Below, piece after piece: positions 1 to 64,000 of a DNA stretch of 64,000 nucleotides. Every line of letters begins with the position of its first letter. Position 1 is the first letter of the stretch. The notes under the pieces were generated by a model. It made no database searches. It was not told the DNA's origin and saw only the letters and a list, made by a program, of their open reading frames with translations. The position numbers and the translations under genes are program-made. This DNA is from Wenzhouxiangella sediminis (lineage in GTDB: Bacteria > Pseudomonadota > Gammaproteobacteria > Xanthomonadales > Wenzhouxiangellaceae). The stretch spans positions 1 through 64,000 of the forward strand of contig NZ_QUZK01000047.1 in the NCBI RefSeq assembly GCF_003410055.1, given 5' to 3'.

Positions 1-259
1 GTGAGTCGCCGCAAGACCCCGCGAAGCGGGCCCGGGCGAAACAGATTTTGACTTGTCGAGACCCGCACACCGACCGGTGCCGCCAAGCTCACCCAAGCCT
101 TTGACGTGTCGAGACCCCCACAACGCCCCGTGCCGCCAGCCCGACCCAGGCCTCCAACGCAAAACGCGCCGAAACCAACAAACCAACTAACGAACTAACG
201 AACTAACGAACAAACCAAGAAGCGAACAAACGCCGCCCGGCACGGCCGGCGCCAAAGAA
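1..259. other. Non-coding leader of the window with a 53-bp direct repeat and low-complexity tract
   Basis: No convincing gene is seen here. Two adjacent diverged copies of a ~53-bp unit (47-99 and 100-152) both start with TTTGAC-TGTCGAGACC and contain GTGCCGCC. The stretch 175-235 is a tract of short AACTAACG/AACAAACC-type units. Short open frames in it have no family resemblance and the composition is repeat-like. Confidence 0.5.
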
Positions 260-282
260 AAACCCCGCCAGTGGCGGGGTTT
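260..282 (-). terminator. Rho-independent terminator of the cold-shock gene
   Basis: A perfect 10-bp stem (AAACCCCGCC / GGCGGGGTTT) with a 3-nt loop lies 28 bases past the stop codon of the minus-strand cold-shock gene. On the minus strand the stem is followed by a T-rich run (TTTTTC), as expected for an intrinsic terminator. Confidence 0.85.
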
Positions 283-310
283 CTCGGCAAAGCTGCTTGA
301 ATCGAAACCC

Positions 311-520
311 TTACAGGGTGACGACGTTCGCGGCCTGCGGGCCCTTCGGGCCGTCGGTGACGTCGAAGCTCACCTTGGCGCCTTCGGTCAGGGTCTTGAA
401 ACCCGAGCCGGTCAGGGCGCTGAAATGCACGAAGACGTCGGAGCCACCGCCGTCCTGGGAAATGAAGCCGAAGCCCTTCGCGTCGTTGAACCACTTCACG
501 GTTCCGGTATTGCTGGACAT
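311..520 (-). CDS. Cold-shock domain protein (CspA family)
   Basis: A 69-residue single cold-shock domain. RNP1 (KGFGFI, residues 15-20) and RNP2 (VFVHF, 29-33) are intact, as is the N-terminal GTVKWFN strand typical of CspA proteins. The family binds single-stranded RNA/DNA and melts RNA secondary structure in the cytoplasm. The start was placed at the internal ATG giving [11 protein letters not shown] because this is the usual family N terminus; the longer open frame only adds 30 untypical residues. A terminator follows directly and a ~200-nt upstream region without genes could be a long 5' leader, as in cold-inducible csp genes. Which Csp paralogue this is cannot be told from the sequence. 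Confidence 0.95.
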
Positions 521-957
521 GATGTCTTTTACCTTTTCAAATATTTCGATGTAAGGGGTACGGCCGTATGGCCGGTCCCGGTTGTGCTGTATCGGGAATC
601 GGTCGACCACACGCGCATTCGCGCGCCGTGGAACGGCCGTTCCTTAGAACCAGATGGTGGAAAATGAGGGGGTAGACGGGAAGGAATACTTTCAGATTCG
701 ACCACTGCTGTGTTCCGCAGCACCTCGCACTATACGCGCAGTTTCGACAAATAGCTACAACTATTTCGAGAATCTTCTGCGGGCCTTGCAACCGGAGGCA
801 GACGCACCCACCATAGGGGAACCGGATGGATGGACATCCGGACACCCAATTACCCTCGCAGACTGCACCGCTCCTTCCATCACAACCGCTGCGGCTCCCG
901 GCCGCCCGGCGTTCGCATGCTGCGTCGATCAATACCGGCCCGGAGGCCGCCCCCGAA
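521..957. promoter_or_regulatory. Divergent intergenic region with candidate csp promoter and long 5' leader
   Basis: This 437-base gap separates the minus-strand cold-shock gene from the plus-strand RRM gene. On the minus strand a -10-like TATAGT lies at 734-729, which would give a leader of roughly 200 nt; no good -35 at ideal spacing is seen. A perfect 14-bp palindrome (GGAACGGCCGTTCC, 630-643) falls inside this leader and could form a hairpin. Long structured leaders are known for cold-inducible csp mRNAs, so the reading is plausible but inferred. No gene is supported in the gap. Confidence 0.35.
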
Positions 958-1221
958 ATGAAAACCCTCTTTGTCAGAAACATCCATCCTGAAACCCGCG
1001 AAAAGGACCTGCGCGAGTTGTTCTCCCACCACGGCACCGTCCGCGGCCTGAAGCTGCCGATGGACATCTTCACTCGCCGCTGCAAGGGTGTGGCCACGAT
1101 CGACATGGAAGGCCACGAAGCTCGCGCTGCCCAGGCCGGCCTGGACGGATCGATGTTCAACGGCCAGGCCATCCAGGTGCGCGAGGAGCGCCCGCGCGGC
1201 AAGCGCGGCGGACGCCGCTAG
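958..1221 (+). CDS. RNA-recognition-motif (RRM) protein
   Basis: An 87-residue protein made of one RRM. RNP2 (LFVRNI, residues 4-9) and RNP1 (KGVATIDM, 43-50) are recognisable and the C terminus is a short Arg/Gly/Lys-rich tail (RPRGKRGGRR). Such small bacterial RRM proteins bind RNA and are often cold-responsive; its divergent position next to a cold-shock gene fits that, but the link is inference. The start at 958 was chosen because MKTLFVRNI is the family N terminus and GGAGG lies 11 bases upstream; the open frame extends 44 further codons upstream without RRM-like sequence. Confidence 0.9.
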   Translation: MKTLFVRNIHPETREKDLRELFSHHGTVRGLKLPMDIFTRRCKGVATIDMEGHEARAAQAGLDGSMFNGQAIQVREERPRGKRGGRR

Positions 1222-1278
1222 AGACTCGAACGTCGGGGTGATACGCTGGAAGGCGGGCTCCAACCCGCGCCAGCGATC

Positions 1279-1824
1279 ATGCCCGGCGAGCTCACGCAAC
1301 TGCTGCACGCCGCCAGCGAAGGCGACCAGCCGGCTCTGAATCGGCTCGTCGCCCTGTTGTACGTCGACCTCAAGCAGCTCGCGCATCGCTGCCGCCGCGG
1401 CTCCGAGGCGGTGGACACGACCGCCCTGGTCCACGAGTGCTACCTGCGCTTTCTCAACAGCGGCGATCTCGCCGTCAACGATCGCGCGCATTTCCTTAAT
1501 CTCTCGGCGCGCATCATGCGCCAGCTCTTGTGCGACTTTGCCCGCGAGCGGCTGGCCGGGAAGCGGGGCGGCGGTGCCGCCCACTTCGAGCTGCGCGACG
1601 ACGACGCCGTCGAGCGGGCCGAGGCCGAACGCTTTCTGGCGGTCGACCAGGCCCTCGAACAACTGGCCGAAACCGAACCCACCCGAGCGCACGTAGTGGA
1701 GTGCCGCTTCTTCGCCGGCCTGACCGAAGAGGAAACGGCCGAGGCGACCGGGCGCTCCCTGCGATCCGTCCAGCGCGACTGGCAGCAGGCGCGCGACTGG
1801 CTCGGAAGGCGCCTGCAGTCATGA
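1279..1824 (+). CDS. ECF sigma factor, X6/ECF-STK type
   Basis: A 181-residue sigma-70 family protein with region 2 (about residues 12-90, DTTALVHECYLRFL...NLSARIMRQLLCDFAR) and region 4 (about 125-175, LTEEETAEATGRSLRSVQRDWQQAR). The TTALVHE(C/A)YL and RDW.QAR.WL signatures match the subfamily usually encoded beside Ser/Thr kinases (TIGR02999-like), which directs RNA polymerase to a small regulon. Its stop overlaps the start of the following kinase gene (ATGA at 1821-1824), so the two are translationally coupled. No anti-sigma gene of the usual zinc type is nearby, so control by the kinase is likely (inference). Confidence 0.92.
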   Translation: MPGELTQLLHAASEGDQPALNRLVALLYVDLKQLAHRCRRGSEAVDTTALVHECYLRFLNSGDLAVNDRAHFLNLSARIMRQLLCDFARERLAGKRGGGAAHFELRDDDAVERAEAERFLAVDQALEQLAETEPTRAHVVECRFFAGLTEEETAEATGRSLRSVQRDWQQARDWLGRRLQS

Positions 1825-4277
1825 GCGGCGATGATCCGCTCCGGCCCGGTGGTGCGCTCGAGGGACGGCTCTTCCAGCGTTTCCTCACGCATCTCAGCCA
1901 GGTGCGCGAGCCGGAGCCCGGTGAGCGCATCGGCGCCTGGAAGATCCTGCGCGAACTCGGACGCGGCGGCAGCGGCGTGGTCTATCTGGCCGAGCGCGCC
2001 GACGGCGCCTACGACCAGCAAGTCGCGCTCAAATGGCTGCGCAGCGACCGGCCCGTACCCGGTGGCCGCGAAGTGCTGGCCCGCGAGCGCGAAATGCTCG
2101 CCAGCCTCGACCACCCCAACATCGCCCGCCTGATCGACGGCGGCGAAACCGACGACGGTATGCGCTGGTTCGCCATGGACTTCGCCCCGGGCGAGACCAT
2201 CGACCGGGCCGTCGAGCCATTTGACCGGCGCGAACGCGTCGAACTGGTCGGCATGCTCTGCCGCGCCGTTCACCACGCCCATCGCCGCGGACTGATCCAC
2301 GGCGACATCAAGCCCTCCAACGTCCTGGTCGACGAACAGCGACGGCCGCGCCTGGTCGATTTCGGCATCTCGCGCCTGCGCCGGGCCGGTCCCGGCAGCA
2401 GCTACGGCATGACGCCCGACTACGCCAGCCCGGAGCAGCGCGCGGGCGCCGATCTCACCACCGCATCGGACATCTGGCAACTCGGGCACCTGCTCGAAGA
2501 CCTGCTTGAAGACTCCCCGGGGGCCGACGCCCTGCCGGCCGACCTTTCGGCGATCGTGCAGCGGGCCACGCAGGCGGCGCCGGAGGATCGCTACGCCTCG
2601 GCCTCGGCCATGGCCGCCGATATCGAGGCCTGGCTGGGAGCCCGTCCCGTGGCTGCGCGCAACGGCGGTCCGGTTTATCGCCTCTCGCGGTTCGTGCGGC
2701 GCAACCGGGCGCTGTCGGCCGTCTCCGTCCTGGCGCTGCTGGTGATCGTCGTCGGCGGCGCCTGGCTGACCTGGCAGCTCGCGCTCGAGCGCGACCGCGC
2801 GCGGATGCAGGCCGAGCGCGCCGAAGCGGCCCTGGCCGAGACCGAGTCGGCGCTGGCGCGCGCCGAAGCGCTGCGCGACTTTCTCATCGGACTGTTCCGC
2901 GCCGCCGAGCCCGACCGTCCGCGCAATCAACTGCCCTCGACCGAAAATCTGTTGGCGCTCGGCGCTCGCCGGGCGTTGCGCGAGGACAGCGCGCCGCCGG
3001 GCGAACGCGTTTCCATGTTGCTGACGCTGGCGCATGTCTACCTGACGCGCACGTTGCGTGAAGAAGCCGAGCCGCTGCTTGCCGAAGCCGTGCGCCTGGG
3101 CCGGGAGAGCGTTGATGAGCGTCCGGAAGACCTGGCGCGGGCGCTGCACCTGCAGGGGTATGCGGCCCTGTCGGCCCAGCGCTACGACCGCGCCGAACAG
3201 CGCCTGGCCGAGGCCGAGTCGGTGGCCGCCGGCCACCCGCGAGCGCGCGAGACGTGGATCGCCGCGCGTGCCCACCGAGGCTGGCTGCGCCTGATCACCG
3301 GGCGAAGTCGCGAAGCCCTGGAACTGGTCGAGCCCGTCTACGAAACCGTGGAATCCGGTTCTCCGGCCGAATCGCGCGGACGCCTGCAGCTGACCAACAC
3401 GCTGGCCTTCGCCCTTTCGTCGACCGGTAGCGGGGCACGTGCGTTCGAAGTGCGTCAGCGGGCCGCCGAACTCAGCCGGCGACTCGATGGGCCGCAGAGC
3501 CGTGGCTATGCCATCCAGCTCGGGAACCTGGGTGGTCAGGCCTTGAGTCGTGGCCGGCTGAACGATGCCGAAGACGCGCTCGAGCGCGCCATCGCGCTGT
3601 ATGACCGGATCTATCAGCGGCCGGTTGCCTTGCGGGCGACGGCCAGGGCGAATCTGGCAAACCTGCATCTCCACCGCGGGGAATACGACAAAGCGCTGGC
3701 GTCCATTCGCGATTCGGCCAGAGAATGGGCCGATGTGGAAGACCGGCGGTTGGAAGACTACGAGTTCTATCATCACCACCGCGGTCGATTGCTGTCCCGC
3801 ATGAACCGCTGGGAAGCCGCGGAATCGGCATTGGCCCGAGCGCGCGAGCTGTTTGCCGGCAGGGACCGGCCAAAGCCTCTGGGCCGGATGATGACAGCCG
3901 TCTATCACGAACGCGCGAAATGCCGGCTCGGGCGAACCGACACCGCCCTGGACACCCTCGATGCGCTCGCTGCTCGATTGATCGAAAGCGGGCGGGATAC
4001 GCCGGAGCGGCGGGGAGAACTGGCGGAATCGAAGGCGACTTGCCTGCATTTTGCGGGCCGGCACGAGCAGGCACTTGCCGAGATTCGAAAGAGCCTCGAG
4101 GCCTTCGATCCGCCGGGCTACGCCATGGTGCGCGCCCAGCGCCAGCTTCTGCGCGCCGATGTCTTGTCGTCCCTCGAAAGGGCGGCGCCGTCGCGGGCGG
4201 CTGCTGCGGAGGCTTCCCGGCTACTGCGCGAGGCCGGCCTGGGGTCCCACCCCGTGCTGTCCCGGGCCCCGGAGTGA
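1821..4277 (+). CDS. Transmembrane Ser/Thr protein kinase with TPR-like C-terminal half
   Basis: 818 residues. The N-terminal kinase domain (about 38-275) has the glycine loop GRGGSGVVY (48-55), invariant Lys71, catalytic HGDIKPSN (160-167; HGD instead of HRD), DFG (180-182) and SPEQ (203-206). One hydrophobic segment (about 297-317) is followed by an Ala/Glu/Arg coiled-coil stretch and then a long helical-repeat region resembling tetratricopeptide repeats to the end. The topology implies a cytoplasmic kinase and a TPR sensor/scaffold across the inner membrane. ATG at 1821 overlaps the sigma factor stop. The kinase probably phosphorylates or otherwise controls the coupled ECF sigma factor; that partnership is known for this gene order, not shown here. 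Confidence 0.92.
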   Translation: MSGDDPLRPGGALEGRLFQRFLTHLSQVREPEPGERIGAWKILRELGRGGSGVVYLAERADGAYDQQVALKWLRSDRPVPGGREVLAREREMLASLDHPNIARLIDGGETDDGMRWFAMDFAPGETIDRAVEPFDRRERVELVGMLCRAVHHAHRRGLIHGDIKPSNVLVDEQRRPRLVDFGISRLRRAGPGSSYGMTPDYASPEQRAGADLTTASDIWQLGHLLEDLLEDSPGADALPADLSAIVQRATQAAPEDRYASASAMAADIEAWLGARPVAARNGGPVYRLSRFVRRNRALSAVSVLALLVIVVGGAWLTWQLALERDRARMQAERAEAALAETESALARAEALRDFLIGLFRAAEPDRPRNQLPSTENLLALGARRALREDSAPPGERVSMLLTLAHVYLTRTLREEAEPLLAEAVRLGRESVDERPEDLARALHLQGYAALSAQRYDRAEQRLAEAESVAAGHPRARETWIAARAHRGWLRLITGRSREALELVEPVYETVESGSPAESRGRLQLTNTLAFALSSTGSGARAFEVRQRAAELSRRLDGPQSRGYAIQLGNLGGQALSRGRLNDAEDALERAIALYDRIYQRPVALRATARANLANLHLHRGEYDKALASIRDSAREWADVEDRRLEDYEFYHHHRGRLLSRMNRWEAAESALARARELFAGRDRPKPLGRMMTAVYHERAKCRLGRTDTALDTLDALAARLIESGRDTPERRGELAESKATCLHFAGRHEQALAEIRKSLEAFDPPGYAMVRAQRQLLRADVLSSLERAAPSRAAAAEASRLLREAGLGSHPVLSRAPE

Positions 4278-4348
4278 GAAAGCTGGCGGGCGCACCGTCC
4301 GCCTTCCGTGTCCCTTGATATCGACAACCCGGAATGACGGAGAAAGCC

Positions 4349-4813
4349 ATGTCCAGATCAAGTCTAAGGATTGCCGCAACGGTCGCTGCGCTCGCGTTTG
4401 TCGTGTCTGCATGGGCCGACGATCACGCCAAAGTCATCGGCGCCAACAGCGAAGCCATCCAGTGGGGGCCGTGCCCGGCCTTCTTTCCCGATACCTGCCG
4501 CATCGGCGTGCTGCACGGCAATCCGGCCGAACCGCGCGCCGACATCTTCTTCAAGGTGCCGGCGAACACGGACCTGGTGGCCCACACCCACACCTCGGCC
4601 GAGCGCATGGTGCTGGTCTCCGGCCGCATGCGGGTCGACTACGAAGGCCAGGACCCGGCCGTGATCGAGACCGGATCCTACGCCTACGGCCCGCCCGGCC
4701 GGGCGCACTCGGCGCGCTGCCTCGACGCCGGCGAATGCGTGCTGTTCATCGCGTTCAACGAGCCGATCGACGCCATGCCCGTCGAGGAGCAGTCCATGGA
4801 CGCGCCGGAGTGA
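4349..4813 (+). CDS. Secreted cupin-domain protein
   Basis: 154 residues with an N-terminal signal peptide (SLRIAATVAALAFVVSAWA, cleavage near ADD) followed by one cupin barrel. Cupin metal ligands are visible as H-T-H...E (residues about 80-87, AHTHTSAERMVLVSG) and a second motif around YGPPGRAHS. The start at 4349 has GGAG six bases upstream; an upstream in-frame ATG at 4334 would only add five residues. Substrate unknown. It overlaps the next gene by 4 bases (GTGA). Confidence 0.8.
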   Translation: MSRSSLRIAATVAALAFVVSAWADDHAKVIGANSEAIQWGPCPAFFPDTCRIGVLHGNPAEPRADIFFKVPANTDLVAHTHTSAERMVLVSGRMRVDYEGQDPAVIETGSYAYGPPGRAHSARCLDAGECVLFIAFNEPIDAMPVEEQSMDAPE

Positions 4814-5262
4814 ATGCCAAGGCACAGGCTCGAGCGGGCGTGCATTCCGGCCGCTGCTTCTGCGGCGCGGTCGAGATCGAGGTGCGCGGCGAGCCCGCGG
4901 CCATGGGCTATTGCCACTGCGAGTCCTGCCGACACTGGTCGGCCGGGCCGGTCAACGCCTTCACCCTGTGGCCGCCTGATGCGGTCACCGTCACGCGCGG
5001 CGGGGACCGCCTGGGCGCCTACAGCAAGACTCCGAAAAGCGTGCGCAAGTGGTGCACCGAATGCGGCGGTCACGTGCTGACCGACCATCCCGAACTGGGC
5101 CTGGTCGACGTCTATGCGGCGATCATTCCCGACTTTCCCTTCCGGCCGGGTGTGCACGTGCACTACGGCGAGAGCGTCCTGAAGATCCACGACGGCATCG
5201 AAAAGCAGCGCGACGTGCCGGCCGAAATGGGCGGCTCGGGCCAGCTCGTGCCGGAAGGCTGA
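4810..5262 (+). CDS. GFA-family zinc protein (glutathione-dependent formaldehyde-activating enzyme fold)
   Basis: 150 residues. The fold is recognised from its cysteine pairs: GRCFCGAV, CHCESCR and CTECGG, which bind two zinc ions in Gfa/CENP-V-like proteins. GTG at 4810 overlaps the TGA of the cupin gene, indicating coupled translation; the open frame continues far upstream only as a shadow of the kinase gene. The family name derives from one formaldehyde-activating member; most paralogues have unknown substrates, so no reaction is assigned. Confidence 0.85.
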   Translation: MNAKAQARAGVHSGRCFCGAVEIEVRGEPAAMGYCHCESCRHWSAGPVNAFTLWPPDAVTVTRGGDRLGAYSKTPKSVRKWCTECGGHVLTDHPELGLVDVYAAIIPDFPFRPGVHVHYGESVLKIHDGIEKQRDVPAEMGGSGQLVPEG

Positions 5263-5331
5263 ATTGGCTGGCGGGGTATGGCCGGGCCCGCCGTATCCCC
5301 GGGTAGGCTTACACACCGAAGGAGGGCCGCC

Positions 5332-6147
5332 ATGCAGAAAGGCCTGATCCTGCTGTTCGGAATCGTCACCTACCTGTTTTTCTTCGTGGCGTTCCTCTAT
5401 TTCATCGCTTTCGTCGGCAACCTGCAGACCACCGCGCTGGCCGATGCCTGGCCGGCGCTGGTCGAGCTCGTGCCGTACTCGGTCAGCTTCGGGCGCGAGA
5501 CAGGACCGCCGGCGCTGGCGGTGGCCATCAACCTGGGCCTGATCGCCCTGTTCGGCGCGCAGCACAGCATCATGGCGCGCTCGGGCTTCAAGTCGTGGCT
5601 GGCGAGCCACTTGCCCCGCTCGGCCGAACGCAGCGTCTACGTGCTCTTGTCGACGGCCCTGCTGGTGCTGCTGATGTGGCAGTGGCGGCCGATGGGGCCC
5701 GTGCTGTGGTCGGTGGATGCCGCCGTGGGGCAGGTCGTGCTCTGGAGTCTCGTCGCGATCGGGTTCGCGATGGTCTTCGTCTCCACCTTCCTGATCGACC
5801 ACTTCGACCTGTTCGGGCTCAAGCAGGTCTGGTCGCAGTTTCGTGGTCGCGAAGTGCAGCCGCCCCGATTCGTCACACCGCTGTTCTACCGGGTCGTGCG
5901 CCACCCGCTCTACCTCGGCTTCCTGATCGCCTTCTGGGCGGCGCCGACGATGACGCTCGGCCACCTGCTGTTCGCCGCAGGCATGTCCGCCTACATCCTC
6001 GTCGGGGTCAAGCTCGAGGAGCGCGACCTGGTCCGATATCTCGGTTCGGACTACGAGCGCTATCGCGAGCAGGTGCCGCAGCTCGTCCCGGTACCCGGCC
6101 GCGCCTGGCGCGACCGGGCCGGGAGGCAATCGGCGATGGCCGACTAG
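5332..6147 (+). CDS. mddA: MddA-like methanethiol S-methyltransferase (NnrU-related membrane methyltransferase)
   Basis: 271 residues, about six membrane segments. Diagnostic stretches AQHSIMARSGFKSW (about 81-94), ERSVYVLLSTALL and WQWRP, and the C-terminal VRHPLYLGFLIAFWA...EERDLV of isoprenylcysteine-methyltransferase-like enzymes are all present. MddA uses S-adenosylmethionine to turn methanethiol into dimethyl sulfide at the inner membrane. GGAGG sits six bases before the ATG at 5332. The gene converges on cysteine synthase with stop codons sharing a CTAG, an apt neighbour for sulfur metabolism. Assignment to MddA rather than another NnrU-like member is by motif memory only. Confidence 0.78.
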   Translation: MQKGLILLFGIVTYLFFFVAFLYFIAFVGNLQTTALADAWPALVELVPYSVSFGRETGPPALAVAINLGLIALFGAQHSIMARSGFKSWLASHLPRSAERSVYVLLSTALLVLLMWQWRPMGPVLWSVDAAVGQVVLWSLVAIGFAMVFVSTFLIDHFDLFGLKQVWSQFRGREVQPPRFVTPLFYRVVRHPLYLGFLIAFWAAPTMTLGHLLFAAGMSAYILVGVKLEERDLVRYLGSDYERYREQVPQLVPVPGRAWRDRAGRQSAMAD

Positions 6148-7106
6148 CCCTGCTCGGCCAGCCAGTCGTCATCCGAGCCTTCGTGGATGTCCTCGAACAG
6201 GTAGGTCGACAGGTAGCGTTCGCCGGTGTCGGGCAGCATCGCGAGGATGCCTGATCCCTCGGGCGCCTTCTCTGCGACCTTCAGCGCGGCGGCCACGGTG
6301 CCGCCGCCGGAGATGCCGGTGAAGATGCCTTCCCTGCGCGCCAGTTCCAGCGCGGTATCGCGGGCTTCCTCGTCGGTAACCGGCACGATCTCGTCGGCGA
6401 TGTCGACCTTGAGCACCTTGGGAATGAAGTCCGGCGTCCAGCCCTGGATCTTGTGTGCCTCCCAGGGCTTGCCCGCCATCAGCTGCGCCTTGTCCGGCTC
6501 GGTGGCGATGACCTTGATGCCGGGCCGGGCCAGCTTGAGCATCTCGCCGGCCCCGGTCATGGTGCCGCCCGTGCCCCAGCCGGTCACGAAGTAGTCCAGC
6601 CGCCGCCCGGCGAAGTCGCGCAGGATTTCCGGCCCCGTGGTGTTGCGGTGGTAGGCCGGATTGGCCTCGTTCTCGAACTGCCGCGCCAGGAACCAGCCGT
6701 GCTTGTCGGCGAGTTCGGCCGCCTTCTTGACCATGCCGGTGCCCTTCTCTTCCTTGGGCGTGAGAATCAGCTTGGCGCCGAGCGCGCGCATCAGCTTGCG
6801 CCGCTCGATCGAGAAGGTCTCGACCATCACCGCCACGAAGGGATAACCCTTGGCTGCGCAGACCATCGCCAGCGCGATGCCGGTGTTGCCCGAGGTCGCC
6901 TCGACCACCGTCTGGCCGGGCTTGAGATCCCCGCGCCGCTCGGCGTCCTCGATGATGCCGATCGCCAGTCGGTCCTTCACCGACGAGAGCGGGTTGAAGA
7001 ACTCCGCCTTGACGTAGAAATCGACGTGCGACGGGGCCAGGCGGTTGATGCGCACCACCGGCGTGCGGCCGATGGTCTGGAGAATGTTGTCGTGAATCAT
7101 GTCCAT
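6144..7106 (-). CDS. cysK: Cysteine synthase (O-acetylserine sulfhydrylase)
   Basis: 320 residues, full length for the family. The PLP lysine lies in NPLSSVKDRLA, the phosphate-binding/substrate loop in EATSGNTGIALA, and the glycine-rich cofactor loop in TGWGTGGTMTG. It makes L-cysteine from O-acetylserine and sulfide in the cytoplasm. The start codon at 7106 gives MDMIHDNILQTIGRTP; the ATG two codons later is equally possible. A CysM or cystathionine-beta-synthase-like specificity cannot be excluded. Confidence 0.9.
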   Translation of the reverse strand: MDMIHDNILQTIGRTPVVRINRLAPSHVDFYVKAEFFNPLSSVKDRLAIGIIEDAERRGDLKPGQTVVEATSGNTGIALAMVCAAKGYPFVAVMVETFSIERRKLMRALGAKLILTPKEEKGTGMVKKAAELADKHGWFLARQFENEANPAYHRNTTGPEILRDFAGRRLDYFVTGWGTGGTMTGAGEMLKLARPGIKVIATEPDKAQLMAGKPWEAHKIQGWTPDFIPKVLKVDIADEIVPVTDEEARDTALELARREGIFTGISGGGTVAAALKVAEKAPEGSGILAMLPDTGERYLSTYLFEDIHEGSDDDWLAEQG

Positions 7107-7238
7107 CCCTCCCGGATTCGGGTGTGGGTGCTATGACAGCGAAAAGGCGCTCGGGTTGACCGGCGCCGCCCGAACTGAACAACGCGTCTGTGAGCCCTTA
7201 GCGTACACTTCCCGAGGGTTTCGAGGAGTGAATAGCGG

Positions 7239-7841
7239 GTGCAGGAGCCGGCGCTGCAACTCGAAGGCGTCTCGATCGGCGCCCTGAGCGACATCGACCT
7301 GGCGATCGCGCCCGGGGAGGTCGTCTGCCTGTCCGGGCCGTCGGGTTCGGGCAAGTCGCGCCTGCTCCGGGCGGTGGCCGATCTCGAAGCCCACGGCGGG
7401 CGGATCCGGCTCGGCGATCGTGACCAGGCGGCCATGCACGCGCATGCCTGGCGCCGCGCGGTGATGCTGGTGCCGGCCGAGAGCCAGTGGTGGCACGAGC
7501 GGGTCGGCGAACACTTTGCCCGTGACATGCCGGAGACGCTGGCCGAGCTGGGCTTCGAGGCCGAGGTGGTCGAGTGGTCGATATCCCGCCTTTCCTCCGG
7601 CGAGAAACAGCGGCTGGCCCTGGTCCGCGCCCTGTCCTACGACCCCGAGGCCCTCCTGCTCGACGAGCCCACCGCCAATCTCGATGCGCAAAGTACCGCC
7701 CGCGTCGAGACGTGGTTGACCCGGCTCATTCGCGAGCGACGCCTGCCGGTGCTCTGGGTCGCCCACGACCCCAGCCAGATTGAACGTGTGGGCAGCAGGC
7801 ACTTGAGGATTGCCGGTGATCGCTTGGAGTCGGCGTTGTGA
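7239..7841 (+). CDS. fetA: ABC transporter ATP-binding protein, FetA (YbbL)-like
   Basis: 200 residues. Walker A (GPSGSGKSRLL, about 29-39), signature (SRLSSGEKQRLALVRAL), Walker B (ALLLDEPTANLD) and the H-loop (VAHD) are intact. It starts with GTG at 7239. Its GTGA overlap with the following UPF0014-type permease identifies the pair as FetAB-like, a half-transporter system linked to iron export and oxidative-stress resistance in E. coli. Confidence 0.85.
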   Translation: MQEPALQLEGVSIGALSDIDLAIAPGEVVCLSGPSGSGKSRLLRAVADLEAHGGRIRLGDRDQAAMHAHAWRRAVMLVPAESQWWHERVGEHFARDMPETLAELGFEAEVVEWSISRLSSGEKQRLALVRALSYDPEALLLDEPTANLDAQSTARVETWLTRLIRERRLPVLWVAHDPSQIERVGSRHLRIAGDRLESAL

Positions 7842-8638
7842 CCGGGGTGATCGATCTTGCATGGTGGCAGCTCGCCATCGCGGCGGCGCTGGTGCTGTCC
7901 CTGGCCGGGTGCATGCAGCTTGCCCGGGTGGGGCTGGGCGGATCGCTGCTGGTGGCCGCCGCGCGCACGGTGGTTCAGCTTTCGCTCATCGGCCTGGTGC
8001 TCGAGGCGCTCTTCGCCGTCGGCGCGCTGGGCTGGATTGTGCTGATGGCGTTCGCCATGCTGCTGCTGGCCGGCCGGGAGGTCATGGCGCGACAGAAGTA
8101 TCGACTCGTCGGCGGCTGGGCGTTCGGCATCGGCACCGTGTCCATGTTCGTATCGGCCTTCAGCGTGACCGTGCTCACCCTGGTGGCGGTGATCGGGCCC
8201 GATCCCTGGTATTCGCCGCAGTACGCCATCCCGCTGCTCGGCATGTTGCTGGGCAACACCATGACGGGCGTCGCCCTGAGCCTCGATCGGCTGACGGAAT
8301 CGGCCTGGCGCGAGCGGGCCGTCATCGAGCACCGGCTGATGCTGGGTCAGACCTGGCACGAGGCGATCGGCGAGATGCGCCGCAGCGCCATGCGCTCGGG
8401 CATGATCCCCATCATCAACGCCATGGCCGCTGCCGGCATCGTCAGCCTGCCGGGCATGATGACCGGCCAGATCCTGGCCGGCAGCCCGCCGGCGGTGGCC
8501 GTCGAATACCAGATCCTGATCATGTTCACCATCAGCGCCGGCACCGGTTTCGGCACGATGGTCGCGGTTTCGATGGGCAGCCGCCGCCTGTTCGATGCGC
8601 GCGAGCGGCTCCGAATCGACCGCCTGGATTCCCGATAG
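7838..8638 (+). CDS. fetB: ABC transporter permease, FetB (UPF0014) family
   Basis: 266 residues with about seven hydrophobic segments. The UPF0014/FetB hallmark regions IPLLGMLLGNTMTGVALSLDR and GMIPIINAMAAAGIVSLPGMMTGQI are clearly present, as is the late EYQILIMFTISAGTGFG segment. It starts at GTG 7838, overlapping the stop of the ATPase gene by four bases. Metal specificity (iron versus other) is inferred from the E. coli member only. Confidence 0.88.
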   Translation: MTGVIDLAWWQLAIAAALVLSLAGCMQLARVGLGGSLLVAAARTVVQLSLIGLVLEALFAVGALGWIVLMAFAMLLLAGREVMARQKYRLVGGWAFGIGTVSMFVSAFSVTVLTLVAVIGPDPWYSPQYAIPLLGMLLGNTMTGVALSLDRLTESAWRERAVIEHRLMLGQTWHEAIGEMRRSAMRSGMIPIINAMAAAGIVSLPGMMTGQILAGSPPAVAVEYQILIMFTISAGTGFGTMVAVSMGSRRLFDARERLRIDRLDSR

Positions 8639-8647
8639 GTGAACGCG

Positions 8648-8675
8648 CGCCAAGTGGACTTGCCCGTGCTTGGCG
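8648..8675 (+). terminator. Possible terminator after fetB
   Basis: Inverted repeat CGCCAAG (8648-8654) / CTTGGCG (8669-8675) with a 14-nt loop, followed by TTTACTCTTT, lies 10 bases past the fetB stop. The stem is short, so strength is uncertain. Confidence 0.4.
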
Positions 8676-8757
8676 TTTACTCTTTGCGCCAAAGGGTTCG
8701 AGGGAAACTTCTGCAGATGCTCAAAGGCGCCCGCCGCCAATGCTGGGAGGGTCGATC

Positions 8758-10566
8758 GTGAGCGGCCGCGCCGGGTATCGAAGGCTCGCGTGGCTTGCGG
8801 TCGCGTTCGCATTGCTTGCGGCCAGCCTGCCGCTGCAGGCCCAGTATCGAGCCGAGTTGGTCCAGCTGCCTGCCCAGGGCACCGTCGGCAACATCAAGCA
8901 GTCGGCGGCAGTGCAGTTCGATCCCGATAAGCGACTCGGGCCGGAAGCCCTGATCCGAAGCGATGCCGGATTCGAGCCGTACTCGGTTGATTTCGAACAG
9001 ACGGCGCCGCCCCTGTGGCTCAAGATCAGGTTGTCGGCGCCGCGGAACTCGGATGGGCGCTATGTGCTTCGGGTTGCGCGGCGCTTGTTCGTCGACTTCG
9101 ATGTCTACATTCCCGAGCGAGGAGGAGCCCTGCGCCGGGAAAGCGCGGCCTTCAGCAAAGTGGTTACTGCCGAAACGGTCGGTAGGCAGTACGCCGTCGA
9201 TTTTGCAGTGCCCCCGGGCCAGACCCAGACCCTCCTTGTTTACGTCAACACGTTCCAGGCTTCTCTGCAACCGCTGGAGCTATGGATCCAGGACCGGGAG
9301 TCCTTCACGGATTCCAAGCTGAACGGCTTCGTGGTGTTCGGAATGTTGTGCGGGGTGCTGCTGGCGCTGATCTTCTACAACCTCGTGCTGTACATGAACC
9401 TCCGCCAGAGAGGTCACCTGTACTACGTCATGGCCATGCTCAGCATGGTGCTTCTGCTCGGCATCGACTCGGGCTTGCTGCAGACCTATCTGTTGCCGGA
9501 TGCCCTTCAGCCTCACGTCGCCCGTCTCGTCATGCTGTTCTCCGACGCGATGCTGATCACGATCGGCTTGTTCTTCCTGGCATTCACCAATGCGCCGCGA
9601 TACATCCCGAAGACAACCTGGCTGGTCCGGGCAACACTGGTGATACTGGGTGTCTTCGCTGTTGCCTTTGTCGTGGTTCCGATCGATCAATTACTGTTCG
9701 TCGCGACCCTGATCCAGCCCACGCAGCTTATCTACCAGGTGCTGCTGCTGGTGGCAGCGTTCATGGTCGGCCGCAAGGGCGCCACCGAAGGCTACATCTT
9801 CCTGGCCGCGTGGAGCCTGTTTCTGCTCAGCGGTTTCTTGCGTGTCTTCATGTCGCTCGGATTGCTTCCGCGCACGGACGTGCTCGAGTACATGATGTAT
9901 TTCGGCGCCGTTGCCGAGGCGACCATTCTTGCCCTGGGGCTGACCTGGCGCGTGCGACAGCTCTACGCGCGTCACGCCCGGGCCCTGGAAGAACAACACA
10001 AGGCCGCTCGACTGGCCAACCTGGATCCCCTGACCGACGCCTACAACCGTCGTTTTCTGCAGACCTACCTCGAAAGCGTAATGCCCGGGCCGAATTCGGA
10101 TTCCTTCGATCGGGCGGTGCTGATTCTCGACCTCGACAACTTCAAGGAAACCAACGACGAGTACGGTCATGCGGCCGGCGATATGGTGTTGCGGGAGTTG
10201 GTGCGCCGCTGCCAGCGCGTGCTTCGCGAGGGCGATGTCATCTGCCGCCTGGGTGGCGACGAGTTCGTGGTCGTGCTTTCCGACCAGACCGACCGCACCG
10301 GCCTTCAGGTGGCACGCCGCGTCATTGACGAGGTGGCCTCCGAGCCCTTCGTGTTCGACGGCGCGAAGATGCCGGTCACGACCAGCATCGGCGTGGTGTC
10401 GAGCATTTCACCGAAGTGTGCGGTCAGCGATATCCTGCGCATGGCCGACCAGGCGCTCTACCAGGCCAAGCAGGCGGGTCGAAACCGCGCCGTGCTGTTC
10501 GATCCCGACAAGGCCACGCCCTTCCGGCACGGTCCCTCCCGCGTTCCCAACAGGCACGAAGCATGA
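8758..10566 (+). CDS. 7TMR-DISM diguanylate cyclase (GGDEF)
   Basis: 602 residues from GTG at 8758, chosen because GGGAGG lies seven bases upstream and a clean signal peptide follows (LAWLAVAFALLAASLPLQAQ). Order: periplasmic 7TMR-DISM extracellular domain (about 25-180), seven-helix 7TM-DISM membrane domain (about 185-400), short linker, GGDEF domain. The active motif is GGDEF at 499-503, preceded five residues earlier by an RxxD inhibition site (REGD, 490-493), so it looks catalytically competent and product-inhibited. It makes c-di-GMP in response to a periplasmic ligand. Its stop overlaps the next ORF start (ATGA). Confidence 0.92.
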   Translation: MSGRAGYRRLAWLAVAFALLAASLPLQAQYRAELVQLPAQGTVGNIKQSAAVQFDPDKRLGPEALIRSDAGFEPYSVDFEQTAPPLWLKIRLSAPRNSDGRYVLRVARRLFVDFDVYIPERGGALRRESAAFSKVVTAETVGRQYAVDFAVPPGQTQTLLVYVNTFQASLQPLELWIQDRESFTDSKLNGFVVFGMLCGVLLALIFYNLVLYMNLRQRGHLYYVMAMLSMVLLLGIDSGLLQTYLLPDALQPHVARLVMLFSDAMLITIGLFFLAFTNAPRYIPKTTWLVRATLVILGVFAVAFVVVPIDQLLFVATLIQPTQLIYQVLLLVAAFMVGRKGATEGYIFLAAWSLFLLSGFLRVFMSLGLLPRTDVLEYMMYFGAVAEATILALGLTWRVRQLYARHARALEEQHKAARLANLDPLTDAYNRRFLQTYLESVMPGPNSDSFDRAVLILDLDNFKETNDEYGHAAGDMVLRELVRRCQRVLREGDVICRLGGDEFVVVLSDQTDRTGLQVARRVIDEVASEPFVFDGAKMPVTTSIGVVSSISPKCAVSDILRMADQALYQAKQAGRNRAVLFDPDKATPFRHGPSRVPNRHEA

Positions 10567-12077
10567 AGAACGAAAACATCACCATCGTCGGCGCCGGCGT
10601 CTCCGGCCTGTACTCCGCCTGGCGCCTGCTCGAGGCCGGCCATGACCCGGCCGGGCTGACCGTCCTGGAAGCCACCGACCGAATCGGCGGGCGGCTGTGG
10701 TCGCTGAAGATGCACCCCGACAGCAGTCTGCCCGCGGAGCTGGGCGGCATGTTCTTCAACGATCAGCAGCCGCTGGTCTACGGCCTGTGCAGCCGGGCCT
10801 TCGACTTGCCGAAGGAAACCGTCGAGCCGCAGCCGGATTTCGCCTGGTTGCGCGCCACGCGCTTCAAGGTTTCCCAGTTCGCCGACCCGAAGATCCAGCC
10901 CTACAACCTGGCGCCCGATGAACAGGGACTGAGCTATTACCAGCTGCTCGACCTGGCCTGCACGCGAATCGCCCCGGGCATCAAGGCGCTCTGGCCGCGC
11001 AACCCGAAGGGCTCGCGCGAGGAAACCCTCGACTATCTCAAGAAGCACGAGTTCGACGGCCGCCCGCTGTGGCGCTGGGGGTTCTGGAACCTGCTTGCGC
11101 GTGTGATCAGCAACGAGGCCTGGTTGGCGCTTCGCGGCATGATCAGCAGCTACGAGATGCTGTCGAACTGGAACGCCTTCGACGCGATGGTCTCGATCGT
11201 CGTCGAGCAAAGCGGCAAGTGGTACCGGCTGACCCACGGTTACCAGCACATGCCCGAGGCCCTGGCCGAAGCCGTCGAGAAAGCTGGCGCGTCGATCCTC
11301 AGAAACCACGTCGTTCGCCGGGTCGAATCGTCGGGAAATCGGCTGCGTCTTTCGGTCCGCGCCGAGGGTGTCGAGCGAGAATTCGAATCCGATCGCATCG
11401 TGCTCGCGATTCCCAAGGCGCCGATCACCCGTTTGATCGAAGCCAGCCCTGCACTGCAAGAAGGGGAACTGGCCGCGAGGATCGACTCGGTCGAGGGCGT
11501 GCCCGCCTGCAAGATCTTCCTGACCTTCGACAAGCCCTGGTGGCGCGACGTGCCCGATGGGCCCGGCAAGATCGCGGACGGCACCTACGGCGTCTCGCAC
11601 ACCGACCTGCCCATGCGCCAGTGCTACTACCTGGGCGTGGACAAGGGCTCGGGCGAGGCGCTGATGCTGGCCAGCTACGCCGACACCGATGCGGTGAGCT
11701 TCTGGCGGGCGCTGACCCCCGACAGCGGACGCGGCCTGGCGCTCGAGAGCGATCTCAGCGACGTCGCGCTCACCGAGATCCGCCGCGAACTGTCCGAAAT
11801 GCACGGCGTCGACGTACCGCAGCCCACCGCCGCCTGCTTCATCGACTGGAGCGTATGGCCGTACGGCGGCGGCTGGCACAGCTGGATGCCCGGCTGGAAG
11901 AGCTGGGAGGTCACCGACGCCATGTGCGCCCCCGTGAACGGCCTGGCGCTGCATGTCTGCGGCGAGAGCTACAGCACGGCCCAGGGCTGGAGCGAGGGCG
12001 CGCTGCAGTCGGCCGAAGACATGCTCCAGCGCTGCTTCGGGCTGGACGCACCCGATTGGCTGGATCCGTCGAGCTGA
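10563..12077 (+). CDS. FAD-dependent amine oxidase-like protein
   Basis: 504 residues. The N-terminal dinucleotide fold has GAGVSGLYSAW (10-20) and the second FAD motif EATDRIGGRLWS; the C-terminal FAD-contacting part ends in HVCGESYSTAQGWSEGALQSAEDM, the flavin amine oxidase signature. It begins at ATG 10563, overlapping the cyclase stop, and is followed after 46 bases by the borosin precursor gene. The position makes it a candidate tailoring enzyme or partner of the RiPP pathway, but amine oxidases of this type also act on free amines. Substrate unknown. Confidence 0.85.
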   Translation: MKNENITIVGAGVSGLYSAWRLLEAGHDPAGLTVLEATDRIGGRLWSLKMHPDSSLPAELGGMFFNDQQPLVYGLCSRAFDLPKETVEPQPDFAWLRATRFKVSQFADPKIQPYNLAPDEQGLSYYQLLDLACTRIAPGIKALWPRNPKGSREETLDYLKKHEFDGRPLWRWGFWNLLARVISNEAWLALRGMISSYEMLSNWNAFDAMVSIVVEQSGKWYRLTHGYQHMPEALAEAVEKAGASILRNHVVRRVESSGNRLRLSVRAEGVEREFESDRIVLAIPKAPITRLIEASPALQEGELAARIDSVEGVPACKIFLTFDKPWWRDVPDGPGKIADGTYGVSHTDLPMRQCYYLGVDKGSGEALMLASYADTDAVSFWRALTPDSGRGLALESDLSDVALTEIRRELSEMHGVDVPQPTAACFIDWSVWPYGGGWHSWMPGWKSWEVTDAMCAPVNGLALHVCGESYSTAQGWSEGALQSAEDMLQRCFGLDAPDWLDPSS

Positions 12078-12123
12078 TTCGCTCGACGGTCAATTCTGGA
12101 AAACCACGAAAGGGAAGACAAAA

Positions 12124-12327
12124 ATGTCCGACAACACGCACAAACTGCTATCGAGCCTGGCCGAAGATCCCGAGACGCTGGAGCGATTCAAGAAGGATCC
12201 CGAAGGCGTCATGAAGGAGTACGGCGTGCCGGAAGACCACCAGAAGCTGATTCTCTCCGGCGACAAGGAGAAGCTCGCCGACGAAGCGGGGATCGATCAC
12301 AACAAGCTCCAGTTCATCATTATTTGA
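12124..12327 (+). CDS. Split-borosin RiPP precursor peptide (SonA-like, LigA-like leader)
   Basis: 67 residues. Residues about 7-55 form a helical LigA-like/borosin-binding domain (LAEDPETLERFKKDPEGVM; then YGVPEDHQKLILSGDKEKL). The C terminus (LQFIII, 62-67) is a short hydrophobic stretch ending right at the stop, as expected for a borosin core. An AAGGGAAG ribosome site precedes the ATG. The stop overlaps the start of the methyltransferase (TGATG). From memory, the Shewanella SonA precursor has the same domain layout with methylated Ile near its C terminus. The core identity and methylated positions are inference; a LigA-like enzyme subunit is unlikely because no dioxygenase is adjacent. 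Confidence 0.85.
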   Translation: MSDNTHKLLSSLAEDPETLERFKKDPEGVMKEYGVPEDHQKLILSGDKEKLADEAGIDHNKLQFIII

Positions 12328-13142
12328 TGGTGCCCGGCCGCCTGAGCGTTGTCGGTACCGGCATTCGCCCGGGCGGCCATCTCACCCGCGAAGCGCAGCA
12401 CCTGCTGCGCGGCGCCGACCGCGTCTTCACCGTGGTCGACGGCCTCACCCTCGATCGCCTGCGTGAGCTCAACGCGCGGGTCGAATCGCTCCAGGACGCC
12501 TACGCGGTCGGCCGGCGGCGCGACGACAGCTATGCCGAGATGGTGCGGCGCATCCTTGCACCGCTCGACGAAGGCGCCCATGTCTGCGCCGCCTTCTACG
12601 GCCACCCCGGCGTTTTCGTCTGGCCGGCGCACGAAGCCATCCGGCAAGCACGCGCGGCCGGGCATCGCGCCGTCATGTATCCCGGCATCTCCGCCGAGGA
12701 CTGCCTGTTCGCCGACCTGGGGCTCGACCCGGCCCTGCACGGCTGCCAGAGTTTCGAGGCCACCGATTTTCTGCTCCACGCCCGCCGCTTCGACCCCACC
12801 GCCGCGCTGATCCTCTGGCAGCCGGTCACGCTCGGCGATCTCCGCCGCGATGCATTCGAGCACGATCCGGAGTGGGTGAAGGTGCTCGCCGAGGTGCTCG
12901 CGGCCGACTACCCGGCCGACCACCCGGTGACCGTCTACGAAGCCGCGGTCTTTCCGCTCGACGAGCCCCGCAGGGAACAGGTGCCGCTGAATCGACTGCA
13001 CGAGGCGCGCTTCAGCCAGGTGTCCACCCTCTACCTGCCGCCCGCCGCGCCCCCGGCCCTGAGTGCGGAAAGACTCGAGCGCCTGGGCATCAGCGAATCC
13101 GAGCTGACCTTCGGCGCCTACCAGCTGCACCGGCGAGGCTGA
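12327..13142 (+). CDS. Borosin-type peptide alpha-N-methyltransferase (SonM/OphM-like, TP-methylase fold)
   Basis: 271 residues of tetrapyrrole-methylase fold. The SAM-site motif VVGTGIRPGGHLT (8-20), AFYGHPGVFVWP (89-100) and PGISAEDCLFADLGLDP (119-135), then GCQSFEATDFL, match borosin methyltransferases (fungal OphMA, bacterial SonM) much better than cobalamin or siroheme methylases. These enzymes transfer methyl groups from SAM to backbone amides of a peptide substrate. Here enzyme and substrate are separate genes (split borosin). ATG 12327 overlaps the precursor stop; a TTG one codon upstream is an alternative start. Confidence 0.9.
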   Translation: MVPGRLSVVGTGIRPGGHLTREAQHLLRGADRVFTVVDGLTLDRLRELNARVESLQDAYAVGRRRDDSYAEMVRRILAPLDEGAHVCAAFYGHPGVFVWPAHEAIRQARAAGHRAVMYPGISAEDCLFADLGLDPALHGCQSFEATDFLLHARRFDPTAALILWQPVTLGDLRRDAFEHDPEWVKVLAEVLAADYPADHPVTVYEAAVFPLDEPRREQVPLNRLHEARFSQVSTLYLPPAAPPALSAERLERLGISESELTFGAYQLHRRG

Positions 13143-13151
13143 GCCGGGTCC

Positions 13152-14720
13152 CTACAAGAGCCAGACGATCGGCAGTCTTGCCAGGATCGCCACGCCCATG
13201 CGTTTCCACACGCTGGTGTGCGGTTCGTGTTCGTGGCGCAGCGTGCCCGACTCGGTGCGTTCGATCCAGTACAGTCCGCCGTGGTCGTCGAGGTGCACCG
13301 AGTAGGCGCGCTCGGGCACGTCCACTGCGAAGGTCTCTTCCAGCTCGGCGGCCAGTTCCGGGCTGTCGATCAACAGGCCCATCTCGGTGTTGAGCCGCGC
13401 CGAGCGCGGGTCGAAGTTGAACGAACCCACGAACACGCGCTCGCCGTCGACCGCGAAGGTCTTGGCGTGCAGGCTCGAACCGGAACTGCCCAACGGGCCG
13501 GTCCCGCGCATCCGTTCCTGGCCCGACAGGTGCTGCATCTCGAAGAGCTTCACGCCGGCCTTCAGCAGGCGTTTGCGGTAGCGGCTGTAGCCCGAATGCA
13601 CGGCGGCGACGTCGGTGGCTTCCAGCGAGTTGGTCAGCACCACCACTTCCACGCCGCTACGGGCCAGCTCGGTGAACAGCTTCGCACCGGTGCGGGTCGG
13701 TACGAAATAGGGCGAGACCACGTACATGCGCTCTTGCGGCAGGCCGATGGTTTCCTGCAGCTGGTCGCTGAGCAGGCCCTTGGGACCGGGCTTGTCGAGA
13801 ATCTTGCTCGGGTCGTCGCTGAGCAGCTCGGCCCGGCCCCAGAGCATTTCCAGTCGGCCGTCGAGGAAGCGCTCGATGAAGCGTGAGTGCTCGAAGTTGT
13901 CCAGGTAGGCGCTCGCCGCCTCGTCGTGCTCGATGCGCGCGGCCTCGCGGCGCAGCCGGGCGATGGGATCGCCCCCGCCCGGCTCGACCAGGGTCTCGAC
14001 CGGCCAGGCCGATTCGCTGTTCCAGTAGCGGTCGAAGTCGTCGGACACTTCGTCCACGACCTGGCCGACGGCGAGCACGTCGACGTCGGCGAACAACAGT
14101 CCGGTGCCGGCGGCGAAATACTCGTCGGCAACGTTGCGCCCGCCCACGATGGTGGCGCGGTTGTCGGCGGTGAAGGCCTTGTTGTGCATGCGCCGGTTGA
14201 TGCGGCGAAAGTCGGTGAAGTAATTCACCCAGCGCGGCCAGCGCAGGGCGAAGGGATTGAACAGTCGGATCTCGATGCGCTCGTGCCGGGCCAGGGCGAG
14301 CAGCGTCTGGTCCAGGCCCTCGACCCCGTTGTCGTCGAGCAGCAGGCGCACGCGCACGCCGCGGTCGGCCGCCTGGAGCAGGGCGTGCAGCATCAGCGTG
14401 CCGGTCAGGTCGTCGCCCCAGATGTAGTACTGCACATCCAGCGTGCGCTCGGCGGCGTGGGCCAACAGGTAACGGGCGGCGAAGGCATCCAGCGGGCCAT
14501 AAAGGGGATGGATGCCGCTTTCGCCGGGGTGTTCGCTGTTCTGCTCGGCCAGCGACCGCCCCAGGCGCGTGTTGCGCGCGGCCTCGGCGGGCAGTGCCTC
14601 CGATCGCCCGGGGTTCGGACGCTCAGGCAGCCGGGGCCAGAACACCAGCGCCGCTCCCAACACGATCAGCAACAACAGCACCCGGCGCCATGGGAAGCGC
14701 TTTGGTGACGGCGCGGCCAC
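13152..14720 (-). CDS. Phospholipase D family protein (cardiolipin-synthase-like)
   Basis: 522 residues, GTG start. An N-terminal membrane anchor (about residues 12-28) precedes two PLD half-domains with the HxK motifs RMHNKAFTADNRATIVGGRN and SLHAKTFAVDGERVFVGSFN. The two HKD motifs form one active site with a phospho-histidine intermediate. Cardiolipin synthase C-like transferase or a phospholipase are both possible. It lies 36 bases downstream of the HxlR regulator gene on the same strand and may be co-transcribed; it converges on the borosin methyltransferase. Confidence 0.88.
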   Translation of the reverse strand: MAAPSPKRFPWRRVLLLLIVLGAALVFWPRLPERPNPGRSEALPAEAARNTRLGRSLAEQNSEHPGESGIHPLYGPLDAFAARYLLAHAAERTLDVQYYIWGDDLTGTLMLHALLQAADRGVRVRLLLDDNGVEGLDQTLLALARHERIEIRLFNPFALRWPRWVNYFTDFRRINRRMHNKAFTADNRATIVGGRNVADEYFAAGTGLLFADVDVLAVGQVVDEVSDDFDRYWNSESAWPVETLVEPGGGDPIARLRREAARIEHDEAASAYLDNFEHSRFIERFLDGRLEMLWGRAELLSDDPSKILDKPGPKGLLSDQLQETIGLPQERMYVVSPYFVPTRTGAKLFTELARSGVEVVVLTNSLEATDVAAVHSGYSRYRKRLLKAGVKLFEMQHLSGQERMRGTGPLGSSGSSLHAKTFAVDGERVFVGSFNFDPRSARLNTEMGLLIDSPELAAELEETFAVDVPERAYSVHLDDHGGLYWIERTESGTLRHEHEPHTSVWKRMGVAILARLPIVWLL

Positions 14721-14756
14721 GCTCAGGCCACCGCGCGGACGAACTGACGGCCTGGA

Positions 14757-15275
14757 TCACGACGCCGCATGGGCCGCCTCGTGCCCGGCCTGTTCCATCG
14801 CCGCGACCAGGCGAGCCTTGAGCGCCGGGTCTGCGTCCGGGCCGGGCAGCATGGCGAGCTCGCCGGCGTCGAGCTCGCGCCCGTCGGCGCTCAGCACCTT
14901 GATGCGCTGGATCTCCTCGCCGGTGGCCCTTTCGACGTAGCGCACCGAATGCGAACAATCGCTCAGGTGCTGCTCGGACCACTGCGACAGGGCGATCAGC
15001 ACCGGGAAAAGCGCGCGGCCCGATCGCGTCAGCCGGTACTCGACCACGCGCCGGTCGGTTTCCGAGGCCTTGCGCTGGAGCAGCCCGGCCTCGACCAGCT
15101 TGCGCAGGCGGTTGGTCAGGATGTTGCGCGCGATGCCCAGACGCTTCTCGAACTCGTTGAACTTGCCGCTGCCCAGGAAGGCCTCGCGGATGATCATCAG
15201 GCTCCAGCCGTCGCCCAGCAGCGCGGTCACGCGGGCGATGGGGCAGTTGCCGTGACAGGGGTTGGCTTTGCTCAT
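14757..15275 (-). CDS. HxlR-family winged-helix transcriptional regulator
   Basis: 172 residues from ATG at 15275 (longer frame upstream is untypical). Residues about 8-100 are the HxlR domain: CPIARVTALLGDGWSLMIIREAFLGSGKFNEFEKRLGIARNILTNRLRKL in consecutive parts, with the sensor-type cysteine CxxxC near the N terminus (NPCHGNC). HxlR proteins often sense electrophiles or redox state. The C-terminal ~60 residues are an unassigned extension. A perfect palindrome just upstream of the start is a candidate operator. Confidence 0.88.
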   Translation of the reverse strand: MSKANPCHGNCPIARVTALLGDGWSLMIIREAFLGSGKFNEFEKRLGIARNILTNRLRKLVEAGLLQRKASETDRRVVEYRLTRSGRALFPVLIALSQWSEQHLSDCSHSVRYVERATGEEIQRIKVLSADGRELDAGELAMLPGPDADPALKARLVAAMEQAGHEAAHAAS

Positions 15276-15296
15276 GGGGTCAGTCTGCGGGATTGG

Positions 15297-15349
15297 GTTG
15301 CAAAATGCAACTAATCGGCGTAGCCTGTAATCGGGTTTCGTTTTGCAAC
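15297..15349. promoter_or_regulatory. Candidate HxlR operator (palindrome plus half-site)
   Basis: A perfect 15-bp palindrome GTTGCAAAATGCAAC (15297-15311) lies 22 bases upstream of the HxlR start. A second half with the sequence GTTTTGCAAC is at 15340-15349, close to the divergent small ORF. Autoregulation through such a divergent operator is common for HxlR proteins; binding here is inferred. Confidence 0.55.
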
Positions 15350-15385
15350 TGAATTTCCCGAGGCACCCAGGAAGAGAGAAACGCC

Positions 15386-15484
15386 ATGCTGATTCCCGAA
15401 AACCAATCCCGAATGACCGCCCGCCGACTCGTCGCCCTGATCGCCGTCTGGGGCCTGCTGGGCCTGTTCGCCTGGCTGGCCTGA
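15386..15484 (+). CDS. Possible 32-residue membrane peptide
   Basis: Short ORF reading MLIPENQSRMTARRLVALIA then VWGLLGLFAWLA. It has a charged N terminus and a single hydrophobic helix of about 18 residues ending at the stop. AGGAAGAG lies about eight bases upstream of the ATG, and the ORF sits divergently from the HxlR gene downstream of the candidate operator, which would make it a plausible target. No family recognised. Confidence 0.5.
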   Translation: MLIPENQSRMTARRLVALIAVWGLLGLFAWLA

Positions 15485-15569
15485 CGCCGATGCCGCCAGG
15501 CTGGTTCGGCGCGGGCAACTGGCGTAGACTTTTTCCACGCCTGTTGGACGCAACGCAAGGGAGCCCGTC

Positions 15570-15863
15570 ATGAGCAGCGAAGAGCGGAAGGATTTCATCG
15601 AGCGCCTGAAATCGCGCCTGGACGAACTCGACGACAAGATCGACGAGTACGACAAGCGCGCCGAGGAAGCCGGGTCGAAGGCCCGCGAGGAGTACCACGA
15701 GAGGCTGGCCGAAATGCGCAGCCGCCGCAAGGACCTCGCCAACAAACTGGACGAGCTGCGGTCGGCCGGCGAGCTGCAGTGGTCAAAGCTCAAGCGCGAA
15801 GCCGAGTACACCTGGGACGCGCTCCAGAACTCGTTCAACTACTTCAAGTCGCACTTCAAGTAA
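15570..15863 (+). CDS. Small coiled-coil protein
   Basis: 97 residues, almost entirely charged amphipathic helix (heptad-like ERLKSRLDELDDKIDEYDKR, then EEYHERLAEMRSRRKDLANK), ending in an aromatic stretch NSFNYFKSHFK. No membrane segment or catalytic motif. It resembles small stress-associated coiled-coil proteins of the sll1863 type. It is followed after 19 bases by the M24 peptidase gene. Function not assigned. Confidence 0.8.
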   Translation: MSSEERKDFIERLKSRLDELDDKIDEYDKRAEEAGSKAREEYHERLAEMRSRRKDLANKLDELRSAGELQWSKLKREAEYTWDALQNSFNYFKSHFK

Positions 15864-15882
15864 GCCCCGACCGGGAGAAACG

Positions 15883-17250
15883 ATGATCAGGACCACCCTC
15901 CTGCTGGCCCTGGCGCCGGCTCTGTTGCTTGCGCATCCGCAAGCCGCCGCCCAGACTTCTTCCCACGACCAGGGCCGCGTACTCGAATCGGCCGATCTCG
16001 CCGTGCTCTCGACCCGCGAGCGCATCGAGCCGGAGAACGCCATGCTCGCCGCCCGGCTCGAGAACCTGCTGCCGGGCCTGATGGAAGAGACGGGCATCGA
16101 CATGTGGCTGGTCCTCAACCGCGAGTACGGCGAGGATCCGGTCTACTTCACCCTGGTGCCCCAACCCGGCTTCGCCGCCCGCCGGACCACGATGCTGGTG
16201 TTTTCCCGCAATGAAGACGGCCGGGTCGAGCGACTCACCGTCAACCGCTATCCCCTGGGCGAACCCTACGAGTCGGCCTGGGAGGGCGGCTCGCTCGAGG
16301 AACAGTGGGCGGCGCTCGGCGAGCTCATCGTCGATCGGGATCCCGCGCGCATCGGCATCAACGTTTCCGAGCACTGGCCCGAGGCCGACGGCCTCACGCA
16401 CGGGCTTTACCAGAAGTTGCTGGCCGCGCTGCCGCCGGAATTCCACGATCGACTGCTGCCGGCCGAGGACCTCGTCATCCGCTGGCTGGAGACGCGCAGC
16501 CAGAGCGAGCTCAACGTCTATCCGCACATCGTCTCGCTGGCGCGCGGCGTCATCGCCGAAGCGTTCTCCGCCCGCGTCATCACGCCCGGCGTGACCACCA
16601 CCGACGATGTCGCCTGGTTCATTCGCCTGCGTTTCGAATCGCTGGGCCTCGAACCCTGGTTCATGCCCTACGTCAACATCCAGCGCCCCGGAATGGAATG
16701 CGGCGAGGAGGCGCCCTTCTGCGGCGCTTCGGGCACCGTCCAGCCCGGCGACGTGCTGCATACCGACGTCGGCATCTGCTATCTGAAGCTCTGCACCGAC
16801 ACCCAGGAGATGGGCTACGTGCCGAAACCGGGCGAGACCGAAGTACCGCAAGGGCTCCGGGACGCCCTGGCCCAGGGCAATGACTGGCAGGACGGACTGA
16901 CTGCCGCGTTCGAAACCGGCCGGACCGGCAACGAAATTCTGGCCGCCGCCCAGCAGGCCATGGCCGATGCGCCCTGGACCTTCAACATCTATACCCATCC
17001 CATCGGCTTTTTCGGCCATGCGCCCGGGCCGACCATCGGCATGTGGGACCTGCCCGCCGAAGTCGCGCACACCGGTGACTGGCCCCTGCACGCCGATACC
17101 GCCTATGCCATCGAGGGAAGCATCAAGACGCCGGTCCCCGAATGGGGCGACCAGCTGGTGAACATCAAGCTGGAACAGACCGCCGTGTTCGACGGCGAGC
17201 GCGTGATCTACCTGGCCGGCCGACAGACCGGCTGGCACGTGATTCGCTAG
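15883..17250 (+). CDS. Secreted M24-family metallopeptidase (Xaa-Pro aminopeptidase-like)
   Basis: 455 residues with a signal peptide (TLLLALAPALLLAHPQAAAQ). The creatinase-like N-terminal domain is followed by the pita-bread domain from about residue 215. Metal ligands can be followed: Asp pair in HTDVGICYLKLCTDTQE, His in GFFGHAPGP, Glu in AIEGS and KLEQTA. The family removes N-terminal residues ahead of proline; in the periplasm this would serve peptide use. It ends in a 4-base CTAG overlap with the convergent hydrolase. Confidence 0.87.
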   Translation: MIRTTLLLALAPALLLAHPQAAAQTSSHDQGRVLESADLAVLSTRERIEPENAMLAARLENLLPGLMEETGIDMWLVLNREYGEDPVYFTLVPQPGFAARRTTMLVFSRNEDGRVERLTVNRYPLGEPYESAWEGGSLEEQWAALGELIVDRDPARIGINVSEHWPEADGLTHGLYQKLLAALPPEFHDRLLPAEDLVIRWLETRSQSELNVYPHIVSLARGVIAEAFSARVITPGVTTTDDVAWFIRLRFESLGLEPWFMPYVNIQRPGMECGEEAPFCGASGTVQPGDVLHTDVGICYLKLCTDTQEMGYVPKPGETEVPQGLRDALAQGNDWQDGLTAAFETGRTGNEILAAAQQAMADAPWTFNIYTHPIGFFGHAPGPTIGMWDLPAEVAHTGDWPLHADTAYAIEGSIKTPVPEWGDQLVNIKLEQTAVFDGERVIYLAGRQTGWHVIR

Positions 17251-18392
17251 GCCAGCCAGCGGCGCAGTTGACGGTAGACGGCCGGGTGCTTGAGCAAACC
17301 GAGGTGGCCCACGCCCGGCACGAGCAGGCGGTTGTCTTCCGGAATCGGTAGCGCCCGTTCGGGGTCGTTGTGGCGACCCAGCGCGCTGTCGATCGGCACC
17401 AGGCCATCCCCGGCCGCGCCGTCGAGCAGGCCGCCGACCCGGGTTCGCGCCGTGGCGGCGACGGCAAACAACTCCACATCGGCGAGCGGCGCCGGCAGCG
17501 CGCCGTGGCGCAGGTCGGTAATCCCCGCGCTCCGGATTCCGCCCAGGCGCATGAAGGGCGCAAGGTAGGGGCTGAAGCCCAGCATCGTCTCGAAGCGATG
17601 GCCGAGGCGCTCCATCGGTGCGCCGTGGTGCGGCGTGCCCAGCAAGGCCATGCGCGACACCGAGTCCACCCAGGCCTGCGATTCGGCAGCCCCTGCAGCG
17701 AGCGCGCTGCGGGCCACCAGCCCGCCCATGCTGTGGCCCAGGAAAACGATTTCCTCGACCGGAACCGGCCATTGCTCGACCAGGATCTCGAGCTGGTCGG
17801 CCAGCTCGCGACCGTTGTCGGCGATGGACCGCCCGGTGTTGTAGTGGAGATGGAGCGTCGAGAAGCCGAGCGACTTGCCGAGGCGCTCGGGCATGCCGCC
17901 CGCCTCGCCCCAGTGCAAATCGTTCATGCACAGGCCGTGGACGGCAATCAGCAGGCGGCCCGAAGGCCTTGCGAACGCCTCTTCCAGTCGATCACGTTCG
18001 AGCGTCAGAATCCGGCCTCCTTCCCGAAAGCGCATGGGAATGGCCAGCGGATTGCCGCTGGCGGCAAGATGATCGCCCAGGATGCCGTTGAGCGCGGCCA
18101 GCCACTGCTCTCGGGCGGCCCAGGCGTCGCCTTCCGGCGTCGGGGTGATCACCCGGGATGCCAGGGCGTCGACGCCTGCGCCGACGAGTGCGTTGATGCC
18201 GCGAATCGAGCCGTAGACCAGGCCGGGGATTCCCCGCGTGCGTCCCTCGACGGCCTTGCCCACGGGGGCGGCGCCGGACAAGATCGTCAGGTGCAACTGC
18301 TCGACCAGGCGGCTCGTGCCGCTCACGCCGTCGCCGGCAAGTCGGGCCAGGCCGTGCAGGTCGGCCGGTGTCAGCAATCGGTTCGGGGCCAA
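17247..18392 (-). CDS. Lipase-like alpha/beta hydrolase (PGAP1-like)
   Basis: 381 residues. The oxyanion region IAVHGLCMND and nucleophile elbow GHSMGG (Ser in FLGHSMGGLVARSAL) are clear. Candidate acid and His are in GDGLVPIDSA and PGVGHLGLL. No signal peptide, so probably cytoplasmic. The N-terminal ~100 residues are helical and unlike the core family. Substrate unknown. Confidence 0.82.
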   Translation of the reverse strand: MAPNRLLTPADLHGLARLAGDGVSGTSRLVEQLHLTILSGAAPVGKAVEGRTRGIPGLVYGSIRGINALVGAGVDALASRVITPTPEGDAWAAREQWLAALNGILGDHLAASGNPLAIPMRFREGGRILTLERDRLEEAFARPSGRLLIAVHGLCMNDLHWGEAGGMPERLGKSLGFSTLHLHYNTGRSIADNGRELADQLEILVEQWPVPVEEIVFLGHSMGGLVARSALAAGAAESQAWVDSVSRMALLGTPHHGAPMERLGHRFETMLGFSPYLAPFMRLGGIRSAGITDLRHGALPAPLADVELFAVAATARTRVGGLLDGAAGDGLVPIDSALGRHNDPERALPIPEDNRLLVPGVGHLGLLKHPAVYRQLRRWLA

Positions 18393-18463
18393 GGGCGGGC
18401 AACCGGAAGGGGCTCACTGCTTCGACTGCCGCCGGGGCAATTGGTTGCCTCCGATCGCGCTTG

Positions 18464-18493
18464 GTGACTTTTGCGGGCGAATTTGGGTAAAAT
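18464..18493 (+). promoter_or_regulatory. Candidate promoter of tRNA-Ala
   Basis: TAAAAT (18488-18493) is a good -10 hexamer 20 bases before the tRNA. TGACTT (18464-18469) lies 18 bases upstream as a weaker -35. Confidence 0.5.
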
Positions 18494-18512
18494 ACGCGGC
18501 CAGCCTGATCGT

Positions 18513-18588
18513 GGGGCCGTAGCTCAGTTGGGAGAGCGCAGCATTCGCATTGCTGAGGTCAGGGGTTCGACTCCCCTCGGCTCCACCA
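18513..18588 (+). tRNA. tRNA-Ala (anticodon CGC)
   Basis: 76 nt including an encoded CCA end. The acceptor stem GGGGCCG/CGGCTCC, D arm (GCTC...GAGC), anticodon stem CAGCA/TGCTG with loop TTCGCAT, and T arm (AGGGG TTCGACT CCCCT) fold as a standard cloverleaf. The anticodon CGC reads GCG. A CGC isoacceptor fits a GC-rich genome that uses GCG codons. Confidence 0.97.
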
Positions 18589-18609
18589 CTTTACCTTCCT
18601 GCTTCCTGA

Positions 18610-19947
18610 TCACCCCGTCGCCTCCGGCGCCGTCTGCGGGTGCTCGATGTAGTCGCCCTGGATAAAGTCCACGCCGGCCTGCCAGAACTCGATGACCTGT
18701 TCCTCGCGCTCGACCTCGGGCATGATCACCGCGCGATCCGTGTGGTGGGCGCGGCTGATGAATGCCATGAATTCCCCGGCCAGGCCGGCGCGTTCGTGCA
18801 GGCCGTCGGCAAATCCCGGCGCCAGGCGCAGGAAATCCACGGGCGCCTCGTCGACCAGGCGATGACCGAGCTGCTTCTCTCCGATGCCGCTCAGGCCGAT
18901 GCGGATGCCCAGGGCGGCCAGCCGCTCCATGGCGCGGCGCGTCTCGCCCGAGCGGTTCTCCAGGTCGAAGACTTCGAACTCCACGATCAGGCGCGGCCCC
19001 ACCTCGGGATGGCGCTGACGGATGCGCACCAGCCATTCGAGCATGCGCTCGTCGAAGGCCTCGGGCGAGACGTTGACGAACAGGCGTACGGCCGAGGGGT
19101 TGCCGTGGGCGGTGGCCAGGTAGTGCACGCTGCGCCGCAGCGTCCAGCGCTGCAGGGCGCCGATCAGCTCGTGCCGGCGGGCGACGTCGAGGAAGTGCCG
19201 GGCGGGCACCAGTTTGCCCGAATCGGTCATCAGCCGCGCCCAGGCCTGGTAGTAACGGCCGCCCTCGGGCGAGGCCGCCAGCAGCGGCTGGAATACCATC
19301 CGCAGCCGGTTGGAATGCAGCGAGCGGCGGATCTGCCGGGCCAGCTGCTCGTCGCTGCCGAGTTCCTCGCGCGGCGCGCGTACGGGCCGGAACACGCGGT
19401 ACTGGTTCTCGCCCTGCTCGGCCAGTTGTTCGGCCAGGTGCATGGCATCCAGCAGCGCCTCCTCGGCGCCCCGCACGCGGCGGTCGAACCAGCACAGGCC
19501 GATACTGAAAGTGGCCGTCAGCCAGCGCGAGCCGATCGGGTACTCGGACTCGGTGAGCTTCTCGATCATGTCGGCCGCCCACGACTCGATGTCGCGGTCG
19601 CCGCCGCCCGGCCAGAGCACCCCGACCAGGCTGCTGTCGGCCAGCCTGAGGAAGATGTCGTGGTCGGCCAGTGTGTCCAGTGTGCGCCGCTCGACGAGGC
19701 CGTTGACCGTTTCCAGCCCGCCGAAGCCGAAGTGGTCCCGGCATTCCCGCCAGTTGTTGAAATAGATGCAGGCCACCCCGTGCGGATGCTGCCTGGGATC
19801 GTTGATGAACTGCCGGTAGCGAAATTCCGCATAGCGCAGGAACTTGCGGCGCGCCCGGCGGGTGCCGGCGTGCGCGTCGATCAGTCGAGCGCTGCCGACG
19901 CGCTCGTGTCCGCGCCGGCCGTCGCCTGGCTCAGTCGAATCGGTCAA
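18610..19947 (-). CDS. Degenerate GGDEF-EAL protein (FimX-like, probably a c-di-GMP receptor)
   Basis: 445 residues from a TTG codon at 19947. An N-terminal degenerate GGDEF half (about 40-190) lacks the GGDEF signature. The C-terminal EAL-like half (about 205-440) has FQPLLAA, LFVNVSPEAF and QGDYIEHP, but the EAL motif itself reads AWARL and the DDFG loop reads LSGIG, so phosphodiesterase activity is unlikely. Such inactive EAL domains bind c-di-GMP in FimX. The gene overlaps the 3' end of pilU by 17 bases on the same strand, which supports a role in type IV pilus control. An ATG start is not available at the N terminus. Confidence 0.8.
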   Translation of the reverse strand: MTDSTEPGDGRRGHERVGSARLIDAHAGTRRARRKFLRYAEFRYRQFINDPRQHPHGVACIYFNNWRECRDHFGFGGLETVNGLVERRTLDTLADHDIFLRLADSSLVGVLWPGGGDRDIESWAADMIEKLTESEYPIGSRWLTATFSIGLCWFDRRVRGAEEALLDAMHLAEQLAEQGENQYRVFRPVRAPREELGSDEQLARQIRRSLHSNRLRMVFQPLLAASPEGGRYYQAWARLMTDSGKLVPARHFLDVARRHELIGALQRWTLRRSVHYLATAHGNPSAVRLFVNVSPEAFDERMLEWLVRIRQRHPEVGPRLIVEFEVFDLENRSGETRRAMERLAALGIRIGLSGIGEKQLGHRLVDEAPVDFLRLAPGFADGLHERAGLAGEFMAFISRAHHTDRAVIMPEVEREEQVIEFWQAGVDFIQGDYIEHPQTAPEATG

Positions 19948-21040
19948 TGCTCAGACCTTCGGGCGCGTCGTCGGCGCTGCGGCTTCGAGAGGTGCGAATC
20001 GCCAGGCCGAGGTCGTTGCGCGAATCGGCGTGTTCGAGCGCCTGCTCCTCGGTGATCCTGCCTTCCTTGTAGAGCTTGAGCAGGGCCTGGTCGAAGGTCT
20101 GCATACCGGCCTGCCCGCCTTCCTTCATCGCCTCCTTGATGCTGTCGATGTCGTTCTTCAGGATCAGGTCGGCGACGTAGGGGGTGCGGATCAGGACCTC
20201 CACCGCGGGCACGCGCTTGCCGTCGGTCGAGGGCACCAGGCGTTGGCTGATGATCGCGCGCAGGTGTTCGGACAGGTCGATGAAAAGCTGGTGGTGGGCC
20301 GACTCCGGGAAGAAATTGATGATGCGGTCCAGGGTCTGGTTGGCGTTGTTGGCGTGCAGCGTGGACAGGCACAGATGCCCGGTTTCGGCATAGCTGATGG
20401 CGTGCTTCATCGTCTCCCGGTCGCGGATCTCGCCGATCAGGATCACGTCGGGCGCCTCGCGCATGGCGTTCTTCAGCGCGTTGGCGTAGCTGAGCGTGTC
20501 CAGGCCCAATTCGCGCTGGTCGACGATCGACTTCTTATGTTGGTGCAGGAACTCGATCGGCTCCTCGATGGTGAGGATGTGGCCGGTCTTGTTCTCGTTG
20601 CGGTGGTCGATCATCGAGGCCAGTGTGGTCGACTTGCCCGAGCCGGTCGCGCCGACGACCAGGATCAGGCCGCGCGGCTCCATGATCAGGTCCTTGAGAA
20701 TCGGCGGCAGGTTCAGCGACTCGATCGAGGGAATCTCGCTCTTGATGTAGCGGATGACCATGGCCACCGAGCCGCGCTGGCGGAACATGTTGACGCGAAA
20801 ACGGCCCAGGGATTCCAGCGCGATGGCCAGGTTGAGTTCCATCTCGGCCTCGAAGCTGGCGATCTGCTTGTCGTTGAGTAGCGAGTAGGCCAGCTTGCGC
20901 ACGTCCTGCGAGGACAGCTTGTCCTTGCCCAGGCGCCGGGTCTCGCCCTGGATCTTGATGCCGGCCGGCGCGCCCGCGCTGAAGAACAGGTCCGAAGCGT
21001 TGTGCTTGACCATCGTGTGCAGGTACGCCTCGATTTCCAT
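19931..21040 (-). CDS. pilU: Type IV pilus retraction ATPase PilU-like
   Basis: 369 residues. Walker A is GATGSGKSTTLASM, the Asp box is ILTIEEPIEFLH and Walker B/His boxes are VILIGEIRDRETM and TGHLCLSTLHANN. The N terminus MEIEAYLHTMVKHNASDLFFSAGAP and the C-terminal tail resemble PilU rather than PilT. PilU cooperates with PilT in pilus retraction at the inner membrane. The start at 21040 is preceded by AGGGTGG; the frame extends 20 codons upstream but without a better site. No pilT is visible next to it. Confidence 0.9.
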   Translation of the reverse strand: MEIEAYLHTMVKHNASDLFFSAGAPAGIKIQGETRRLGKDKLSSQDVRKLAYSLLNDKQIASFEAEMELNLAIALESLGRFRVNMFRQRGSVAMVIRYIKSEIPSIESLNLPPILKDLIMEPRGLILVVGATGSGKSTTLASMIDHRNENKTGHILTIEEPIEFLHQHKKSIVDQRELGLDTLSYANALKNAMREAPDVILIGEIRDRETMKHAISYAETGHLCLSTLHANNANQTLDRIINFFPESAHHQLFIDLSEHLRAIISQRLVPSTDGKRVPAVEVLIRTPYVADLILKNDIDSIKEAMKEGGQAGMQTFDQALLKLYKEGRITEEQALEHADSRNDLGLAIRTSRSRSADDAPEGLSIDRFD

Positions 21041-21115
21041 GACCACCCTTTTCCGCGCGAGATGAAGGGGAAGCATAGGAAACCCCTTCGCAGGATGCAA
21101 TCGAAGCGCCGGCGG

Positions 21116-21868
21116 CTACATGCCCCGGAACAGGCTGCGGCCGCTTTCACTTACTGGCAAGGTCTCTTCGTGCCCACGAAGTCGTGCGTGCCAGCGACCC
21201 AGTTCGTCGCGCTCGATCCTGTGCACGGCGTCGACGGCTACGAGCACCGAGCGATGGATGCGCCAGAAACGCTCGGGGTCGAGCCGCTCGCCCAGCTCCT
21301 TGAGCGGCGTGCGAACGATCGCCTCGTCCTCGGCGGTGACCACGCGCACGTACTTGTCGCTGGCGCGCAGGAACAGCACTTCCTCGACCGGAATCAGCCG
21401 GACCGAGTCGCCGCAGGTCGCGGTGATCCAGTTCAGGGGCGCATCGCGCTGCGGACCGAGCTGCTTTTCCAGTCGCTCGAGCAGTTCGTCGATGCGCGGC
21501 GGCGACTCGGCCAGGCGCGCCCGGAGCCGTTCGATCGCCGCGTCCAGTCGCTCGTTGGTGACTGGCTTGAGCAGGTAGTCGAGCGCACCGGCCTCGAAAG
21601 CCTTCACGGCATATTCCTCGTAGGCCGTGATCAGGACGACGTGGGCCCGTCCGCTGGCCGCCCGGGCCACGTCGATACCGCTGGCGCCGGGCATTCGGAT
21701 ATCCAGGAAGAGCACGTCCGGACGGGCCTCCTCGAGCGCGGCCAGTGCGGCATCCCCGTCTTCGCATTCGGCCACCAGCTCGGCCGCCGGCCAGCGACCC
21801 CGGAGAAGGCGAATCAGTTCGGCGCGCTGTGCGCGCTCGTCCTCGGCGACCAGGATGCGGGTGCTCAC
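21116..21868 (-). CDS. LytTR-family response regulator
   Basis: 250 residues. The receiver domain (1-120) has the acidic pair (AEDE), phospho-Asp in VLFLDIRMPG and the Lys in YLLKPVTNE. The LytTR DNA-binding domain (about 150-245) has SVRLIPVEEVLFLRASDKYVRV in consecutive parts, then RIHRSVLV. It overlaps the sensor kinase gene by four bases, forming a two-component pair. Target genes unknown. Confidence 0.93.
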   Translation of the reverse strand: MSTRILVAEDERAQRAELIRLLRGRWPAAELVAECEDGDAALAALEEARPDVLFLDIRMPGASGIDVARAASGRAHVVLITAYEEYAVKAFEAGALDYLLKPVTNERLDAAIERLRARLAESPPRIDELLERLEKQLGPQRDAPLNWITATCGDSVRLIPVEEVLFLRASDKYVRVVTAEDEAIVRTPLKELGERLDPERFWRIHRSVLVAVDAVHRIERDELGRWHARLRGHEETLPVSESGRSLFRGM

Positions 21869-23049
21869 GATGCGGGCTCCAGGGGAATGATCATGGTTGC
21901 GCGGACCCCGCCCGCCGGACTGCTTTCGAGCCGCAGCCGGGCGCCCTCCCCGTAGCGCAGCTTCAACTGCCGCCGGATGTTGTCCAGCCCGACGCCGCTG
22001 CCGCTGTCGGGGGAGAAACCGACACCACTGTCCTCGACGCTGATCCGCAGGTGCTCGTTCTCGCGCCGGGCGGCAATGTCGATGCGCCCGCCGCCGGGCT
22101 TGGGTTCCAGTCCGTGGCGGATGGCGTTCTCGACCAGCGACAGCAGGATGAAGGGGGGAAAGCCCAACGCGCCCGCCCCGCTTTCGGCATGCACCTCGTA
22201 GTCCAGGCGTTCGCCCATGCGCTGCTTCATCACGGCCAGGTAGCGCCGGCAGATCTCGAGCTGTTCTTCCACGGTTGACAGCGACCCGGTCTCGTCGCGA
22301 CGCAGCCGCGGGATGGTCGTGCGCAGGTAGTCGCAGAGCGCATCCAGGGTGGCCTCGGCGTGGTTCGGGTCGCCGCGCAGGCTCGAGCGGACGGTGGCCA
22401 GGGTGTTGAACAGGAAATGCGGCTCGATCTGCGCCTGCAGCATCGCCAGCTGCTGGTCGGCGGCCAGTTTCTCCGACTGCAGGCGCCGGACTTCTCGCTC
22501 GGCCTGGTAGTCGGCCAGGCGTCGTTCTTCGCCCAGGTAGGCACGCAAGGCCAGCCCGCCCCCGACGAAGGCGTAGATGACCAGCAGCACCAGCAGGTTG
22601 ATCGCCAGCGCCCCGGCGCCCAGTTCGCGCTCGAAGCTCGTCCCGCTCAGCTCCGCCAGCAAAGCCGAGGACTGCATGTCGGCCAGGAAGGCCAGCGCCA
22701 GGCCCAGGCCAAGCGCGACCACCACCAGCGCTCGCTCGCGGCGCGCCGGCATTCGGCGGTGGCGGACGAGCGCCGCCAGCACGGGACCGGCGTTGACCAT
22801 GACACCGGCGCCGAAGACGAAGGCGGCGAACACCAGGGCGGCGTCACCGGCGCTGCCGCCCCCGGCGTAGTGCATGACGCCCGACAGGCCGCCCCAGGCG
22901 ACGATGAGCAGGCCGAACAGCAGCGCCCGCCGCCGCACCCAGGGCCAGGAAAACACCGGGTAAGTGCGATAGGACAGCCACCGGCGCGGGCCGCCGACCG
23001 CCACGGCGGCCGGCAGCGGTCGGTTCAATGAGGGGCGCGACTCTGGCAT
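21865..23049 (-). CDS. LytS/AlgZ-type membrane sensor histidine kinase
   Basis: 394 residues. Four to five hydrophobic segments (about 45-185) are followed by a His_kinase domain with the phospho-acceptor in IEPHFLFNTLATVR, N box LVENAIRHGLEP, and G box GVGLDNIRRQL. It lies upstream of and overlaps the LytTR regulator gene (ATGA), so the two are coupled. The pair resembles AlgZ/AlgR (FimS), which also affects type IV pili; the proximity to pilU makes that comparison interesting but unproven. Confidence 0.92.
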   Translation of the reverse strand: MPESRPSLNRPLPAAVAVGGPRRWLSYRTYPVFSWPWVRRRALLFGLLIVAWGGLSGVMHYAGGGSAGDAALVFAAFVFGAGVMVNAGPVLAALVRHRRMPARRERALVVVALGLGLALAFLADMQSSALLAELSGTSFERELGAGALAINLLVLLVIYAFVGGGLALRAYLGEERRLADYQAEREVRRLQSEKLAADQQLAMLQAQIEPHFLFNTLATVRSSLRGDPNHAEATLDALCDYLRTTIPRLRRDETGSLSTVEEQLEICRRYLAVMKQRMGERLDYEVHAESGAGALGFPPFILLSLVENAIRHGLEPKPGGGRIDIAARRENEHLRISVEDSGVGFSPDSGSGVGLDNIRRQLKLRYGEGARLRLESSPAGGVRATMIIPLEPAS

Positions 23050-23064
23050 CGCCGTCAGTATGGC

Positions 23065-24447
23065 TTACAGGGGTTCGCCGCGCAGCGTCATGCCGGCCTG
23101 CTTCAGGACCAGGCCGGTGACCCGGCCGTCGGCGCCGCGCTGGAACTCGATGACCAGATCCAGCGGCGGGTGGATGAAGCGATCCACGCCGTCGGGGTCG
23201 ACGCCGACTTCGGGCTGGGTCTGCCCGCCGGCGCTGCCCTGCACCACGACTTCGCCGTCCTGCGCGGTCACCTCGAGCGTGAAGTCGCCCATGAAACGAG
23301 CCTCGCCCTGGTAGATGGCGTAGCGGCCGACGTAGTCCTCGGCGTCGGCCCCCTCGGGCAGCGCCACGGCCTTGCGCGGCGACTGCAGCGGATAGCTTTC
23401 CTCGACCAGGTGGAAGGCCAGATCCGAGAGGCTGCCGCGATCGATCATCGAGGTGTCCATCAGGACCAGGCTGGCCTGGTCGGTTTCCGGATCGACCACG
23501 GCAAAGCTCGAGAACCCGCCCGTGCCGCCGTCGTGCGCCAGCACGAATCGATCGTTCAGCGGCAGGTGCAGCCAGCCGTAACCCAACTTCTGTCCGCCGG
23601 CCTCGACCAGCACCTCGCGCGAGCGCACGAGCGCGTCGGCCAGCGGGCCTTGCGGCTCGCCGCGCAAGGCGTCTAGCCAGCGACTCATGTCGGCCGCGGT
23701 CGAGCGGACCGCACCCACGCCGCCCAGGTCGGGGTGGAAGTCCCAGTTGGACACCGGCTTGCCGCGTCCGCTGTGCCCCTGCAGGGTCGGGCCCGACATC
23801 GAGGTGTCGTCCATGCCCAGCGGTTCAAGCACCTCGCGTTCGAGCAGTTCGGGCAAGGGCGTGCCCGTGCGCTCGACCAGGGCCAGGGAAAGCAGCATGG
23901 CGCCGAAGTTCGAATACGCGAACTGCTCGCCGGGCGCGCTCGCCAACTCGGTCTCGGCCAGGTCCGCCAGCAGGTCCTCGGGCGCGTAGCCGGCATAGGG
24001 GTTGGCGGGGTCGTCCACTTCGAAGCCGGCCGGCAGGCGCGGCAGGCCGGCGGTGTGCGTCAGCAGGTGCCGGACCCGGATCGGTCCGTCCTCGTGTTCG
24101 GGCACCTCGGCGCCCTCGGGCAGCAGTGCCTTGACCGGCTCGTCCAACGACAGCTCGCCGTGTTCGACCAGACGGGCCACGAGCAGGCCCTGCAGCGCCT
24201 TGGACAAGGACCCGATCTCGAAGCGCGACTGTGCGTCGACTTCACGCGCGCTCTGCGGATCGGCGCAGTAGAAGGCGGTTTCCTCCGACTCACCCAGGTG
24301 CACGGCGGCCGCGCAGACGCCGGAGCGGTCGCCGGCCAGGCGTTCTTCCAGCGTTTCCTGCAGGTTGGCCGCGGTGGCCGTCCCGGCCAGCAGCGCCGAG
24401 GCGGCGAACAGGAGTGATCGCAGGTTGTTGTAGAAAATGGCATCCAT
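23065..24447 (-). CDS. Secreted serine hydrolase of the beta-lactamase (class C/AmpH-like) fold
   Basis: 460 residues with a signal peptide (LRSLLFAASALLAGTATAA). The active-site SxxK is SLSK in IGSLSKALQG, the YxN motif is YSN in FAYSNFGAML, and the third motif is HDGGTGG. A C-terminal ~100-residue lipocalin-like domain (YVGRYAIYQGEARFMG) follows. Family members are peptidases, esterases or beta-lactamases; the exact activity cannot be told. Confidence 0.87.
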   Translation of the reverse strand: MDAIFYNNLRSLLFAASALLAGTATAANLQETLEERLAGDRSGVCAAAVHLGESEETAFYCADPQSAREVDAQSRFEIGSLSKALQGLLVARLVEHGELSLDEPVKALLPEGAEVPEHEDGPIRVRHLLTHTAGLPRLPAGFEVDDPANPYAGYAPEDLLADLAETELASAPGEQFAYSNFGAMLLSLALVERTGTPLPELLEREVLEPLGMDDTSMSGPTLQGHSGRGKPVSNWDFHPDLGGVGAVRSTAADMSRWLDALRGEPQGPLADALVRSREVLVEAGGQKLGYGWLHLPLNDRFVLAHDGGTGGFSSFAVVDPETDQASLVLMDTSMIDRGSLSDLAFHLVEESYPLQSPRKAVALPEGADAEDYVGRYAIYQGEARFMGDFTLEVTAQDGEVVVQGSAGGQTQPEVGVDPDGVDRFIHPPLDLVIEFQRGADGRVTGLVLKQAGMTLRGEPL

Positions 24448-24606
24448 CGAGACTTTCTCCGTGTTGCTTTGGATTCATGTCACAGCTTGCCGACACGCCG
24501 CGGCGTTCGTGCGCCTCTGTGACGAACGCCGGTCCTGCGGCGACGAATGCGCGCCCGGGGCGATGAACCGGGCAGGCCCGTGGGCCCGTGCGCCATAATG
24601 CGAGGC

Positions 24607-25374
24607 ATGAGCGACAGAACGAACGACCAGACAGCCAAGAATATCCTGATCACCGGCGCCAGTTCCGGCCTGGGCCGCGGCATGGCGCGCGAGTTCGCCG
24701 CGATGGGCTGCAATCTCGCCCTGTGTGCCCGCCGCACCGAACGCCTCGAGGAGCTGCGCGAAGAACTCACCGGCAAACACGGCATCCGCGTCGAACTGCG
24801 GGCACTCGACGTCAACGACCACGATCGCGTTTTCGAGGTCTTCAGGGACTTCGCCCGCAGCCTGGGCCGCCTCGACCGCATCGTCGTCAACGCCGGCGTC
24901 GGTGACGGCCGCCGCATCGGCACCGGCCGCTTCGAGCACAACCGCAAGGTGATGGAAACCAACCTGGTCGCCGCCCTGGCCCAGTGCGAAGCCGCCGTCG
25001 AGATCTTCCGCGAGCAGAATCACGGCCACCTCGTCCTGGTCTCGTCGATGAGTGCGGTGCGCGGCCTGCCCGGCCACATGACCACCTACGCCGCCAGCAA
25101 GGCGGGCCTGGCCCACCTGGCCGAAGGCATCCGCGCCGAGTTGATCAAGACCCCGATCGAGGTCACCACGCTCCTGCCCGGCTTCATCCGCACCGAGCTC
25201 AACGAGAAGGCCGACAAGATGCCCTTCGAGGTCGACGAGACCACCGGCAGCCGCGCCATGGTCCGCGCCATCGAACGCGCCCCGGCCACCGCCTGCGTGC
25301 CGGGCTGGCCCTGGCGGCCCATCGGGTGGGTGATGAAGAGGCTTCCGCTGAAGGTGATTGCGAAGAACGCTTAG
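24607..25374 (+). CDS. Short-chain dehydrogenase/reductase
   Basis: 255 residues. NAD(P) site TGASSGLG (16-23), NAG (in VVNAGVGD), catalytic Ser in VSSMSAVRG and YAASK (Tyr161, Lys165) are all present. The start at 24607 follows AATGCGAGGC; the frame extends 20 codons upstream without family sequence. It resembles SDR family oxidoreductases with a hydrophobic C terminus (MKRLPLKVIAKNA). Substrate unknown. A gap with inverted repeats separates it from the following lipid-type operon. Confidence 0.88.
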   Translation: MSDRTNDQTAKNILITGASSGLGRGMAREFAAMGCNLALCARRTERLEELREELTGKHGIRVELRALDVNDHDRVFEVFRDFARSLGRLDRIVVNAGVGDGRRIGTGRFEHNRKVMETNLVAALAQCEAAVEIFREQNHGHLVLVSSMSAVRGLPGHMTTYAASKAGLAHLAEGIRAELIKTPIEVTTLLPGFIRTELNEKADKMPFEVDETTGSRAMVRAIERAPATACVPGWPWRPIGWVMKRLPLKVIAKNA

Positions 25375-25739
25375 GCGGCGGCTTCGCCGCGCGGCTTGGT
25401 TTGTTGGTTCTTTGGTGTTTTGGTTTTTTGGTGCGGCGCGTTGGGTGTTGGGGGATCGGTTGACGCTGGTTCTACCGGTCGTTGAGCGAACCTCGACAAG
25501 TCAAAGAACCGTAGGATGCGTGAAACGCATCAGGACAATCGGGCGGCTGCCCGCAGGCATTCGCTTCTACCGCGGGGTGATGAAGCGTTACGGCATGCGG
25601 TCTTTACGCATCCTACGAAGCCGGCCACCCCACCAAAACACCAAAACACCAAAGCACCAAAGAACAAAGCCCCGAAGGAGCGAAGCGACGCCGGGCCCCG
25701 TCTGCTAACGTAAAACCCTGCGAACCCGGGGAGAAAACC
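25375..25739. repeat. Intergenic nested inverted-repeat element
   Basis: No gene is seen. An inner inverted repeat pairs 25510-25523 with 25604-25617 (CGTAGGATGCGT ends, about 108 bp total), of the GTAGGATGCG type common in gammaproteobacterial intergenic DNA. An outer imperfect pair of TTGGTGTTTTGG-rich (25394-25437) and CCAAAACACCAA-rich (about 25630-25672) sequence encloses it. The whole could fold into a long hairpin, but the outer arms are low-complexity. Confidence 0.6.
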
Positions 25740-27353
25740 ATGCGCCGCTGGAACGGCTGGGGTGACGAGTCTGCGGCGATGGCCCTGCCGGGCTCGGCGG
25801 CTGCCCTGCTGGCCGAGCTGCTCGGTCCGTCGGCGCCCCTGCCCGATGCCGGGCTGGCCGAGGTGATCGCGCGCGTTCCGGAATCACGCCTGGGCGGTGG
25901 CGACCACCACTTGCTGGAGACCGATCCGGAGCTCCGCGTTCGTCACGCGCGCGGCCAGAGCCTGCCCGACTGGCTGGCCATGCGCTCGGGCGAGTTCGGC
26001 GTCTTCCCCGACGCGGTCGCCCGGCCCGAGAGTGGCGAGCAGGTGCGCGAGTTGCTGCGCCTGGCGGCCGAGCGCGACTTCATCGTGATTCCCTACGGCG
26101 GCGGCACCTCGGTGGCCGGGCATATCACGCCCGCGGCGGGCGCTCGCCCGGTCGTCACCCTGGCCCTGACGAAGATGAACCGCCTGCTCGATCTCGACGA
26201 GACCAGCGGCATCGCCACCTTCGGTGCCGGCGCCCGCGGGCCGGAGGTCGAGGCACAGCTGCGCGCCCGCGGCTACACCCTGGGACATTTCCCGCAGTCC
26301 TGGGAGCTGTCGACGCTCGGCGGCTGGGTGGCCAGCCGGTCCAGCGGACAGCAGTCGCTGCGCTACGGGCGCATCGAGCAGCTCTTTGCCGGCGGACGGG
26401 TGGAGACACCGGCCGGGCCGCTCGACCTGCCGACCTTTCCGGCCTCGGCCGCAGGGCCCGACCTGCGCGAGTTGGTGCTCGGCTCGGAAGGGCGGCTGGG
26501 CGTGATCACCGAAGTGCGCGTGCGGGTCAGCCCGCTGCCCGAGGACGAGCGCTTCGAGACCCTGTTCCTGCCCGACTGGCAACGCGCCTTCGGCTGCGCC
26601 CGCGAACTCGCCCGGCAACGCATCGGCCTGTCGATGTTGCGCGTGGCCAACCCGGCCGAGACCTTCACCGGCCTGCGCCTGGCCGTGGACGAGAGCCAGC
26701 TCGGCTGGTTCGAGCGCCTACTGCGCCTGCGCGGCGTCGGCGAGGGCAAGTGCATGCTCACTCTCGGCTACACCGGTTCGACGGTGGCGGTCGCCGAAAC
26801 CCGCCGGCAGGCCCGACGCATCCTGAAACGGCACGGCGCTGTCGGCCTGATGGCGGGCAAGCTGGGCGCGAAGTGGGCGCACGGCCGCTTCCGCTATCCC
26901 TACCTGCGCGAGGCCCTGTGGCAACTCGGCTACGCGGTCGACACCTTCGAGACGGCGCTGGACTGGTCGCGGGTCGACGGCTACATCCATGATGTCGAAG
27001 CCCGCGTGGCCGCGGCGCTCGCCGACCACGGCGAGCGCGTTCACGTGTTCACGCATCTCTCTCACGTCTACCGGCAGGGCTCGAGCGCCTACACCAGCTA
27101 TCTCTATCGCGTCGGTGACGACTACGACACGACGCTGGCGCGCTGGCGCACCGTCAAGGCCGTCGCCAGCCAGGCCATCGTCGACTGGGGCGGCACGATC
27201 AGCCACCAGCACGGCGTGGGCCGCGACCATGCGCCCTACCTGGCCGCCGAGAAGGGCGAGCTGGGCCTGGATGCGCTGGCCTCCCTGTTTCACCGCTTCG
27301 ACCCGGACGGGCGCATGAATCCCGGCGTGTTGCTGCCGGAGGATCGCTCGTGA
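25740..27353 (+). CDS. FAD-binding oxidase, alkyl-dihydroxyacetone-phosphate synthase-like
   Basis: 537 residues. The FAD PCMH-type domain is marked by VIPYGGGTSVAGHI and WELSTLGGWVASRSSGQQS, and the C-terminal substrate domain ends with GGTISHQHGVGRDH and FDPDGRMNPGVLL, close to eukaryotic AGPS and bacterial relatives. AGPS exchanges the acyl chain of acyl-DHAP for a fatty alcohol, creating the ether bond of ether lipids. The next two genes follow with GTGA/ATGA overlaps. Other flavin oxidases (D-lactate, glycolate type) share the fold, so the exact reaction is not certain. Confidence 0.8.
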   Translation: MRRWNGWGDESAAMALPGSAAALLAELLGPSAPLPDAGLAEVIARVPESRLGGGDHHLLETDPELRVRHARGQSLPDWLAMRSGEFGVFPDAVARPESGEQVRELLRLAAERDFIVIPYGGGTSVAGHITPAAGARPVVTLALTKMNRLLDLDETSGIATFGAGARGPEVEAQLRARGYTLGHFPQSWELSTLGGWVASRSSGQQSLRYGRIEQLFAGGRVETPAGPLDLPTFPASAAGPDLRELVLGSEGRLGVITEVRVRVSPLPEDERFETLFLPDWQRAFGCARELARQRIGLSMLRVANPAETFTGLRLAVDESQLGWFERLLRLRGVGEGKCMLTLGYTGSTVAVAETRRQARRILKRHGAVGLMAGKLGAKWAHGRFRYPYLREALWQLGYAVDTFETALDWSRVDGYIHDVEARVAAALADHGERVHVFTHLSHVYRQGSSAYTSYLYRVGDDYDTTLARWRTVKAVASQAIVDWGGTISHQHGVGRDHAPYLAAEKGELGLDALASLFHRFDPDGRMNPGVLLPEDRS

Positions 27354-28987
27354 AGCACCTCGACGGCTGGCAGCCCGGGCAGCGCGCGGCGGGGCTCGAT
27401 CGCCTGGCCGGTGACGGGGAACCCTGGGACCTGGTCGTCGTCGGCGGCGGCATCACCGGCGCCGGGGTGCTGCGCGAAGCCGCCCGCCGCGGCTGGCGCG
27501 TGCTGCTGGTCGAGCAGCGCGACTTCGCCTGGGGCACCTCCAGCCGCTCGGCGCGGATGATCCACGGCGGCCTGCGCTATCTCACCCAGGGCGACCTGCG
27601 CCTGACTCGCGAAGCGGTGGCCGAGCGCGAGCGATTGTTGCGCGAGGCGCCCGGCCTGGTCGACGAGCTGCCCTTCCTGTATCCGGTTCGCAAGGGTGAA
27701 TTCCCGGGCCGCCGCGTCTTTTCCTCGCTGCTGTGGTTCTACGATCGCTTCGCCGGCCGCTCCCGGCATCGATTCCACTCGGCCGAAGAGACCGCCTGGC
27801 TTCTGCCCGGTCTCGATGAAGCGGGTCTGCAAGGCGCGGTCGGCTACGTCGACGCGGTCACCGACGATGCTCGCCTGGTCATGCGCCTGCTGGCCGCGGC
27901 GCGCCGCGACGGCGGGGAAGCGTTCAACTACCTGCGCGCCGAAGGCCTGCAGCGCGGTGAGGACGGCGTCGAAGGCGTCGAGCTGGTCGACGAAGTCGAC
28001 GGCCGCCGGCTGACGCTCGAGGCCCGCTGTGTGGTCAACGCCACCGGCGCCTGGGCGGACCGCCTGCGCGATTCGGTCGGCGGCGCGCCGCGCCTGCGTC
28101 CGCTCAAGGGCTCGCACCTGGTGGTGCCGGCCTGGCGATTGCCGGTCTTCCAGGCCCTGGCCTGTCGCCATCCACGCGACGGGCGCTTCGTCTACCTGTA
28201 TCCCTGGGCCGGCCGCACCGTCGTCGGCACCACCGATTTCGACTACGAAGGCGATCTCGACGAGGAGCCCGGCATCTCCCGCGCCGAGGTCGCCTACCTG
28301 CTCGAAGCCGTGCACGCGCAGTTCCCGGCCGCCGGCATCGACGAAGGCGACATCGTCTCCACCTGGTCGGGCATCCGCCCGATCGTGGCGAAAGCCGGAG
28401 ACGACCCGGCGCGCATCGCGCCCTCGAAGGCCAGCCGCGACCATGTCGTCTTCGTCGAGGACGGCCTGGTGACTGTCACCGGCGGCAAGCTCACCACCTT
28501 CCGGCTGATGGCCAACGACGTGCTGCGGCGCGCCGCGCGGCGCGTCGGCCGGGCGTTCGCGGCCGATCACGAAACCCCCGTCTTCTCGCCCGCCCCCGCC
28601 CATCTGCCGGGCCTGCGCTTCGACAACGAATTGCCGCGCCGCCTCGGCGGGACCTACGGCACGGCCGCGGTGCGGCTGCTGGCCGAAGCCGGCGCGGAAG
28701 AACGCGAGCCCGTGCCGGGCACCGACACGCTCTGGGCCGAGTTGGCCTGGTCGGCGCGGCGCGAGGCGGTGGTGCACCTCGACGACCTGCTGCTGCGCCG
28801 CAGCCGCGTGGGCCTGCTGCTCGACGACGGCGGCGCGTCCCTGGCCGAGCGCGTCGAGGCCCTGTGTCGACGCGACCTTGGCTGGGACGCGTTACGGTGG
28901 GAAGAAGAATGGCAACGCTACCGCGCGATCCACGCGGCACGCTACGCCGTGCCGCATCGGGATCGTCCGGGGGAGAAGCAACGATGA
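27350..28987 (+). CDS. glpD: Glycerol-3-phosphate dehydrogenase/oxidase (GlpD-like)
   Basis: 545 residues from GTG at 27350, with GGAGG seven bases upstream and the start overlapping the previous stop. The dinucleotide site is VVVGGGITGAGVLREAA (30-46), followed by SSRSARMIHGGLRYL and the substrate-domain TWSGIRPIV and GGKLTTFRLMA, all typical of FAD-dependent GlpD. It oxidises sn-glycerol-3-phosphate to DHAP at the membrane, feeding electrons to quinones. DHAP is also the entry substrate of the ether-lipid route suggested by the upstream gene. Confidence 0.9.
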   Translation: MKHLDGWQPGQRAAGLDRLAGDGEPWDLVVVGGGITGAGVLREAARRGWRVLLVEQRDFAWGTSSRSARMIHGGLRYLTQGDLRLTREAVAERERLLREAPGLVDELPFLYPVRKGEFPGRRVFSSLLWFYDRFAGRSRHRFHSAEETAWLLPGLDEAGLQGAVGYVDAVTDDARLVMRLLAAARRDGGEAFNYLRAEGLQRGEDGVEGVELVDEVDGRRLTLEARCVVNATGAWADRLRDSVGGAPRLRPLKGSHLVVPAWRLPVFQALACRHPRDGRFVYLYPWAGRTVVGTTDFDYEGDLDEEPGISRAEVAYLLEAVHAQFPAAGIDEGDIVSTWSGIRPIVAKAGDDPARIAPSKASRDHVVFVEDGLVTVTGGKLTTFRLMANDVLRRAARRVGRAFAADHETPVFSPAPAHLPGLRFDNELPRRLGGTYGTAAVRLLAEAGAEEREPVPGTDTLWAELAWSARREAVVHLDDLLLRRSRVGLLLDDGGASLAERVEALCRRDLGWDALRWEEEWQRYRAIHAARYAVPHRDRPGEKQR

Positions 28988-30555
28988 GCGCAAGCGACAA
29001 CACCGAACCGCTGATCCTGGCCATCGACAACGGCACGCAGAGCATCCGCGCCCTGCTGTTCGACGCCCGCGGCGAACTCGTCGGGCGCCACAAGATCGAG
29101 ATCGAGCCCTGGTTTTCCGACGCGCCGGGCTGGGCCGAACAGGAGCCCGAACTGTTCTGGGCCGAGATCGGCCGGGCTTCTCGCGCGCTCTGGGACGAAG
29201 GCCACGACCCGTCCCGCGTGGCCGCGGTGGCGGTGACCACCCAGCGCGGAACGCAGATCTGCCTGGACGCCGACGGCCGCCCGCTGCGCCCGGCGATTCT
29301 CTGGACCGACCGTCGCCGCGTCGACATCGACGAGCTGCCGAAGATGCCGCTGCACTGGCGATTGCTGATCGGGCTGACCGCCCGCGGCAAGGCCCTGGCG
29401 AACATGCGCGAGAACGCCGAGTGCAACTGGCTGGCGGTCAACGAGCCCGAGACCTGGCGCAAGACCGCCGCTTTCGTCGGGCTGTCGGGTTTCCTCAACC
29501 ACCGGCTGACCGGGCGGCTGGCCGATTCGGTCGGCAGCCAGGTCGGCTACATTCCCTTCGACTATCGTGGTCGTCGCTGGGCCGGACCGAAGAGCTGGCG
29601 CTGGCCGGCCCTGTCGATCCGGCGCGAACAGCTGCCCGAACTGGTCCAGCCGGGCGAACAGCTCGGCGAGCTGACTGCATCGGCCGCCGAGCACCTGGGC
29701 CTGGGCGCCGGCGTGCCGGTCATGGCCGCCGGTGCCGACAAGGCCTGCGACCTGGTCGGCGCTGGCGTCACCGACCGCCACGCCGCCTGCATCAGCTTCG
29801 GCACCCGCTCGACGGTGAGCGTCCACAGCGCGCGCTATTTCGAGGCCAAACCGCCGATGCCCGCCTTCCCGGCCGCCCGCCACGGCTACTTCATGGTCGA
29901 GTCGGCCGTGCCGCGCGGGTTCTGGATGGTGAGCTGGTTCAAGGAGCAGTTCGGGCTCGCCGAGCGCCAGCGCGCCGAGGCCGCCGGCGTCACCGCCGAA
30001 TCCCTGCTCGACGAGCTGGTGGCCGACGTGCCGCCGGGCTCGCTCGGCCTGATGCTGCAGCCCTACTGGGGCAACGACATCGACTCCGGGCCGGAGGCCA
30101 AGGGCTCGATCATCGGTTTCGGCGACGTGCACACCCGCGCCCATCTCTACCGCGCCCTGCTCGAGGGCGTGGCCTACGAGCTGCGTCACGGCGCCGAGCG
30201 CATCGAGCGTCGCTCGAGCCGGCGATTGCAGGTGCTGCGCGCCTGCGGCGGCGGGGCGCGTTCGGACACGGTGATGCAGATCACCGCCGACATCTTCGAC
30301 TGCCCGGTCGAGCGCCCGCATACCGTCGAGACCTCCGGCCTGGGCGCGGCGGTGCTGGCCGCCTACGGCCTGGGCTGGTACCCGAGCGTGCGTGTGGCCA
30401 TCAACGAGATGACGCGCGTCGGCCACCGCATCGAGCCGGACGCAGACAACCACGCCGTCTACGAAAAACTCTATCGCCGGGTCTACCAGCGCCTGTACAA
30501 GCGCCTGGCGCCGCTCTACCGCGACATCCGCGAGATCACGGGCTACCCGGACTAG
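28984..30555 (+). CDS. FGGY-family carbohydrate kinase
   Basis: 523 residues. The N-terminal LAIDNGTQSIRALLFD phosphate-1 motif and the C-terminal ACGGGARSDTVMQITADIF and TSGLGAAVLAAYGLG identify an FGGY kinase (glycerol/xylulose/rhamnulose kinase family). ATG at 28984 overlaps the glpD stop. In an operon with GlpD- and AGPS-like genes, glycerol or a related triol is a reasonable guess for substrate, but the active-site motifs are not close enough to glycerol kinase to call glpK. The 3' end overlaps thiI by 20 bases in convergent orientation. Confidence 0.85.
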   Translation: MSASDNTEPLILAIDNGTQSIRALLFDARGELVGRHKIEIEPWFSDAPGWAEQEPELFWAEIGRASRALWDEGHDPSRVAAVAVTTQRGTQICLDADGRPLRPAILWTDRRRVDIDELPKMPLHWRLLIGLTARGKALANMRENAECNWLAVNEPETWRKTAAFVGLSGFLNHRLTGRLADSVGSQVGYIPFDYRGRRWAGPKSWRWPALSIRREQLPELVQPGEQLGELTASAAEHLGLGAGVPVMAAGADKACDLVGAGVTDRHAACISFGTRSTVSVHSARYFEAKPPMPAFPAARHGYFMVESAVPRGFWMVSWFKEQFGLAERQRAEAAGVTAESLLDELVADVPPGSLGLMLQPYWGNDIDSGPEAKGSIIGFGDVHTRAHLYRALLEGVAYELRHGAERIERRSSRRLQVLRACGGGARSDTVMQITADIFDCPVERPHTVETSGLGAAVLAAYGLGWYPSVRVAINEMTRVGHRIEPDADNHAVYEKLYRRVYQRLYKRLAPLYRDIREITGYPD

Positions 30556-32023
30556 CCCCACTTGGGGCCAACTTCTGCATTCCGCGGATGCCGCCGCGGA
30601 AGCTCCAGGCCCGGAAACCCTCCCGCTGCATCGCTTCGGCCAGCCAGGCGCTCTTGAGCCCGAATTCGCAGACCAGCAGGTACTCGCGGTCCTTCGGCAG
30701 CGAACCGGCGAAACGGCAGGCGCGATCGAAATCGAGCTGGACGGAATCCGGCCAGGCCCAGCGCCCGTGCGCCTGCTCGTCGCGCAGGTCGATGACCGCC
30801 ACGCCGTCGGGAACGTGATCCAGCGAGGCCTCGTCGCGGCGCGGGGTCGCGAATTGCTCGCGCTGGATCACTTCGGCCTCGTCGACCAGGCGGTCGATCA
30901 GGTCCGAGTCGATGCGTTCCTCGAGCCGGTCCAGGGCCGCGGCGCGCGCGCCGGTGACCGGCCGGCCGCCGTCGAGGGCGCAGAACTCCGCGTTGCCCGA
31001 GCTGGCCTCGAAGGTGCCGATCTCGCGGGCGCGTTCGAGAATGGCTTCCTTGTTGAGCCCCACCAGCGGGCGCAGGATGGGCAGCTCGGTGCGAGCACCG
31101 ATTGCGCCCAGGTTGGCCAGGGTCTGGGACGACACCTGCCCCAGCGCCTCGCCGGTGACCAGGGCCCCGGCCTTGCTGCGGCGGGCCAGGCGGTCGGCGG
31201 CGCGCAGCATCAGGCGCTTGATCATCACCTGCCAGTAGTCGCCGCGGGTGTTGGCGCGAAGTTCGGCCACCACGGGCCGGAAGTCGACCACGAACAGCCG
31301 CGCCCGCGATCCCGCCAGCCAGCGCCGCTCCAGTTCGGTGAGCACGCGCTGCACGCCGGCAACCTGCTCCGGGCCGGCCAGGTCGAACAGCACGAAGTCC
31401 ATGTCCAGGCCCCTCAGCAGGAGCTGCCAGGCCGCGACCGCCGAGTCGAATCCGCCCGAGATCAGGGTCAGTGCACGGCCCTCGGTGCCCAGCGGCAGCC
31501 CGCCGGGGCCGGGCAAGGGGTTGCCGAACAGCACCGCGTCGTCGCGCCGGATTTCCACGTGCACGGCGACTTCCGGGTCGTCGAGGTCGACGCGGCCGCC
31601 GGCTTCGACCAGCGCCGCGCCGAGGCGCCGCGCGACCCCGGCGCTGAGTTCGCGAGCGAGGCCGTTGCCGACCCGTCTGGGCCGCACGGCGAAGCGCCGG
31701 TTCTTCACCTCGCCGGCGAACAGCGCGGTGCCGGCCTCGACGATGTCGTCGAGCGATTCCCATTCCAGCGCGTGCGCCGCGCGCACGGACTGCACGCCGA
31801 ATACCCGGGCGAGCACCGGCGCCGTCGAGGCCGGCACGCCGTGAATGTCGATGCGGTCGCGGCTGTCGGCAATGCGCGATTCGAAGCCCTCGCGCTCGAG
31901 CGCGGCCTTGAGGTTGCTGCGCAGCCGGCGCTGGAAGCGCCGCCGCGTGTGCGAGGACTTGGTCGAGATCTCGCCGGACAGGGTCAGCGACAACAGCGGC
32001 TGCAGTTCGGGCCGGGTGGACAT
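30536..32023 (-). CDS. thiI: tRNA sulfurtransferase ThiI with rhodanese domain
   Basis: 495 residues. Order: N-terminal ferredoxin-like and THUMP domain (about 1-165), PP-loop AANH domain with SGGFDSAVAAW (189-199), and C-terminal rhodanese-like domain with the persulfide Cys452 in LLVCEFGLKS. It transfers sulfur to uridine 8 of tRNA (4-thiouridine) and to ThiS in thiazole synthesis. The rhodanese extension is characteristic of gammaproteobacterial ThiI and is intact. Confidence 0.93.
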   Translation of the reverse strand: MSTRPELQPLLSLTLSGEISTKSSHTRRRFQRRLRSNLKAALEREGFESRIADSRDRIDIHGVPASTAPVLARVFGVQSVRAAHALEWESLDDIVEAGTALFAGEVKNRRFAVRPRRVGNGLARELSAGVARRLGAALVEAGGRVDLDDPEVAVHVEIRRDDAVLFGNPLPGPGGLPLGTEGRALTLISGGFDSAVAAWQLLLRGLDMDFVLFDLAGPEQVAGVQRVLTELERRWLAGSRARLFVVDFRPVVAELRANTRGDYWQVMIKRLMLRAADRLARRSKAGALVTGEALGQVSSQTLANLGAIGARTELPILRPLVGLNKEAILERAREIGTFEASSGNAEFCALDGGRPVTGARAAALDRLEERIDSDLIDRLVDEAEVIQREQFATPRRDEASLDHVPDGVAVIDLRDEQAHGRWAWPDSVQLDFDRACRFAGSLPKDREYLLVCEFGLKSAWLAEAMQREGFRAWSFRGGIRGMQKLAPSGASPGSP

Positions 32024-32102
32024 GATCGGGGTGGAAAGTGAATCTGACTTATCAGGTGGGGCGGCGTGAACGAAACGTCAAGGTGACCCGCAACGCGGGT
32101 CA

Positions 32103-32131
32103 TCCCGGAAACGACGAAGTCGTTATCCGGG
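32103..32131. repeat. REP-like palindrome upstream of the DUF2784 gene
   Basis: TCCCGGA ... TCCGGGA arms enclose a second pair AACGAC/GTCGTT, followed by CCTTCC. It belongs to the same TCCCGG-type family seen at 32.7, 36.9 and 44.4-44.6 kb. Confidence 0.55.
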
Positions 32132-32196
32132 ACCTTCCATCCGCAGGCACCTTCAGAGAGCAGGCCCCGGATCAAGTTCGCGGCTACCATGCCCCC

Positions 32197-32622
32197 ATGA
32201 CCCGCGAGTTTTTCCAGAGTCTTCCCTTTCCGGGCTTGCTGGCCGACGCGATCCTGGTTGTCCACGCCCTGTTCGTGCTCTTCGTGGTCGGCGGACAGGT
32301 GCTGGTGATGATCGGCTGGGCGCGGGGCTGGGACTGGGTGCGCAACCCCTGGTTCCGCTTCACGCACCTGGCGCTGATCGCCTTCATCGTCATCCAGACC
32401 TGGCTGGGCGAGCTCTGCCCGCTGACCGTCTGGGAGGGCTGGCTGCGCGAGGCCGCCGGCCAGGCGGCCTACGGCCAGAGCTTCATCCAGTACTGGCTGG
32501 GCAACCTGCTGTTCCTGGACCTGCCCTGGTGGGTGTTCCAGGTCGTCTACACCGCCTTCGGCGTGGTGGTCGTGGTCAGCTGGGTGCACTTTCCCCCGCG
32601 GCGGCGCGATCGGCGCCGCTAG
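32197..32622 (+). CDS. DUF2784 membrane protein
   Basis: 141 residues with three to four membrane segments (LLADAILVVHALFVLFVVGG, then LALIAFIVIQTWLGELCPLT, then WWVFQVVYTAFGVVVVVSW). The pattern DAILVVHALFVLFVV and the GE(L/I)CPLT..E..LR motif are typical of DUF2784. Function unknown. The start at 32197 excludes an upstream 53-codon extension that runs through a REP-like repeat. Confidence 0.85.
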   Translation: MTREFFQSLPFPGLLADAILVVHALFVLFVVGGQVLVMIGWARGWDWVRNPWFRFTHLALIAFIVIQTWLGELCPLTVWEGWLREAAGQAAYGQSFIQYWLGNLLFLDLPWWVFQVVYTAFGVVVVVSWVHFPPRRRDRRR

Positions 32623-32630
32623 AGGCGAGG

Positions 32631-32749
32631 CCCCGGATCAAGTCCGGGGCGACGGGAGGGGGTTCCGGGCGACGGAAGGGGGGTCCGAGACGAAGCGGGT
32701 GGCGGTCAGGGACTTCCATAACCCGTCGTCCCGGCCCCCGAGCCGGGAC
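32631..32749. repeat. Two REP-like palindromes between convergent genes
   Basis: CCCCGGA-TCAAG-TCCGGGG (32631-32649) and GTCCCGGC...GCCGGGAC (32728-32749, 8-bp perfect arms) lie in the 145-bp gap. The second is identical, including its loop, to a copy at 36893-36914. Confidence 0.7.
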
Positions 32750-32767
32750 CTTCCAGGATTCTGCCGC

Positions 32768-35248
32768 CTAAAGCGATGCCGCGATCCCGCGCAGGGTGTC
32801 GGCCAGGGCTTCCAGGCGCTTGCGGGTCGCGCCCTCGGCGCGCGCGGCCTGTCCCGAGACGACACCGACGGCGGCATCGAGATCCTCGAGCAGTTCGGCG
32901 CCCGCCCCGCCGGATTCGCTGCGAGCGAGCACCTCGTCGAGCATCGCGCGCTGCTCGACGGTCAGCGTGTCGCTGCGCTCGAGCTGGTCGAGGTAGGCGC
33001 GCGCCACCACCGGCGAGTCGGGCCAGCTCAGGCGGGTCTGCGTCTGCGGGTTGAACAACTCGCCGTCGATGGCGGCCTTCGCCGCGGCGATCTCGTTTTC
33101 GCTGAGGTGCTCGCTGGGCAGCAGCTCGAACACGTCGATGCCGCGGGCGATCTCGGTGCCGTAGATGCGTCCGTCGTACCAGTAGGTCGACCAGTAGCCG
33201 CCCATCGTCAGTTCATCGCCGTTGACCGGGCCGCGGTCGAAGAACGCGATCTCGAAGGGATCGGACGAGTCGGTGAAATCGACCACCGACAACCCGCCCT
33301 GGTACCAGGCCTGGGCGAAGATGTCGCGGCCCGGTACGGGAATGATCGAGCCATTGTGGGCGACGCAGTTCTCTTCGGCGCTCTGCGGGGCGGGCATGTT
33401 GAAGTAGCCGCCGGCGACGAGCTCGCCGTCGACGATGTCGTAGATGGCGTCGGCACCCCAGTCGAGCGGGTCGGATGCCCGGCAGCGCGGCCGGCTGCCG
33501 CCGCCCCACTCGTCGGTGAACAGCACCTTGGTGCCGTCGTTGTTGAAGGTGGCCGAGTGCCAGTAGGCGAAGCCGGGGTCGACCACTTCGTCGATGCGCT
33601 TCGGCGCCATCGGATCGGAGATGTCGAAGATGATGCCGTTGCCCGAGCAGGCGCCGGCGGCCAGCTGCTTCTCCGGGTACACGGTGATGTCGTGGCAGTG
33701 GTCGGTCTGGTTGGTTTCCTGGGTGTCGTCGCCATGATCGCCGCCGGCCCACAGGCCGGCCAGTTCGCCCGTCTCCGTGTCGGCGAAGACCGCCGGGCTG
33801 TCGACGATGCGCGCATCGGCTGGACGGTCGACCGGGATCTCGACGATGTCGATGCGGAACAGCGCGGTGCGCTCGTCGCCGTAGCGGCGGGTGTCGACGC
33901 AGCCTGCCATTTCCTCTTCCTCGCGCACCGGGGCGGTGCCGGAGTTGTAGACGATCAGCGAGCTGCCCGGCGAACCGTCGCCCGAGACGATGGTGTGGGT
34001 ATGCGAGCCGCGGCAGGTCTGCACCGCGCCGACCTGCACCGGGCGGGTCAGGTCGGAGATGTCGAAGATGCGCAGGCCGCGGAAGCGTTCCTCGCTGACC
34101 TTGCCGGCCACGCCCATCAGGCCGCAGTCGACGCGGGCGCGCATGTCCTGCACCGACATGATCAGCAGGTCGCCGGCGATCGAGACGTCGCCCTGGCCGC
34201 CGGGGCAAACGACCGAACTCATGAGCCGTGGTGCGCCCTCGCCGCTGATGTCGTAGACGTTGAAGCCGTGGTAGTTGCCGGCCACCATCACCTCGTCGGT
34301 GAATGCCATATCCGTGTTCGAGAAGCTCAGCAGCGACGGACGCGGCTTGCCGTCGTTCGGGCGGATGGCGTCGCCTTCGCTTTCATCGCCGGCTTCGGCG
34401 GCCTCGTCCTCTTTTTCTTCTTCCTGGTCTTCGTCGTCCGCCTCGTCTTCGTCGTCACGCGGGATCGGCCGGCCCGCCGGGTGTTCGGGGTCGAAGAAAC
34501 CGTCGGGCTTGGGCAGGGCGGCGACCCGTTCCAGATTGGAGATTGCCTCGCCGGCATCGCGGAAGCCGGCGGCCAGGCCCACGCGCGGATCCGGCGAGAA
34601 ACCGGCCAGCATGGCGGTCATGCGCTCGATTTCCGATTCCTGGTCGTTGACGATATCGGTGGCGAACTCGTAGAGCACCGGGTCCTGGGCCGAGCCGCGG
34701 GTTTCGAGCAGTTCGTCGACCATGGTGATGGCGCCCTGGTGGTGCTCGATCATCAGCTGCAGGTAGAGGCGGTCGAAGTCCGGCCCGCTGGCCGCTTCCA
34801 GCTCGGCCATCTCCTCCGGGCTGGCCATGCCGGCCATGTCGTGGTGCGTGTGCATGGCGTGGTGCGCGGACGGATCGGGCACGTCCTCGCCGCGTTCGCG
34901 CAGCCAGTCCTGCATGAAGGCGATCTCGTCGGTCTGCGAAGCGGTGATTCGTTCGGCCAGCTCCGTCATTTCGTTGCGACCGGTGCGTTCGGCCACCAGT
35001 TCGGACATCACCAGGGCCTGGTGATGATGCGGAATCATGTCCGCCATGAAGGTCACGTCGGCTTGCGAGTAGCCGATGCCGGCCAGGTCGGTGGCCTCCT
35101 CGGCGCTGATTGTGCGGCTGGCCTCGCCGGGCTTGCCGGGCTGGATGATCGGCGCCTGTGCCATGGCGGCCGGCATCAGGCCCACTGCGGCCACAAGGGC
35201 GAATACAAGGGCGCAAAGGCGCTGGTCAGGCTTCGAAACTGCGGGCAT
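32768..35248 (-). CDS. Secreted DUF305 plus beta-propeller (LVIVD-type) protein
   Basis: 826 residues. A signal peptide (LCALVFALVAAVGLMPAAMA) precedes a DUF305 domain (about 35-210) with paired histidine motifs DMIPHHHQALVMSEL and MIEHHQGAITMVDELL. An acidic Asp/Glu-rich linker (about 245-280, EDEADDEDQEEEKEDE) leads to an LVIVD/YVTN-like propeller (FNVYDISGEGAPRL, LRIFDISDLTRPVQVG, GIIFDISDPMAPKRI) and a C-terminal helical tail. The His-rich DUF305 may bind metal; periplasmic location is predicted. The start at 35248 was preferred over a GTG 25 codons upstream because it places the signal peptide at the N terminus. Function unknown. Confidence 0.82.
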   Translation of the reverse strand: MPAVSKPDQRLCALVFALVAAVGLMPAAMAQAPIIQPGKPGEASRTISAEEATDLAGIGYSQADVTFMADMIPHHHQALVMSELVAERTGRNEMTELAERITASQTDEIAFMQDWLRERGEDVPDPSAHHAMHTHHDMAGMASPEEMAELEAASGPDFDRLYLQLMIEHHQGAITMVDELLETRGSAQDPVLYEFATDIVNDQESEIERMTAMLAGFSPDPRVGLAAGFRDAGEAISNLERVAALPKPDGFFDPEHPAGRPIPRDDEDEADDEDQEEEKEDEAAEAGDESEGDAIRPNDGKPRPSLLSFSNTDMAFTDEVMVAGNYHGFNVYDISGEGAPRLMSSVVCPGGQGDVSIAGDLLIMSVQDMRARVDCGLMGVAGKVSEERFRGLRIFDISDLTRPVQVGAVQTCRGSHTHTIVSGDGSPGSSLIVYNSGTAPVREEEEMAGCVDTRRYGDERTALFRIDIVEIPVDRPADARIVDSPAVFADTETGELAGLWAGGDHGDDTQETNQTDHCHDITVYPEKQLAAGACSGNGIIFDISDPMAPKRIDEVVDPGFAYWHSATFNNDGTKVLFTDEWGGGSRPRCRASDPLDWGADAIYDIVDGELVAGGYFNMPAPQSAEENCVAHNGSIIPVPGRDIFAQAWYQGGLSVVDFTDSSDPFEIAFFDRGPVNGDELTMGGYWSTYWYDGRIYGTEIARGIDVFELLPSEHLSENEIAAAKAAIDGELFNPQTQTRLSWPDSPVVARAYLDQLERSDTLTVEQRAMLDEVLARSESGGAGAELLEDLDAAVGVVSGQAARAEGATRKRLEALADTLRGIAASL

Positions 35249-35357
35249 CGAGTGCTTCCTGGAACGGGACGAGCCGCAGAATCTAGCAGATTCATGGCGA
35301 CGGGGTGTCGGCGGGCTCGACACGCACTCGCTGCCGCGCCGCGGCCTGCGGGCTGGA

Positions 35358-35993
35358 TCAGAACATCAGGCGCAGGCCCGCCCGGGCGATGTTGGTGTCG
35401 AATTCATCGGTTTCGAGCTGCAGCGTCGCCGCGAACAGGCTGGAGAAGTGGTACGAGCCTTCCACGCTGAGCAGGTAGTCGCCGCTTCTGAAGCGCTCCT
35501 TGTCCCGATAGCTCAACATGGCGCGGCCTTCGAATCTGCCCCACAAGCGTGAGCGCACGCCAACGGACGCGCGGTAGTCCTGTTCATCGCGAAAACGCGC
35601 GCTTCGATCGTCGACACCCAGCTCGATGTTGAGATCCGTGCGTCGGCCGATCGGCAGGCGATAGCCCAGGTTGACGTTGACGAACTCGAGGCGGGTTGAG
35701 TTGACACGGCGGCGGACAAACTCCGAATCGGGATCGTCGGGGGTGGTCGGCACGAGAGCGAAAAGGTCGCGGCTGTATCGTTGCGCCCTGCCATCGACGT
35801 AGAACGAGTCGCCCAGTTGTACCGAGAAACCGGCCCAGTAGCCTTCGCGGTCCCAGTTGTCGAAGCTCTCGAAATCGTGAAAGCCGGCCCCGCCCTCGAT
35901 ATAGCTATAGGTGGGCGACTGGGCAAAGGCCAGTGCCGAAGCGGCCAGCAGCAAGAAGGTCAAGGCGCCTCGACCCAGGATGGAGGTGTTCAT
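35358..35993 (-). CDS. Small outer-membrane beta-barrel protein
   Basis: 211 residues with a signal peptide (LTFLLLAASALAFAQ) and alternating amphipathic strands (YWAGFSVQLGDSFYVDGRAQ, LEFVNVNLGYRLPIG, YLLSVEGSYHFSS). It ends in LRLMF; a terminal Phe is the usual outer-membrane assembly signal. Eight to ten strands are possible. Ligand and role unknown. Confidence 0.75.
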   Translation of the reverse strand: MNTSILGRGALTFLLLAASALAFAQSPTYSYIEGGAGFHDFESFDNWDREGYWAGFSVQLGDSFYVDGRAQRYSRDLFALVPTTPDDPDSEFVRRRVNSTRLEFVNVNLGYRLPIGRRTDLNIELGVDDRSARFRDEQDYRASVGVRSRLWGRFEGRAMLSYRDKERFRSGDYLLSVEGSYHFSSLFAATLQLETDEFDTNIARAGLRLMF

Positions 35994-36178
35994 GTGTTTC
36001 TCCCGCTTGTTTGATCAGGGCGAACGCAAGCCGCCCGCGAAGGGCAGATCGACGAACAACATGGAAACGGCGGAGAGAAACTCCCCCTTCAGCGTCCCCG
36101 GGCGCCAACCCGCTGAGGCATAGATTACCGCACTCGGGGCGTCGTCCGGGGATCAAATGTCGGGCCGGCGTGCGCCCA

Positions 36179-36206
36179 TTGCGCGCCGTAATACAATTGT
36201 TATACT
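36179..36206 (+). promoter_or_regulatory. Candidate promoter/operator of the AbrB-Doc pair
   Basis: TTGCGC (36179-36184) and TATACT (36201-36206) are separated by 16 bases. The perfect 8-bp palindrome ACAATTGT (36193-36200) sits in the spacer directly before the -10 and is a likely operator for the antitoxin, as in mazE-type autoregulation. Confidence 0.5.
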
Positions 36207-36235
36207 GGGTTGCCGATCAACCCGGAGCCCCGACC

Positions 36236-36463
36236 ATGACCCGCAAGCTCAAAGTTTCCGCCATCGGCAATTCCACCGGTGTGATCCTGCCCAAGGACGT
36301 GCTCGAGCGCCTGCGGGTGGGCCGCGGCGACGAATTGATGGTGCGCGAAACGCCCGACGGCATCGTGCTCAGCCCCTACGATCCCGAACTGGCCCGCCAG
36401 ATGGATGCGGCCGAGAAGATCATGCGAAAGCGGCGCAACCTGCTCAAGAAACTCGCGGAGTAG
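36236..36463 (+). CDS. AbrB/MazE-type antitoxin
   Basis: 75 residues. The swapped-hairpin AbrB domain (KLKVSAIGNSTGVILPKDVL, then LRVGRGDELMV) is followed by a basic helical tail (MRKRRNLLKKLAE) that probably wraps the toxin. It ends three bases before the Doc start. A mazE-type antitoxin paired with a Doc toxin instead of MazF is a known but less common arrangement. Confidence 0.88.
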   Translation: MTRKLKVSAIGNSTGVILPKDVLERLRVGRGDELMVRETPDGIVLSPYDPELARQMDAAEKIMRKRRNLLKKLAE

Positions 36464-36466
36464 GCG

Positions 36467-36886
36467 ATGACTGATCCGATCTGGCTCTCAAGCGATCTGA
36501 TCGAAGCGGTCCATGAACGTCAGCTCATCGAGCATGGCGGCGGAACCGGTGTCCGGGATCGCGGGATGCTGGAGTCCGCGCTTGCGCGTCCGCAGCAGTT
36601 GTACGCCTACGGTGAGGATGTCGATGTCGTTGCACTTGCAGCGAGCTACGCATTTGGCCTGAGCAGAAACCATCCTTTCGTCGACGGCAACAAGCGAACC
36701 GCCGCGGTCGCCTGCGAATTGTTCCTGGAACTCAACGGTCACCAGCTACTGGCGGAAGACAGCGAGCTGTATCCGGTGTTCATGGCGCTGGCGGCCGGTG
36801 AGATGGAAGAGGAAGGGCTCCTCGAATGGCTCCGTCACCACGCCCGCCCGAACCAGGTCAGCGAAGCGCCGGGCCGCTATGCCTGA
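36467..36886 (+). CDS. doc: Doc-type Fic toxin (death on curing)
   Basis: 139 residues. The Fic motif HPFVDGNKRT (69-78) matches Doc (HxFxDGNKR). The N terminus IWLSSDLIEAVHERQLIEHGG and GVRDRGMLESALARP are typical. Doc phosphorylates elongation factor EF-Tu and stops translation. GGAG lies in the end of the antitoxin gene, so expression is coupled. Confidence 0.9.
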   Translation: MTDPIWLSSDLIEAVHERQLIEHGGGTGVRDRGMLESALARPQQLYAYGEDVDVVALAASYAFGLSRNHPFVDGNKRTAAVACELFLELNGHQLLAEDSELYPVFMALAAGEMEEEGLLEWLRHHARPNQVSEAPGRYA

Positions 36887-36892
36887 ACCACC

Positions 36893-36914
36893 GTCCCGGC
36901 CCCCGAGCCGGGAC
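36893..36914. repeat. REP-like palindrome after the Doc gene
   Basis: GTCCCGGC / GCCGGGAC with loop CCCCGA, seven bases past the toxin stop; identical to the copy at 32728-32749. It is followed by CCTCCCC, as in the 44-kb copies. Confidence 0.7.
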
Positions 36915-37028
36915 CTCCCCGGAGCGCCCGCAGCGCCGAGAACGAGCGGGCTGCCCTGAAAGCTCCCGGATCGCCGCACCGCGGCGTCCGGGAAGACGCT
37001 CATCTTGTCGAACGAACGAACGAACCAG

Positions 37029-39110
37029 TCATTCGTCCTTCAGGTACTCCGCCAGCCACTCGTGCACTTCGTTCCAGAAGTGCCGGGCCTCCTTGCCCTT
37101 CATGATCCAGTGGTTGGCGTCGTGGAAGACCAGCAGGCGCGAGGGCACCTGCATGCGCTGCAGGTAGGTCCAGGCGGCGAGCGTCTGGTTGAGCGGCACG
37201 CGGTAGTCCTGCTCGCCGATGGTCAGCATGGTCGGCGTGGAGAACTCGGGCGCGTAGGTCGAGGGGCTCTGTTCGTCCCAGACCTCGCTGTCGCCCCAGG
37301 GCGGGCCGTCGTTCATGCGCTCGCGGTGGTAGATCACGTCGCTGGTGGCCCACTGGCCTTCCAGATCCACCAGGCCGGCGTGGCCGACCAGCGCGTCGAA
37401 GCGATTCGTCGTGGCCAGCAGCCAGTTGACCAGGTGGCCGCCGTAGCTTGCGCCCGTGGCGGCCTGGCGTTCGGGGTCGATGAAGTCGAAGCGCTCGGTG
37501 GCGATGTCGGCGGCTTCCACCAGCTCTTCTCCCGGCGTGGCCAGCGGGTCGCCCTCGATGTTGCGCGAGAACTCCGCGCCGTAGCCGACCGAACCGGTGT
37601 AGTCGGTCAGCAGCACCACGTAGCCCTCGCTGGCCAGCAGGTGCGGGCTCCAGCGCACGTGGTCGGCGTCCAGCGAGGAGCTGAACGGACCGCCGTGGAT
37701 GAACAGCACCAGCGGATACTGCTTGCTCTCGTCGAAGTCCGGCGGCAGCGCCAGCCAGTTGTGGATGCGCCGGCCCTTCGAGGAGGTGAACCAGAATTCG
37801 CGGAAGGCCGGGCGGTCCAGTCCTTCGAGCCGTTCGGCGTTGAAATCGGTCAGCGCGGCGTGGCGGCCGGTCTCGGCATTCACGCGCACGACTTCCACCG
37901 GCACCGCCGAGCTTTCCCAGTTGGCGACGATGAAGTTCCCGGCAGCCTGGACGCCCCCGTAGACGCCCCGGCTTTCGGCATCGAGCACGGTGATTTCGCT
38001 GCCGTCGGCGGCCATGGCGAACAGGCGCACCCGCCCCTGGTCGGCCGCGTCGAAGTATATCGTCTCGCCGTCGGCGGCGATGTCGAAGCCGCCCACCGAG
38101 CGGTCGAAGCCGGCGGTGAGTACGTCCAGTTCGCCGTCGATGCCCGAGCCGTTCCATTCGCCGCGCGCGATCTCGTTGTGGTTGTAGACCCAGTCGTTGA
38201 TCGGCTCGTAGTGGCAGTAGAGATAGTCACCGGCCGGGGAGAACTGCGCCCCGCCGCAGTTGAAGTCGCTGCCGTCGGTGATGCGATGCGGCTCGCCGCC
38301 TTCCAGCGGCACGCGGTAGAGATGGCGCTCGACGATCGAGTGCGCGGCCTCGTGCAGGTTCTCGGTGGCGGTGACCACCAGGGCGTCGCCTGACGGCGTC
38401 CAGGCGGCGTTCAGGCCGCCCTCGTAGCCGGGGCCGGAGACCAGCTCGGTGCCGAACAGCAGGTCGCGCGGCTCGGCCCCGGCCTCGGGGGCCTGCACGA
38501 ACAGCCGGGTCTGCTTGTCGTCGCGCCAGTGATCCCAGTCGCGCACGGGGAAATACTCGTAGCGCGAGACGTTGATGCCGTCGTCCTTCTCGGCCTTCTT
38601 GCGCTCGGCGTTGGCCTCGTCGCCTTCCAGCCCGGGCCAGACGCGGCTCTCGTAGGCGATCATCGAGCCGTCCGGGCTCCATTTCGGATTGGACGCGCCC
38701 GTGGACAGCTCGGTGACCTGCTGCGCCTCGCCGGGGCCGGTCATGTCCATCACGTAGATCTGGGCTTCGGCGTCTTCCTCTTCGCTGCGCTTGGCCGAAA
38801 ACGCGATCGCGCCGCCGTCGGGCCGCCAGTCCACGCCGGACTCGACCGAGGGCGTGGCGGTGAGCCGGCGCGGCGGTTCGGAGCCGTCGATGGTGACCAG
38901 CCACAGGTCGGAGACGTCTTCGTCCTCCTCGTAGGACGGTTCGGTCACCGACACCACGGCTCGCTCGCCGTCGGGGGCGACCACCGGCGCGCCGAGGCGC
39001 TTCATCAGCCAGACTTCCTCGTGGATGACGGGGCGAAGCTCGGTCTCCTGCGCGGCTAGGGGTCCGGCCAGCAACAGGGCAAGAGCGCAAACGAAAAGCT
39101 GCTTGAACAT
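37029..39110 (-). CDS. Secreted S9-family prolyl oligopeptidase/dipeptidyl peptidase
   Basis: 693 residues with signal peptide (LFVCALALLLAGPLAAQ). A seven-bladed propeller-like N-terminal part is followed by an alpha/beta-hydrolase domain. Catalytic Ser is in TGASYGGHLV, Asp in IGEQDYRVPLNQ and His in HDANHWI. The active site matches S9C acylaminoacyl-peptidase/DPP-like enzymes. It would cleave short peptides in the periplasm, as would the M24 and S46 enzymes in this window. Confidence 0.9.
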   Translation of the reverse strand: MFKQLFVCALALLLAGPLAAQETELRPVIHEEVWLMKRLGAPVVAPDGERAVVSVTEPSYEEDEDVSDLWLVTIDGSEPPRRLTATPSVESGVDWRPDGGAIAFSAKRSEEEDAEAQIYVMDMTGPGEAQQVTELSTGASNPKWSPDGSMIAYESRVWPGLEGDEANAERKKAEKDDGINVSRYEYFPVRDWDHWRDDKQTRLFVQAPEAGAEPRDLLFGTELVSGPGYEGGLNAAWTPSGDALVVTATENLHEAAHSIVERHLYRVPLEGGEPHRITDGSDFNCGGAQFSPAGDYLYCHYEPINDWVYNHNEIARGEWNGSGIDGELDVLTAGFDRSVGGFDIAADGETIYFDAADQGRVRLFAMAADGSEITVLDAESRGVYGGVQAAGNFIVANWESSAVPVEVVRVNAETGRHAALTDFNAERLEGLDRPAFREFWFTSSKGRRIHNWLALPPDFDESKQYPLVLFIHGGPFSSSLDADHVRWSPHLLASEGYVVLLTDYTGSVGYGAEFSRNIEGDPLATPGEELVEAADIATERFDFIDPERQAATGASYGGHLVNWLLATTNRFDALVGHAGLVDLEGQWATSDVIYHRERMNDGPPWGDSEVWDEQSPSTYAPEFSTPTMLTIGEQDYRVPLNQTLAAWTYLQRMQVPSRLLVFHDANHWIMKGKEARHFWNEVHEWLAEYLKDE

Positions 39111-39184
39111 CGGTTTCTCCGGGATTTTCCTTCGCCCAATGATAAATGCCCGCCGGTTAAGCGCGGCGAGGCGGCGCGCGGGCC

Positions 39185-41353
39185 TCAGTCGGATGCCGGG
39201 TCGAACAGCCCGGGCTCGGGCCGGAAGGCGGCGATCTCGGCGGCCGGCATCGGTCGGGCCAGCAGGAAGCCCTGCACCAGGTCGCAGCCGTTGTCGCGCA
39301 GGAGTTCGAGCTGCTCGCGCGATTCCACGCCCTCGGCGATCACCCGCATGCCCACCGAATGCGCCATGGCGATGATGGCCGAGCTCAGCGCCAGGTCGTC
39401 CGGGTCGGACAGGATGTCGGCAACGAAGCTGCGGTCGATCTTCACGCCCGAAACGCGCAGCTGGCGCAGGTGGTTCAGGCCCGAGAAGCCGGTACCGAAG
39501 TCGTCGAGCCAGACATTGATGTCGCGCTGGCGCAGCGCCAGCAGGGTCTCGGCCGCCAGGTCCCGGTCGTGCAGCAGGCTCGACTCGGTCAGTTCGAGGC
39601 TCAGGCAGGCGGCGGGCAGTCCGCTTTCGGCCAGGGATTGCTCCACCAGGTGCACCAGGTCGCGCCGCAGCAACTGCCGGCCGGAAATGTTGACGCCCAC
39701 GCGCAGGCCCGGGCAGCTTTCCTGCCAGGCCGCGGCGTCGTGACACGCCCGCGCCAGCACGAAGCGCCCCAGTTCGTCGATCAGGGTGCTCGACTCGGCC
39801 ACGGCGATGAAACGGTCCGGCTCGACCTGGCCGAGCTCGGGGTGGTGCCAGCGCAGCAGGGCCTCGGCGCCGACGACCCGGCCGCTGTCCAGCGCCACGA
39901 TGGGCTGGTAGTTCAGGTCCACTTCGCCGCGCTCGAGCGATTCGCGCAGCAATTGTTCGAGCCGGAGGTTCTCCTCGGCGGCCGCCCGCAGGTGGTCGCG
40001 GTAGAAGAACAGGCCGTTCTTGCCCTCGAGCTTGGCCTGGTACATGGCCAGGTCCCCGCACTTGAGCAGTTGGCGGGCCGAGCGGGCGTCGTCGGGGAAG
40101 CTCGACACCCCGATGCTCGCGCTCAGGAAGAGCTGGCGGTCGCCCACCTGGAACGCCTCGCCCAGGCTCGAGAGGATGCTGCGCGCCAGGGTGGTGCAGC
40201 GTTCCTTGATGTCACCGCCGGTGAGCAGGGCCACGAACTCGTCGCCGCCCAGGCGGGCGATGACGGGCCGCTCGGCTTCCGAATGGCCGGCGAAGGCCGC
40301 CACCCGGTCCTGCAGGCGCCGGGCGAACTCGGTCAGCACGAGATCGCCGGCATCGTGGCCGAGCGTGTCGTTGATGCGCTTGAAGTCGTCGAGGTCGATG
40401 AACAACAGGCCCAGGCCGGTCAGTTCGTGATCCTGGTCGCCGACGGCCTGGTCGAGCAGTTCGCGGAACATCAGGCGGTTGGGCAGGCCGGTCAGCGCGT
40501 CCTGGTAGGCCAGGCGCCGGATCTCGCGGTCGTGGTCGCGCAGGGACAGCGCCATACGGTTGAACGACTGGACCAGCTTGCCCAGCTCGTCGCCGCGCGG
40601 GTTGGGCCCTTCGACCGGCTCGAACTGCCCGTGCTCGATGCGGTCGGCCGCCGCAGCCAGCGCCCGGATGGGCCTCAGCAGGCCGCGGGCGATCAGCCAG
40701 GCCGCGCCGGCCGCGCCCAGCACCAGGATGCTGAAGGCGACGAACAGCCAGTGCATCTGCGACTCGAAACGTCCGCGCAGGCGCTGGGTCAGCTCGGCCT
40801 GTTCGCGCGTCACCGCCGCGTCCGCCGCACCCCGCGACAGGCCCAGGCGCACGCCGCCCAGCGGCACGCTGCCGAGCATTAGGGTTCGACTGAGATCCAG
40901 GCGGTGCTCGCTCCACAGCGCCAGCGGCCGGTCTTCCGGCCGGCCGACGGCGGCGATGACGGTATCGGCCAGCGGATCGTCCATGCGCTCGCCGAAGCGC
41001 TCCAGCACCCGCTTTCCGTCGTGGATCAGCCGGCCCTCCAGGTCGAAGACCTGCACGTATTCCACGTCGTCGCGGGCCAGTACCGGCGCCAGCGCCGAGC
41101 GCAGCCCCGAGAAATCGTAGAAATACATCAGGTTGGGCAGTTCCTCGGCCAGGTGCTCGAGGGTGACCTCGCCGCGCAGCTGCAGGTCGGACAGCGCATT
41201 GTCGAGAATCGCCCGGCTGCTCTGTTCGACCAGCGCCTCGTTGTTGCGCGTGCCGGTCACCCACAGCAGGGCCAGGGCACCGAGCAGGGCCACGGCGGCC
41301 AGCAGCACCGAAATGCCCAGCTTGGTGCCCAGCCCCGGGGACGGGCGTTTCAC
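39185..41353 (-). CDS. Membrane GGDEF-EAL protein with HAMP domain
   Basis: 722 residues. Transmembrane segment (about 12-32), periplasmic domain (35-205), second TM (about 205-225), HAMP, GGDEF domain with [12 protein letters not shown] and EAL domain with [18 protein letters not shown] and IAEGVES. Both catalytic motifs look intact, so the protein may make or degrade c-di-GMP. The GGDEF lacks an RxxD inhibition site five residues upstream (AERP is present instead). It overlaps the upstream PhnD-like gene by four bases, so a periplasmic binding protein may feed it its signal. Confidence 0.92.
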
Positions 41354-42267
41354 TGCAGCTCCCGGCGCACGCGCTCGACCAGCGGGCCCAACGCCTCGAG
41401 CTGGCGCGCGACCTCGGGCGTGAAGGGGGTGAAGCGGTCGGTGCGGAAGAAGCTGTTCAGGGCCGCGTCGGCGTCCGGGTCCGAGCCGGCGGCCAGCAGC
41501 AGTTCGAGCAGGCGTTCGCGAATCGGCTCGGCCAGGTCGGTGCGCACCAACTCGAGCGCGCGCGGGTAATCCGGACTGCGACCGATGACATGCAGGTCGG
41601 CGCTGTAGTTGGCCACCGGACGGATGAGATAGTCGTAGTCCTGGTTGCTGATCGTGGCCACGTCGACCAGGCGTTGGTGCACCCAGGCCACCGAGTTGGC
41701 CTCTTCGCCGGTGAAGGCATAGCCCACGCGGTCGGAGGGCGCGGCATCCAGCGGCGAGAGCAACCCGGCCAGCGACAGGCCGCGCTCGAGCAGCACGCCG
41801 GCCGGCACCAGGTAGGCGCTGGTGGAATTGGGATGCTGGAAGGCGATGGTATGGCCCGGCAGGTCGTCGAGCGAGTCGATGCCGCTGTCGCGCCGGGCCA
41901 CGAACACCGAGTAATAACGCTGCTCGCCACCGCGCCAGCTCAGCGCCAGCGGCTCGGCGCCGCCGCGCTCCATCAGGCCCATCGCCGCGCCCGCCGTTTC
42001 GGTGACCCAGTCGACCTGGCCCTGGCGAAGGTAGCTGGCCATGGCCGCCGTGTCGGGCGCCATCAGCACCCGCCCCTCGCTAATGCCCAGGTCGCCCATG
42101 TTCGCGACCACGTAGTCGAGCAGCGGCTTGAGCCGGTCGTAATGGGCGGCCGGGTTGTCGCTGACGCGCCCGAGCACCAGCACGTCGCCCTGCGCGCGCA
42201 CCATTCCTGAGCCGGACAACAGCACGACGATCAGGAAGGCGCGGGCGAGCAGACCGGCAATCGACAT
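41350..42267 (-). CDS. Periplasmic PhnD-like substrate-binding protein
   Basis: 305 residues with a signal peptide ([20 protein letters not shown]). The pattern ([20 protein letters not shown], then [23 protein letters not shown]) matches the PhnD/SsuA/ThiY-like periplasmic binding family (phosphonate/phosphite type). No permease or ATPase gene is nearby; it overlaps a GGDEF-EAL gene. This suggests a sensing rather than transport role (inference). Ligand unknown. Confidence 0.85.
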
Positions 42268-42392
42268 TTTCCAGGGACCCCTTGGGCATCGGAACGGGCC
42301 CCGCGGGCGCGGCGCGCCGGGCGGGAAACGTCCCCTTCCCGGCGATTATAGCTTCACGGTCCGGCCAATTCGACGCCCCGGAAAAGCCCCTT

Positions 42393-43091
42393 CTAGCGGT
42401 CCTGCGGCGGTGTGGGCAGCACCATCAGTTCGTGCACGTCCACGTGCGGCGGCTGGCTCAGCGCGAACATCACCGTGCGGGCGACGTCCGCGGCCTCGAG
42501 TGCGTCGGGCACCGGCTTGTCGAAGAACGGCGTGTCGACCATGCCCGGCTCGATCAGGGTCACGCGCACGCCCGTGCCTTCCAGCTCGGCGCGCAGGCCG
42601 TAGCCGATGGCCGAAACGGCCCACTTGGTCGCCGAGTACATCGAACCGGCCAGGGTGCGCCGGCCGGCCACCGAGCCGGTCAGCAGCACGTGGCCCTTGC
42701 GCTTTTTCACCTCGTCGAGCGAGGCGCGCAGCGTGTAGGCCGCGCCCAGGATGTTGACGTCAACCATCTCCTTCCAGTCGTCGACCGAGCCGCCGGCGAA
42801 ACCGGCGGGCCGCCCGCCGACCCCGGCATTGGCGAAGACCGCGTCGATGCGGCCGTAGTGATCGATCACCGCCTGCACCATGCGCTTCTGATCCTCGAAA
42901 TCGGTGACGTCGCAGGCCACGGAGAAAGCGCGATCGCTGCCCAGCTCGTCGACCAGGGCCTCGAGCTTGTCCTTCGAACGCGCGGCCAGGGCCAGGCGGT
43001 AGCCTTCCTTCGCGGCCTGCCGCGCGGTTTCGGCGCCGATGCCGCTGGAGGCGCCGGTGATCAGCAGGACTCTGTCGTGTTGTTCGCTCAT
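42393..43091 (-). CDS. Short-chain dehydrogenase/reductase
   Basis: 232 residues. TGASSGIG (12-19), ANAGVGG, Ser in LTGSVAGRR and YSATKWA (catalytic Tyr and Lys) are present. The C terminus VDVHELMVLPTPPQDR is typical of the YdfG-like/3-hydroxy acid dehydrogenase-type SDRs. The start codon at 43091 was chosen over an upstream frame without family sequence. Substrate unknown. Confidence 0.9.
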   Translation of the reverse strand: MSEQHDRVLLITGASSGIGAETARQAAKEGYRLALAARSKDKLEALVDELGSDRAFSVACDVTDFEDQKRMVQAVIDHYGRIDAVFANAGVGGRPAGFAGGSVDDWKEMVDVNILGAAYTLRASLDEVKKRKGHVLLTGSVAGRRTLAGSMYSATKWAVSAIGYGLRAELEGTGVRVTLIEPGMVDTPFFDKPVPDALEAADVARTVMFALSQPPHVDVHELMVLPTPPQDR

Positions 43092-43148
43092 GGTGGTTCC
43101 GTGGTTATGAATTGCGTGCACCCTAGCACCCGCATCGGAAAATCCGGC

Positions 43149-43646
43149 TCAACGAAACCGACCAGCCGCCCGCTCGAGCTCATCCCGCCTCGACAGCAGA
43201 GCGCGACGCTGCCGATGCGCGCGCAGCAGCAGGGCGACGGCGATGGCCAGCATCACCAGCCCCAAGCCGCCGGCCAGCCAGGCGGCGTTCGATTCGGTCA
43301 TCACGGCCGCCGTCAGCGTGGCCGCGGCGAACAGCCCGCTGAAGGTGGTGGCCAGCGTGCCCGCGACCACGCGGTGGGCATGCATCAGCGGCCGGCGGAA
43401 CAGGGCCCAGGCCGAATAGCCCACCCAGCAGGCCGCGATGGCGACCAGCACGCCGAAGGCGGTCTGGGTGCGAAGCAGCAGGGCCGGCTCGGTGATCAGC
43501 AGCGCTGCCACCAGCACACCCATGCCGGCGGCGAAGACCATCAGCAGCACGTGGGCGTAGCGCCCGGTGGGCGACAGGCTTCGCTCGGTCAGTTCCATGA
43601 GCTGGCGGTGGAGGTCGTTGGGGCGATAGTCGGTTGACGTGCTCAT
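43149..43646 (-). CDS. Four-helix membrane protein coupled to the ECF sigma gene
   Basis: 165 residues with four membrane helices (YAHVLLMVFAAGMGVLVAAL, TAFGVLVAIAACWVGYSAWA, VVAGTLATTFSGLFAAATL, AWLAGGLGLVMLAIAVALLL) and charged ends. Its ATG overlaps the ECF sigma stop (ATGA), so it is translated with the sigma factor. It has no zinc anti-sigma motif (HxxxCxxC), so a regulatory role over the sigma is only a guess from position. Confidence 0.78.
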   Translation of the reverse strand: MSTSTDYRPNDLHRQLMELTERSLSPTGRYAHVLLMVFAAGMGVLVAALLITEPALLLRTQTAFGVLVAIAACWVGYSAWALFRRPLMHAHRVVAGTLATTFSGLFAAATLTAAVMTESNAAWLAGGLGLVMLAIAVALLLRAHRQRRALLSRRDELERAAGRFR

Positions 43647-44215
43647 GGCGAATCTCCAGTGCCCCGCGGGGCGTCGTTGGTTTCGAGAACGGCCCGTAGC
43701 CGGGTGCGGGCGCGGTGCAGGCGCGACTTGACAGTGCCGAGTGGCACGGCCGTTATTTCGGCCATTTCGGCCAGGCTCAGTTGTTCCAGGTAGAACAGCA
43801 CCACGGCTTCGCGCTCGGGCGGGGCCAGTGCCGCCAGCCCGTGCTCGATCTGGTCGCGGCGCAGGTGTTCGGCCTGCAGGTCGGCGTCGTCGACCAGTAC
43901 CTCGATGGGCGCGTGCGCCGGCTCGGCGTAGCGCAGCCGCAGCCGGTCGATCAGCACGCGGTGGGCGATGCCGAACAGCCAGGAGCGCAACCGGGCGGGA
44001 TCGCGCAGGCCCGGCATTCCCCGAAGAATGCGCAACCAGGTGTCCTGCACCAGGTCATCGGCCTCCGATTCGCTGTTGGCCACGCGCCGCACGTAGCCGC
44101 GCAGGCGATCGGCATAGCGCTCGATCAACTCGTCGAAGGCCGAGCGCTCGCCGAGCTGGCAGCGGATGGCCAGCAGTTCGTCACGTCGTGCCTGTTCGTT
44201 CCGGTTGTCGTTCAA
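43643..44215 (-). CDS. ECF sigma factor
   Basis: About 190 residues. Region 2 (AFDELIERYADRLRGYVRR, SEADDLVQDTWLRILRGM) and region 4 (LPPEREAVVLFYLEQLSLAE-like, EITAVPLGTVKSRLHRARTR) are clear. The open frame has no ATG for a long way upstream; TTG at 44215 (MNDNRNEQARRDELLAIR) is the best start by family length, but the ribosome site is poor. A TTG about nine codons upstream is an alternative. It is followed by the coupled membrane protein gene. Confidence 0.85.
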   Translation of the reverse strand: MNDNRNEQARRDELLAIRCQLGERSAFDELIERYADRLRGYVRRVANSESEADDLVQDTWLRILRGMPGLRDPARLRSWLFGIAHRVLIDRLRLRYAEPAHAPIEVLVDDADLQAEHLRRDQIEHGLAALAPPEREAVVLFYLEQLSLAEMAEITAVPLGTVKSRLHRARTRLRAVLETNDAPRGTGDSP

Positions 44216-44356
44216 GGGCTTTTTCCCGGGTGTCCTGACCAAGGTAGTCGCAAGAGCACCCAAAAGGTTCGCGCAGCCGAAAAACCGATGCCGAGCCCCA
44301 CCCCACGGCAAAAGCCTGAACCAGATTCCAGGCCCGCACCCCGATCCCGGATTCTT

Positions 44357-44730
44357 TCCGGAACCCCGAACCGACGCACAGCGTCGTCCCGGAACCCGAT
44401 CCGGGACCTCCCCGCCGAAGACGCCGACCGATGGAAGGCCCCGGCTCAAGGCCGGGGCGACGATGTGGTTATCTTTTCCTGAACACTGAACACTGAACAC
44501 TGAACACTGAACCCTGAAACCTGAAACCCAACCCAACGCGGCGCAGCCGCCCCGCACCACCCAAACGCCCCACCTGCCTCCGGAACCCCGAACCGACGCA
44601 CAGCGTCGTCCCGGACCCCGATCCGGGACCTCCCCACCGAAGACGCCGACCGATGGAAGGCCCCGGCTCAAGGCCGGGGCGACGATGCAGTTGTCTTTTC
44701 CTGAAACCTGAACACTGAACCCTGCAACCT
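44357..44730. repeat. Duplicated block with REP-like palindromes and a TGAACAC tract
   Basis: The block CCGGAACCCCGAACCGACGC... at 44358 recurs at 44580 with few differences (offset 222, ~150 bases). Each copy holds the GTCCCGGA...TCCGGGAC palindrome (44386-44407 and 44608-44629), the CCCCGGC-TCAAG-GCCGGGG palindrome (44439-44457 and 44661-44679) and ends in CTGAACACTGAACC-type 7-bp tandem units (44478-44526 in copy 1). Copy 2 ends near 44730, close to the S46 peptidase start. No gene is in the 567-base gap 44216-44782. Confidence 0.85.
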
Positions 44731-44782
44731 GTCTTCCTTTAACATTGCCCGTTTCGAAAGCCCCAAGCACCGGAGCAACTCC

Positions 44783-46945
44783 ATGAAACACACACCAATC
44801 GCCCTGGCCGCCGCCCTGATCCTGGCCGGCAGCGCCGCGGCCAAGGAAGGCATGTGGACCCCCGACCAGCTGTCGCTGATCGCCGAGGACCTCAAGGAGA
44901 CCGGCCTGGAACTCGACCCCGATAGCCTCGACGAGCTCACCGACTTTCCCATGGGCGCGGTCATTTCCCTGGGCGGCTGCACGGCCAGCTTCGTCTCGCC
45001 CCAGGGCCTGGTGGTGACCAATCACCACTGCGCCCGCGGCTCCATCCAGTACAACGCCACCGCCGAGCAGAACTACCTCGAAGAAGGCTTCCTGGCCGAG
45101 GACATGGCCGCCGAGCTGCCGGCCGCGCCGGGCACGCGCGTTTACGTCACGGTCGGCGTCGAAGACGTCACCGACCGCGTGCGCCAGGGCATCAATGCCG
45201 ACATGTCCGGCAACAATGTGCACGACACCATCGAGTCGCGCCGCAAGGAAATCGTGGCCGAATGCGAAGCCCAGGCCGGCCACCGCTGCCAGGTCTCGAG
45301 CTTCTTCGGCGGGGCGCAGTACAAGCTGATCGACCGCCTGGAAATCCAGGACGTGCGCCTGGTCTACGGCCCGGCCGACAGCATCGGCAAGTACGGCGGT
45401 GACGTCGACAACTGGATGTGGCCGCGCCACACCGGCGACTTCGCCTTCTACCGAGCCTACGTCGGCCCCGACGGCCAGCCGGCCGAGCACTCCGAAGACA
45501 ACGTGCCCTACCAACCCGAGCACTACCTGAAGGTCTCGGCCGCCGGCCTGGACGAAGGTGATTTCGTGATGGCCGCCGGCTACCCCGGCTCGACCCAGCG
45601 CTACGCGCGCCTGCCCGAGGTGAAACACACCTTCGAGTGGCGCTACCCCACCTACATCGACACCCTCAACGGCTGGATCGACACCATCGAGGAAGCCGCA
45701 CCAGTTGGATCGGACGCGCGCATCAAGTATGAGAGCCTGCTCGCCGGCCTGAACAACTACGTCAAGAACCTGGGCGGCCAGATCGAGGGCGCGCGCCGCG
45801 TCGGCCTGGTCGAGCGTCGCCGCGCGCGCGAAGAAGCGCTCAACGCCTGGATCGAATCCGAAGCGCCCGACCGGGGCTACGCTGAAACCCTCGAGCAGCT
45901 CGACGAACTCAGCGCCGAGATGGCGCAGGCCTCGAAAGAGAACCGCCTGTACAACGACGCCACCAGATCGAGCCTGCTGTCGGCCGCCGAGGATCTCTAC
46001 CGCCTGAGCAAGGAACGCCAGAAGCCCGACGCCGAGCGCGAGCCCGGCTACATGGAACGCGACATGGCCTTCTTCGAGCAGCGCATGCAGCGCCTGGAGC
46101 GCCGCTACGATCCGGCCGTCGACCGGGCCGTATGGCTGTTCTTCCTCGAGCAGTACGTCGAGGCCGACGACAGCGTGCGCGTCGAAGCCCTGGACGAGGC
46201 CCTGAACCTGCCCGAGACCTGGGACGAACAGCAGGTGGCCGACACCCTCGACCGCTTCTACGCAGAGACCGGGCTCGACAGCGTCGAGCGCCGCCTGGAG
46301 CTGATGGAAGCCGACCCGGAAGCCTTCGAGAACAGCGACGACCCCTTCATCCAACTGGCCGTCGCTCTCTATGACACCGAACGCGAACTCGAGCGCGAAG
46401 GCGAGGCGCGCGCCGGCCGCATGCAGGTGCTGCGCCCGGACTACATGGACGCCATCATCGCCTGGCAGAGGGACCAGGGCTACGCCGCCTACCCCGACGC
46501 CAACTCCACGCTGCGCATCACCTACGGCACCGTGATGGGCGGCTCGCCCAAGGACGGCCTGATCTATGCGCCCTTCACCACCCTGGAAGGCATCCTGGAA
46601 AAGAACACCGGCGAGGCCCCCTTCAACGCCCCCGAGCACCAGCTCGAGCTGATCCGCGAAAGCATCCACGGCCGCTGGGAAAAGGAAAGCCTGGACTCGG
46701 TGCCGGTCAACTTCCTCTCCGACCTGGACGTCACCGGCGGCAACTCCGGCTCGGCCACCATGAACGCCCGCGGCGAACTGGTCGGCCTGCTGTTCGACGG
46801 CACCATCGAGAGCGTCAACTCCGACTGGGACTTCGACCCCCGCACCACCCGCTCCATCCACGTCGACAGCCGCTACATGCTGTGGGTGATGGACAAGGTC
46901 GACGGCGCCGACCACCTGATCGAGGAAATGGAGCTGGTCGAGTAA
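44783..46945 (+). CDS. S46-family dipeptidyl peptidase (DPP7/DPP11-like)
   Basis: 720 residues with signal peptide (PIALAAALILAGSAAAK). The catalytic His is in VVTNHHCARG (80s), Asp in GDVDNWMWPRHTGDFAFYR and Ser655 in TGGNSGSATMN, with the long helical insertion between. S46 enzymes release dipeptides from the N terminus of peptides in the periplasm; the DPP7 versus DPP11 specificity residue is not assigned. The gene follows a duplicated repeat block and its upstream sequence ends in the 3' edge of that block. Confidence 0.93.
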   Translation: MKHTPIALAAALILAGSAAAKEGMWTPDQLSLIAEDLKETGLELDPDSLDELTDFPMGAVISLGGCTASFVSPQGLVVTNHHCARGSIQYNATAEQNYLEEGFLAEDMAAELPAAPGTRVYVTVGVEDVTDRVRQGINADMSGNNVHDTIESRRKEIVAECEAQAGHRCQVSSFFGGAQYKLIDRLEIQDVRLVYGPADSIGKYGGDVDNWMWPRHTGDFAFYRAYVGPDGQPAEHSEDNVPYQPEHYLKVSAAGLDEGDFVMAAGYPGSTQRYARLPEVKHTFEWRYPTYIDTLNGWIDTIEEAAPVGSDARIKYESLLAGLNNYVKNLGGQIEGARRVGLVERRRAREEALNAWIESEAPDRGYAETLEQLDELSAEMAQASKENRLYNDATRSSLLSAAEDLYRLSKERQKPDAEREPGYMERDMAFFEQRMQRLERRYDPAVDRAVWLFFLEQYVEADDSVRVEALDEALNLPETWDEQQVADTLDRFYAETGLDSVERRLELMEADPEAFENSDDPFIQLAVALYDTERELEREGEARAGRMQVLRPDYMDAIIAWQRDQGYAAYPDANSTLRITYGTVMGGSPKDGLIYAPFTTLEGILEKNTGEAPFNAPEHQLELIRESIHGRWEKESLDSVPVNFLSDLDVTGGNSGSATMNARGELVGLLFDGTIESVNSDWDFDPRTTRSIHVDSRYMLWVMDKVDGADHLIEEMELVE

Positions 46946-46968
46946 GGCTGACCATCCTTCCAACCCAT

Positions 46969-46989
46969 GCGGGCGGGCCTCCCGCCCGC
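46969..46989 (+). terminator. Possible terminator hairpin after the S46 peptidase gene
   Basis: GCGGGCGGG/CCCGCCCGC with CCT loop (perfect 9-bp arms) lies 23 bases after the stop. No T-run follows, so it may be only an intrinsic hairpin. Confidence 0.4.
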
Positions 46990-47209
46990 GTGGCCGATCA
47001 GGTCCAGTCTCCAACGGCCAATTCGGCGATTGATTTCCCGAGGGCCGACGAAGCATCCGCAGGATGCGTTGAGGCCGAAGGCCGTAGCCCATCTGTCCCT
47101 TCCAGGCCTCGCTGAATCGGCGATGACGCCGCAATAGCCCTTGCTGATTTCGGATATTTCGAATAAATTGGCGGTCAGAGAGGGTGAGAACCATCTGGGG
47201 AAGGATGAA

Positions 47210-47662
47210 ATGAGCAACGCTGAGTACACCGATGATCTTCCGAGTCCGGAAGCGGTCAGCCTGGCACGAGAAAGCGCGGCGGCCCTGAGTCGTCTGCTGC
47301 GCGAACGCCCGGAAAGCGATCGCGCGCGGGTGCAGCTGGACGGGGAAGAGCTGATTCTGCCTCGCAGCGCGCTCTCTCTTCTGCGGAATCTACTGTCTGA
47401 AATGGCGCAAGGCCACGCCGTAACCACCATTCCCGTGCATGCTGAACTAACCACACAGCAAGCAGCCGATATGCTGAATGTGTCCCGACCCTTCCTGGTG
47501 AAGCTCCTGGAGGCGGATGAGATTCCGCACACCAGGGTGGGGACACACCGGCGAGTGCGGTTGAAAGACCTGCTTGAATACAAGAAGCAGCGTGACCGGA
47601 AAGCTGACGCTGCTCTCCAGGAACTCGCCGATCAAGCCCAGGATCTGGACATGGGATACTGA
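47210..47662 (+). CDS. Antitoxin with excisionase-type (MerR-like) helix-turn-helix
   Basis: 150 residues. The C-terminal part (about 78-128, LTTQQAADMLNVSRPFLVKL, then RVGTHRRVRLKDLLEYKKQR) is an excisionase/MerR-type DNA-binding domain; the N-terminal ~70 residues are helical and charged. It is followed two bases later by a PIN gene, a typical type II toxin-antitoxin order. GGGGAAGG precedes the ATG. Confidence 0.85.
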   Translation: MSNAEYTDDLPSPEAVSLARESAAALSRLLRERPESDRARVQLDGEELILPRSALSLLRNLLSEMAQGHAVTTIPVHAELTTQQAADMLNVSRPFLVKLLEADEIPHTRVGTHRRVRLKDLLEYKKQRDRKADAALQELADQAQDLDMGY

Positions 47663-47664
47663 GA

Positions 47665-48231
47665 ATGCGTTTTGTCGTCGTCTACGACGCATGCGTTCTC
47701 TACCCCGCTCCTTTGCGCGACTTCCTGATCCGGTTGGCTGGAACGGGGCTCTTTGCCGCCCGATGGACCCGGCACATTCACGACGAATGGACACGAAACC
47801 TCCTGGCCGATCGCCCCGACCTCACCGAGGAACAGCTTCAGCGCACCCGCGAACTCATGGATGCTGCGGTGCCGGACTGCCTCGTTGAGAACTATCAGCG
47901 CCTTGTCCCGGCGCTGGAGTTGCCAGATCCCGATGACCGGCATGTACTTGCTGCCGCCATCGTTGCCCACGCTCAAATCATAGTCACCTTCAATCTGAAA
48001 GACTTTCCGGGCCATGCACTCGATCCATTCGGCGTCGAAGCCATGCACCCCGATCGATTTGTGGAGTGCCAGATGGACTTGAGTGAAGCGTCGGTCGTTC
48101 AGGCCGCAAAGGCCCAGCGCAATAGCCTTAGAAATCCCGCGAAGGACGCCAGCGAATTTCTTGACACACTAGCGGCACAGGGATTGCCGGCTACGGCCGA
48201 CCGACTGCGAGATTTCGAAGAATTGATCTGA
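47665..48231 (+). CDS. PIN-domain toxin (VapC-like ribonuclease)
   Basis: 188 residues. The PIN acidic residues are visible in VYDACVLYP, HDEWTRNLL, DPDDRHVLAAAIV and FNLKDFP. PIN toxins cut tRNA or other RNA. Paired with the upstream Xis-type antitoxin. The C-terminal ~50 residues extend beyond the core PIN fold. Confidence 0.88.
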   Translation: MRFVVVYDACVLYPAPLRDFLIRLAGTGLFAARWTRHIHDEWTRNLLADRPDLTEEQLQRTRELMDAAVPDCLVENYQRLVPALELPDPDDRHVLAAAIVAHAQIIVTFNLKDFPGHALDPFGVEAMHPDRFVECQMDLSEASVVQAAKAQRNSLRNPAKDASEFLDTLAAQGLPATADRLRDFEELI

Positions 48232-48250
48232 TGCCCAAAGTAATTGGAGA

Positions 48251-48637
48251 ATGACCCCTTCCGCACGGCGAAGCTCAACCACCGAATGGCCCGAACTGGC
48301 CGAATTCAAACAACAATTCCGCCAGTTCACCGCCGAGCGCGACTGGGCCCAATTCCACTCGCCTAAGAACTTGGCAATGGCGCTGGCGGGTGAAGCCGGC
48401 GAACTGCTCGAACTCTTCCAGTGGCTCACCCAGGAAGAAAGCGGCAACCTGCCCGACGACGCCAAACAGGCCGTCGCCCACGAAATCGCCGACATCCAGA
48501 TCTACCTGGCCGCCATCTCCGATCGCTTAGGCATCGACATCGGCCCGGCGGTGGCCGAGAAGATGAAGCTCAACGCCGAGAAGTATCCGGCAGATCTGGC
48601 GCGGGGAAGTGCGCTGAAATACAGCAAGCTGAAATAA
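48251..48637 (+). CDS. MazG-like nucleotide pyrophosphohydrolase (RS21-C6/dCTPase type)
   Basis: 128 residues. The metal-binding EAGELLELFQW (ExxE) and EIADIQIYL (ExxD) helices identify the MazG/all-alpha NTP-PPase fold; KMKLNAEKYPADLARGSALKYSKL is the typical C-terminal part of the RS21-C6 group. It hydrolyses a (d)NTP to monophosphate and PPi; substrate not assigned. Start codon at 48251 gives MTPSARRSSTTEWPELAEF. Confidence 0.88.
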   Translation: MTPSARRSSTTEWPELAEFKQQFRQFTAERDWAQFHSPKNLAMALAGEAGELLELFQWLTQEESGNLPDDAKQAVAHEIADIQIYLAAISDRLGIDIGPAVAEKMKLNAEKYPADLARGSALKYSKLK

Positions 48638-48658
48638 CCCAACAACGACCAACCCCCC

Positions 48659-48725
48659 GTAGGAGCGGTCTCCGGACCGCGATCTCCCAGCCCAGAATCC
48701 GTCGTGATCTGGAGATCGCTCCTAC
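48659..48725. repeat. GTAGGAGCG-type palindromic element
   Basis: GTAGGAGCG (48659-48667) pairs with CGCTCCTAC (48717-48725); an inner GCGGTC-TCCG-GACCGC hairpin and GATCTCC/GGAGATC arms lie between. It overlaps the last codon of the following gene on the minus strand. Confidence 0.65.
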
Positions 48726-49660
48726 TGTCCCCCGTTCCCATCAACCGAACGCCCCGCCATGTCATGCAAAAACCCAATGGCGCTCCGCATCGCTCCACCG
48801 CGAAACAGAAACGACGTAACGTGCCCACGCAGGCGCATCCGGTAGAGCTCAGCGTGCACTCCGTGTTCGAGCAGCGCCTCGTACAGCACCCGGGCATGCT
48901 CGAATGGCACCGTCTGATCCAGCGTGCCGTGGAAAAGGAAAAACGGCGGCGCATCGTCATGCACATGCGTAATCGGCGAGGCCGCCCGATAGGCGGCCGG
49001 CGCCTCGTCCTGCCTCGCCCCCATCAGCTGCCGCAACAGCTTCCCGCCGGAAAACAGGATGAAATCCGACGGAATACCCCCGACCACCACCGCAAAATAG
49101 CCGTCGTCGTCCGGCCCGTACTCGGCATTCAGCGGCGAGTCCGTGCCGGCCACCAGCCCGGCCAGCGCCACCAGGTGCGCCCCGGACGAAAACCCAAGCC
49201 CCGCAATCCGGTCGGGATCGATCCGCAGCCGCGAGGCTTCCTCGCGCATCCACCGATGCGCGATCTGAACGTCATGGAGCTGGGCTGGAAAGCGATACTC
49301 GGGCGCAAAGCGATAGTCGATATTGACCGCCACGAAACCGCTGTCGGCCAGCCGGCGCGAGATGTCGGCCATGTCGCCCCGACTGCGCCGCTCCCAGCCA
49401 CCACCGTGCACCACCAACACAGCCGGCCAGGCCGCCGGACTGCCTTCGGGACTATTGCCGTCCGGAATATAGACATCGGCATACAGCGCTTGCGGCCAGT
49501 CCGGCGGTGAAGAGCGCTGATCGGCCAGCACCACATGGCCGTTGTCCGGAAACGAGATGTCCCGCCCGGGGTCGTTGAGATGACGCGCGCAGCCGCCGAC
49601 CACCAGGCAGGGCAGCAGCACGATCGTGAAAGCAATCGAGTTGGTCATGCGCGACATCAT
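48722..49660 (-). CDS. Alpha/beta-hydrolase lipoprotein (BD-FAE/esterase-lipase-like)
   Basis: 312 residues. A lipobox-like LVVGGC follows a hydrophobic signal segment, so it is predicted to be lipid-anchored. The HGGGW oxyanion motif, nucleophile elbow GFSSGA and likely catalytic Asp and His (GTLDQTVPFEHA, RLRGHVTSFL) place it with acetyl-hydrolase/BD-FAE carboxylesterases. Substrate unknown. Confidence 0.85.
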   Translation of the reverse strand: MMSRMTNSIAFTIVLLPCLVVGGCARHLNDPGRDISFPDNGHVVLADQRSSPPDWPQALYADVYIPDGNSPEGSPAAWPAVLVVHGGGWERRSRGDMADISRRLADSGFVAVNIDYRFAPEYRFPAQLHDVQIAHRWMREEASRLRIDPDRIAGLGFSSGAHLVALAGLVAGTDSPLNAEYGPDDDGYFAVVVGGIPSDFILFSGGKLLRQLMGARQDEAPAAYRAASPITHVHDDAPPFFLFHGTLDQTVPFEHARVLYEALLEHGVHAELYRMRLRGHVTSFLFRGGAMRSAIGFLHDMAGRSVDGNGGQ

Positions 49661-49675
49661 GGCCCCGCCCTGGAT

Positions 49676-50080
49676 CTAGATCGCATCGTCTGCCACCTTC
49701 TCGGTGGCTTCGATCAGATCCGAAACCAGGCGGTCGGTGATCTGAAGGTCGCCTTCGTACTCGCCCCGGTTGCGGACATCGTGACACTTGGCGAGCACGC
49801 GCCACACCTCAGGGCCCAGGCCGAGTGTTTGAGGCAGCACCTGGAACACGATGTAGCGATGCCTGGGGCGGTATCCCTTGGCGCGGAGTGCCGCCAGGCA
49901 AAGCGCATGGGCCGCGTTGTAGGCTAGGTCGAACCGGCCCTCCAGAGATAAACGCCTGAGCCGGCAATCGGCCAGCCGTGTCAGGCCGGAGTGCCTCAGA
50001 CCTTCGCATTCCGCCTTGTCCGGCGGTTCGGCCGCAAGCGGTTGCCCGGGCCCGGTCAAACGCTCAAGCTTGGAACTCAT
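49676..50080 (-). CDS. HEPN-domain protein (toxin partner of the MNT)
   Basis: 134 residues, all helical, with the conserved RFDLAYNAAHALCLAALRAKG and CHDVRNRGEYEG segments typical of HEPN proteins. It overlaps the 3' end of the nucleotidyltransferase gene by 17 bases on the same strand. HEPN/MNT pairs act as toxin-antitoxin modules in which MNT may AMPylate HEPN. The canonical RxxxxxH active pair is not clear, so RNase activity is uncertain. Confidence 0.75.
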   Translation of the reverse strand: MSSKLERLTGPGQPLAAEPPDKAECEGLRHSGLTRLADCRLRRLSLEGRFDLAYNAAHALCLAALRAKGYRPRHRYIVFQVLPQTLGLGPEVWRVLAKCHDVRNRGEYEGDLQITDRLVSDLIEATEKVADDAI

Positions 50081-50696
50081 TCGGGTTTCCCAGGATCCAG
50101 AGTTTCGGTTGCTCGAGTATTCGCGTGATGAAGGCGTTCGTCTCCTGTCGGCGCTGATTCAATTCGGCATGGGTATAGACGGTCGGGTTAACCATTCTTC
50201 CCAGTTGCACCGTGGCCTCTTCGAGCGCCTCGTAGAGCTGGGCATACGACAAGTCTTCGCTGACGACCAATAAATCGATGTCGCTGTCAGCCGTATCGCT
50301 TCCCTTGGCCACTGATCCGTATACGAAGGCGAGGGAGACCCTGTTGGAGAGCGGCGCCAGCGCTGCACGCAGCACGTCGCCCAGTCCGACCGTTTTCAGA
50401 ACCAGCCCGCGCAGCTCCTCGAAAACGGGACACTCGGGGTTCGCCTGGTAGTGCTTCTGCCGCCCGATCTTCTCGACGGTGACAATACCTGCCTCCGCCA
50501 GCCGCCGGAGCTCGCGGAACACGGCACCCGTGCCCGACTCGGCCATGCCGACAAGCTCGTTGGAATAGAAGCTGCGCCCCGGATTGCCGAACAGGATGCC
50601 GAGCACGCGCTGCTGAACGCGATTGAACAGGGCATCGGCAATACCGCTGCCCGAGACTGCATACTCAGCTTCACCCGAATCCTTGATAACACCCAT
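50064..50696 (-). CDS. Nucleotidyltransferase with N-terminal winged helix (MNT antitoxin-like)
   Basis: 210 residues. An N-terminal wHTH (about 20-85, RVLGILFGNPGRSFYSNELV, ELRRLAEAGIVTVEKIGRQKHY) is followed by a minimal nucleotidyltransferase domain with GSVAKGSDTADSDIDLLVV (127-145; catalytic Asp139 and Asp141). The start codon at 50696 coincides with the position expected for transcription start from the -35/-10 seen just upstream, so it may be a leaderless mRNA. The gene can be extended 24 codons upstream but that would read through the promoter. Confidence 0.82.
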   Translation of the reverse strand: MGVIKDSGEAEYAVSGSGIADALFNRVQQRVLGILFGNPGRSFYSNELVGMAESGTGAVFRELRRLAEAGIVTVEKIGRQKHYQANPECPVFEELRGLVLKTVGLGDVLRAALAPLSNRVSLAFVYGSVAKGSDTADSDIDLLVVSEDLSYAQLYEALEEATVQLGRMVNPTVYTHAELNQRRQETNAFITRILEQPKLWILGNPNEFQA

Positions 50697-50732
50697 ATTG
50701 GGAATGATCGCACCCAATACGGGATTTTTCAA
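50692..50732 (-). promoter_or_regulatory. Promoter and inverted-repeat operator of the MNT-HEPN pair
   Basis: On the minus strand TTGAAA (50732-50727) and GATCAT (50709-50704) are spaced by 17 bases. An inverted repeat CCCATATTGGG (50692-50702) and CCCAATACGGG (50713-50723; one mismatch) overlaps the -10 and the start codon. The wHTH of the product is the obvious candidate binder. Confidence 0.6.
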
Positions 50733-50846
50733 ACCCCGGGTGACGGCGCAATCAAGGGACTGGGCCAAGGAGGCTCGGCACGGGAACTCAACCGGAAAGA
50801 GAGCCGCTGGCTTGTTGCCAGCCCTTCAAGATTGGATACTGACCGC

Positions 50847-51239
50847 ATGGCTGAAGAAGACTGCCCCTTCTGCGATCCGGACCCTGAACAGGTTCTCTAC
50901 GACAACGAACACCTGCTCGCCCTGTGGGACCGCTACCCGGTCAGCCCGGGCCACGCCCTGCTCGTCCCGCGTCGCCACGTCGCCGGTTGGTTCGAGGCCT
51001 CGCCGGCCGAGCAGCTGGCGCTGGTCGCGGCACTGCCCGTGGTGCGAGAGAAGATCGAGCGCATGCACCAGCCCAGTGGTTGGAACATCGGCATCAACGT
51101 CGGTCGGTCGGCTGGGCAAACGGTGTTCCACCTGCATGTCCATCTGATTCCGCGCTACGACGGCGACCAGGAAGACCCGCGTGGCGGCGTGCGCCATGTT
51201 GTTCCGGAAAAGGCGCGTTATTGGGAAGACCCTGAATGA
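50847..51239 (+). CDS. HIT-family hydrolase
   Basis: 130 residues. The histidine triad HLHVHLIPR (His95, His97, His99) and the FCDPDPEQVLYDN and RHVAGWFEASPAEQLAL segments mark a HIT hydrolase of dinucleotide polyphosphates or nucleotide conjugates. ATGA overlap with the next HNH gene indicates translational coupling. Confidence 0.9.
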   Translation: MAEEDCPFCDPDPEQVLYDNEHLLALWDRYPVSPGHALLVPRRHVAGWFEASPAEQLALVAALPVVREKIERMHQPSGWNIGINVGRSAGQTVFHLHVHLIPRYDGDQEDPRGGVRHVVPEKARYWEDPE

Positions 51240-52318
51240 AGCCCGAAGAAGGCATCCGGTTCCTGCGCCAGTTCCAGGAGCTACTGGCCGAAGGCGGCTT
51301 CGTCGCCACCTACAAGTTCGCCCTGATGCAGGCCCTGGCGGACTTGTCGGTCGAGCACCAGGCGGCGCAGGATGGGTCGCTCAGGCTCCATGTCGACCAG
51401 CTGGCCGAGAAGTTCGTGGAGTACTACTGGAACCAGGCCAGGCCATTCCACGACAGAGTCCTTCGGCAGAACACCAAGGGCCAGGCAGAAGTATTGCTTC
51501 GCATCCAGGACTATCGCAGCCTTTCGGACGGCAAGCTCGGGCAACTCCAAGCCGACCGGGCCGCCTGGCAAAAATTGATCCGTCGCGTCGCGGCGATCAT
51601 CGTGAAAATGCCGCTCTGGAGACTCCAGATCGTCGGCAACCGCAAGAACGAATTCCTCTACCGCGAAGCCGAATACCGGGATCGGTCCCTTCGCCTGCTC
51701 CCGGGCGTCCCGGATGCCTTCCGGGCGTTTCACCCCATGCTCACCAGCATGATCCGCGGTGGCTGGATCAGCCAGATCCACCGAATCGGAGCCAACAAGC
51801 CGGTCCTGGGCGCGCAGGCAGAGCTGGAAGACTTCCTCTTCGGAACCGATCGCCGCTCCCTGGAGCGCTTCACCGCTGTAATCCGCGCGCACCAATCACG
51901 CGAGTGCTTCTATTGCGGCAAGCGCGTCACCGGCCAAGGCGACCTGGACCACTTCATCCCCTGGTCGCGCTACCCGCTCGACCTCGGCCACAACTTCGTC
52001 TATGCCCACAAGGGCTGCAACAACGCCAAGCGCGATCATTTGGCCGCAGTCACGCACCTGGAGCGCTGGCGAATCCAGAACCTGGACGAGGGGCACAGCC
52101 TGGCGAAGGCCTTCGAGCGCGAGGGACTATCCAGTGACCTCGAGCGCTCCGTCCTCATCGCCCGCTGGGCCTACGAGCAAGGCTGCGCCAGCGGCGCCAG
52201 GCTGTGGGTGCGGGACAGTGAGTTCGAGGACTGCGACTACCGCTGGCAAAGCGCCCTGGCCGCCCCGAGCGCCCTGAGACTCGCCGCCGAAGACGCTTCA
52301 CCTCGTTACGAGGGCTAG
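51236..52318 (+). CDS. HNH endonuclease coupled to HIT protein
   Basis: 360 residues. The N-terminal ~215 residues are helical and unassigned. The C-terminal HNH domain has CFYCG (224-228), DLDHFIPWS (236-244) and HNFVYAHKGCNNAKRDH (252-268), a complete metal-bound HNH nuclease. ATG overlaps the HIT stop. HIT-HNH pairs recur near defence genes; the function of the pair is unknown. A decayed copy of its 3' end lies about 1.2 kb downstream. Confidence 0.85.
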   Translation: MKPEEGIRFLRQFQELLAEGGFVATYKFALMQALADLSVEHQAAQDGSLRLHVDQLAEKFVEYYWNQARPFHDRVLRQNTKGQAEVLLRIQDYRSLSDGKLGQLQADRAAWQKLIRRVAAIIVKMPLWRLQIVGNRKNEFLYREAEYRDRSLRLLPGVPDAFRAFHPMLTSMIRGGWISQIHRIGANKPVLGAQAELEDFLFGTDRRSLERFTAVIRAHQSRECFYCGKRVTGQGDLDHFIPWSRYPLDLGHNFVYAHKGCNNAKRDHLAAVTHLERWRIQNLDEGHSLAKAFEREGLSSDLERSVLIARWAYEQGCASGARLWVRDSEFEDCDYRWQSALAAPSALRLAAEDASPRYEG

Positions 52319-52398
52319 AGCATGCTTGTAATGAATATTGCCTGAGAACGCAGCGACCGCACTTCAGCTATTGATGGTCGAAGAAGTGTCAGCGCGAA

Positions 52399-53415
52399 TT
52401 AGCTCGGCTCACCGCTTTCCATGATCTCCAGTCGAAGCCCGAACAGATCCGCGACATCCTCGAGCATCAACTCCTGTCCGATGGTCCGCGTCCCGTTATC
52501 GAGCGCGAACTCGTCCAGCCGGTAGAACGCACTCGGAAGATCAGCCTGCGAGACGGAATCGCGGTAATGAACCGCCAGGGCTGCCATCCCGGTCACAGGT
52601 AGGTTCCTGGCGGATGGTTCGTCAGTTTCGGAATCAGGTCCGTCTACCCGGGAGAGACGCTGCAGCAGCAGCCCCAGGCAACCCTCGGCCGCCGACCCTG
52701 CCCTGTCCGCTTCCGTATCGCTCGCGCCCGAGTTCTCGGAGGCCTGGGCCAGCAGGCTCTCCATCGCTGCCATCGCGGATTCGGGCGTGAGGCCCGCCAG
52801 AAGTCCGTGATTGCTGGCGATCCACTGTTGGGCAGCTTCTTCCAGACGCCTGGTGCGTGTCGCTCGCCGTTTCTGCTGACGCTGGAAGCGCCAATACGCA
52901 ATCAACCCCGCACTCGACTCGGACAGCCAGATCGCCAGATTCAGCGTACCGACGATCAGGTAGCCGAGCATGGCGATCGTCAACCGAACGAGCATGACGA
53001 GCATCTGGAACAGCGCGACCACGCCATTGATCGCGGCCGCCTTCTGGCCGCGCATCTGAACCCCGGCGATCTTTGCCGAGGAGCGGCCGGGGTTCGTGAA
53101 GTTGATGGTGCCAAGTCCCATCTTGCCCGACAAGGAAACACCCGACTTCGACAGATTCAACTTTGCCGGGCCCTTCCCGTACCGACCGCGCAGCACGAAG
53201 CGCGAATTCTGAAACGCGACCTGGGTGTTGCGAGCCGGCGTCATCGAAATCCGGGTGCCCCGCTGAGTGTTCGCCGTCAGGCTCAGGCCGCCGGCACGGA
53301 TCTGTTCCCGCAGCGCAATGCCGCCCGTGCGGCTTGCGCGAAGGTGTTCGCCCCGGTGCTCGATGCGAACCTGGCGTCCTTCGCTGTCCTTGTTGCCGAT
53401 TCCCAGAAAGCCCAT
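52399..53415 (-). CDS. Hypothetical membrane protein with DUF4236-like N-terminal region
   Basis: 338 residues. The N-terminal NLSKSGVSLSGKMGLGTINF resembles DUF4236-type beta-rich proteins. Two hydrophobic segments (about 130-170, VVALFQMLVMLVRLTIAMLG, YLIVGTLNLAIWLSESSAGL) and a basic then acidic Ala-rich C-terminal part follow. No catalytic motif. ATG at 53415 is used; a TTG three codons upstream is possible. It is flanked by the intact HNH gene and its decayed copy. Function unknown. Confidence 0.6.
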   Translation of the reverse strand: MGFLGIGNKDSEGRQVRIEHRGEHLRASRTGGIALREQIRAGGLSLTANTQRGTRISMTPARNTQVAFQNSRFVLRGRYGKGPAKLNLSKSGVSLSGKMGLGTINFTNPGRSSAKIAGVQMRGQKAAAINGVVALFQMLVMLVRLTIAMLGYLIVGTLNLAIWLSESSAGLIAYWRFQRQQKRRATRTRRLEEAAQQWIASNHGLLAGLTPESAMAAMESLLAQASENSGASDTEADRAGSAAEGCLGLLLQRLSRVDGPDSETDEPSARNLPVTGMAALAVHYRDSVSQADLPSAFYRLDEFALDNGTRTIGQELMLEDVADLFGLRLEIMESGEPS

Positions 53416-53464
53416 TCCCAACAACCGCGATCCATTTCCGCGACCCTCTTAAAACCCTAACACC

Positions 53465-53580
53465 CGATGGGCCAGCGGACAGGTCTGCGCCAGCGGTGCG
53501 AGGCTGTGGATACGGGACAGCGAGTCTGAGGACGGCGATTAACGCTGGTAGCCAGCACTGGGCGCCCCGGGTGGTCTGAG
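53465..53580 (+). pseudogene. Decayed duplicate of the 3' end of the HIT-linked HNH gene
   Basis: By eye, 53465-53580 aligns with 52164-52278 of the intact HNH gene, including TGCGCCAGCGG-GC, AGGCTGTGG, CGGGACAG, GAG and CGCTGG. Stop codons and small changes (for example TGA at 53525) break the frame. Identity is roughly 75 percent by eye. Confidence 0.7.
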
Positions 53581-54217
53581 CCTTGCCGCTGATGAAGGAC
53601 CTCCCGAATATCGCCGACAGGCGACGATCCCGAACCAACAGCAAGTCATTGACATCGAGTGAATGCTTCCATCCAGTTCAACGTCGTCCACAACGTCTGG
53701 CCCTCTGCCGCCAGCATATGTTCGAACCGGTCCAGCGCGGCAGGCTGCCAGATTGGAAGCGCCGTTGTTCACGACTACGACAGGCCCCGAAGCTTTCGCC
53801 GGCGATTGCCTTGCGCCAGGCAAAATGTTCACGTAGATTAAGGCGCAATAGACCCGCCAAGCCTCTGTGGACTTCGGTCCGCACGCTTAAATCGCGCGGG
53901 TTTTTTATTGCCGGTAGCAAGCCGCCGGGTTCTCCTGGAGCTTCCCAAGTACTTCAGGTCTCATTCGGCTGAATTCAGCTCCTGCCTGGACAGTGACTAC
54001 TGCCTGGACGCCGCGCTATGCGTGCTCACCGCAGTCGATTTTCTCAGCGGAACCTGCCCATCACCAACTACCGCAGATCGTGCTGCCCGAGAGGAGTGGG
54101 CCTGGTTCAAGGTTGATTGTTCCGCGCCACACGGGCGATGATGGGACTCACCAGAGTTTCTCAAAATTTGAGAATCCAATCGGTAGTGTGGTGGGTCTGG
54201 AAGTTTGGCAAGGGGTA
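53581..54217. other. Gene-free stretch before the second HNH gene
   Basis: Several short open frames exist on both strands but none resembles a known family. No clear tandem repeat, terminator or promoter was found. The segment may be remnant DNA of the rearrangement that left the HNH fragment; no further evidence is seen. Confidence 0.4.
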
Positions 54218-55087
54218 ATGAAAGGCGTATTCACCACAAGAGTCGTCCCGGAATATGACGACCTGCCGGAACGGCACTATCACTTCCCGCGCACCTACCT
54301 ACGCCAGGTGGAGCGCTGTATCGGCGACTGGGTGGTCTACTACGAGCCACGACGATCCAGCGGCCATCAGCCCGGCGGCCGTCAGGTCTACTTCGCCACG
54401 GCTATGGTTACCGGCGTCCGGCAGGACCCACACCGGCCCAATCACTACTACGCCGACGTTCAGGGCTACTTCGAGTTCCCCGATCCCGTCCCGTTCCGTG
54501 ACGGGCCGCACTACTATGAATCATTGCTCCGCCGCCCCGACGGTGCCACCAATAAGGGGGCTTTCGGCCGGGCTGTGCGAGGACTACCGGACGACGAATT
54601 CTGGGCCATTCTCCAAGCGGGCATCGCCTCGGACGTGTTCGATGAGGAGGCCGACAACCTCGTTGCCCAGCCCCCGCCCGAGCGAACCACCGTCGAAACC
54701 TTCCTCAACCGAAAGGTCCGCGATCCGTCATTTCGCCGTCTGGTCCGCCAGGCCTACGACCTGCGCTGCGCCGTATCCGGCCTTCGCCTGGTCAACGGCG
54801 GCGGGCGCCCCGAAGTCCAGGCGGCCCACATCATGCCGGTCGAGCACGACGGCCCGGACACCGTTCGAAACGGCGTCGCCCTGTCTGGTACAGTTCACTG
54901 GATGTTCGACCGGGGGCTCATCAGTTTTGGCGACGATGGCAGTATTCTCACCTCCCCGCACGGTCTGCCGGACGATATGGACCGGCTGATTCGGCCCGAG
55001 CGGCGGCTGCTAACTCCCGATCACCCGGCTTTCCGCCCGCATCCGGGCTATTTGGCGTGGCACCGCGACCATGTCTACAAGCGATAG
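54218..55087 (+). CDS. HNH endonuclease (HNH_2-type) upstream of the restriction gene
   Basis: 289 residues. The C-terminal HNH core is CAVSGLRLVNGGGRPEVQAA then HIMPVEHDGPDTVRNGVALS, then VHWMFDRGLISF. The N terminus MKGVFTTRVVPEYDDLPERHYHFPRTYL is typical of the group. It starts at 54218 and is followed after five bases by the restriction helicase gene, so it is probably one operon. Its role in the system (DNA cleavage) is inferred from this association. Confidence 0.82.
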   Translation: MKGVFTTRVVPEYDDLPERHYHFPRTYLRQVERCIGDWVVYYEPRRSSGHQPGGRQVYFATAMVTGVRQDPHRPNHYYADVQGYFEFPDPVPFRDGPHYYESLLRRPDGATNKGAFGRAVRGLPDDEFWAILQAGIASDVFDEEADNLVAQPPPERTTVETFLNRKVRDPSFRRLVRQAYDLRCAVSGLRLVNGGGRPEVQAAHIMPVEHDGPDTVRNGVALSGTVHWMFDRGLISFGDDGSILTSPHGLPDDMDRLIRPERRLLTPDHPAFRPHPGYLAWHRDHVYKR

Positions 55088-55092
55088 AGGCC

Positions 55093-58000
55093 ATGAGCGA
55101 AGAATTCTTCAAGAAACCCATCCTGAACTCGCCGTATGACTATCCCGGTCGCCATTGGGAGCTTGACGACAGCGGCCAGCCAACTCACAACATAAAGGAG
55201 TCACGGCGCCGCGCCGATTTCGTCACCCCCATCCCTCGCGCAAAGCGCCAGTCCGGCGGTCAGCAGGACCTGGATATCGAGTCCATATCGGACGATCAGG
55301 ACCTCTACGCTAATGCCACGATCATCAATGCCTTGCGCGATGAAGTGGATCGCTGGCGACAGCTTCCCAATCCCTCCGATTGGAAAGTAACTCCTGAAAC
55401 ACAGCGTCTGCTGCAGCACTGGCGCCACCACAAGTTCAGCGGCATCCGCCCCTTTTTCTGCCAGGTTGAGGCGGCCGAAACCGCGATCTGGCTAAGCGAG
55501 GTTGCCCCCAAGATGGGCAAATCCGGCGCGCGGTTCCTCGACCACCTGAAAGACGCCAACAATGCTGCCAATCCCGACCTCAGCCGCCTGGCGCTCAAAT
55601 TGGCCACGGGCGCCGGCAAGACCACGGTCATGGCCATGCTCATTGCCTGGCAGTGCATCAACAGCGTCCGCCACCCCACCAGCACGCGCTTTACCCGCGG
55701 GTTTTTGATTGTGACGCCGGGCATCACCATCCGGGACCGCCTGCAGGTCCTCCAGCCCAACGACCCCTACAGCTACTACCGCAGCCGCGAACTCGTGCCC
55801 AACGACATGCTGGATGAGCTCAACAAGGCGCGAATCGTAATTACCAATTACCACGCCTTCAAGCTGCGAGAGCGCATGGACTTGTCCAAGGGCGGCCGGC
55901 AGCTGCTCCAAGGGCGTGGAGGGGATCCACTGCAGACGCAGGAGTCCGAGGGCCAGATGCTGCAGCGGGTCATGCCCGAACTGATGGGCATGAAAAACAT
56001 CATGGCCATGAACGACGAGGCGCACCACTGCTATCGGGAAAAGCCGGGCGACGGCGACGAAGACAGGCTCAAGGGCGACGAGCGCAAGGAGGCTGAGAAG
56101 AACCTCGAAGCAGCCCGGCTGTGGATCAACGGGCTCGAAGCGGTCAATCGGAAGTTGGGGATCAGCCGTGTGATGGATCTGTCCGCAACGCCGTTCTTCC
56201 TCAAGGGCTCCGGGTATGTCGAGGGCACGCTTTTCCCTTGGACGATGAGCGACTTCTCGCTCATGGACGCCATCGAGTGCGGCATTGTCAAACTGCCGCG
56301 TGTCCCGGTTGCCGACAACATTCCCACCGATGACATGCCCAAGTTCCGCAACCTGTGGGAACACATTGGCACCAAGATGCCCAAGAAGGGCCGCGGCAAG
56401 GCGAAAACGCTGGACCCACAGAGCCTTCCCGACCTACTCAAGTCGGCCCTGGATGCGCTCTACGGCCACTACGCTAGCACCTATCAGCTTTGGCAACGCG
56501 AAGGCGTCAACGTCCCGCCGTGCTTCATCATCGTATGCAACAACACCGCCACGTCAAAGCTCGTATACGACTACATCGCCGGTTACGAAAAAGAAAATGA
56601 AGATGGCACGATAACCATCCAAGAGGGCCATCTTGAACTGTTTCGCAACTACGACGAATACGGCGAACCCCTGGCGCGTCCTCGCACCCTGCTGATCGAC
56701 AGCGAACAGCTCGAATCGGGAGATGCACTGGATCTGAAGTTTCGCAAGATGGCGGCAGACGAAATCGAGCGGTTCAAGGAAGAAATCAGAGAGCGCACCA
56801 AGGATCAGCGAGCGGCGGACAACCTCACTGACGCCGATCTGCTGCGAGAGGTTATGAACACCGTCGGTAAGGAAGGCCGCCTGGGTGAATCCATCCGATG
56901 CGTGGTGTCAGTATCAATGCTCACCGAGGGTTGGGACGCCAATACGGTCACCCACGTGCTAGGCGTACGCGCCTTTGGCACCCAGCTGCTGTGCGAACAG
57001 GTTATCGGCCGCGCACTGCGGCGTCAGTCCTATGATCTCAACGAGGACGACCGCTTCAATGTCGAATACGCGGATGTGCTGGGTATACCCTTTGATTTCA
57101 CAGCCAAGCCGGTGGTCGCGCCGCCTCAGCCGCCCCGTGAAACCATCCAGGTTCGCGCCGTGCGCCCCGAACGCGATCACCTCGAAATCCGCTTCCCGCG
57201 TGTCGAGGGCTATCGCACTGAATTGCCAGGAGAGCGCCTCGTGGCTGAATTCACCGAAGACTCGAAGATGGTGATTACGCCTGCTGACGTCGGCCCGACC
57301 AAAACCCGTAATGAGGGCATCATCGGAGAGGGCATCGACCTGGATCTCAAGCACCTCAAGGACATGCGCAAATCCACGCTGGTCTATCATCTGACCGAGC
57401 GTTTGCTCATGACCAAGTGGCGCGATCCGGGCGATGAGCCGGAGCTGCACCTATTCGGCCAGCTCAAGCGAATCACCCGCCAATGGCTGGACCAGTGCCT
57501 GGAATGCAAGGGCGGCACCTATCCGGCCCAGCTTATGTATCAGGATCTAGCCGAGCGCGCCTGCGTGCGCATCACCAACGCCATCACGCGCCATGAACTC
57601 AAAAAGGACGGTAGCCTGGTACGCGTCGTGCTCGATCCCTACAACCCGGAAGAAACCACCAGCCACGTTAATTTCAACACATCCAGCACTGAGCGCTGGG
57701 CAACAAGCCCTGAACGCTGCCACGTCAACTTCGCCATCCTCGATTCCGGCTGGGAAGGCGAATTCTGCCGCGTGCTTGAATCCCATCCGCGCGTGCTCCG
57801 GTACGTCAAGAATCACAACCTCGGTCTGGAAGTGCCGTATCGCTGCGGCTCGGAAAGCCGCACCTATATCCCCGATTTCATCGTCGACATCGACGACGGC
57901 CGAGGCGAGGACGATCCGCTCCATCTGATTGTGGAAATCAAGGGCTTCCGTGGTGAGGACGTCAAAGACAAGCACACAACCATGGAGAATTACTGGATTC

Positions 58001-58146
58001 CCGGGGTGAACAACCTGGGCCGCTTCGGTCGCTGGGATTTCGTCGAACTCAGCGACGTCTGGGAGATGGAATCCGATCTTGCCGACAAGCTGGAGCAGGA
58101 AGTGGACGAAATAATTCAGGCCAAATCGCGGGAGATTCCGGCGTGA
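55093..58146 (+). CDS. Type III-like restriction helicase-nuclease (BPTD_3080-type Res)
   Basis: 1017 residues. Superfamily 2 helicase motifs: GAGKTT (173-178), DEAH (308-311), SATPFF (364-369), and QVIGRALRR (636-644). The C-terminal nuclease domain has EGEFCRVL, then PDFIV (Asp928) and EIKGF (Glu948, Lys950), a PD-(D/E)XK core. It is laid out as the Res subunit of type III R-M systems. The start at 55093 is preceded by GAGG. The methyltransferase gene 1 kb downstream (59144) is the apparent Mod partner, with an NYN gene between. Confidence 0.85.
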   Translation: MSEEFFKKPILNSPYDYPGRHWELDDSGQPTHNIKESRRRADFVTPIPRAKRQSGGQQDLDIESISDDQDLYANATIINALRDEVDRWRQLPNPSDWKVTPETQRLLQHWRHHKFSGIRPFFCQVEAAETAIWLSEVAPKMGKSGARFLDHLKDANNAANPDLSRLALKLATGAGKTTVMAMLIAWQCINSVRHPTSTRFTRGFLIVTPGITIRDRLQVLQPNDPYSYYRSRELVPNDMLDELNKARIVITNYHAFKLRERMDLSKGGRQLLQGRGGDPLQTQESEGQMLQRVMPELMGMKNIMAMNDEAHHCYREKPGDGDEDRLKGDERKEAEKNLEAARLWINGLEAVNRKLGISRVMDLSATPFFLKGSGYVEGTLFPWTMSDFSLMDAIECGIVKLPRVPVADNIPTDDMPKFRNLWEHIGTKMPKKGRGKAKTLDPQSLPDLLKSALDALYGHYASTYQLWQREGVNVPPCFIIVCNNTATSKLVYDYIAGYEKENEDGTITIQEGHLELFRNYDEYGEPLARPRTLLIDSEQLESGDALDLKFRKMAADEIERFKEEIRERTKDQRAADNLTDADLLREVMNTVGKEGRLGESIRCVVSVSMLTEGWDANTVTHVLGVRAFGTQLLCEQVIGRALRRQSYDLNEDDRFNVEYADVLGIPFDFTAKPVVAPPQPPRETIQVRAVRPERDHLEIRFPRVEGYRTELPGERLVAEFTEDSKMVITPADVGPTKTRNEGIIGEGIDLDLKHLKDMRKSTLVYHLTERLLMTKWRDPGDEPELHLFGQLKRITRQWLDQCLECKGGTYPAQLMYQDLAERACVRITNAITRHELKKDGSLVRVVLDPYNPEETTSHVNFNTSSTERWATSPERCHVNFAILDSGWEGEFCRVLESHPRVLRYVKNHNLGLEVPYRCGSESRTYIPDFIVDIDDGRGEDDPLHLIVEIKGFRGEDVKDKHTTMENYWIPGVNNLGRFGRWDFVELSDVWEMESDLADKLEQEVDEIIQAKSREIPA

Positions 58147-58197
58147 TCGCCACAGATCGGCGCCGGAATCCTAGCGCCCGTCTGCGGTCAACCACGG

Positions 58198-58225
58198 TTG
58201 ACGCCGTACACGTTTTGTGTAAAAT
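58198..58225 (+). promoter_or_regulatory. Strong candidate promoter for the NYN gene
   Basis: TTGACG (58198-58203), 16-base spacer, TAAAAT (58220-58225), an excellent sigma-70 match by eye. Transcription would start near 58232, giving an ~87-nt leader. Confidence 0.75.
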
Positions 58226-58278
58226 TCGTTCCACATCCGCCCCTTGGCAGTACGCCCGCTCACCCATCCAGAGCGTGT

Positions 58279-58318
58279 GCCGAACCCTCGGGGCTTTTCT
58301 TTTTCTGGGGGGCGCCCC
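58279..58318 (+). promoter_or_regulatory. Leader hairpins before the NYN start codon (attenuator/translation control)
   Basis: GCCGA-ACCC-TCGGGGC at 58279-58294 is followed by TTTTCTTTTTC, resembling a short intrinsic terminator. GGGGCGCCCC (58309-58318) is a perfect palindrome that abuts the ATG and includes the likely ribosome site. Both could limit expression of the nuclease. Confidence 0.45.
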
Positions 58319-59116
58319 ATGCGGATGAGGCGCATCGCAATCCTGATCGACGGCGGCTATTTCCTCAAGCGGCTGCCCAAGCTCGTTGCGCCCCAGTTCT
58401 GCTCCACGCCCCAGCAGATCGCCGATTCGGCCCGCTACCTCTGCAAGCGGCACGTTCAGCGCCTGGTCGGCCTTGACGCGGATGCTGACGAAGACGGCCG
58501 CTGGCTCGACCACGTCTACCGGCTGTTCTACTACGACGCCACGCCATTTGACGGCAAGAGCCACCACCCACTGAAGAACCAGCCGATCGATTTCGGGAAG
58601 TCGGAGGTCGCTAAGTCCCGCCGCGAGCTCTTTACGCAGCTCCGCCGGAAGCGCAAATTTGCCCTCCGGCTCGGCCACGTCAACAAGGAATCCAATTGGC
58701 AGATTGACCCCCGGCTAACCAAAGATCTGATCAAGATCCGTAAGTGGGCAGATCACATCCAGGCCATTCTGGATCATCCCGAGGCACCCCCTGAGCTGCC
58801 CGAGAACGAGAGCCGAGAGTTCCAGAATCTAATAGAGCGCTGGCAGGCCCTAGAAGAGCGCAACGTCCGAATCGGTCTTCGGCAGAAAGGCGTTGACATG
58901 CGCATCGGCCTGGATATCGCCTCGATCACCCTTAAGCAACAGGCCGATACCATGATCCTGGTCACCGGCGATAGCGACTTTGTGCCGGCTGCCAAACTGG
59001 CGCGACGCGAGGGGATTGAGTTTCTGCTGGACCCGCTATGGCAGAAAGTCAGCGACCAGCTCTACGAGCACGTAGACGGAATCATCTCCATTTACTCGCA
59101 ACCCGAATCCACTTAA
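58319..59116 (+). CDS. NYN-domain (LabA/DUF88-type) nuclease
   Basis: 265 residues. NYN/PIN-like acidic residues: Asp11 in AILIDGGYFLK, Asp193 in KGVDMRIGLDI and Asp218/Asp220 in TGDSDFVPAAKL, typical of the LabA/DUF88 family, which includes RNases and PIN-like nucleases. It has its own promoter and structured leader and lies between the restriction and methyltransferase genes. Start at 58319 with GGGGGG six bases before; a second ATG at 58325 is possible. Its function in the R-M system is not known. Confidence 0.82.
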   Translation: MRMRRIAILIDGGYFLKRLPKLVAPQFCSTPQQIADSARYLCKRHVQRLVGLDADADEDGRWLDHVYRLFYYDATPFDGKSHHPLKNQPIDFGKSEVAKSRRELFTQLRRKRKFALRLGHVNKESNWQIDPRLTKDLIKIRKWADHIQAILDHPEAPPELPENESREFQNLIERWQALEERNVRIGLRQKGVDMRIGLDIASITLKQQADTMILVTGDSDFVPAAKLARREGIEFLLDPLWQKVSDQLYEHVDGIISIYSQPEST

Positions 59117-59143
59117 CTAGCTTTAGTCAGGCAAACATTTCAT

Positions 59144-62014
59144 ATGGCAGGAAAGAAGAAGTCCAAAGTGAAAAAGTCCGTCGAGGCTATCAAACACGAC
59201 GAGGCCAATCGCGTCAATATCCCGACGGCCGAGTACCAGTCCGTCATGGCCGACGAGGACAAAACGCCGATCCAAGTCGCCTACGATCGCCGCAACCGGG
59301 ATCTGGACCCGCAACTAGTCTGGCGCGGCAAGGACCAGCAGAACTGGACAGACCTGGTAGTCAATGCCCCGCCGCTCTACATCCAGGAGAAGATCCACCC
59401 CAAAGTCCTGATCGATGACCTGGTGCAGCGCAGCCAGGAGAACGAAGCGGAGGATGCAGACCAGACGGATTTGTTTGCAGACTTCAACGGCCTGCCCGAC
59501 GAAGACGCCCGCACCGAGTTCTACCAGCACGCAAGCCGCTGGCAGAACCGAATGATTCTGGGTGATTCGTTGCAGGTCATGGCCTCACTGGCCGAACGTG
59601 AGGGTCTCAGAGGAAAAGTCCAGTGCATCTACATTGATCCGCCCTACGGGATCAAGTTCAACTCCAACTTCCAGTGGTCAACTACTAGCCGGGCTGTCCA
59701 AGACGGAAAGCCTGATCAAATAACCCGTGAGCCGGAACAGGTCAAAGCCTTTCGCGATACTTGGCGTGATGGAATCCATTCGTATCTGACTTACCTTCGT
59801 GACCGTTTGACCGTTGCACGAGATTTGCTAACGGAATCAGGCTCCATCTTTGTGCAGATTGGCGATGAGAATGTGCATCGAGTTAGGGCTTTAATGGATG
59901 AAATTCTTGGGGATGAGAATTTTGTCGCAAACATCTATTTTCGAAAGACCGGCGGTCACAGCGACGACAATATTGGTTCCGCGCTCGACATTATTCTCTG
60001 GTATTCAAAGAAGTCGAAAGCCTTTAAATTTAGGAAGTTGTTCTCTTTGGAGGAGTTGCCGCCAATAGACGAAAAATATTATGTGAACGTCTTGACGCCT
60101 GACGGAAATCGGCGCCGAATGACACTGGACGAGCGCCTTCGGAAAAAGGCCCTCCCGGATGGGTCTGAGGTATTCAGATATGGACCAATAACCGGTCAGG
60201 GAGCATCTCAAAATGACGAAGACATGCAGTTTCGAGGGCGGATTTTTCCTAAGAAAAAGAATCGACATTGGTCCACAAGCAATCACGGAATGTATCGAGT
60301 TGCAAAAACTGGACGGCTCTTAACGATTGGTAATGATCTAGCGTTCGACCTACGCTGGAAAGAGGTTCCTAAGAACCTCGGAAACGTTTGGCAAGATACA
60401 CAGTCCGGTGGCTTTGGTTCTGAGAAGGTGTACGTAGTAGAAACTACGCCAACTGTTATAGAGCGCTGCGTTTTGATGACAACAGATCCCGGCGACCTGG
60501 TGCTAGATCCAACGTGCGGATCAGGAACGACAGCGCATGTTGCTGAACAGTGGGGCCGGCGTTGGGTCGCCATTGATACTTCCCGTGTGGCACTGGCGTT
60601 GGCCCGCGCCCGCATCATGGGTTCTCGTTACCCGTTCTACTTGCTGGCCGACTCGCCGGAAGGCCAGAGCAAGGAGTCCGAACTTAGTCGAACCGCACCG
60701 TCTACCCAGCCCACGGGCGGCCGGATTAGTCACGGTTTTGTCTATCAGCGCGTACCGCACATCACGCTCAAGGCTATCGCCGACAACACAGAAATCGATG
60801 TCATCTGGGAGCGATTTGAGGAAGACCTAGGGCCCCTTCGCGAAAGTCTGACGGAGGCTATACCCGCTCGCTGGCTGGATTCCTACCGCAACGAACAGCA
60901 ACACACCGCCGACATGCCACAGGAAATCCAGGAGTGGGAGGTGCCGCGAGAGTATCCCGACGACTGGCCCGCGGCGACCAAGGAATTGCACGAACGGTTC
61001 TGGGAGTTGCTTACCGAACGCCAGAGGGAGATCGACGCTTCAATCGCCGCGCGCGCCGATCAGAAATATCTTTACGACAAGCCCTACGAAGACAAGAGCA
61101 AGGTCCGAGTCGCCGGTCCCTTCACCGTCGAAAGCCTCTCGCCGCACCGGGTGCTGGGCGTCGACGAGGACGACGAGCTGATCGACCCGCTAGAAGACGA
61201 CAAGGGTAAGTACGGCGAGGAACGCGATTTCGTCCAGATGATCCTGGAAAACCTTAAGACCACCGGCGTCCAGCAGGCGCACAAGGAAGACCGGATCAGT
61301 TTCACCGCCCTTAAACCCTGGCCCGGTGACCTCATCTGCGCCGAAGGCCACTATATGGAAGGCGGCGAAGGCGGCGAAGGCGGCGAAGGCGGCAGCGAAA
61401 AGCGAGCCGCCATCTTCATCGGCCCGGAATTCGGCACCGTCTCCCGCCCCGACCTGGTCGCCGCCGCCCGCGAAGCCGCTGACGCCGGCTTCGATGTCTT
61501 GATCGCCTGCGCCTTCAACTACGAAGCCCACGCCTCCGAATTCCACAAACTCGGCCGAATCCCGGTCCTCAAGGCCCGCATGAATGCGGACCTGCACATG
61601 GCCGAGGACCTCAAAAACACCGGCAAGGGCAACCTATTCGTCATCTTCGGCGAACCTGATATCGATATCCTCGACGCCGAAGACGACCAGATCCAGGTCA
61701 AAGTCAATGGCGTCGATGTGTTCCACCCCAGCACCGGCGAAGTCCGCTCCGACGGCCCCGAAGGCATCGCCTGCTGGTTCGTCGACACCGACTACAACGA
61801 AGAAAGCTTCTTTGTCCGCCACGCTTACTTCCTCGGCGCCAACGACCCCTACAACGCCCTGAAAACCACCCTCAAGGCGGAAATCGACCAGGAAGCCTGG
61901 GAAACCCTACACAGCGACACCTCTCGCCCGTTCCCCAAGCCAGAATCCGGCCGCATCGCAGTCAAGGTCATTAACCACCTTGGTGATGAAGTGATGAAGG
62001 TGTTCAGGGTATGA
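59144..62014 (+). CDS. Type III-like DNA methyltransferase (Mod, beta-class N6-adenine)
   Basis: 956 residues. DPPY catalytic motif at 165-168 and SAM-binding DPTCGSGTTA at 455-464, in the order DPPY-then-FxGxG of beta-class Mod proteins, with a ~290-residue stretch between that would hold the target recognition domain. Residues about 690-956 are a large C-terminal extension unlike typical Mod. A GGEGG tract (four 9-bp GAAGGCGGC units, 61358-61393) is in frame within it. It is paired with the Res gene upstream. The bases between about 59700 and 60550 look more AT-rich than the flanks. Confidence 0.85.
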   Translation: MAGKKKSKVKKSVEAIKHDEANRVNIPTAEYQSVMADEDKTPIQVAYDRRNRDLDPQLVWRGKDQQNWTDLVVNAPPLYIQEKIHPKVLIDDLVQRSQENEAEDADQTDLFADFNGLPDEDARTEFYQHASRWQNRMILGDSLQVMASLAEREGLRGKVQCIYIDPPYGIKFNSNFQWSTTSRAVQDGKPDQITREPEQVKAFRDTWRDGIHSYLTYLRDRLTVARDLLTESGSIFVQIGDENVHRVRALMDEILGDENFVANIYFRKTGGHSDDNIGSALDIILWYSKKSKAFKFRKLFSLEELPPIDEKYYVNVLTPDGNRRRMTLDERLRKKALPDGSEVFRYGPITGQGASQNDEDMQFRGRIFPKKKNRHWSTSNHGMYRVAKTGRLLTIGNDLAFDLRWKEVPKNLGNVWQDTQSGGFGSEKVYVVETTPTVIERCVLMTTDPGDLVLDPTCGSGTTAHVAEQWGRRWVAIDTSRVALALARARIMGSRYPFYLLADSPEGQSKESELSRTAPSTQPTGGRISHGFVYQRVPHITLKAIADNTEIDVIWERFEEDLGPLRESLTEAIPARWLDSYRNEQQHTADMPQEIQEWEVPREYPDDWPAATKELHERFWELLTERQREIDASIAARADQKYLYDKPYEDKSKVRVAGPFTVESLSPHRVLGVDEDDELIDPLEDDKGKYGEERDFVQMILENLKTTGVQQAHKEDRISFTALKPWPGDLICAEGHYMEGGEGGEGGEGGSEKRAAIFIGPEFGTVSRPDLVAAAREAADAGFDVLIACAFNYEAHASEFHKLGRIPVLKARMNADLHMAEDLKNTGKGNLFVIFGEPDIDILDAEDDQIQVKVNGVDVFHPSTGEVRSDGPEGIACWFVDTDYNEESFFVRHAYFLGANDPYNALKTTLKAEIDQEAWETLHSDTSRPFPKPESGRIAVKVINHLGDEVMKVFRV
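61358..61393 (+). repeat. In-frame 9-bp tandem repeat in the methyltransferase gene
   Basis: Four exact copies of GAAGGCGGC encode a Glu-Gly-Gly run in the C-terminal part of the methyltransferase. Because the unit is a multiple of three, copy changes would alter length but not frame. Confidence 0.85.
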
Positions 62015-62035
62015 TGGTCTCGCTAGGAGGACGCA

Positions 62036-63034
62036 ATGGCCAGCGCTAATCAATTGAAAGCATTGCTTAAATCGCACGTAGAAGGCGACGAAGAGCGATT
62101 TTATTCCATCGCTATGCAGCTGGCAGCCCACGAAGCAAAAATTGGGCATGGCAAGCTGGCTGAGGAGTTGCGCCGGCTAGTGGATCAAGCCAAGGCGAGT
62201 CGTGGGCTTCCCAAAAAGGGGCACGAGAAGACGATACCGATTGGACGGCCACGCGGTGAATTGGCCGGCCTACTTAACGCATCATTTCCCAAAAACCGTC
62301 TGGGCGACATGGTGCTCGACCAGCACCTCCATTTTCAACTCAAGCGGGTAATTCGCGAACAACGTCAGGCTCAGCGGTTGCTTGCCCATGGCCTGTCGCC
62401 CAGACGGAAGCTGTTGCTGGTCGGCTGCCCTGGTACCGGCAAGACATTGACCGCTTCGGTGCTCGCCGGTGAGCTTGGTTTACCGCTGTTTCAAGTCCGG
62501 CTGGATGGGCTGATTACTAAATTTATGGGCGAGACGGCCGCTAAATTGCGCCAAGTGTTTGAGGCAACCGACCGGACCCGAGGCGTGTACTTCTTTGATG
62601 AGGTAGATGCAATCGGCTCGCAGCGCGGTCTTGCAAACGACGTCGGGGAGATCAGACGGATTCTCAATAGTTTTCTGCAGATGATCGAGCAGGACAATTC
62701 ACACAGTCTGATTGTGGCAGCAACCAATCACCCAGAAATTTTGGATCATGCGCTTTTCCGCCGTTTTGACGACGTTCTCCAATACGAGTTGCCGGATGAG
62801 GTACGAATCGCTTCGGTACTCAAGTCCCGGCTCGGAGAAGTGGCTATGAAAGGCGTATCTTGGCAGCGACTCGCCACTGGCGCTGTTGGCTTGAGCTATG
62901 CTGAAGTAGTTCGTGCTTGTGACGAAACCTTGAAGGAAGCCCTGATTGAGGGACGTCATAAGGTTGCTGAGACAGACATTAAGCAGACGCTGGAGGAGAG
63001 ACAGCAGATCTCGGAACGTCTAAAGTCGCGATGA
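62036..63034 (+). CDS. ietA: AAA+ ATPase, IetA-like
   Basis: 332 residues. Walker A GCPGTGKT (130-137), Walker B VYFFDEVDAIG (184-194), a sensor-1 VAATNHPE and RRFDD mark an AAA+ ATPase of the FtsH/spastin-like type. It is followed 27 bases later by a subtilisin-like protease gene. This AAA ATPase plus S8 protease pair is the arrangement of the IetAS defence system. Assignment to that system is by gene order and domain type. The start at 62036 follows GGAGG. Confidence 0.8.
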   Translation: MASANQLKALLKSHVEGDEERFYSIAMQLAAHEAKIGHGKLAEELRRLVDQAKASRGLPKKGHEKTIPIGRPRGELAGLLNASFPKNRLGDMVLDQHLHFQLKRVIREQRQAQRLLAHGLSPRRKLLLVGCPGTGKTLTASVLAGELGLPLFQVRLDGLITKFMGETAAKLRQVFEATDRTRGVYFFDEVDAIGSQRGLANDVGEIRRILNSFLQMIEQDNSHSLIVAATNHPEILDHALFRRFDDVLQYELPDEVRIASVLKSRLGEVAMKGVSWQRLATGAVGLSYAEVVRACDETLKEALIEGRHKVAETDIKQTLEERQQISERLKSR

Positions 63035-63061
63035 TGAAAGCGTCGGGGGCTCGCACGACAT

Positions 63062-64000
63062 ATGGCTACAAACGAAGAAAAACCAAAGCGTCACTTCATC
63101 CTTGAGGGAACTGCTGAAACAGAGCAGTTTCGTTCACCGCAGCAAGTCCGCGGAGCGCCCGATGTGCCAGCTCGTGATCGGGGTCAGCATGGTAGCGCAC
63201 TTCTTGGCCAGATTGATGAGCTGCGCCCCCAGGCGGCGGCCGCTCGGGAAGCCCAAGAGGCCGCTGGAGTCGATGAGGGATTTGGGCTTCAAGTTGAATT
63301 TGAAAGTTTCCCTGATATTGAGCTTGCATTTGAATCATTGGCGCGAGAGCGCTCTGGGATTGAGCTGCTAAACGTCCGCCACGAAGATCAGGCCACGCTT
63401 GCAACTGTGTATGTTCCTGATGGGAAGCTTGGCCACTTTGAGAAGCTTATTTCCGAATATCTCGAAGAAAAGCAAGATAGACGCGGACGGCCTCGGGACC
63501 ATAGAAAACTTATCGATACAATTCGACACATTCGCGCCGCGACTCTGAGTGCGCTTTGGACCGATGATCCTGCTGAGTTGCCTGTGGATGATGAAGAAAG
63601 CTTTTGGTGGGAGGTTTGGCTTCCAACCAGAGGCGATCGGGAATCTACCACAGCGCGATTCAAGGAGCTGGCTGAAGGTTTGGGCTTTGAGGTCGCAGCT
63701 GGTGAAGTCCAGTTTCCAGAGCGCACTGTGATTCTTGTCTACGGCTCCGCCGGTCAGGTGAAGGAGTCAATGCTTGCCTTGAACAGCATTGCGGAGCTGA
63801 GGCGAGCGAAGGAGACTGCGGATTTTTTTGACGCGCTAGCCCCTGAGGAGCAACCGGCTTGGCTCGATGAGCTCCTACAGCGGACAAGTGTTCCGGATGA
63901 AGGCTCAGACGTGCCGCACGTTTGCATTTTGGACACAGGCGTGAACCACGGTCATCCACTGGTTGCCACTGCCCTTACGGCTACCGACATGCACACTGTA
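63062..64000 (+). CDS. ietS: Subtilisin-like S8 serine protease, IetS-like (3' end beyond window)
   Basis: 313 residues are visible and the frame is open at the window end. About 285 N-terminal residues are an unassigned, charged domain (starting MATNEEKPKRHFILEGTAET), followed by the S8 Asp motif HVCILDTGVNHGHPLV (Asp291). The His and Ser motifs would lie beyond 64000. The upstream partner is the AAA ATPase. The sequence is more AT-rich than most of the window. Confidence 0.75.
   Translation, partial: MATNEEKPKRHFILEGTAETEQFRSPQQVRGAPDVPARDRGQHGSALLGQIDELRPQAAAAREAQEAAGVDEGFGLQVEFESFPDIELAFESLARERSGIELLNVRHEDQATLATVYVPDGKLGHFEKLISEYLEEKQDRRGRPRDHRKLIDTIRHIRAATLSALWTDDPAELPVDDEESFWWEVWLPTRGDRESTTARFKELAEGLGFEVAAGEVQFPERTVILVYGSAGQVKESMLALNSIAELRRAKETADFFDALAPEEQPAWLDELLQRTSVPDEGSDVPHVCILDTGVNHGHPLVATALTATDMHTV

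Follow-up and report, generated by a model that had tools for sequence, protein, structure and literature searches.

A predicted split borosin pair in an operon with a GGDEF protein and an LAAO-like flavin oxidase in Wenzhouxiangella sediminis

The stretch of DNA analyzed here (the window) comprises 64,000 nucleotides of a 3.5 Mb genome assembled in 54 contigs. Four plus-strand genes lie in it head to tail, encoding a GGDEF protein, a flavin oxidase resembling L-amino acid oxidases (LAAOs), a short peptide resembling a borosin precursor, and a borosin-type methyltransferase (MT) (Table 1). The GGDEF and oxidase genes overlap in ATGA, 46 bases separate the oxidase gene from the precursor gene, and the precursor stop codon shares one base with the MT start codon within TGATG, an overlap that had been reported by the first-pass annotation of this DNA. 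That annotation had read the locus as a split borosin; its precursor/MT pair, which forms the 3′ half of the operon, is supported here, but the GGDEF gene and the LAAO-like flavoenzyme with which the operon begins had been missed. On its 3′ side, the MT gene is followed by a phospholipase D (PLD)-like gene running in the opposite direction (13152–14720).

Table 1. Genes and features of the operon, with window positions.
Feature	Position	Strand	Basis
Predicted diguanylate cyclase, 7TMR-DISMED2 – 7TMR-DISM_7TM – GGDEF, 608 aa	8740..10566	+	ATG 8740, alternative start GTG 8758; Pfam
Flavin amine oxidase, LAAO family, 504 aa	10563..12077	+	PDB 8jhe E=1.5e-73; alignments of 10 and of 9
Predicted split borosin precursor, 67 aa, leader (borosin-binding domain) about 1–56, C-terminal core	12124..12327	+	SonA match; 9 genomes
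Putative core codons, hexapeptide LQFIII	12307..12324	+	SonA alignment; pattern kept in nine genomes
Predicted borosin backbone α-N-methyltransferase, 271 aa	12327..13142	+	SonM E=8.8e-52; invariant catalytic residues; tree

The MT resembles borosin enzymes of both bacterial and fungal origin. Besides SonM (E=8.8e-52), it matches the fungal MroMA, dbOphM, and OphMA (3e-45 to 6e-43), the two kinds of relatives against which the first-pass annotation had proposed to search, and all 25 PDB matches listed at E ≤ 0.01 are borosin MTs by name. The residues Y58, R67, Y71, and Y93 of SonM, tested by mutation in PMC8429565, correspond to Y59, R65, Y69, and Y91 in the window’s MT and are invariant in 9/9 orthologues; the motifs by which the enzyme had initially been recognized, YGHPGVF and PGISAEDCLFADLGLDP, are both found in it. 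The PF00590 domain would also suit a tetrapyrrole or other TP-methylase standing next to a small ORF that arose by chance, and clustering with cobalamin or siroheme methylases had been named at the outset as the outcome that would speak against a borosin. This identity is ruled out for the MT by model scores, PDB matches, and phylogeny, and the reading as a whole is extremely improbable. The NCBIfam corrin MT models score 20.1 bits against a cut-off of 391 and 13.4 against 163, and the YabN model 43.7 against 525. In the tree, which contains one non-borosin PF00590 protein, the window’s MT falls in a clade with 100/99 support near SonM, while that protein, the only non-borosin PF00590 protein of the genome, sits on a very long outgroup branch.

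The short ORF upstream of the MT begins with ATG behind an SD-like GGGAAG and closes with KLQFIII directly before TGA, in agreement with the LQFIII end described earlier. The borosin-binding leader that had been proposed for its 67-residue product finds support in homology to SonA (phmmer E=7.3e-06), and SonA residues 1–64 match a profile of 18 relatives at 6e-16; the Pfam LigA model scores 23.7 bits, slightly below its cut-off of 25.3. Eight further genomes carry, at the corresponding position, an ORF of 67–68 aa whose C-terminus is of the same type, and compared with its nearest relative the precursor has a dN of 0.036 and a dS of 0.443 (dN/dS about 0.08); it is under purifying selection. 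Because the ORF is kept in place in eight more genomes and dN is low relative to dS, it is not a chance ORF, which further argues against a TP-methylase with an incidental neighbor. Other database matches were rejected: those to ubiquitin are polyubiquitin totals, with single repeats at i-Evalues of 54–55 in the two matches listed, and those to IniB, TOMM, and NHLP all lie below cut-off.

At the stop codon, the nine precursors from nine genomes share the pattern [LMVC][QRN][FL][IVL][IV][ILVF], always with a hydrophobic tetrapeptide directly before the stop, and their last four residues have mean Kyte–Doolittle values of 3.65 to 4.15, versus −3.12 to 0.2 in 11 paralogous precursors from this bacterial family, which have different ends, often TNSTIKAY-like. 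A hydrophobic C-terminal core, a predicted borosin-binding-domain (BBD) leader, and separate, adjacent precursor and MT genes, the latter with SonM/OphMA homology and the catalytic tyrosines and arginine, are the features of a split borosin in the type IV sense (PMC8429565). From these homologies, 12124–13142 is almost certainly a split borosin pair. SonM methylates SonA at L63 and I65 (PMC11285071), and the SonA register would place methylation of the window’s peptide at F64 and I66, an uncertain assignment that may shift by one residue in either direction. The LigA-like peptide could instead have a regulatory role, binding to the MT or the oxidase as a subunit, much as BBD-like domains cap dioxygenase active sites in trans or in cis (PMC8429565), but such a subunit would hardly call for the hydrophobic C-terminus of fixed length that extends past the leader, in the SonA core register, in 9/9 cases, and we consider this role unlikely.

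Precursor, MT, and oxidase occur together in nine genomes from two genera of one family, with MT identities to the window’s MT of 51–94%, and a GGDEF gene lies upstream of this set at 9/9 loci. The outer neighbors behave differently. PLD, HxlR, and M24 peptidase genes flank the operon only in the nearest kin (L032, L033, and L042; L and G numbers denote loci and genomes), with M24 missing from L032, where the contig is short, and none of the three is found in the five other oxidase loci, one of which (L034) covers just 3.4 kb past the MT. Since they are restricted to nearest kin, these genes were rejected as cluster members and left out of the operon. Oxidase homologues at E ≤ 1e-30 were found in 10/151 genomes of the order, the same ten being 10/43 genomes of the family. 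Nine of them lie in the borosin operon. The remaining one, found in G022, also has a GGDEF gene upstream, and its borosin context is undecidable, the contig ending 33 bases beyond the oxidase match; elsewhere in that assembly there is neither an MT nor a precursor match.

The closest solved relatives of the oxidase are LAAOs, the best being HTAncLAAO2 (8jhe, 1.5e-73). By analogy with other LAAOs, R67 of that enzyme was assigned to recognition of the substrate carboxyl group and K322 to O2 (PMC10517122, whose residue numbers exceed the chain index of 8jhe by two). The window’s protein belongs to the amine oxidase fold family and has a predicted FAD site; the redox lysine is kept in 10/10 operon-type oxidases (K317 in the window), as are the positions of W482 and W520. 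The carboxylate-binding arginine is replaced by Phe in 10/10 (F64 in the window), W220 by Ser or Ala in 10/10, and F225 by Gln or Leu. MAFFT gaps 8jhe at the arginine column; when 8jhe, 8t8a, and 7eih are aligned by phmmer, Phe64 pairs with Arg. Three more distant relatives elsewhere (L134, L135, and L149) retain the arginine, and no borosin MT or precursor match occurs in the 14–15 kb fetched around each of them. At E ≤ 1e-40, relatives were found in 2/368 other genomes of the class and in 1/298 others of the phylum, two samples that overlap.

Because Arg has given way to Phe while the redox lysine is retained, we infer that the substrate carries no free carboxylate at this position; it is probably peptidyl. 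The enzyme would then be redox-competent, its pocket would be opened, and it would lack a residue to hold a free carboxylate. Its operon linkage suggests that it acts on this very peptide, a proposal that we hold to be slightly better supported than its negation. An ordinary oxidase of small amines or amino acids, making H2O2 or removing an amine and merely co-expressed with the borosin pair, would fit the LAAO fold family and the conserved FAD and redox-lysine positions. It would leave unexplained why Phe stands in 10/10 where the aligned PDB relatives and the three other relatives have Arg, and why, among the 151 genomes, no homologue at E ≤ 1e-30 lies outside this gene set, the truncated G022 locus being undecidable; we regard an ordinary oxidase as improbable.

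The first gene of the operon has an intact GGDEF motif in 9/9 orthologous loci, as expected for an active diguanylate cyclase, and DISM_7TM is present in all nine proteins by Pfam. Within the order, GGDEF genes also accompany borosin MTs outside the oxidase operons. The order has 89 MT matches in 69/151 genomes. Two fragments were dropped, one in G097:C160 and one in G008, where the contig ends inside the MT so that its upstream genes are out of view, leaving 87 MT places, among which L059 and L110 hold identical MTs from a single genome. A same-strand GGDEF domain lies within 3.5 kb of the MT at 82/87 places; the five others are L114 and L115, where contigs end near the MT, L101, and both L112 MTs. 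From a density of 1164 GGDEF domains in 136.9 Mb (41 genomes), the chance per place is 0.029, and about 2.6 of the 87 places would be linked by chance versus 82 observed, with the caveat that the loci are related and not independent. Pfam confirms GGDEF in 81/81 proteins scanned, those of 80 linked places plus L032, with TPR_12 in at least 24 and DISM_7TM in nine, which are those of the oxidase operons. In three loci, GGDEF and MT are fused in one uninterrupted frame (L106:3760-6324, L116:3712-6264, and L118:3767-6304). Outside the order, the link is weak: a GGDEF gene was found at 1/8 MT places of the class, and at 0/5 loci from other groups (L037–L041, of which L041 may belong to any order).

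As the GGDEF link recurs, some functional coupling of the peptide to c-di-GMP is likely. The cyclase could be a local regulator only, converting an outside cue into c-di-GMP and thereby controlling the pathway, with the peptide secreted as an ordinary product that is not its ligand. Such a role would suit 7TMR-DISMED2, for which carbohydrate sensing is predicted (PMC8846402), and the sensor type does vary among borosin groups, but the recurrent linkage and the GGDEF–MT fusions hint at more than co-regulation; we rate local regulation as a serious contender, somewhat short of even. That the peptide is itself the ligand of the cyclase is doubtful, the predicted carbohydrate-sensing function of DISMED2 counting against it.

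Phylogenetic analysis of the MTs bears on the history of this link. The tree has 93 rows, 23 open forks, and a midpoint root on one very long branch, that of a single non-borosin PF00590 outgroup row. The nine oxidase-operon MTs form one clade (100/99). Its sister consists of seven rows without GGDEF, from Acidobacteriota, Chloroflexota, and Alphaproteobacteria, together with L041 and, from this order, the two L112 MTs; these sixteen are joined at 100/99, and SonM and L067 join them next (97/87). The large groups of MTs with GGDEF upstream and with GGDEF downstream lie elsewhere in the tree, and the oxidase-operon loci differ from them in gene order and sensor domain. Since this MT clade stands apart from both large GGDEF groups and comes with another sensor domain, the GGDEF–borosin link may have originated at least twice. 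The link could also be old, with the sister lineages having lost it and a different sensor having been used when it was rebuilt, as the position of L067, a GGDEF-linked MT, beside SonM would allow.

In general terms, the operon’s activity can be rationalized as follows. The MT would bind the borosin-binding leader of the precursor and, as SonM does, N-methylate amides in the C-terminal hydrophobic stretch. No dedicated protease or transporter/exporter is seen in the operon, so release and export would fall to host enzymes: an unlinked host protease would free a C-terminal peptide of about 6–10 residues. Having lost both the arginine and a bulky pocket tryptophan, the oxidase would accept a larger substrate without a free α-carboxylate there. 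A backbone N-methyl amide is no amine, and the enzyme would therefore need a released amine end; the simplest substrate would be the amine end of the freed peptide, converted into an imine or keto end. The membrane diguanylate cyclase would link the peptide to c-di-GMP, either as a receptor of the product or as a controller of its synthesis. Taken as a whole, this mechanism is the one we favor, with moderate confidence: the products of the four genes would make a small backbone-N-methylated peptide and probably also put it to use. Its boldest extension is rather unlikely, namely that an N-methylated oligopeptide oxidized by an LAAO-type flavoenzyme acts as a dedicated signal, between cells or in the periplasm, to its own cyclase, and that the borosins of the order are c-di-GMP-coupled signals, perhaps of multiple origins.

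Bacterial split borosins are already known (PMC8429565), and the closest counterpart is SonA/SonM of Shewanella oneidensis, the type IV system described there, which shares with the window’s pair a separate BBD-leader precursor of about 70 aa beside an MT of 263–271 aa, the same catalytic residues, and an alignable core register. Unlike SonA, the window’s core has no polar tail and runs right up to the stop codon, and unlike the SonA/SonM locus, the window’s operon also encodes a GGDEF protein and an oxidase resembling LAAOs; the words ‘oxidase’, ‘GGDEF’, and ‘diguanylate’ are all absent from the main text of PMC8429565. The fused fungal borosins of the OphMA type share, as judged by sequence, the MT fold and the catalysis, whereas in the window MT and precursor are encoded by separate genes. 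Similarly, HTAncLAAO2 and bacterial LAAOs (PMC10517122; 8jhe, 8t8a, and 7eih) share with the oxidase the fold family, the redox lysine, W482, and W520, and differ from it at the positions of Arg67, W220, and F225 and in the borosin operon. In other GGDEF-associated borosins, the MT likewise has a GGDEF protein as its neighbor or fusion partner, but the loci compared have no oxidase, their GGDEF proteins lack DISM_7TM matches (at least 24/81 of all proteins scanned have TPR_12), and their precursor ends and MT clade differ. Borosin types V–X were reportedly defined in Imani 2022 and Cho 2022.

A literature search that did not include those two papers returned no publication that treats a RiPP precursor peptide together with a flavin amine oxidase and the N-terminus, and a search for N-methylated peptide RiPPs with c-di-GMP likewise returned none. 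To our knowledge, bacterial split borosins have no established function. For borosins with GGDEF, the search without Imani 2022 and Cho 2022 found a single publication, PMC11395268, which names a GGDEF domain in the legend of its Figure 1, a borosin scheme, and whose available portions neither mention ‘oxidase’ nor give the borosin type; for Wenzhouxiangella with RiPP, it found only publications seemingly unrelated by title. The association of an oxidase and a c-di-GMP enzyme with a borosin pair in one operon points to peptide chemistry of a new sort and to a connection with bacterial signaling that may exist. Given how tight and repeated the link to a second-messenger enzyme is, fusions included, the role of these peptides is directly testable, and the flavoenzyme would constitute a new tailoring step on N-methylated peptides, of use for making stable, membrane-permeable peptides.

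Several other loci were observed along the way. Four genomes of the same genus (G003, G006, G020, and G023), all small or incomplete, have neither a GGDEF nor a borosin MT match, and in family f9 the leader profile search found no precursor for MT–GGDEF pairs (e.g., L091, L098, L104, and L151). The borosin MT match of L087 (G115:C2:54611-55390) contains one in-frame TGA. L112 (G118:C52:3829-5445) carries tandem borosin MT domains, apparently in one 545-aa frame; a precursor-like leader precedes them, and the locus has no GGDEF. Farther along the window, 53993–63034 is a probable defence island with HNH, ResIII helicase-like, type III DNA methyltransferase, and IetA-like AAA ATPase genes. The same genome also has a second split borosin locus (L048, G000:C32:40137-40853), with a precursor ending in HLINSTIHAHD, a TPR-GGDEF protein, and an MT, all encoded in one direction and without an oxidase.
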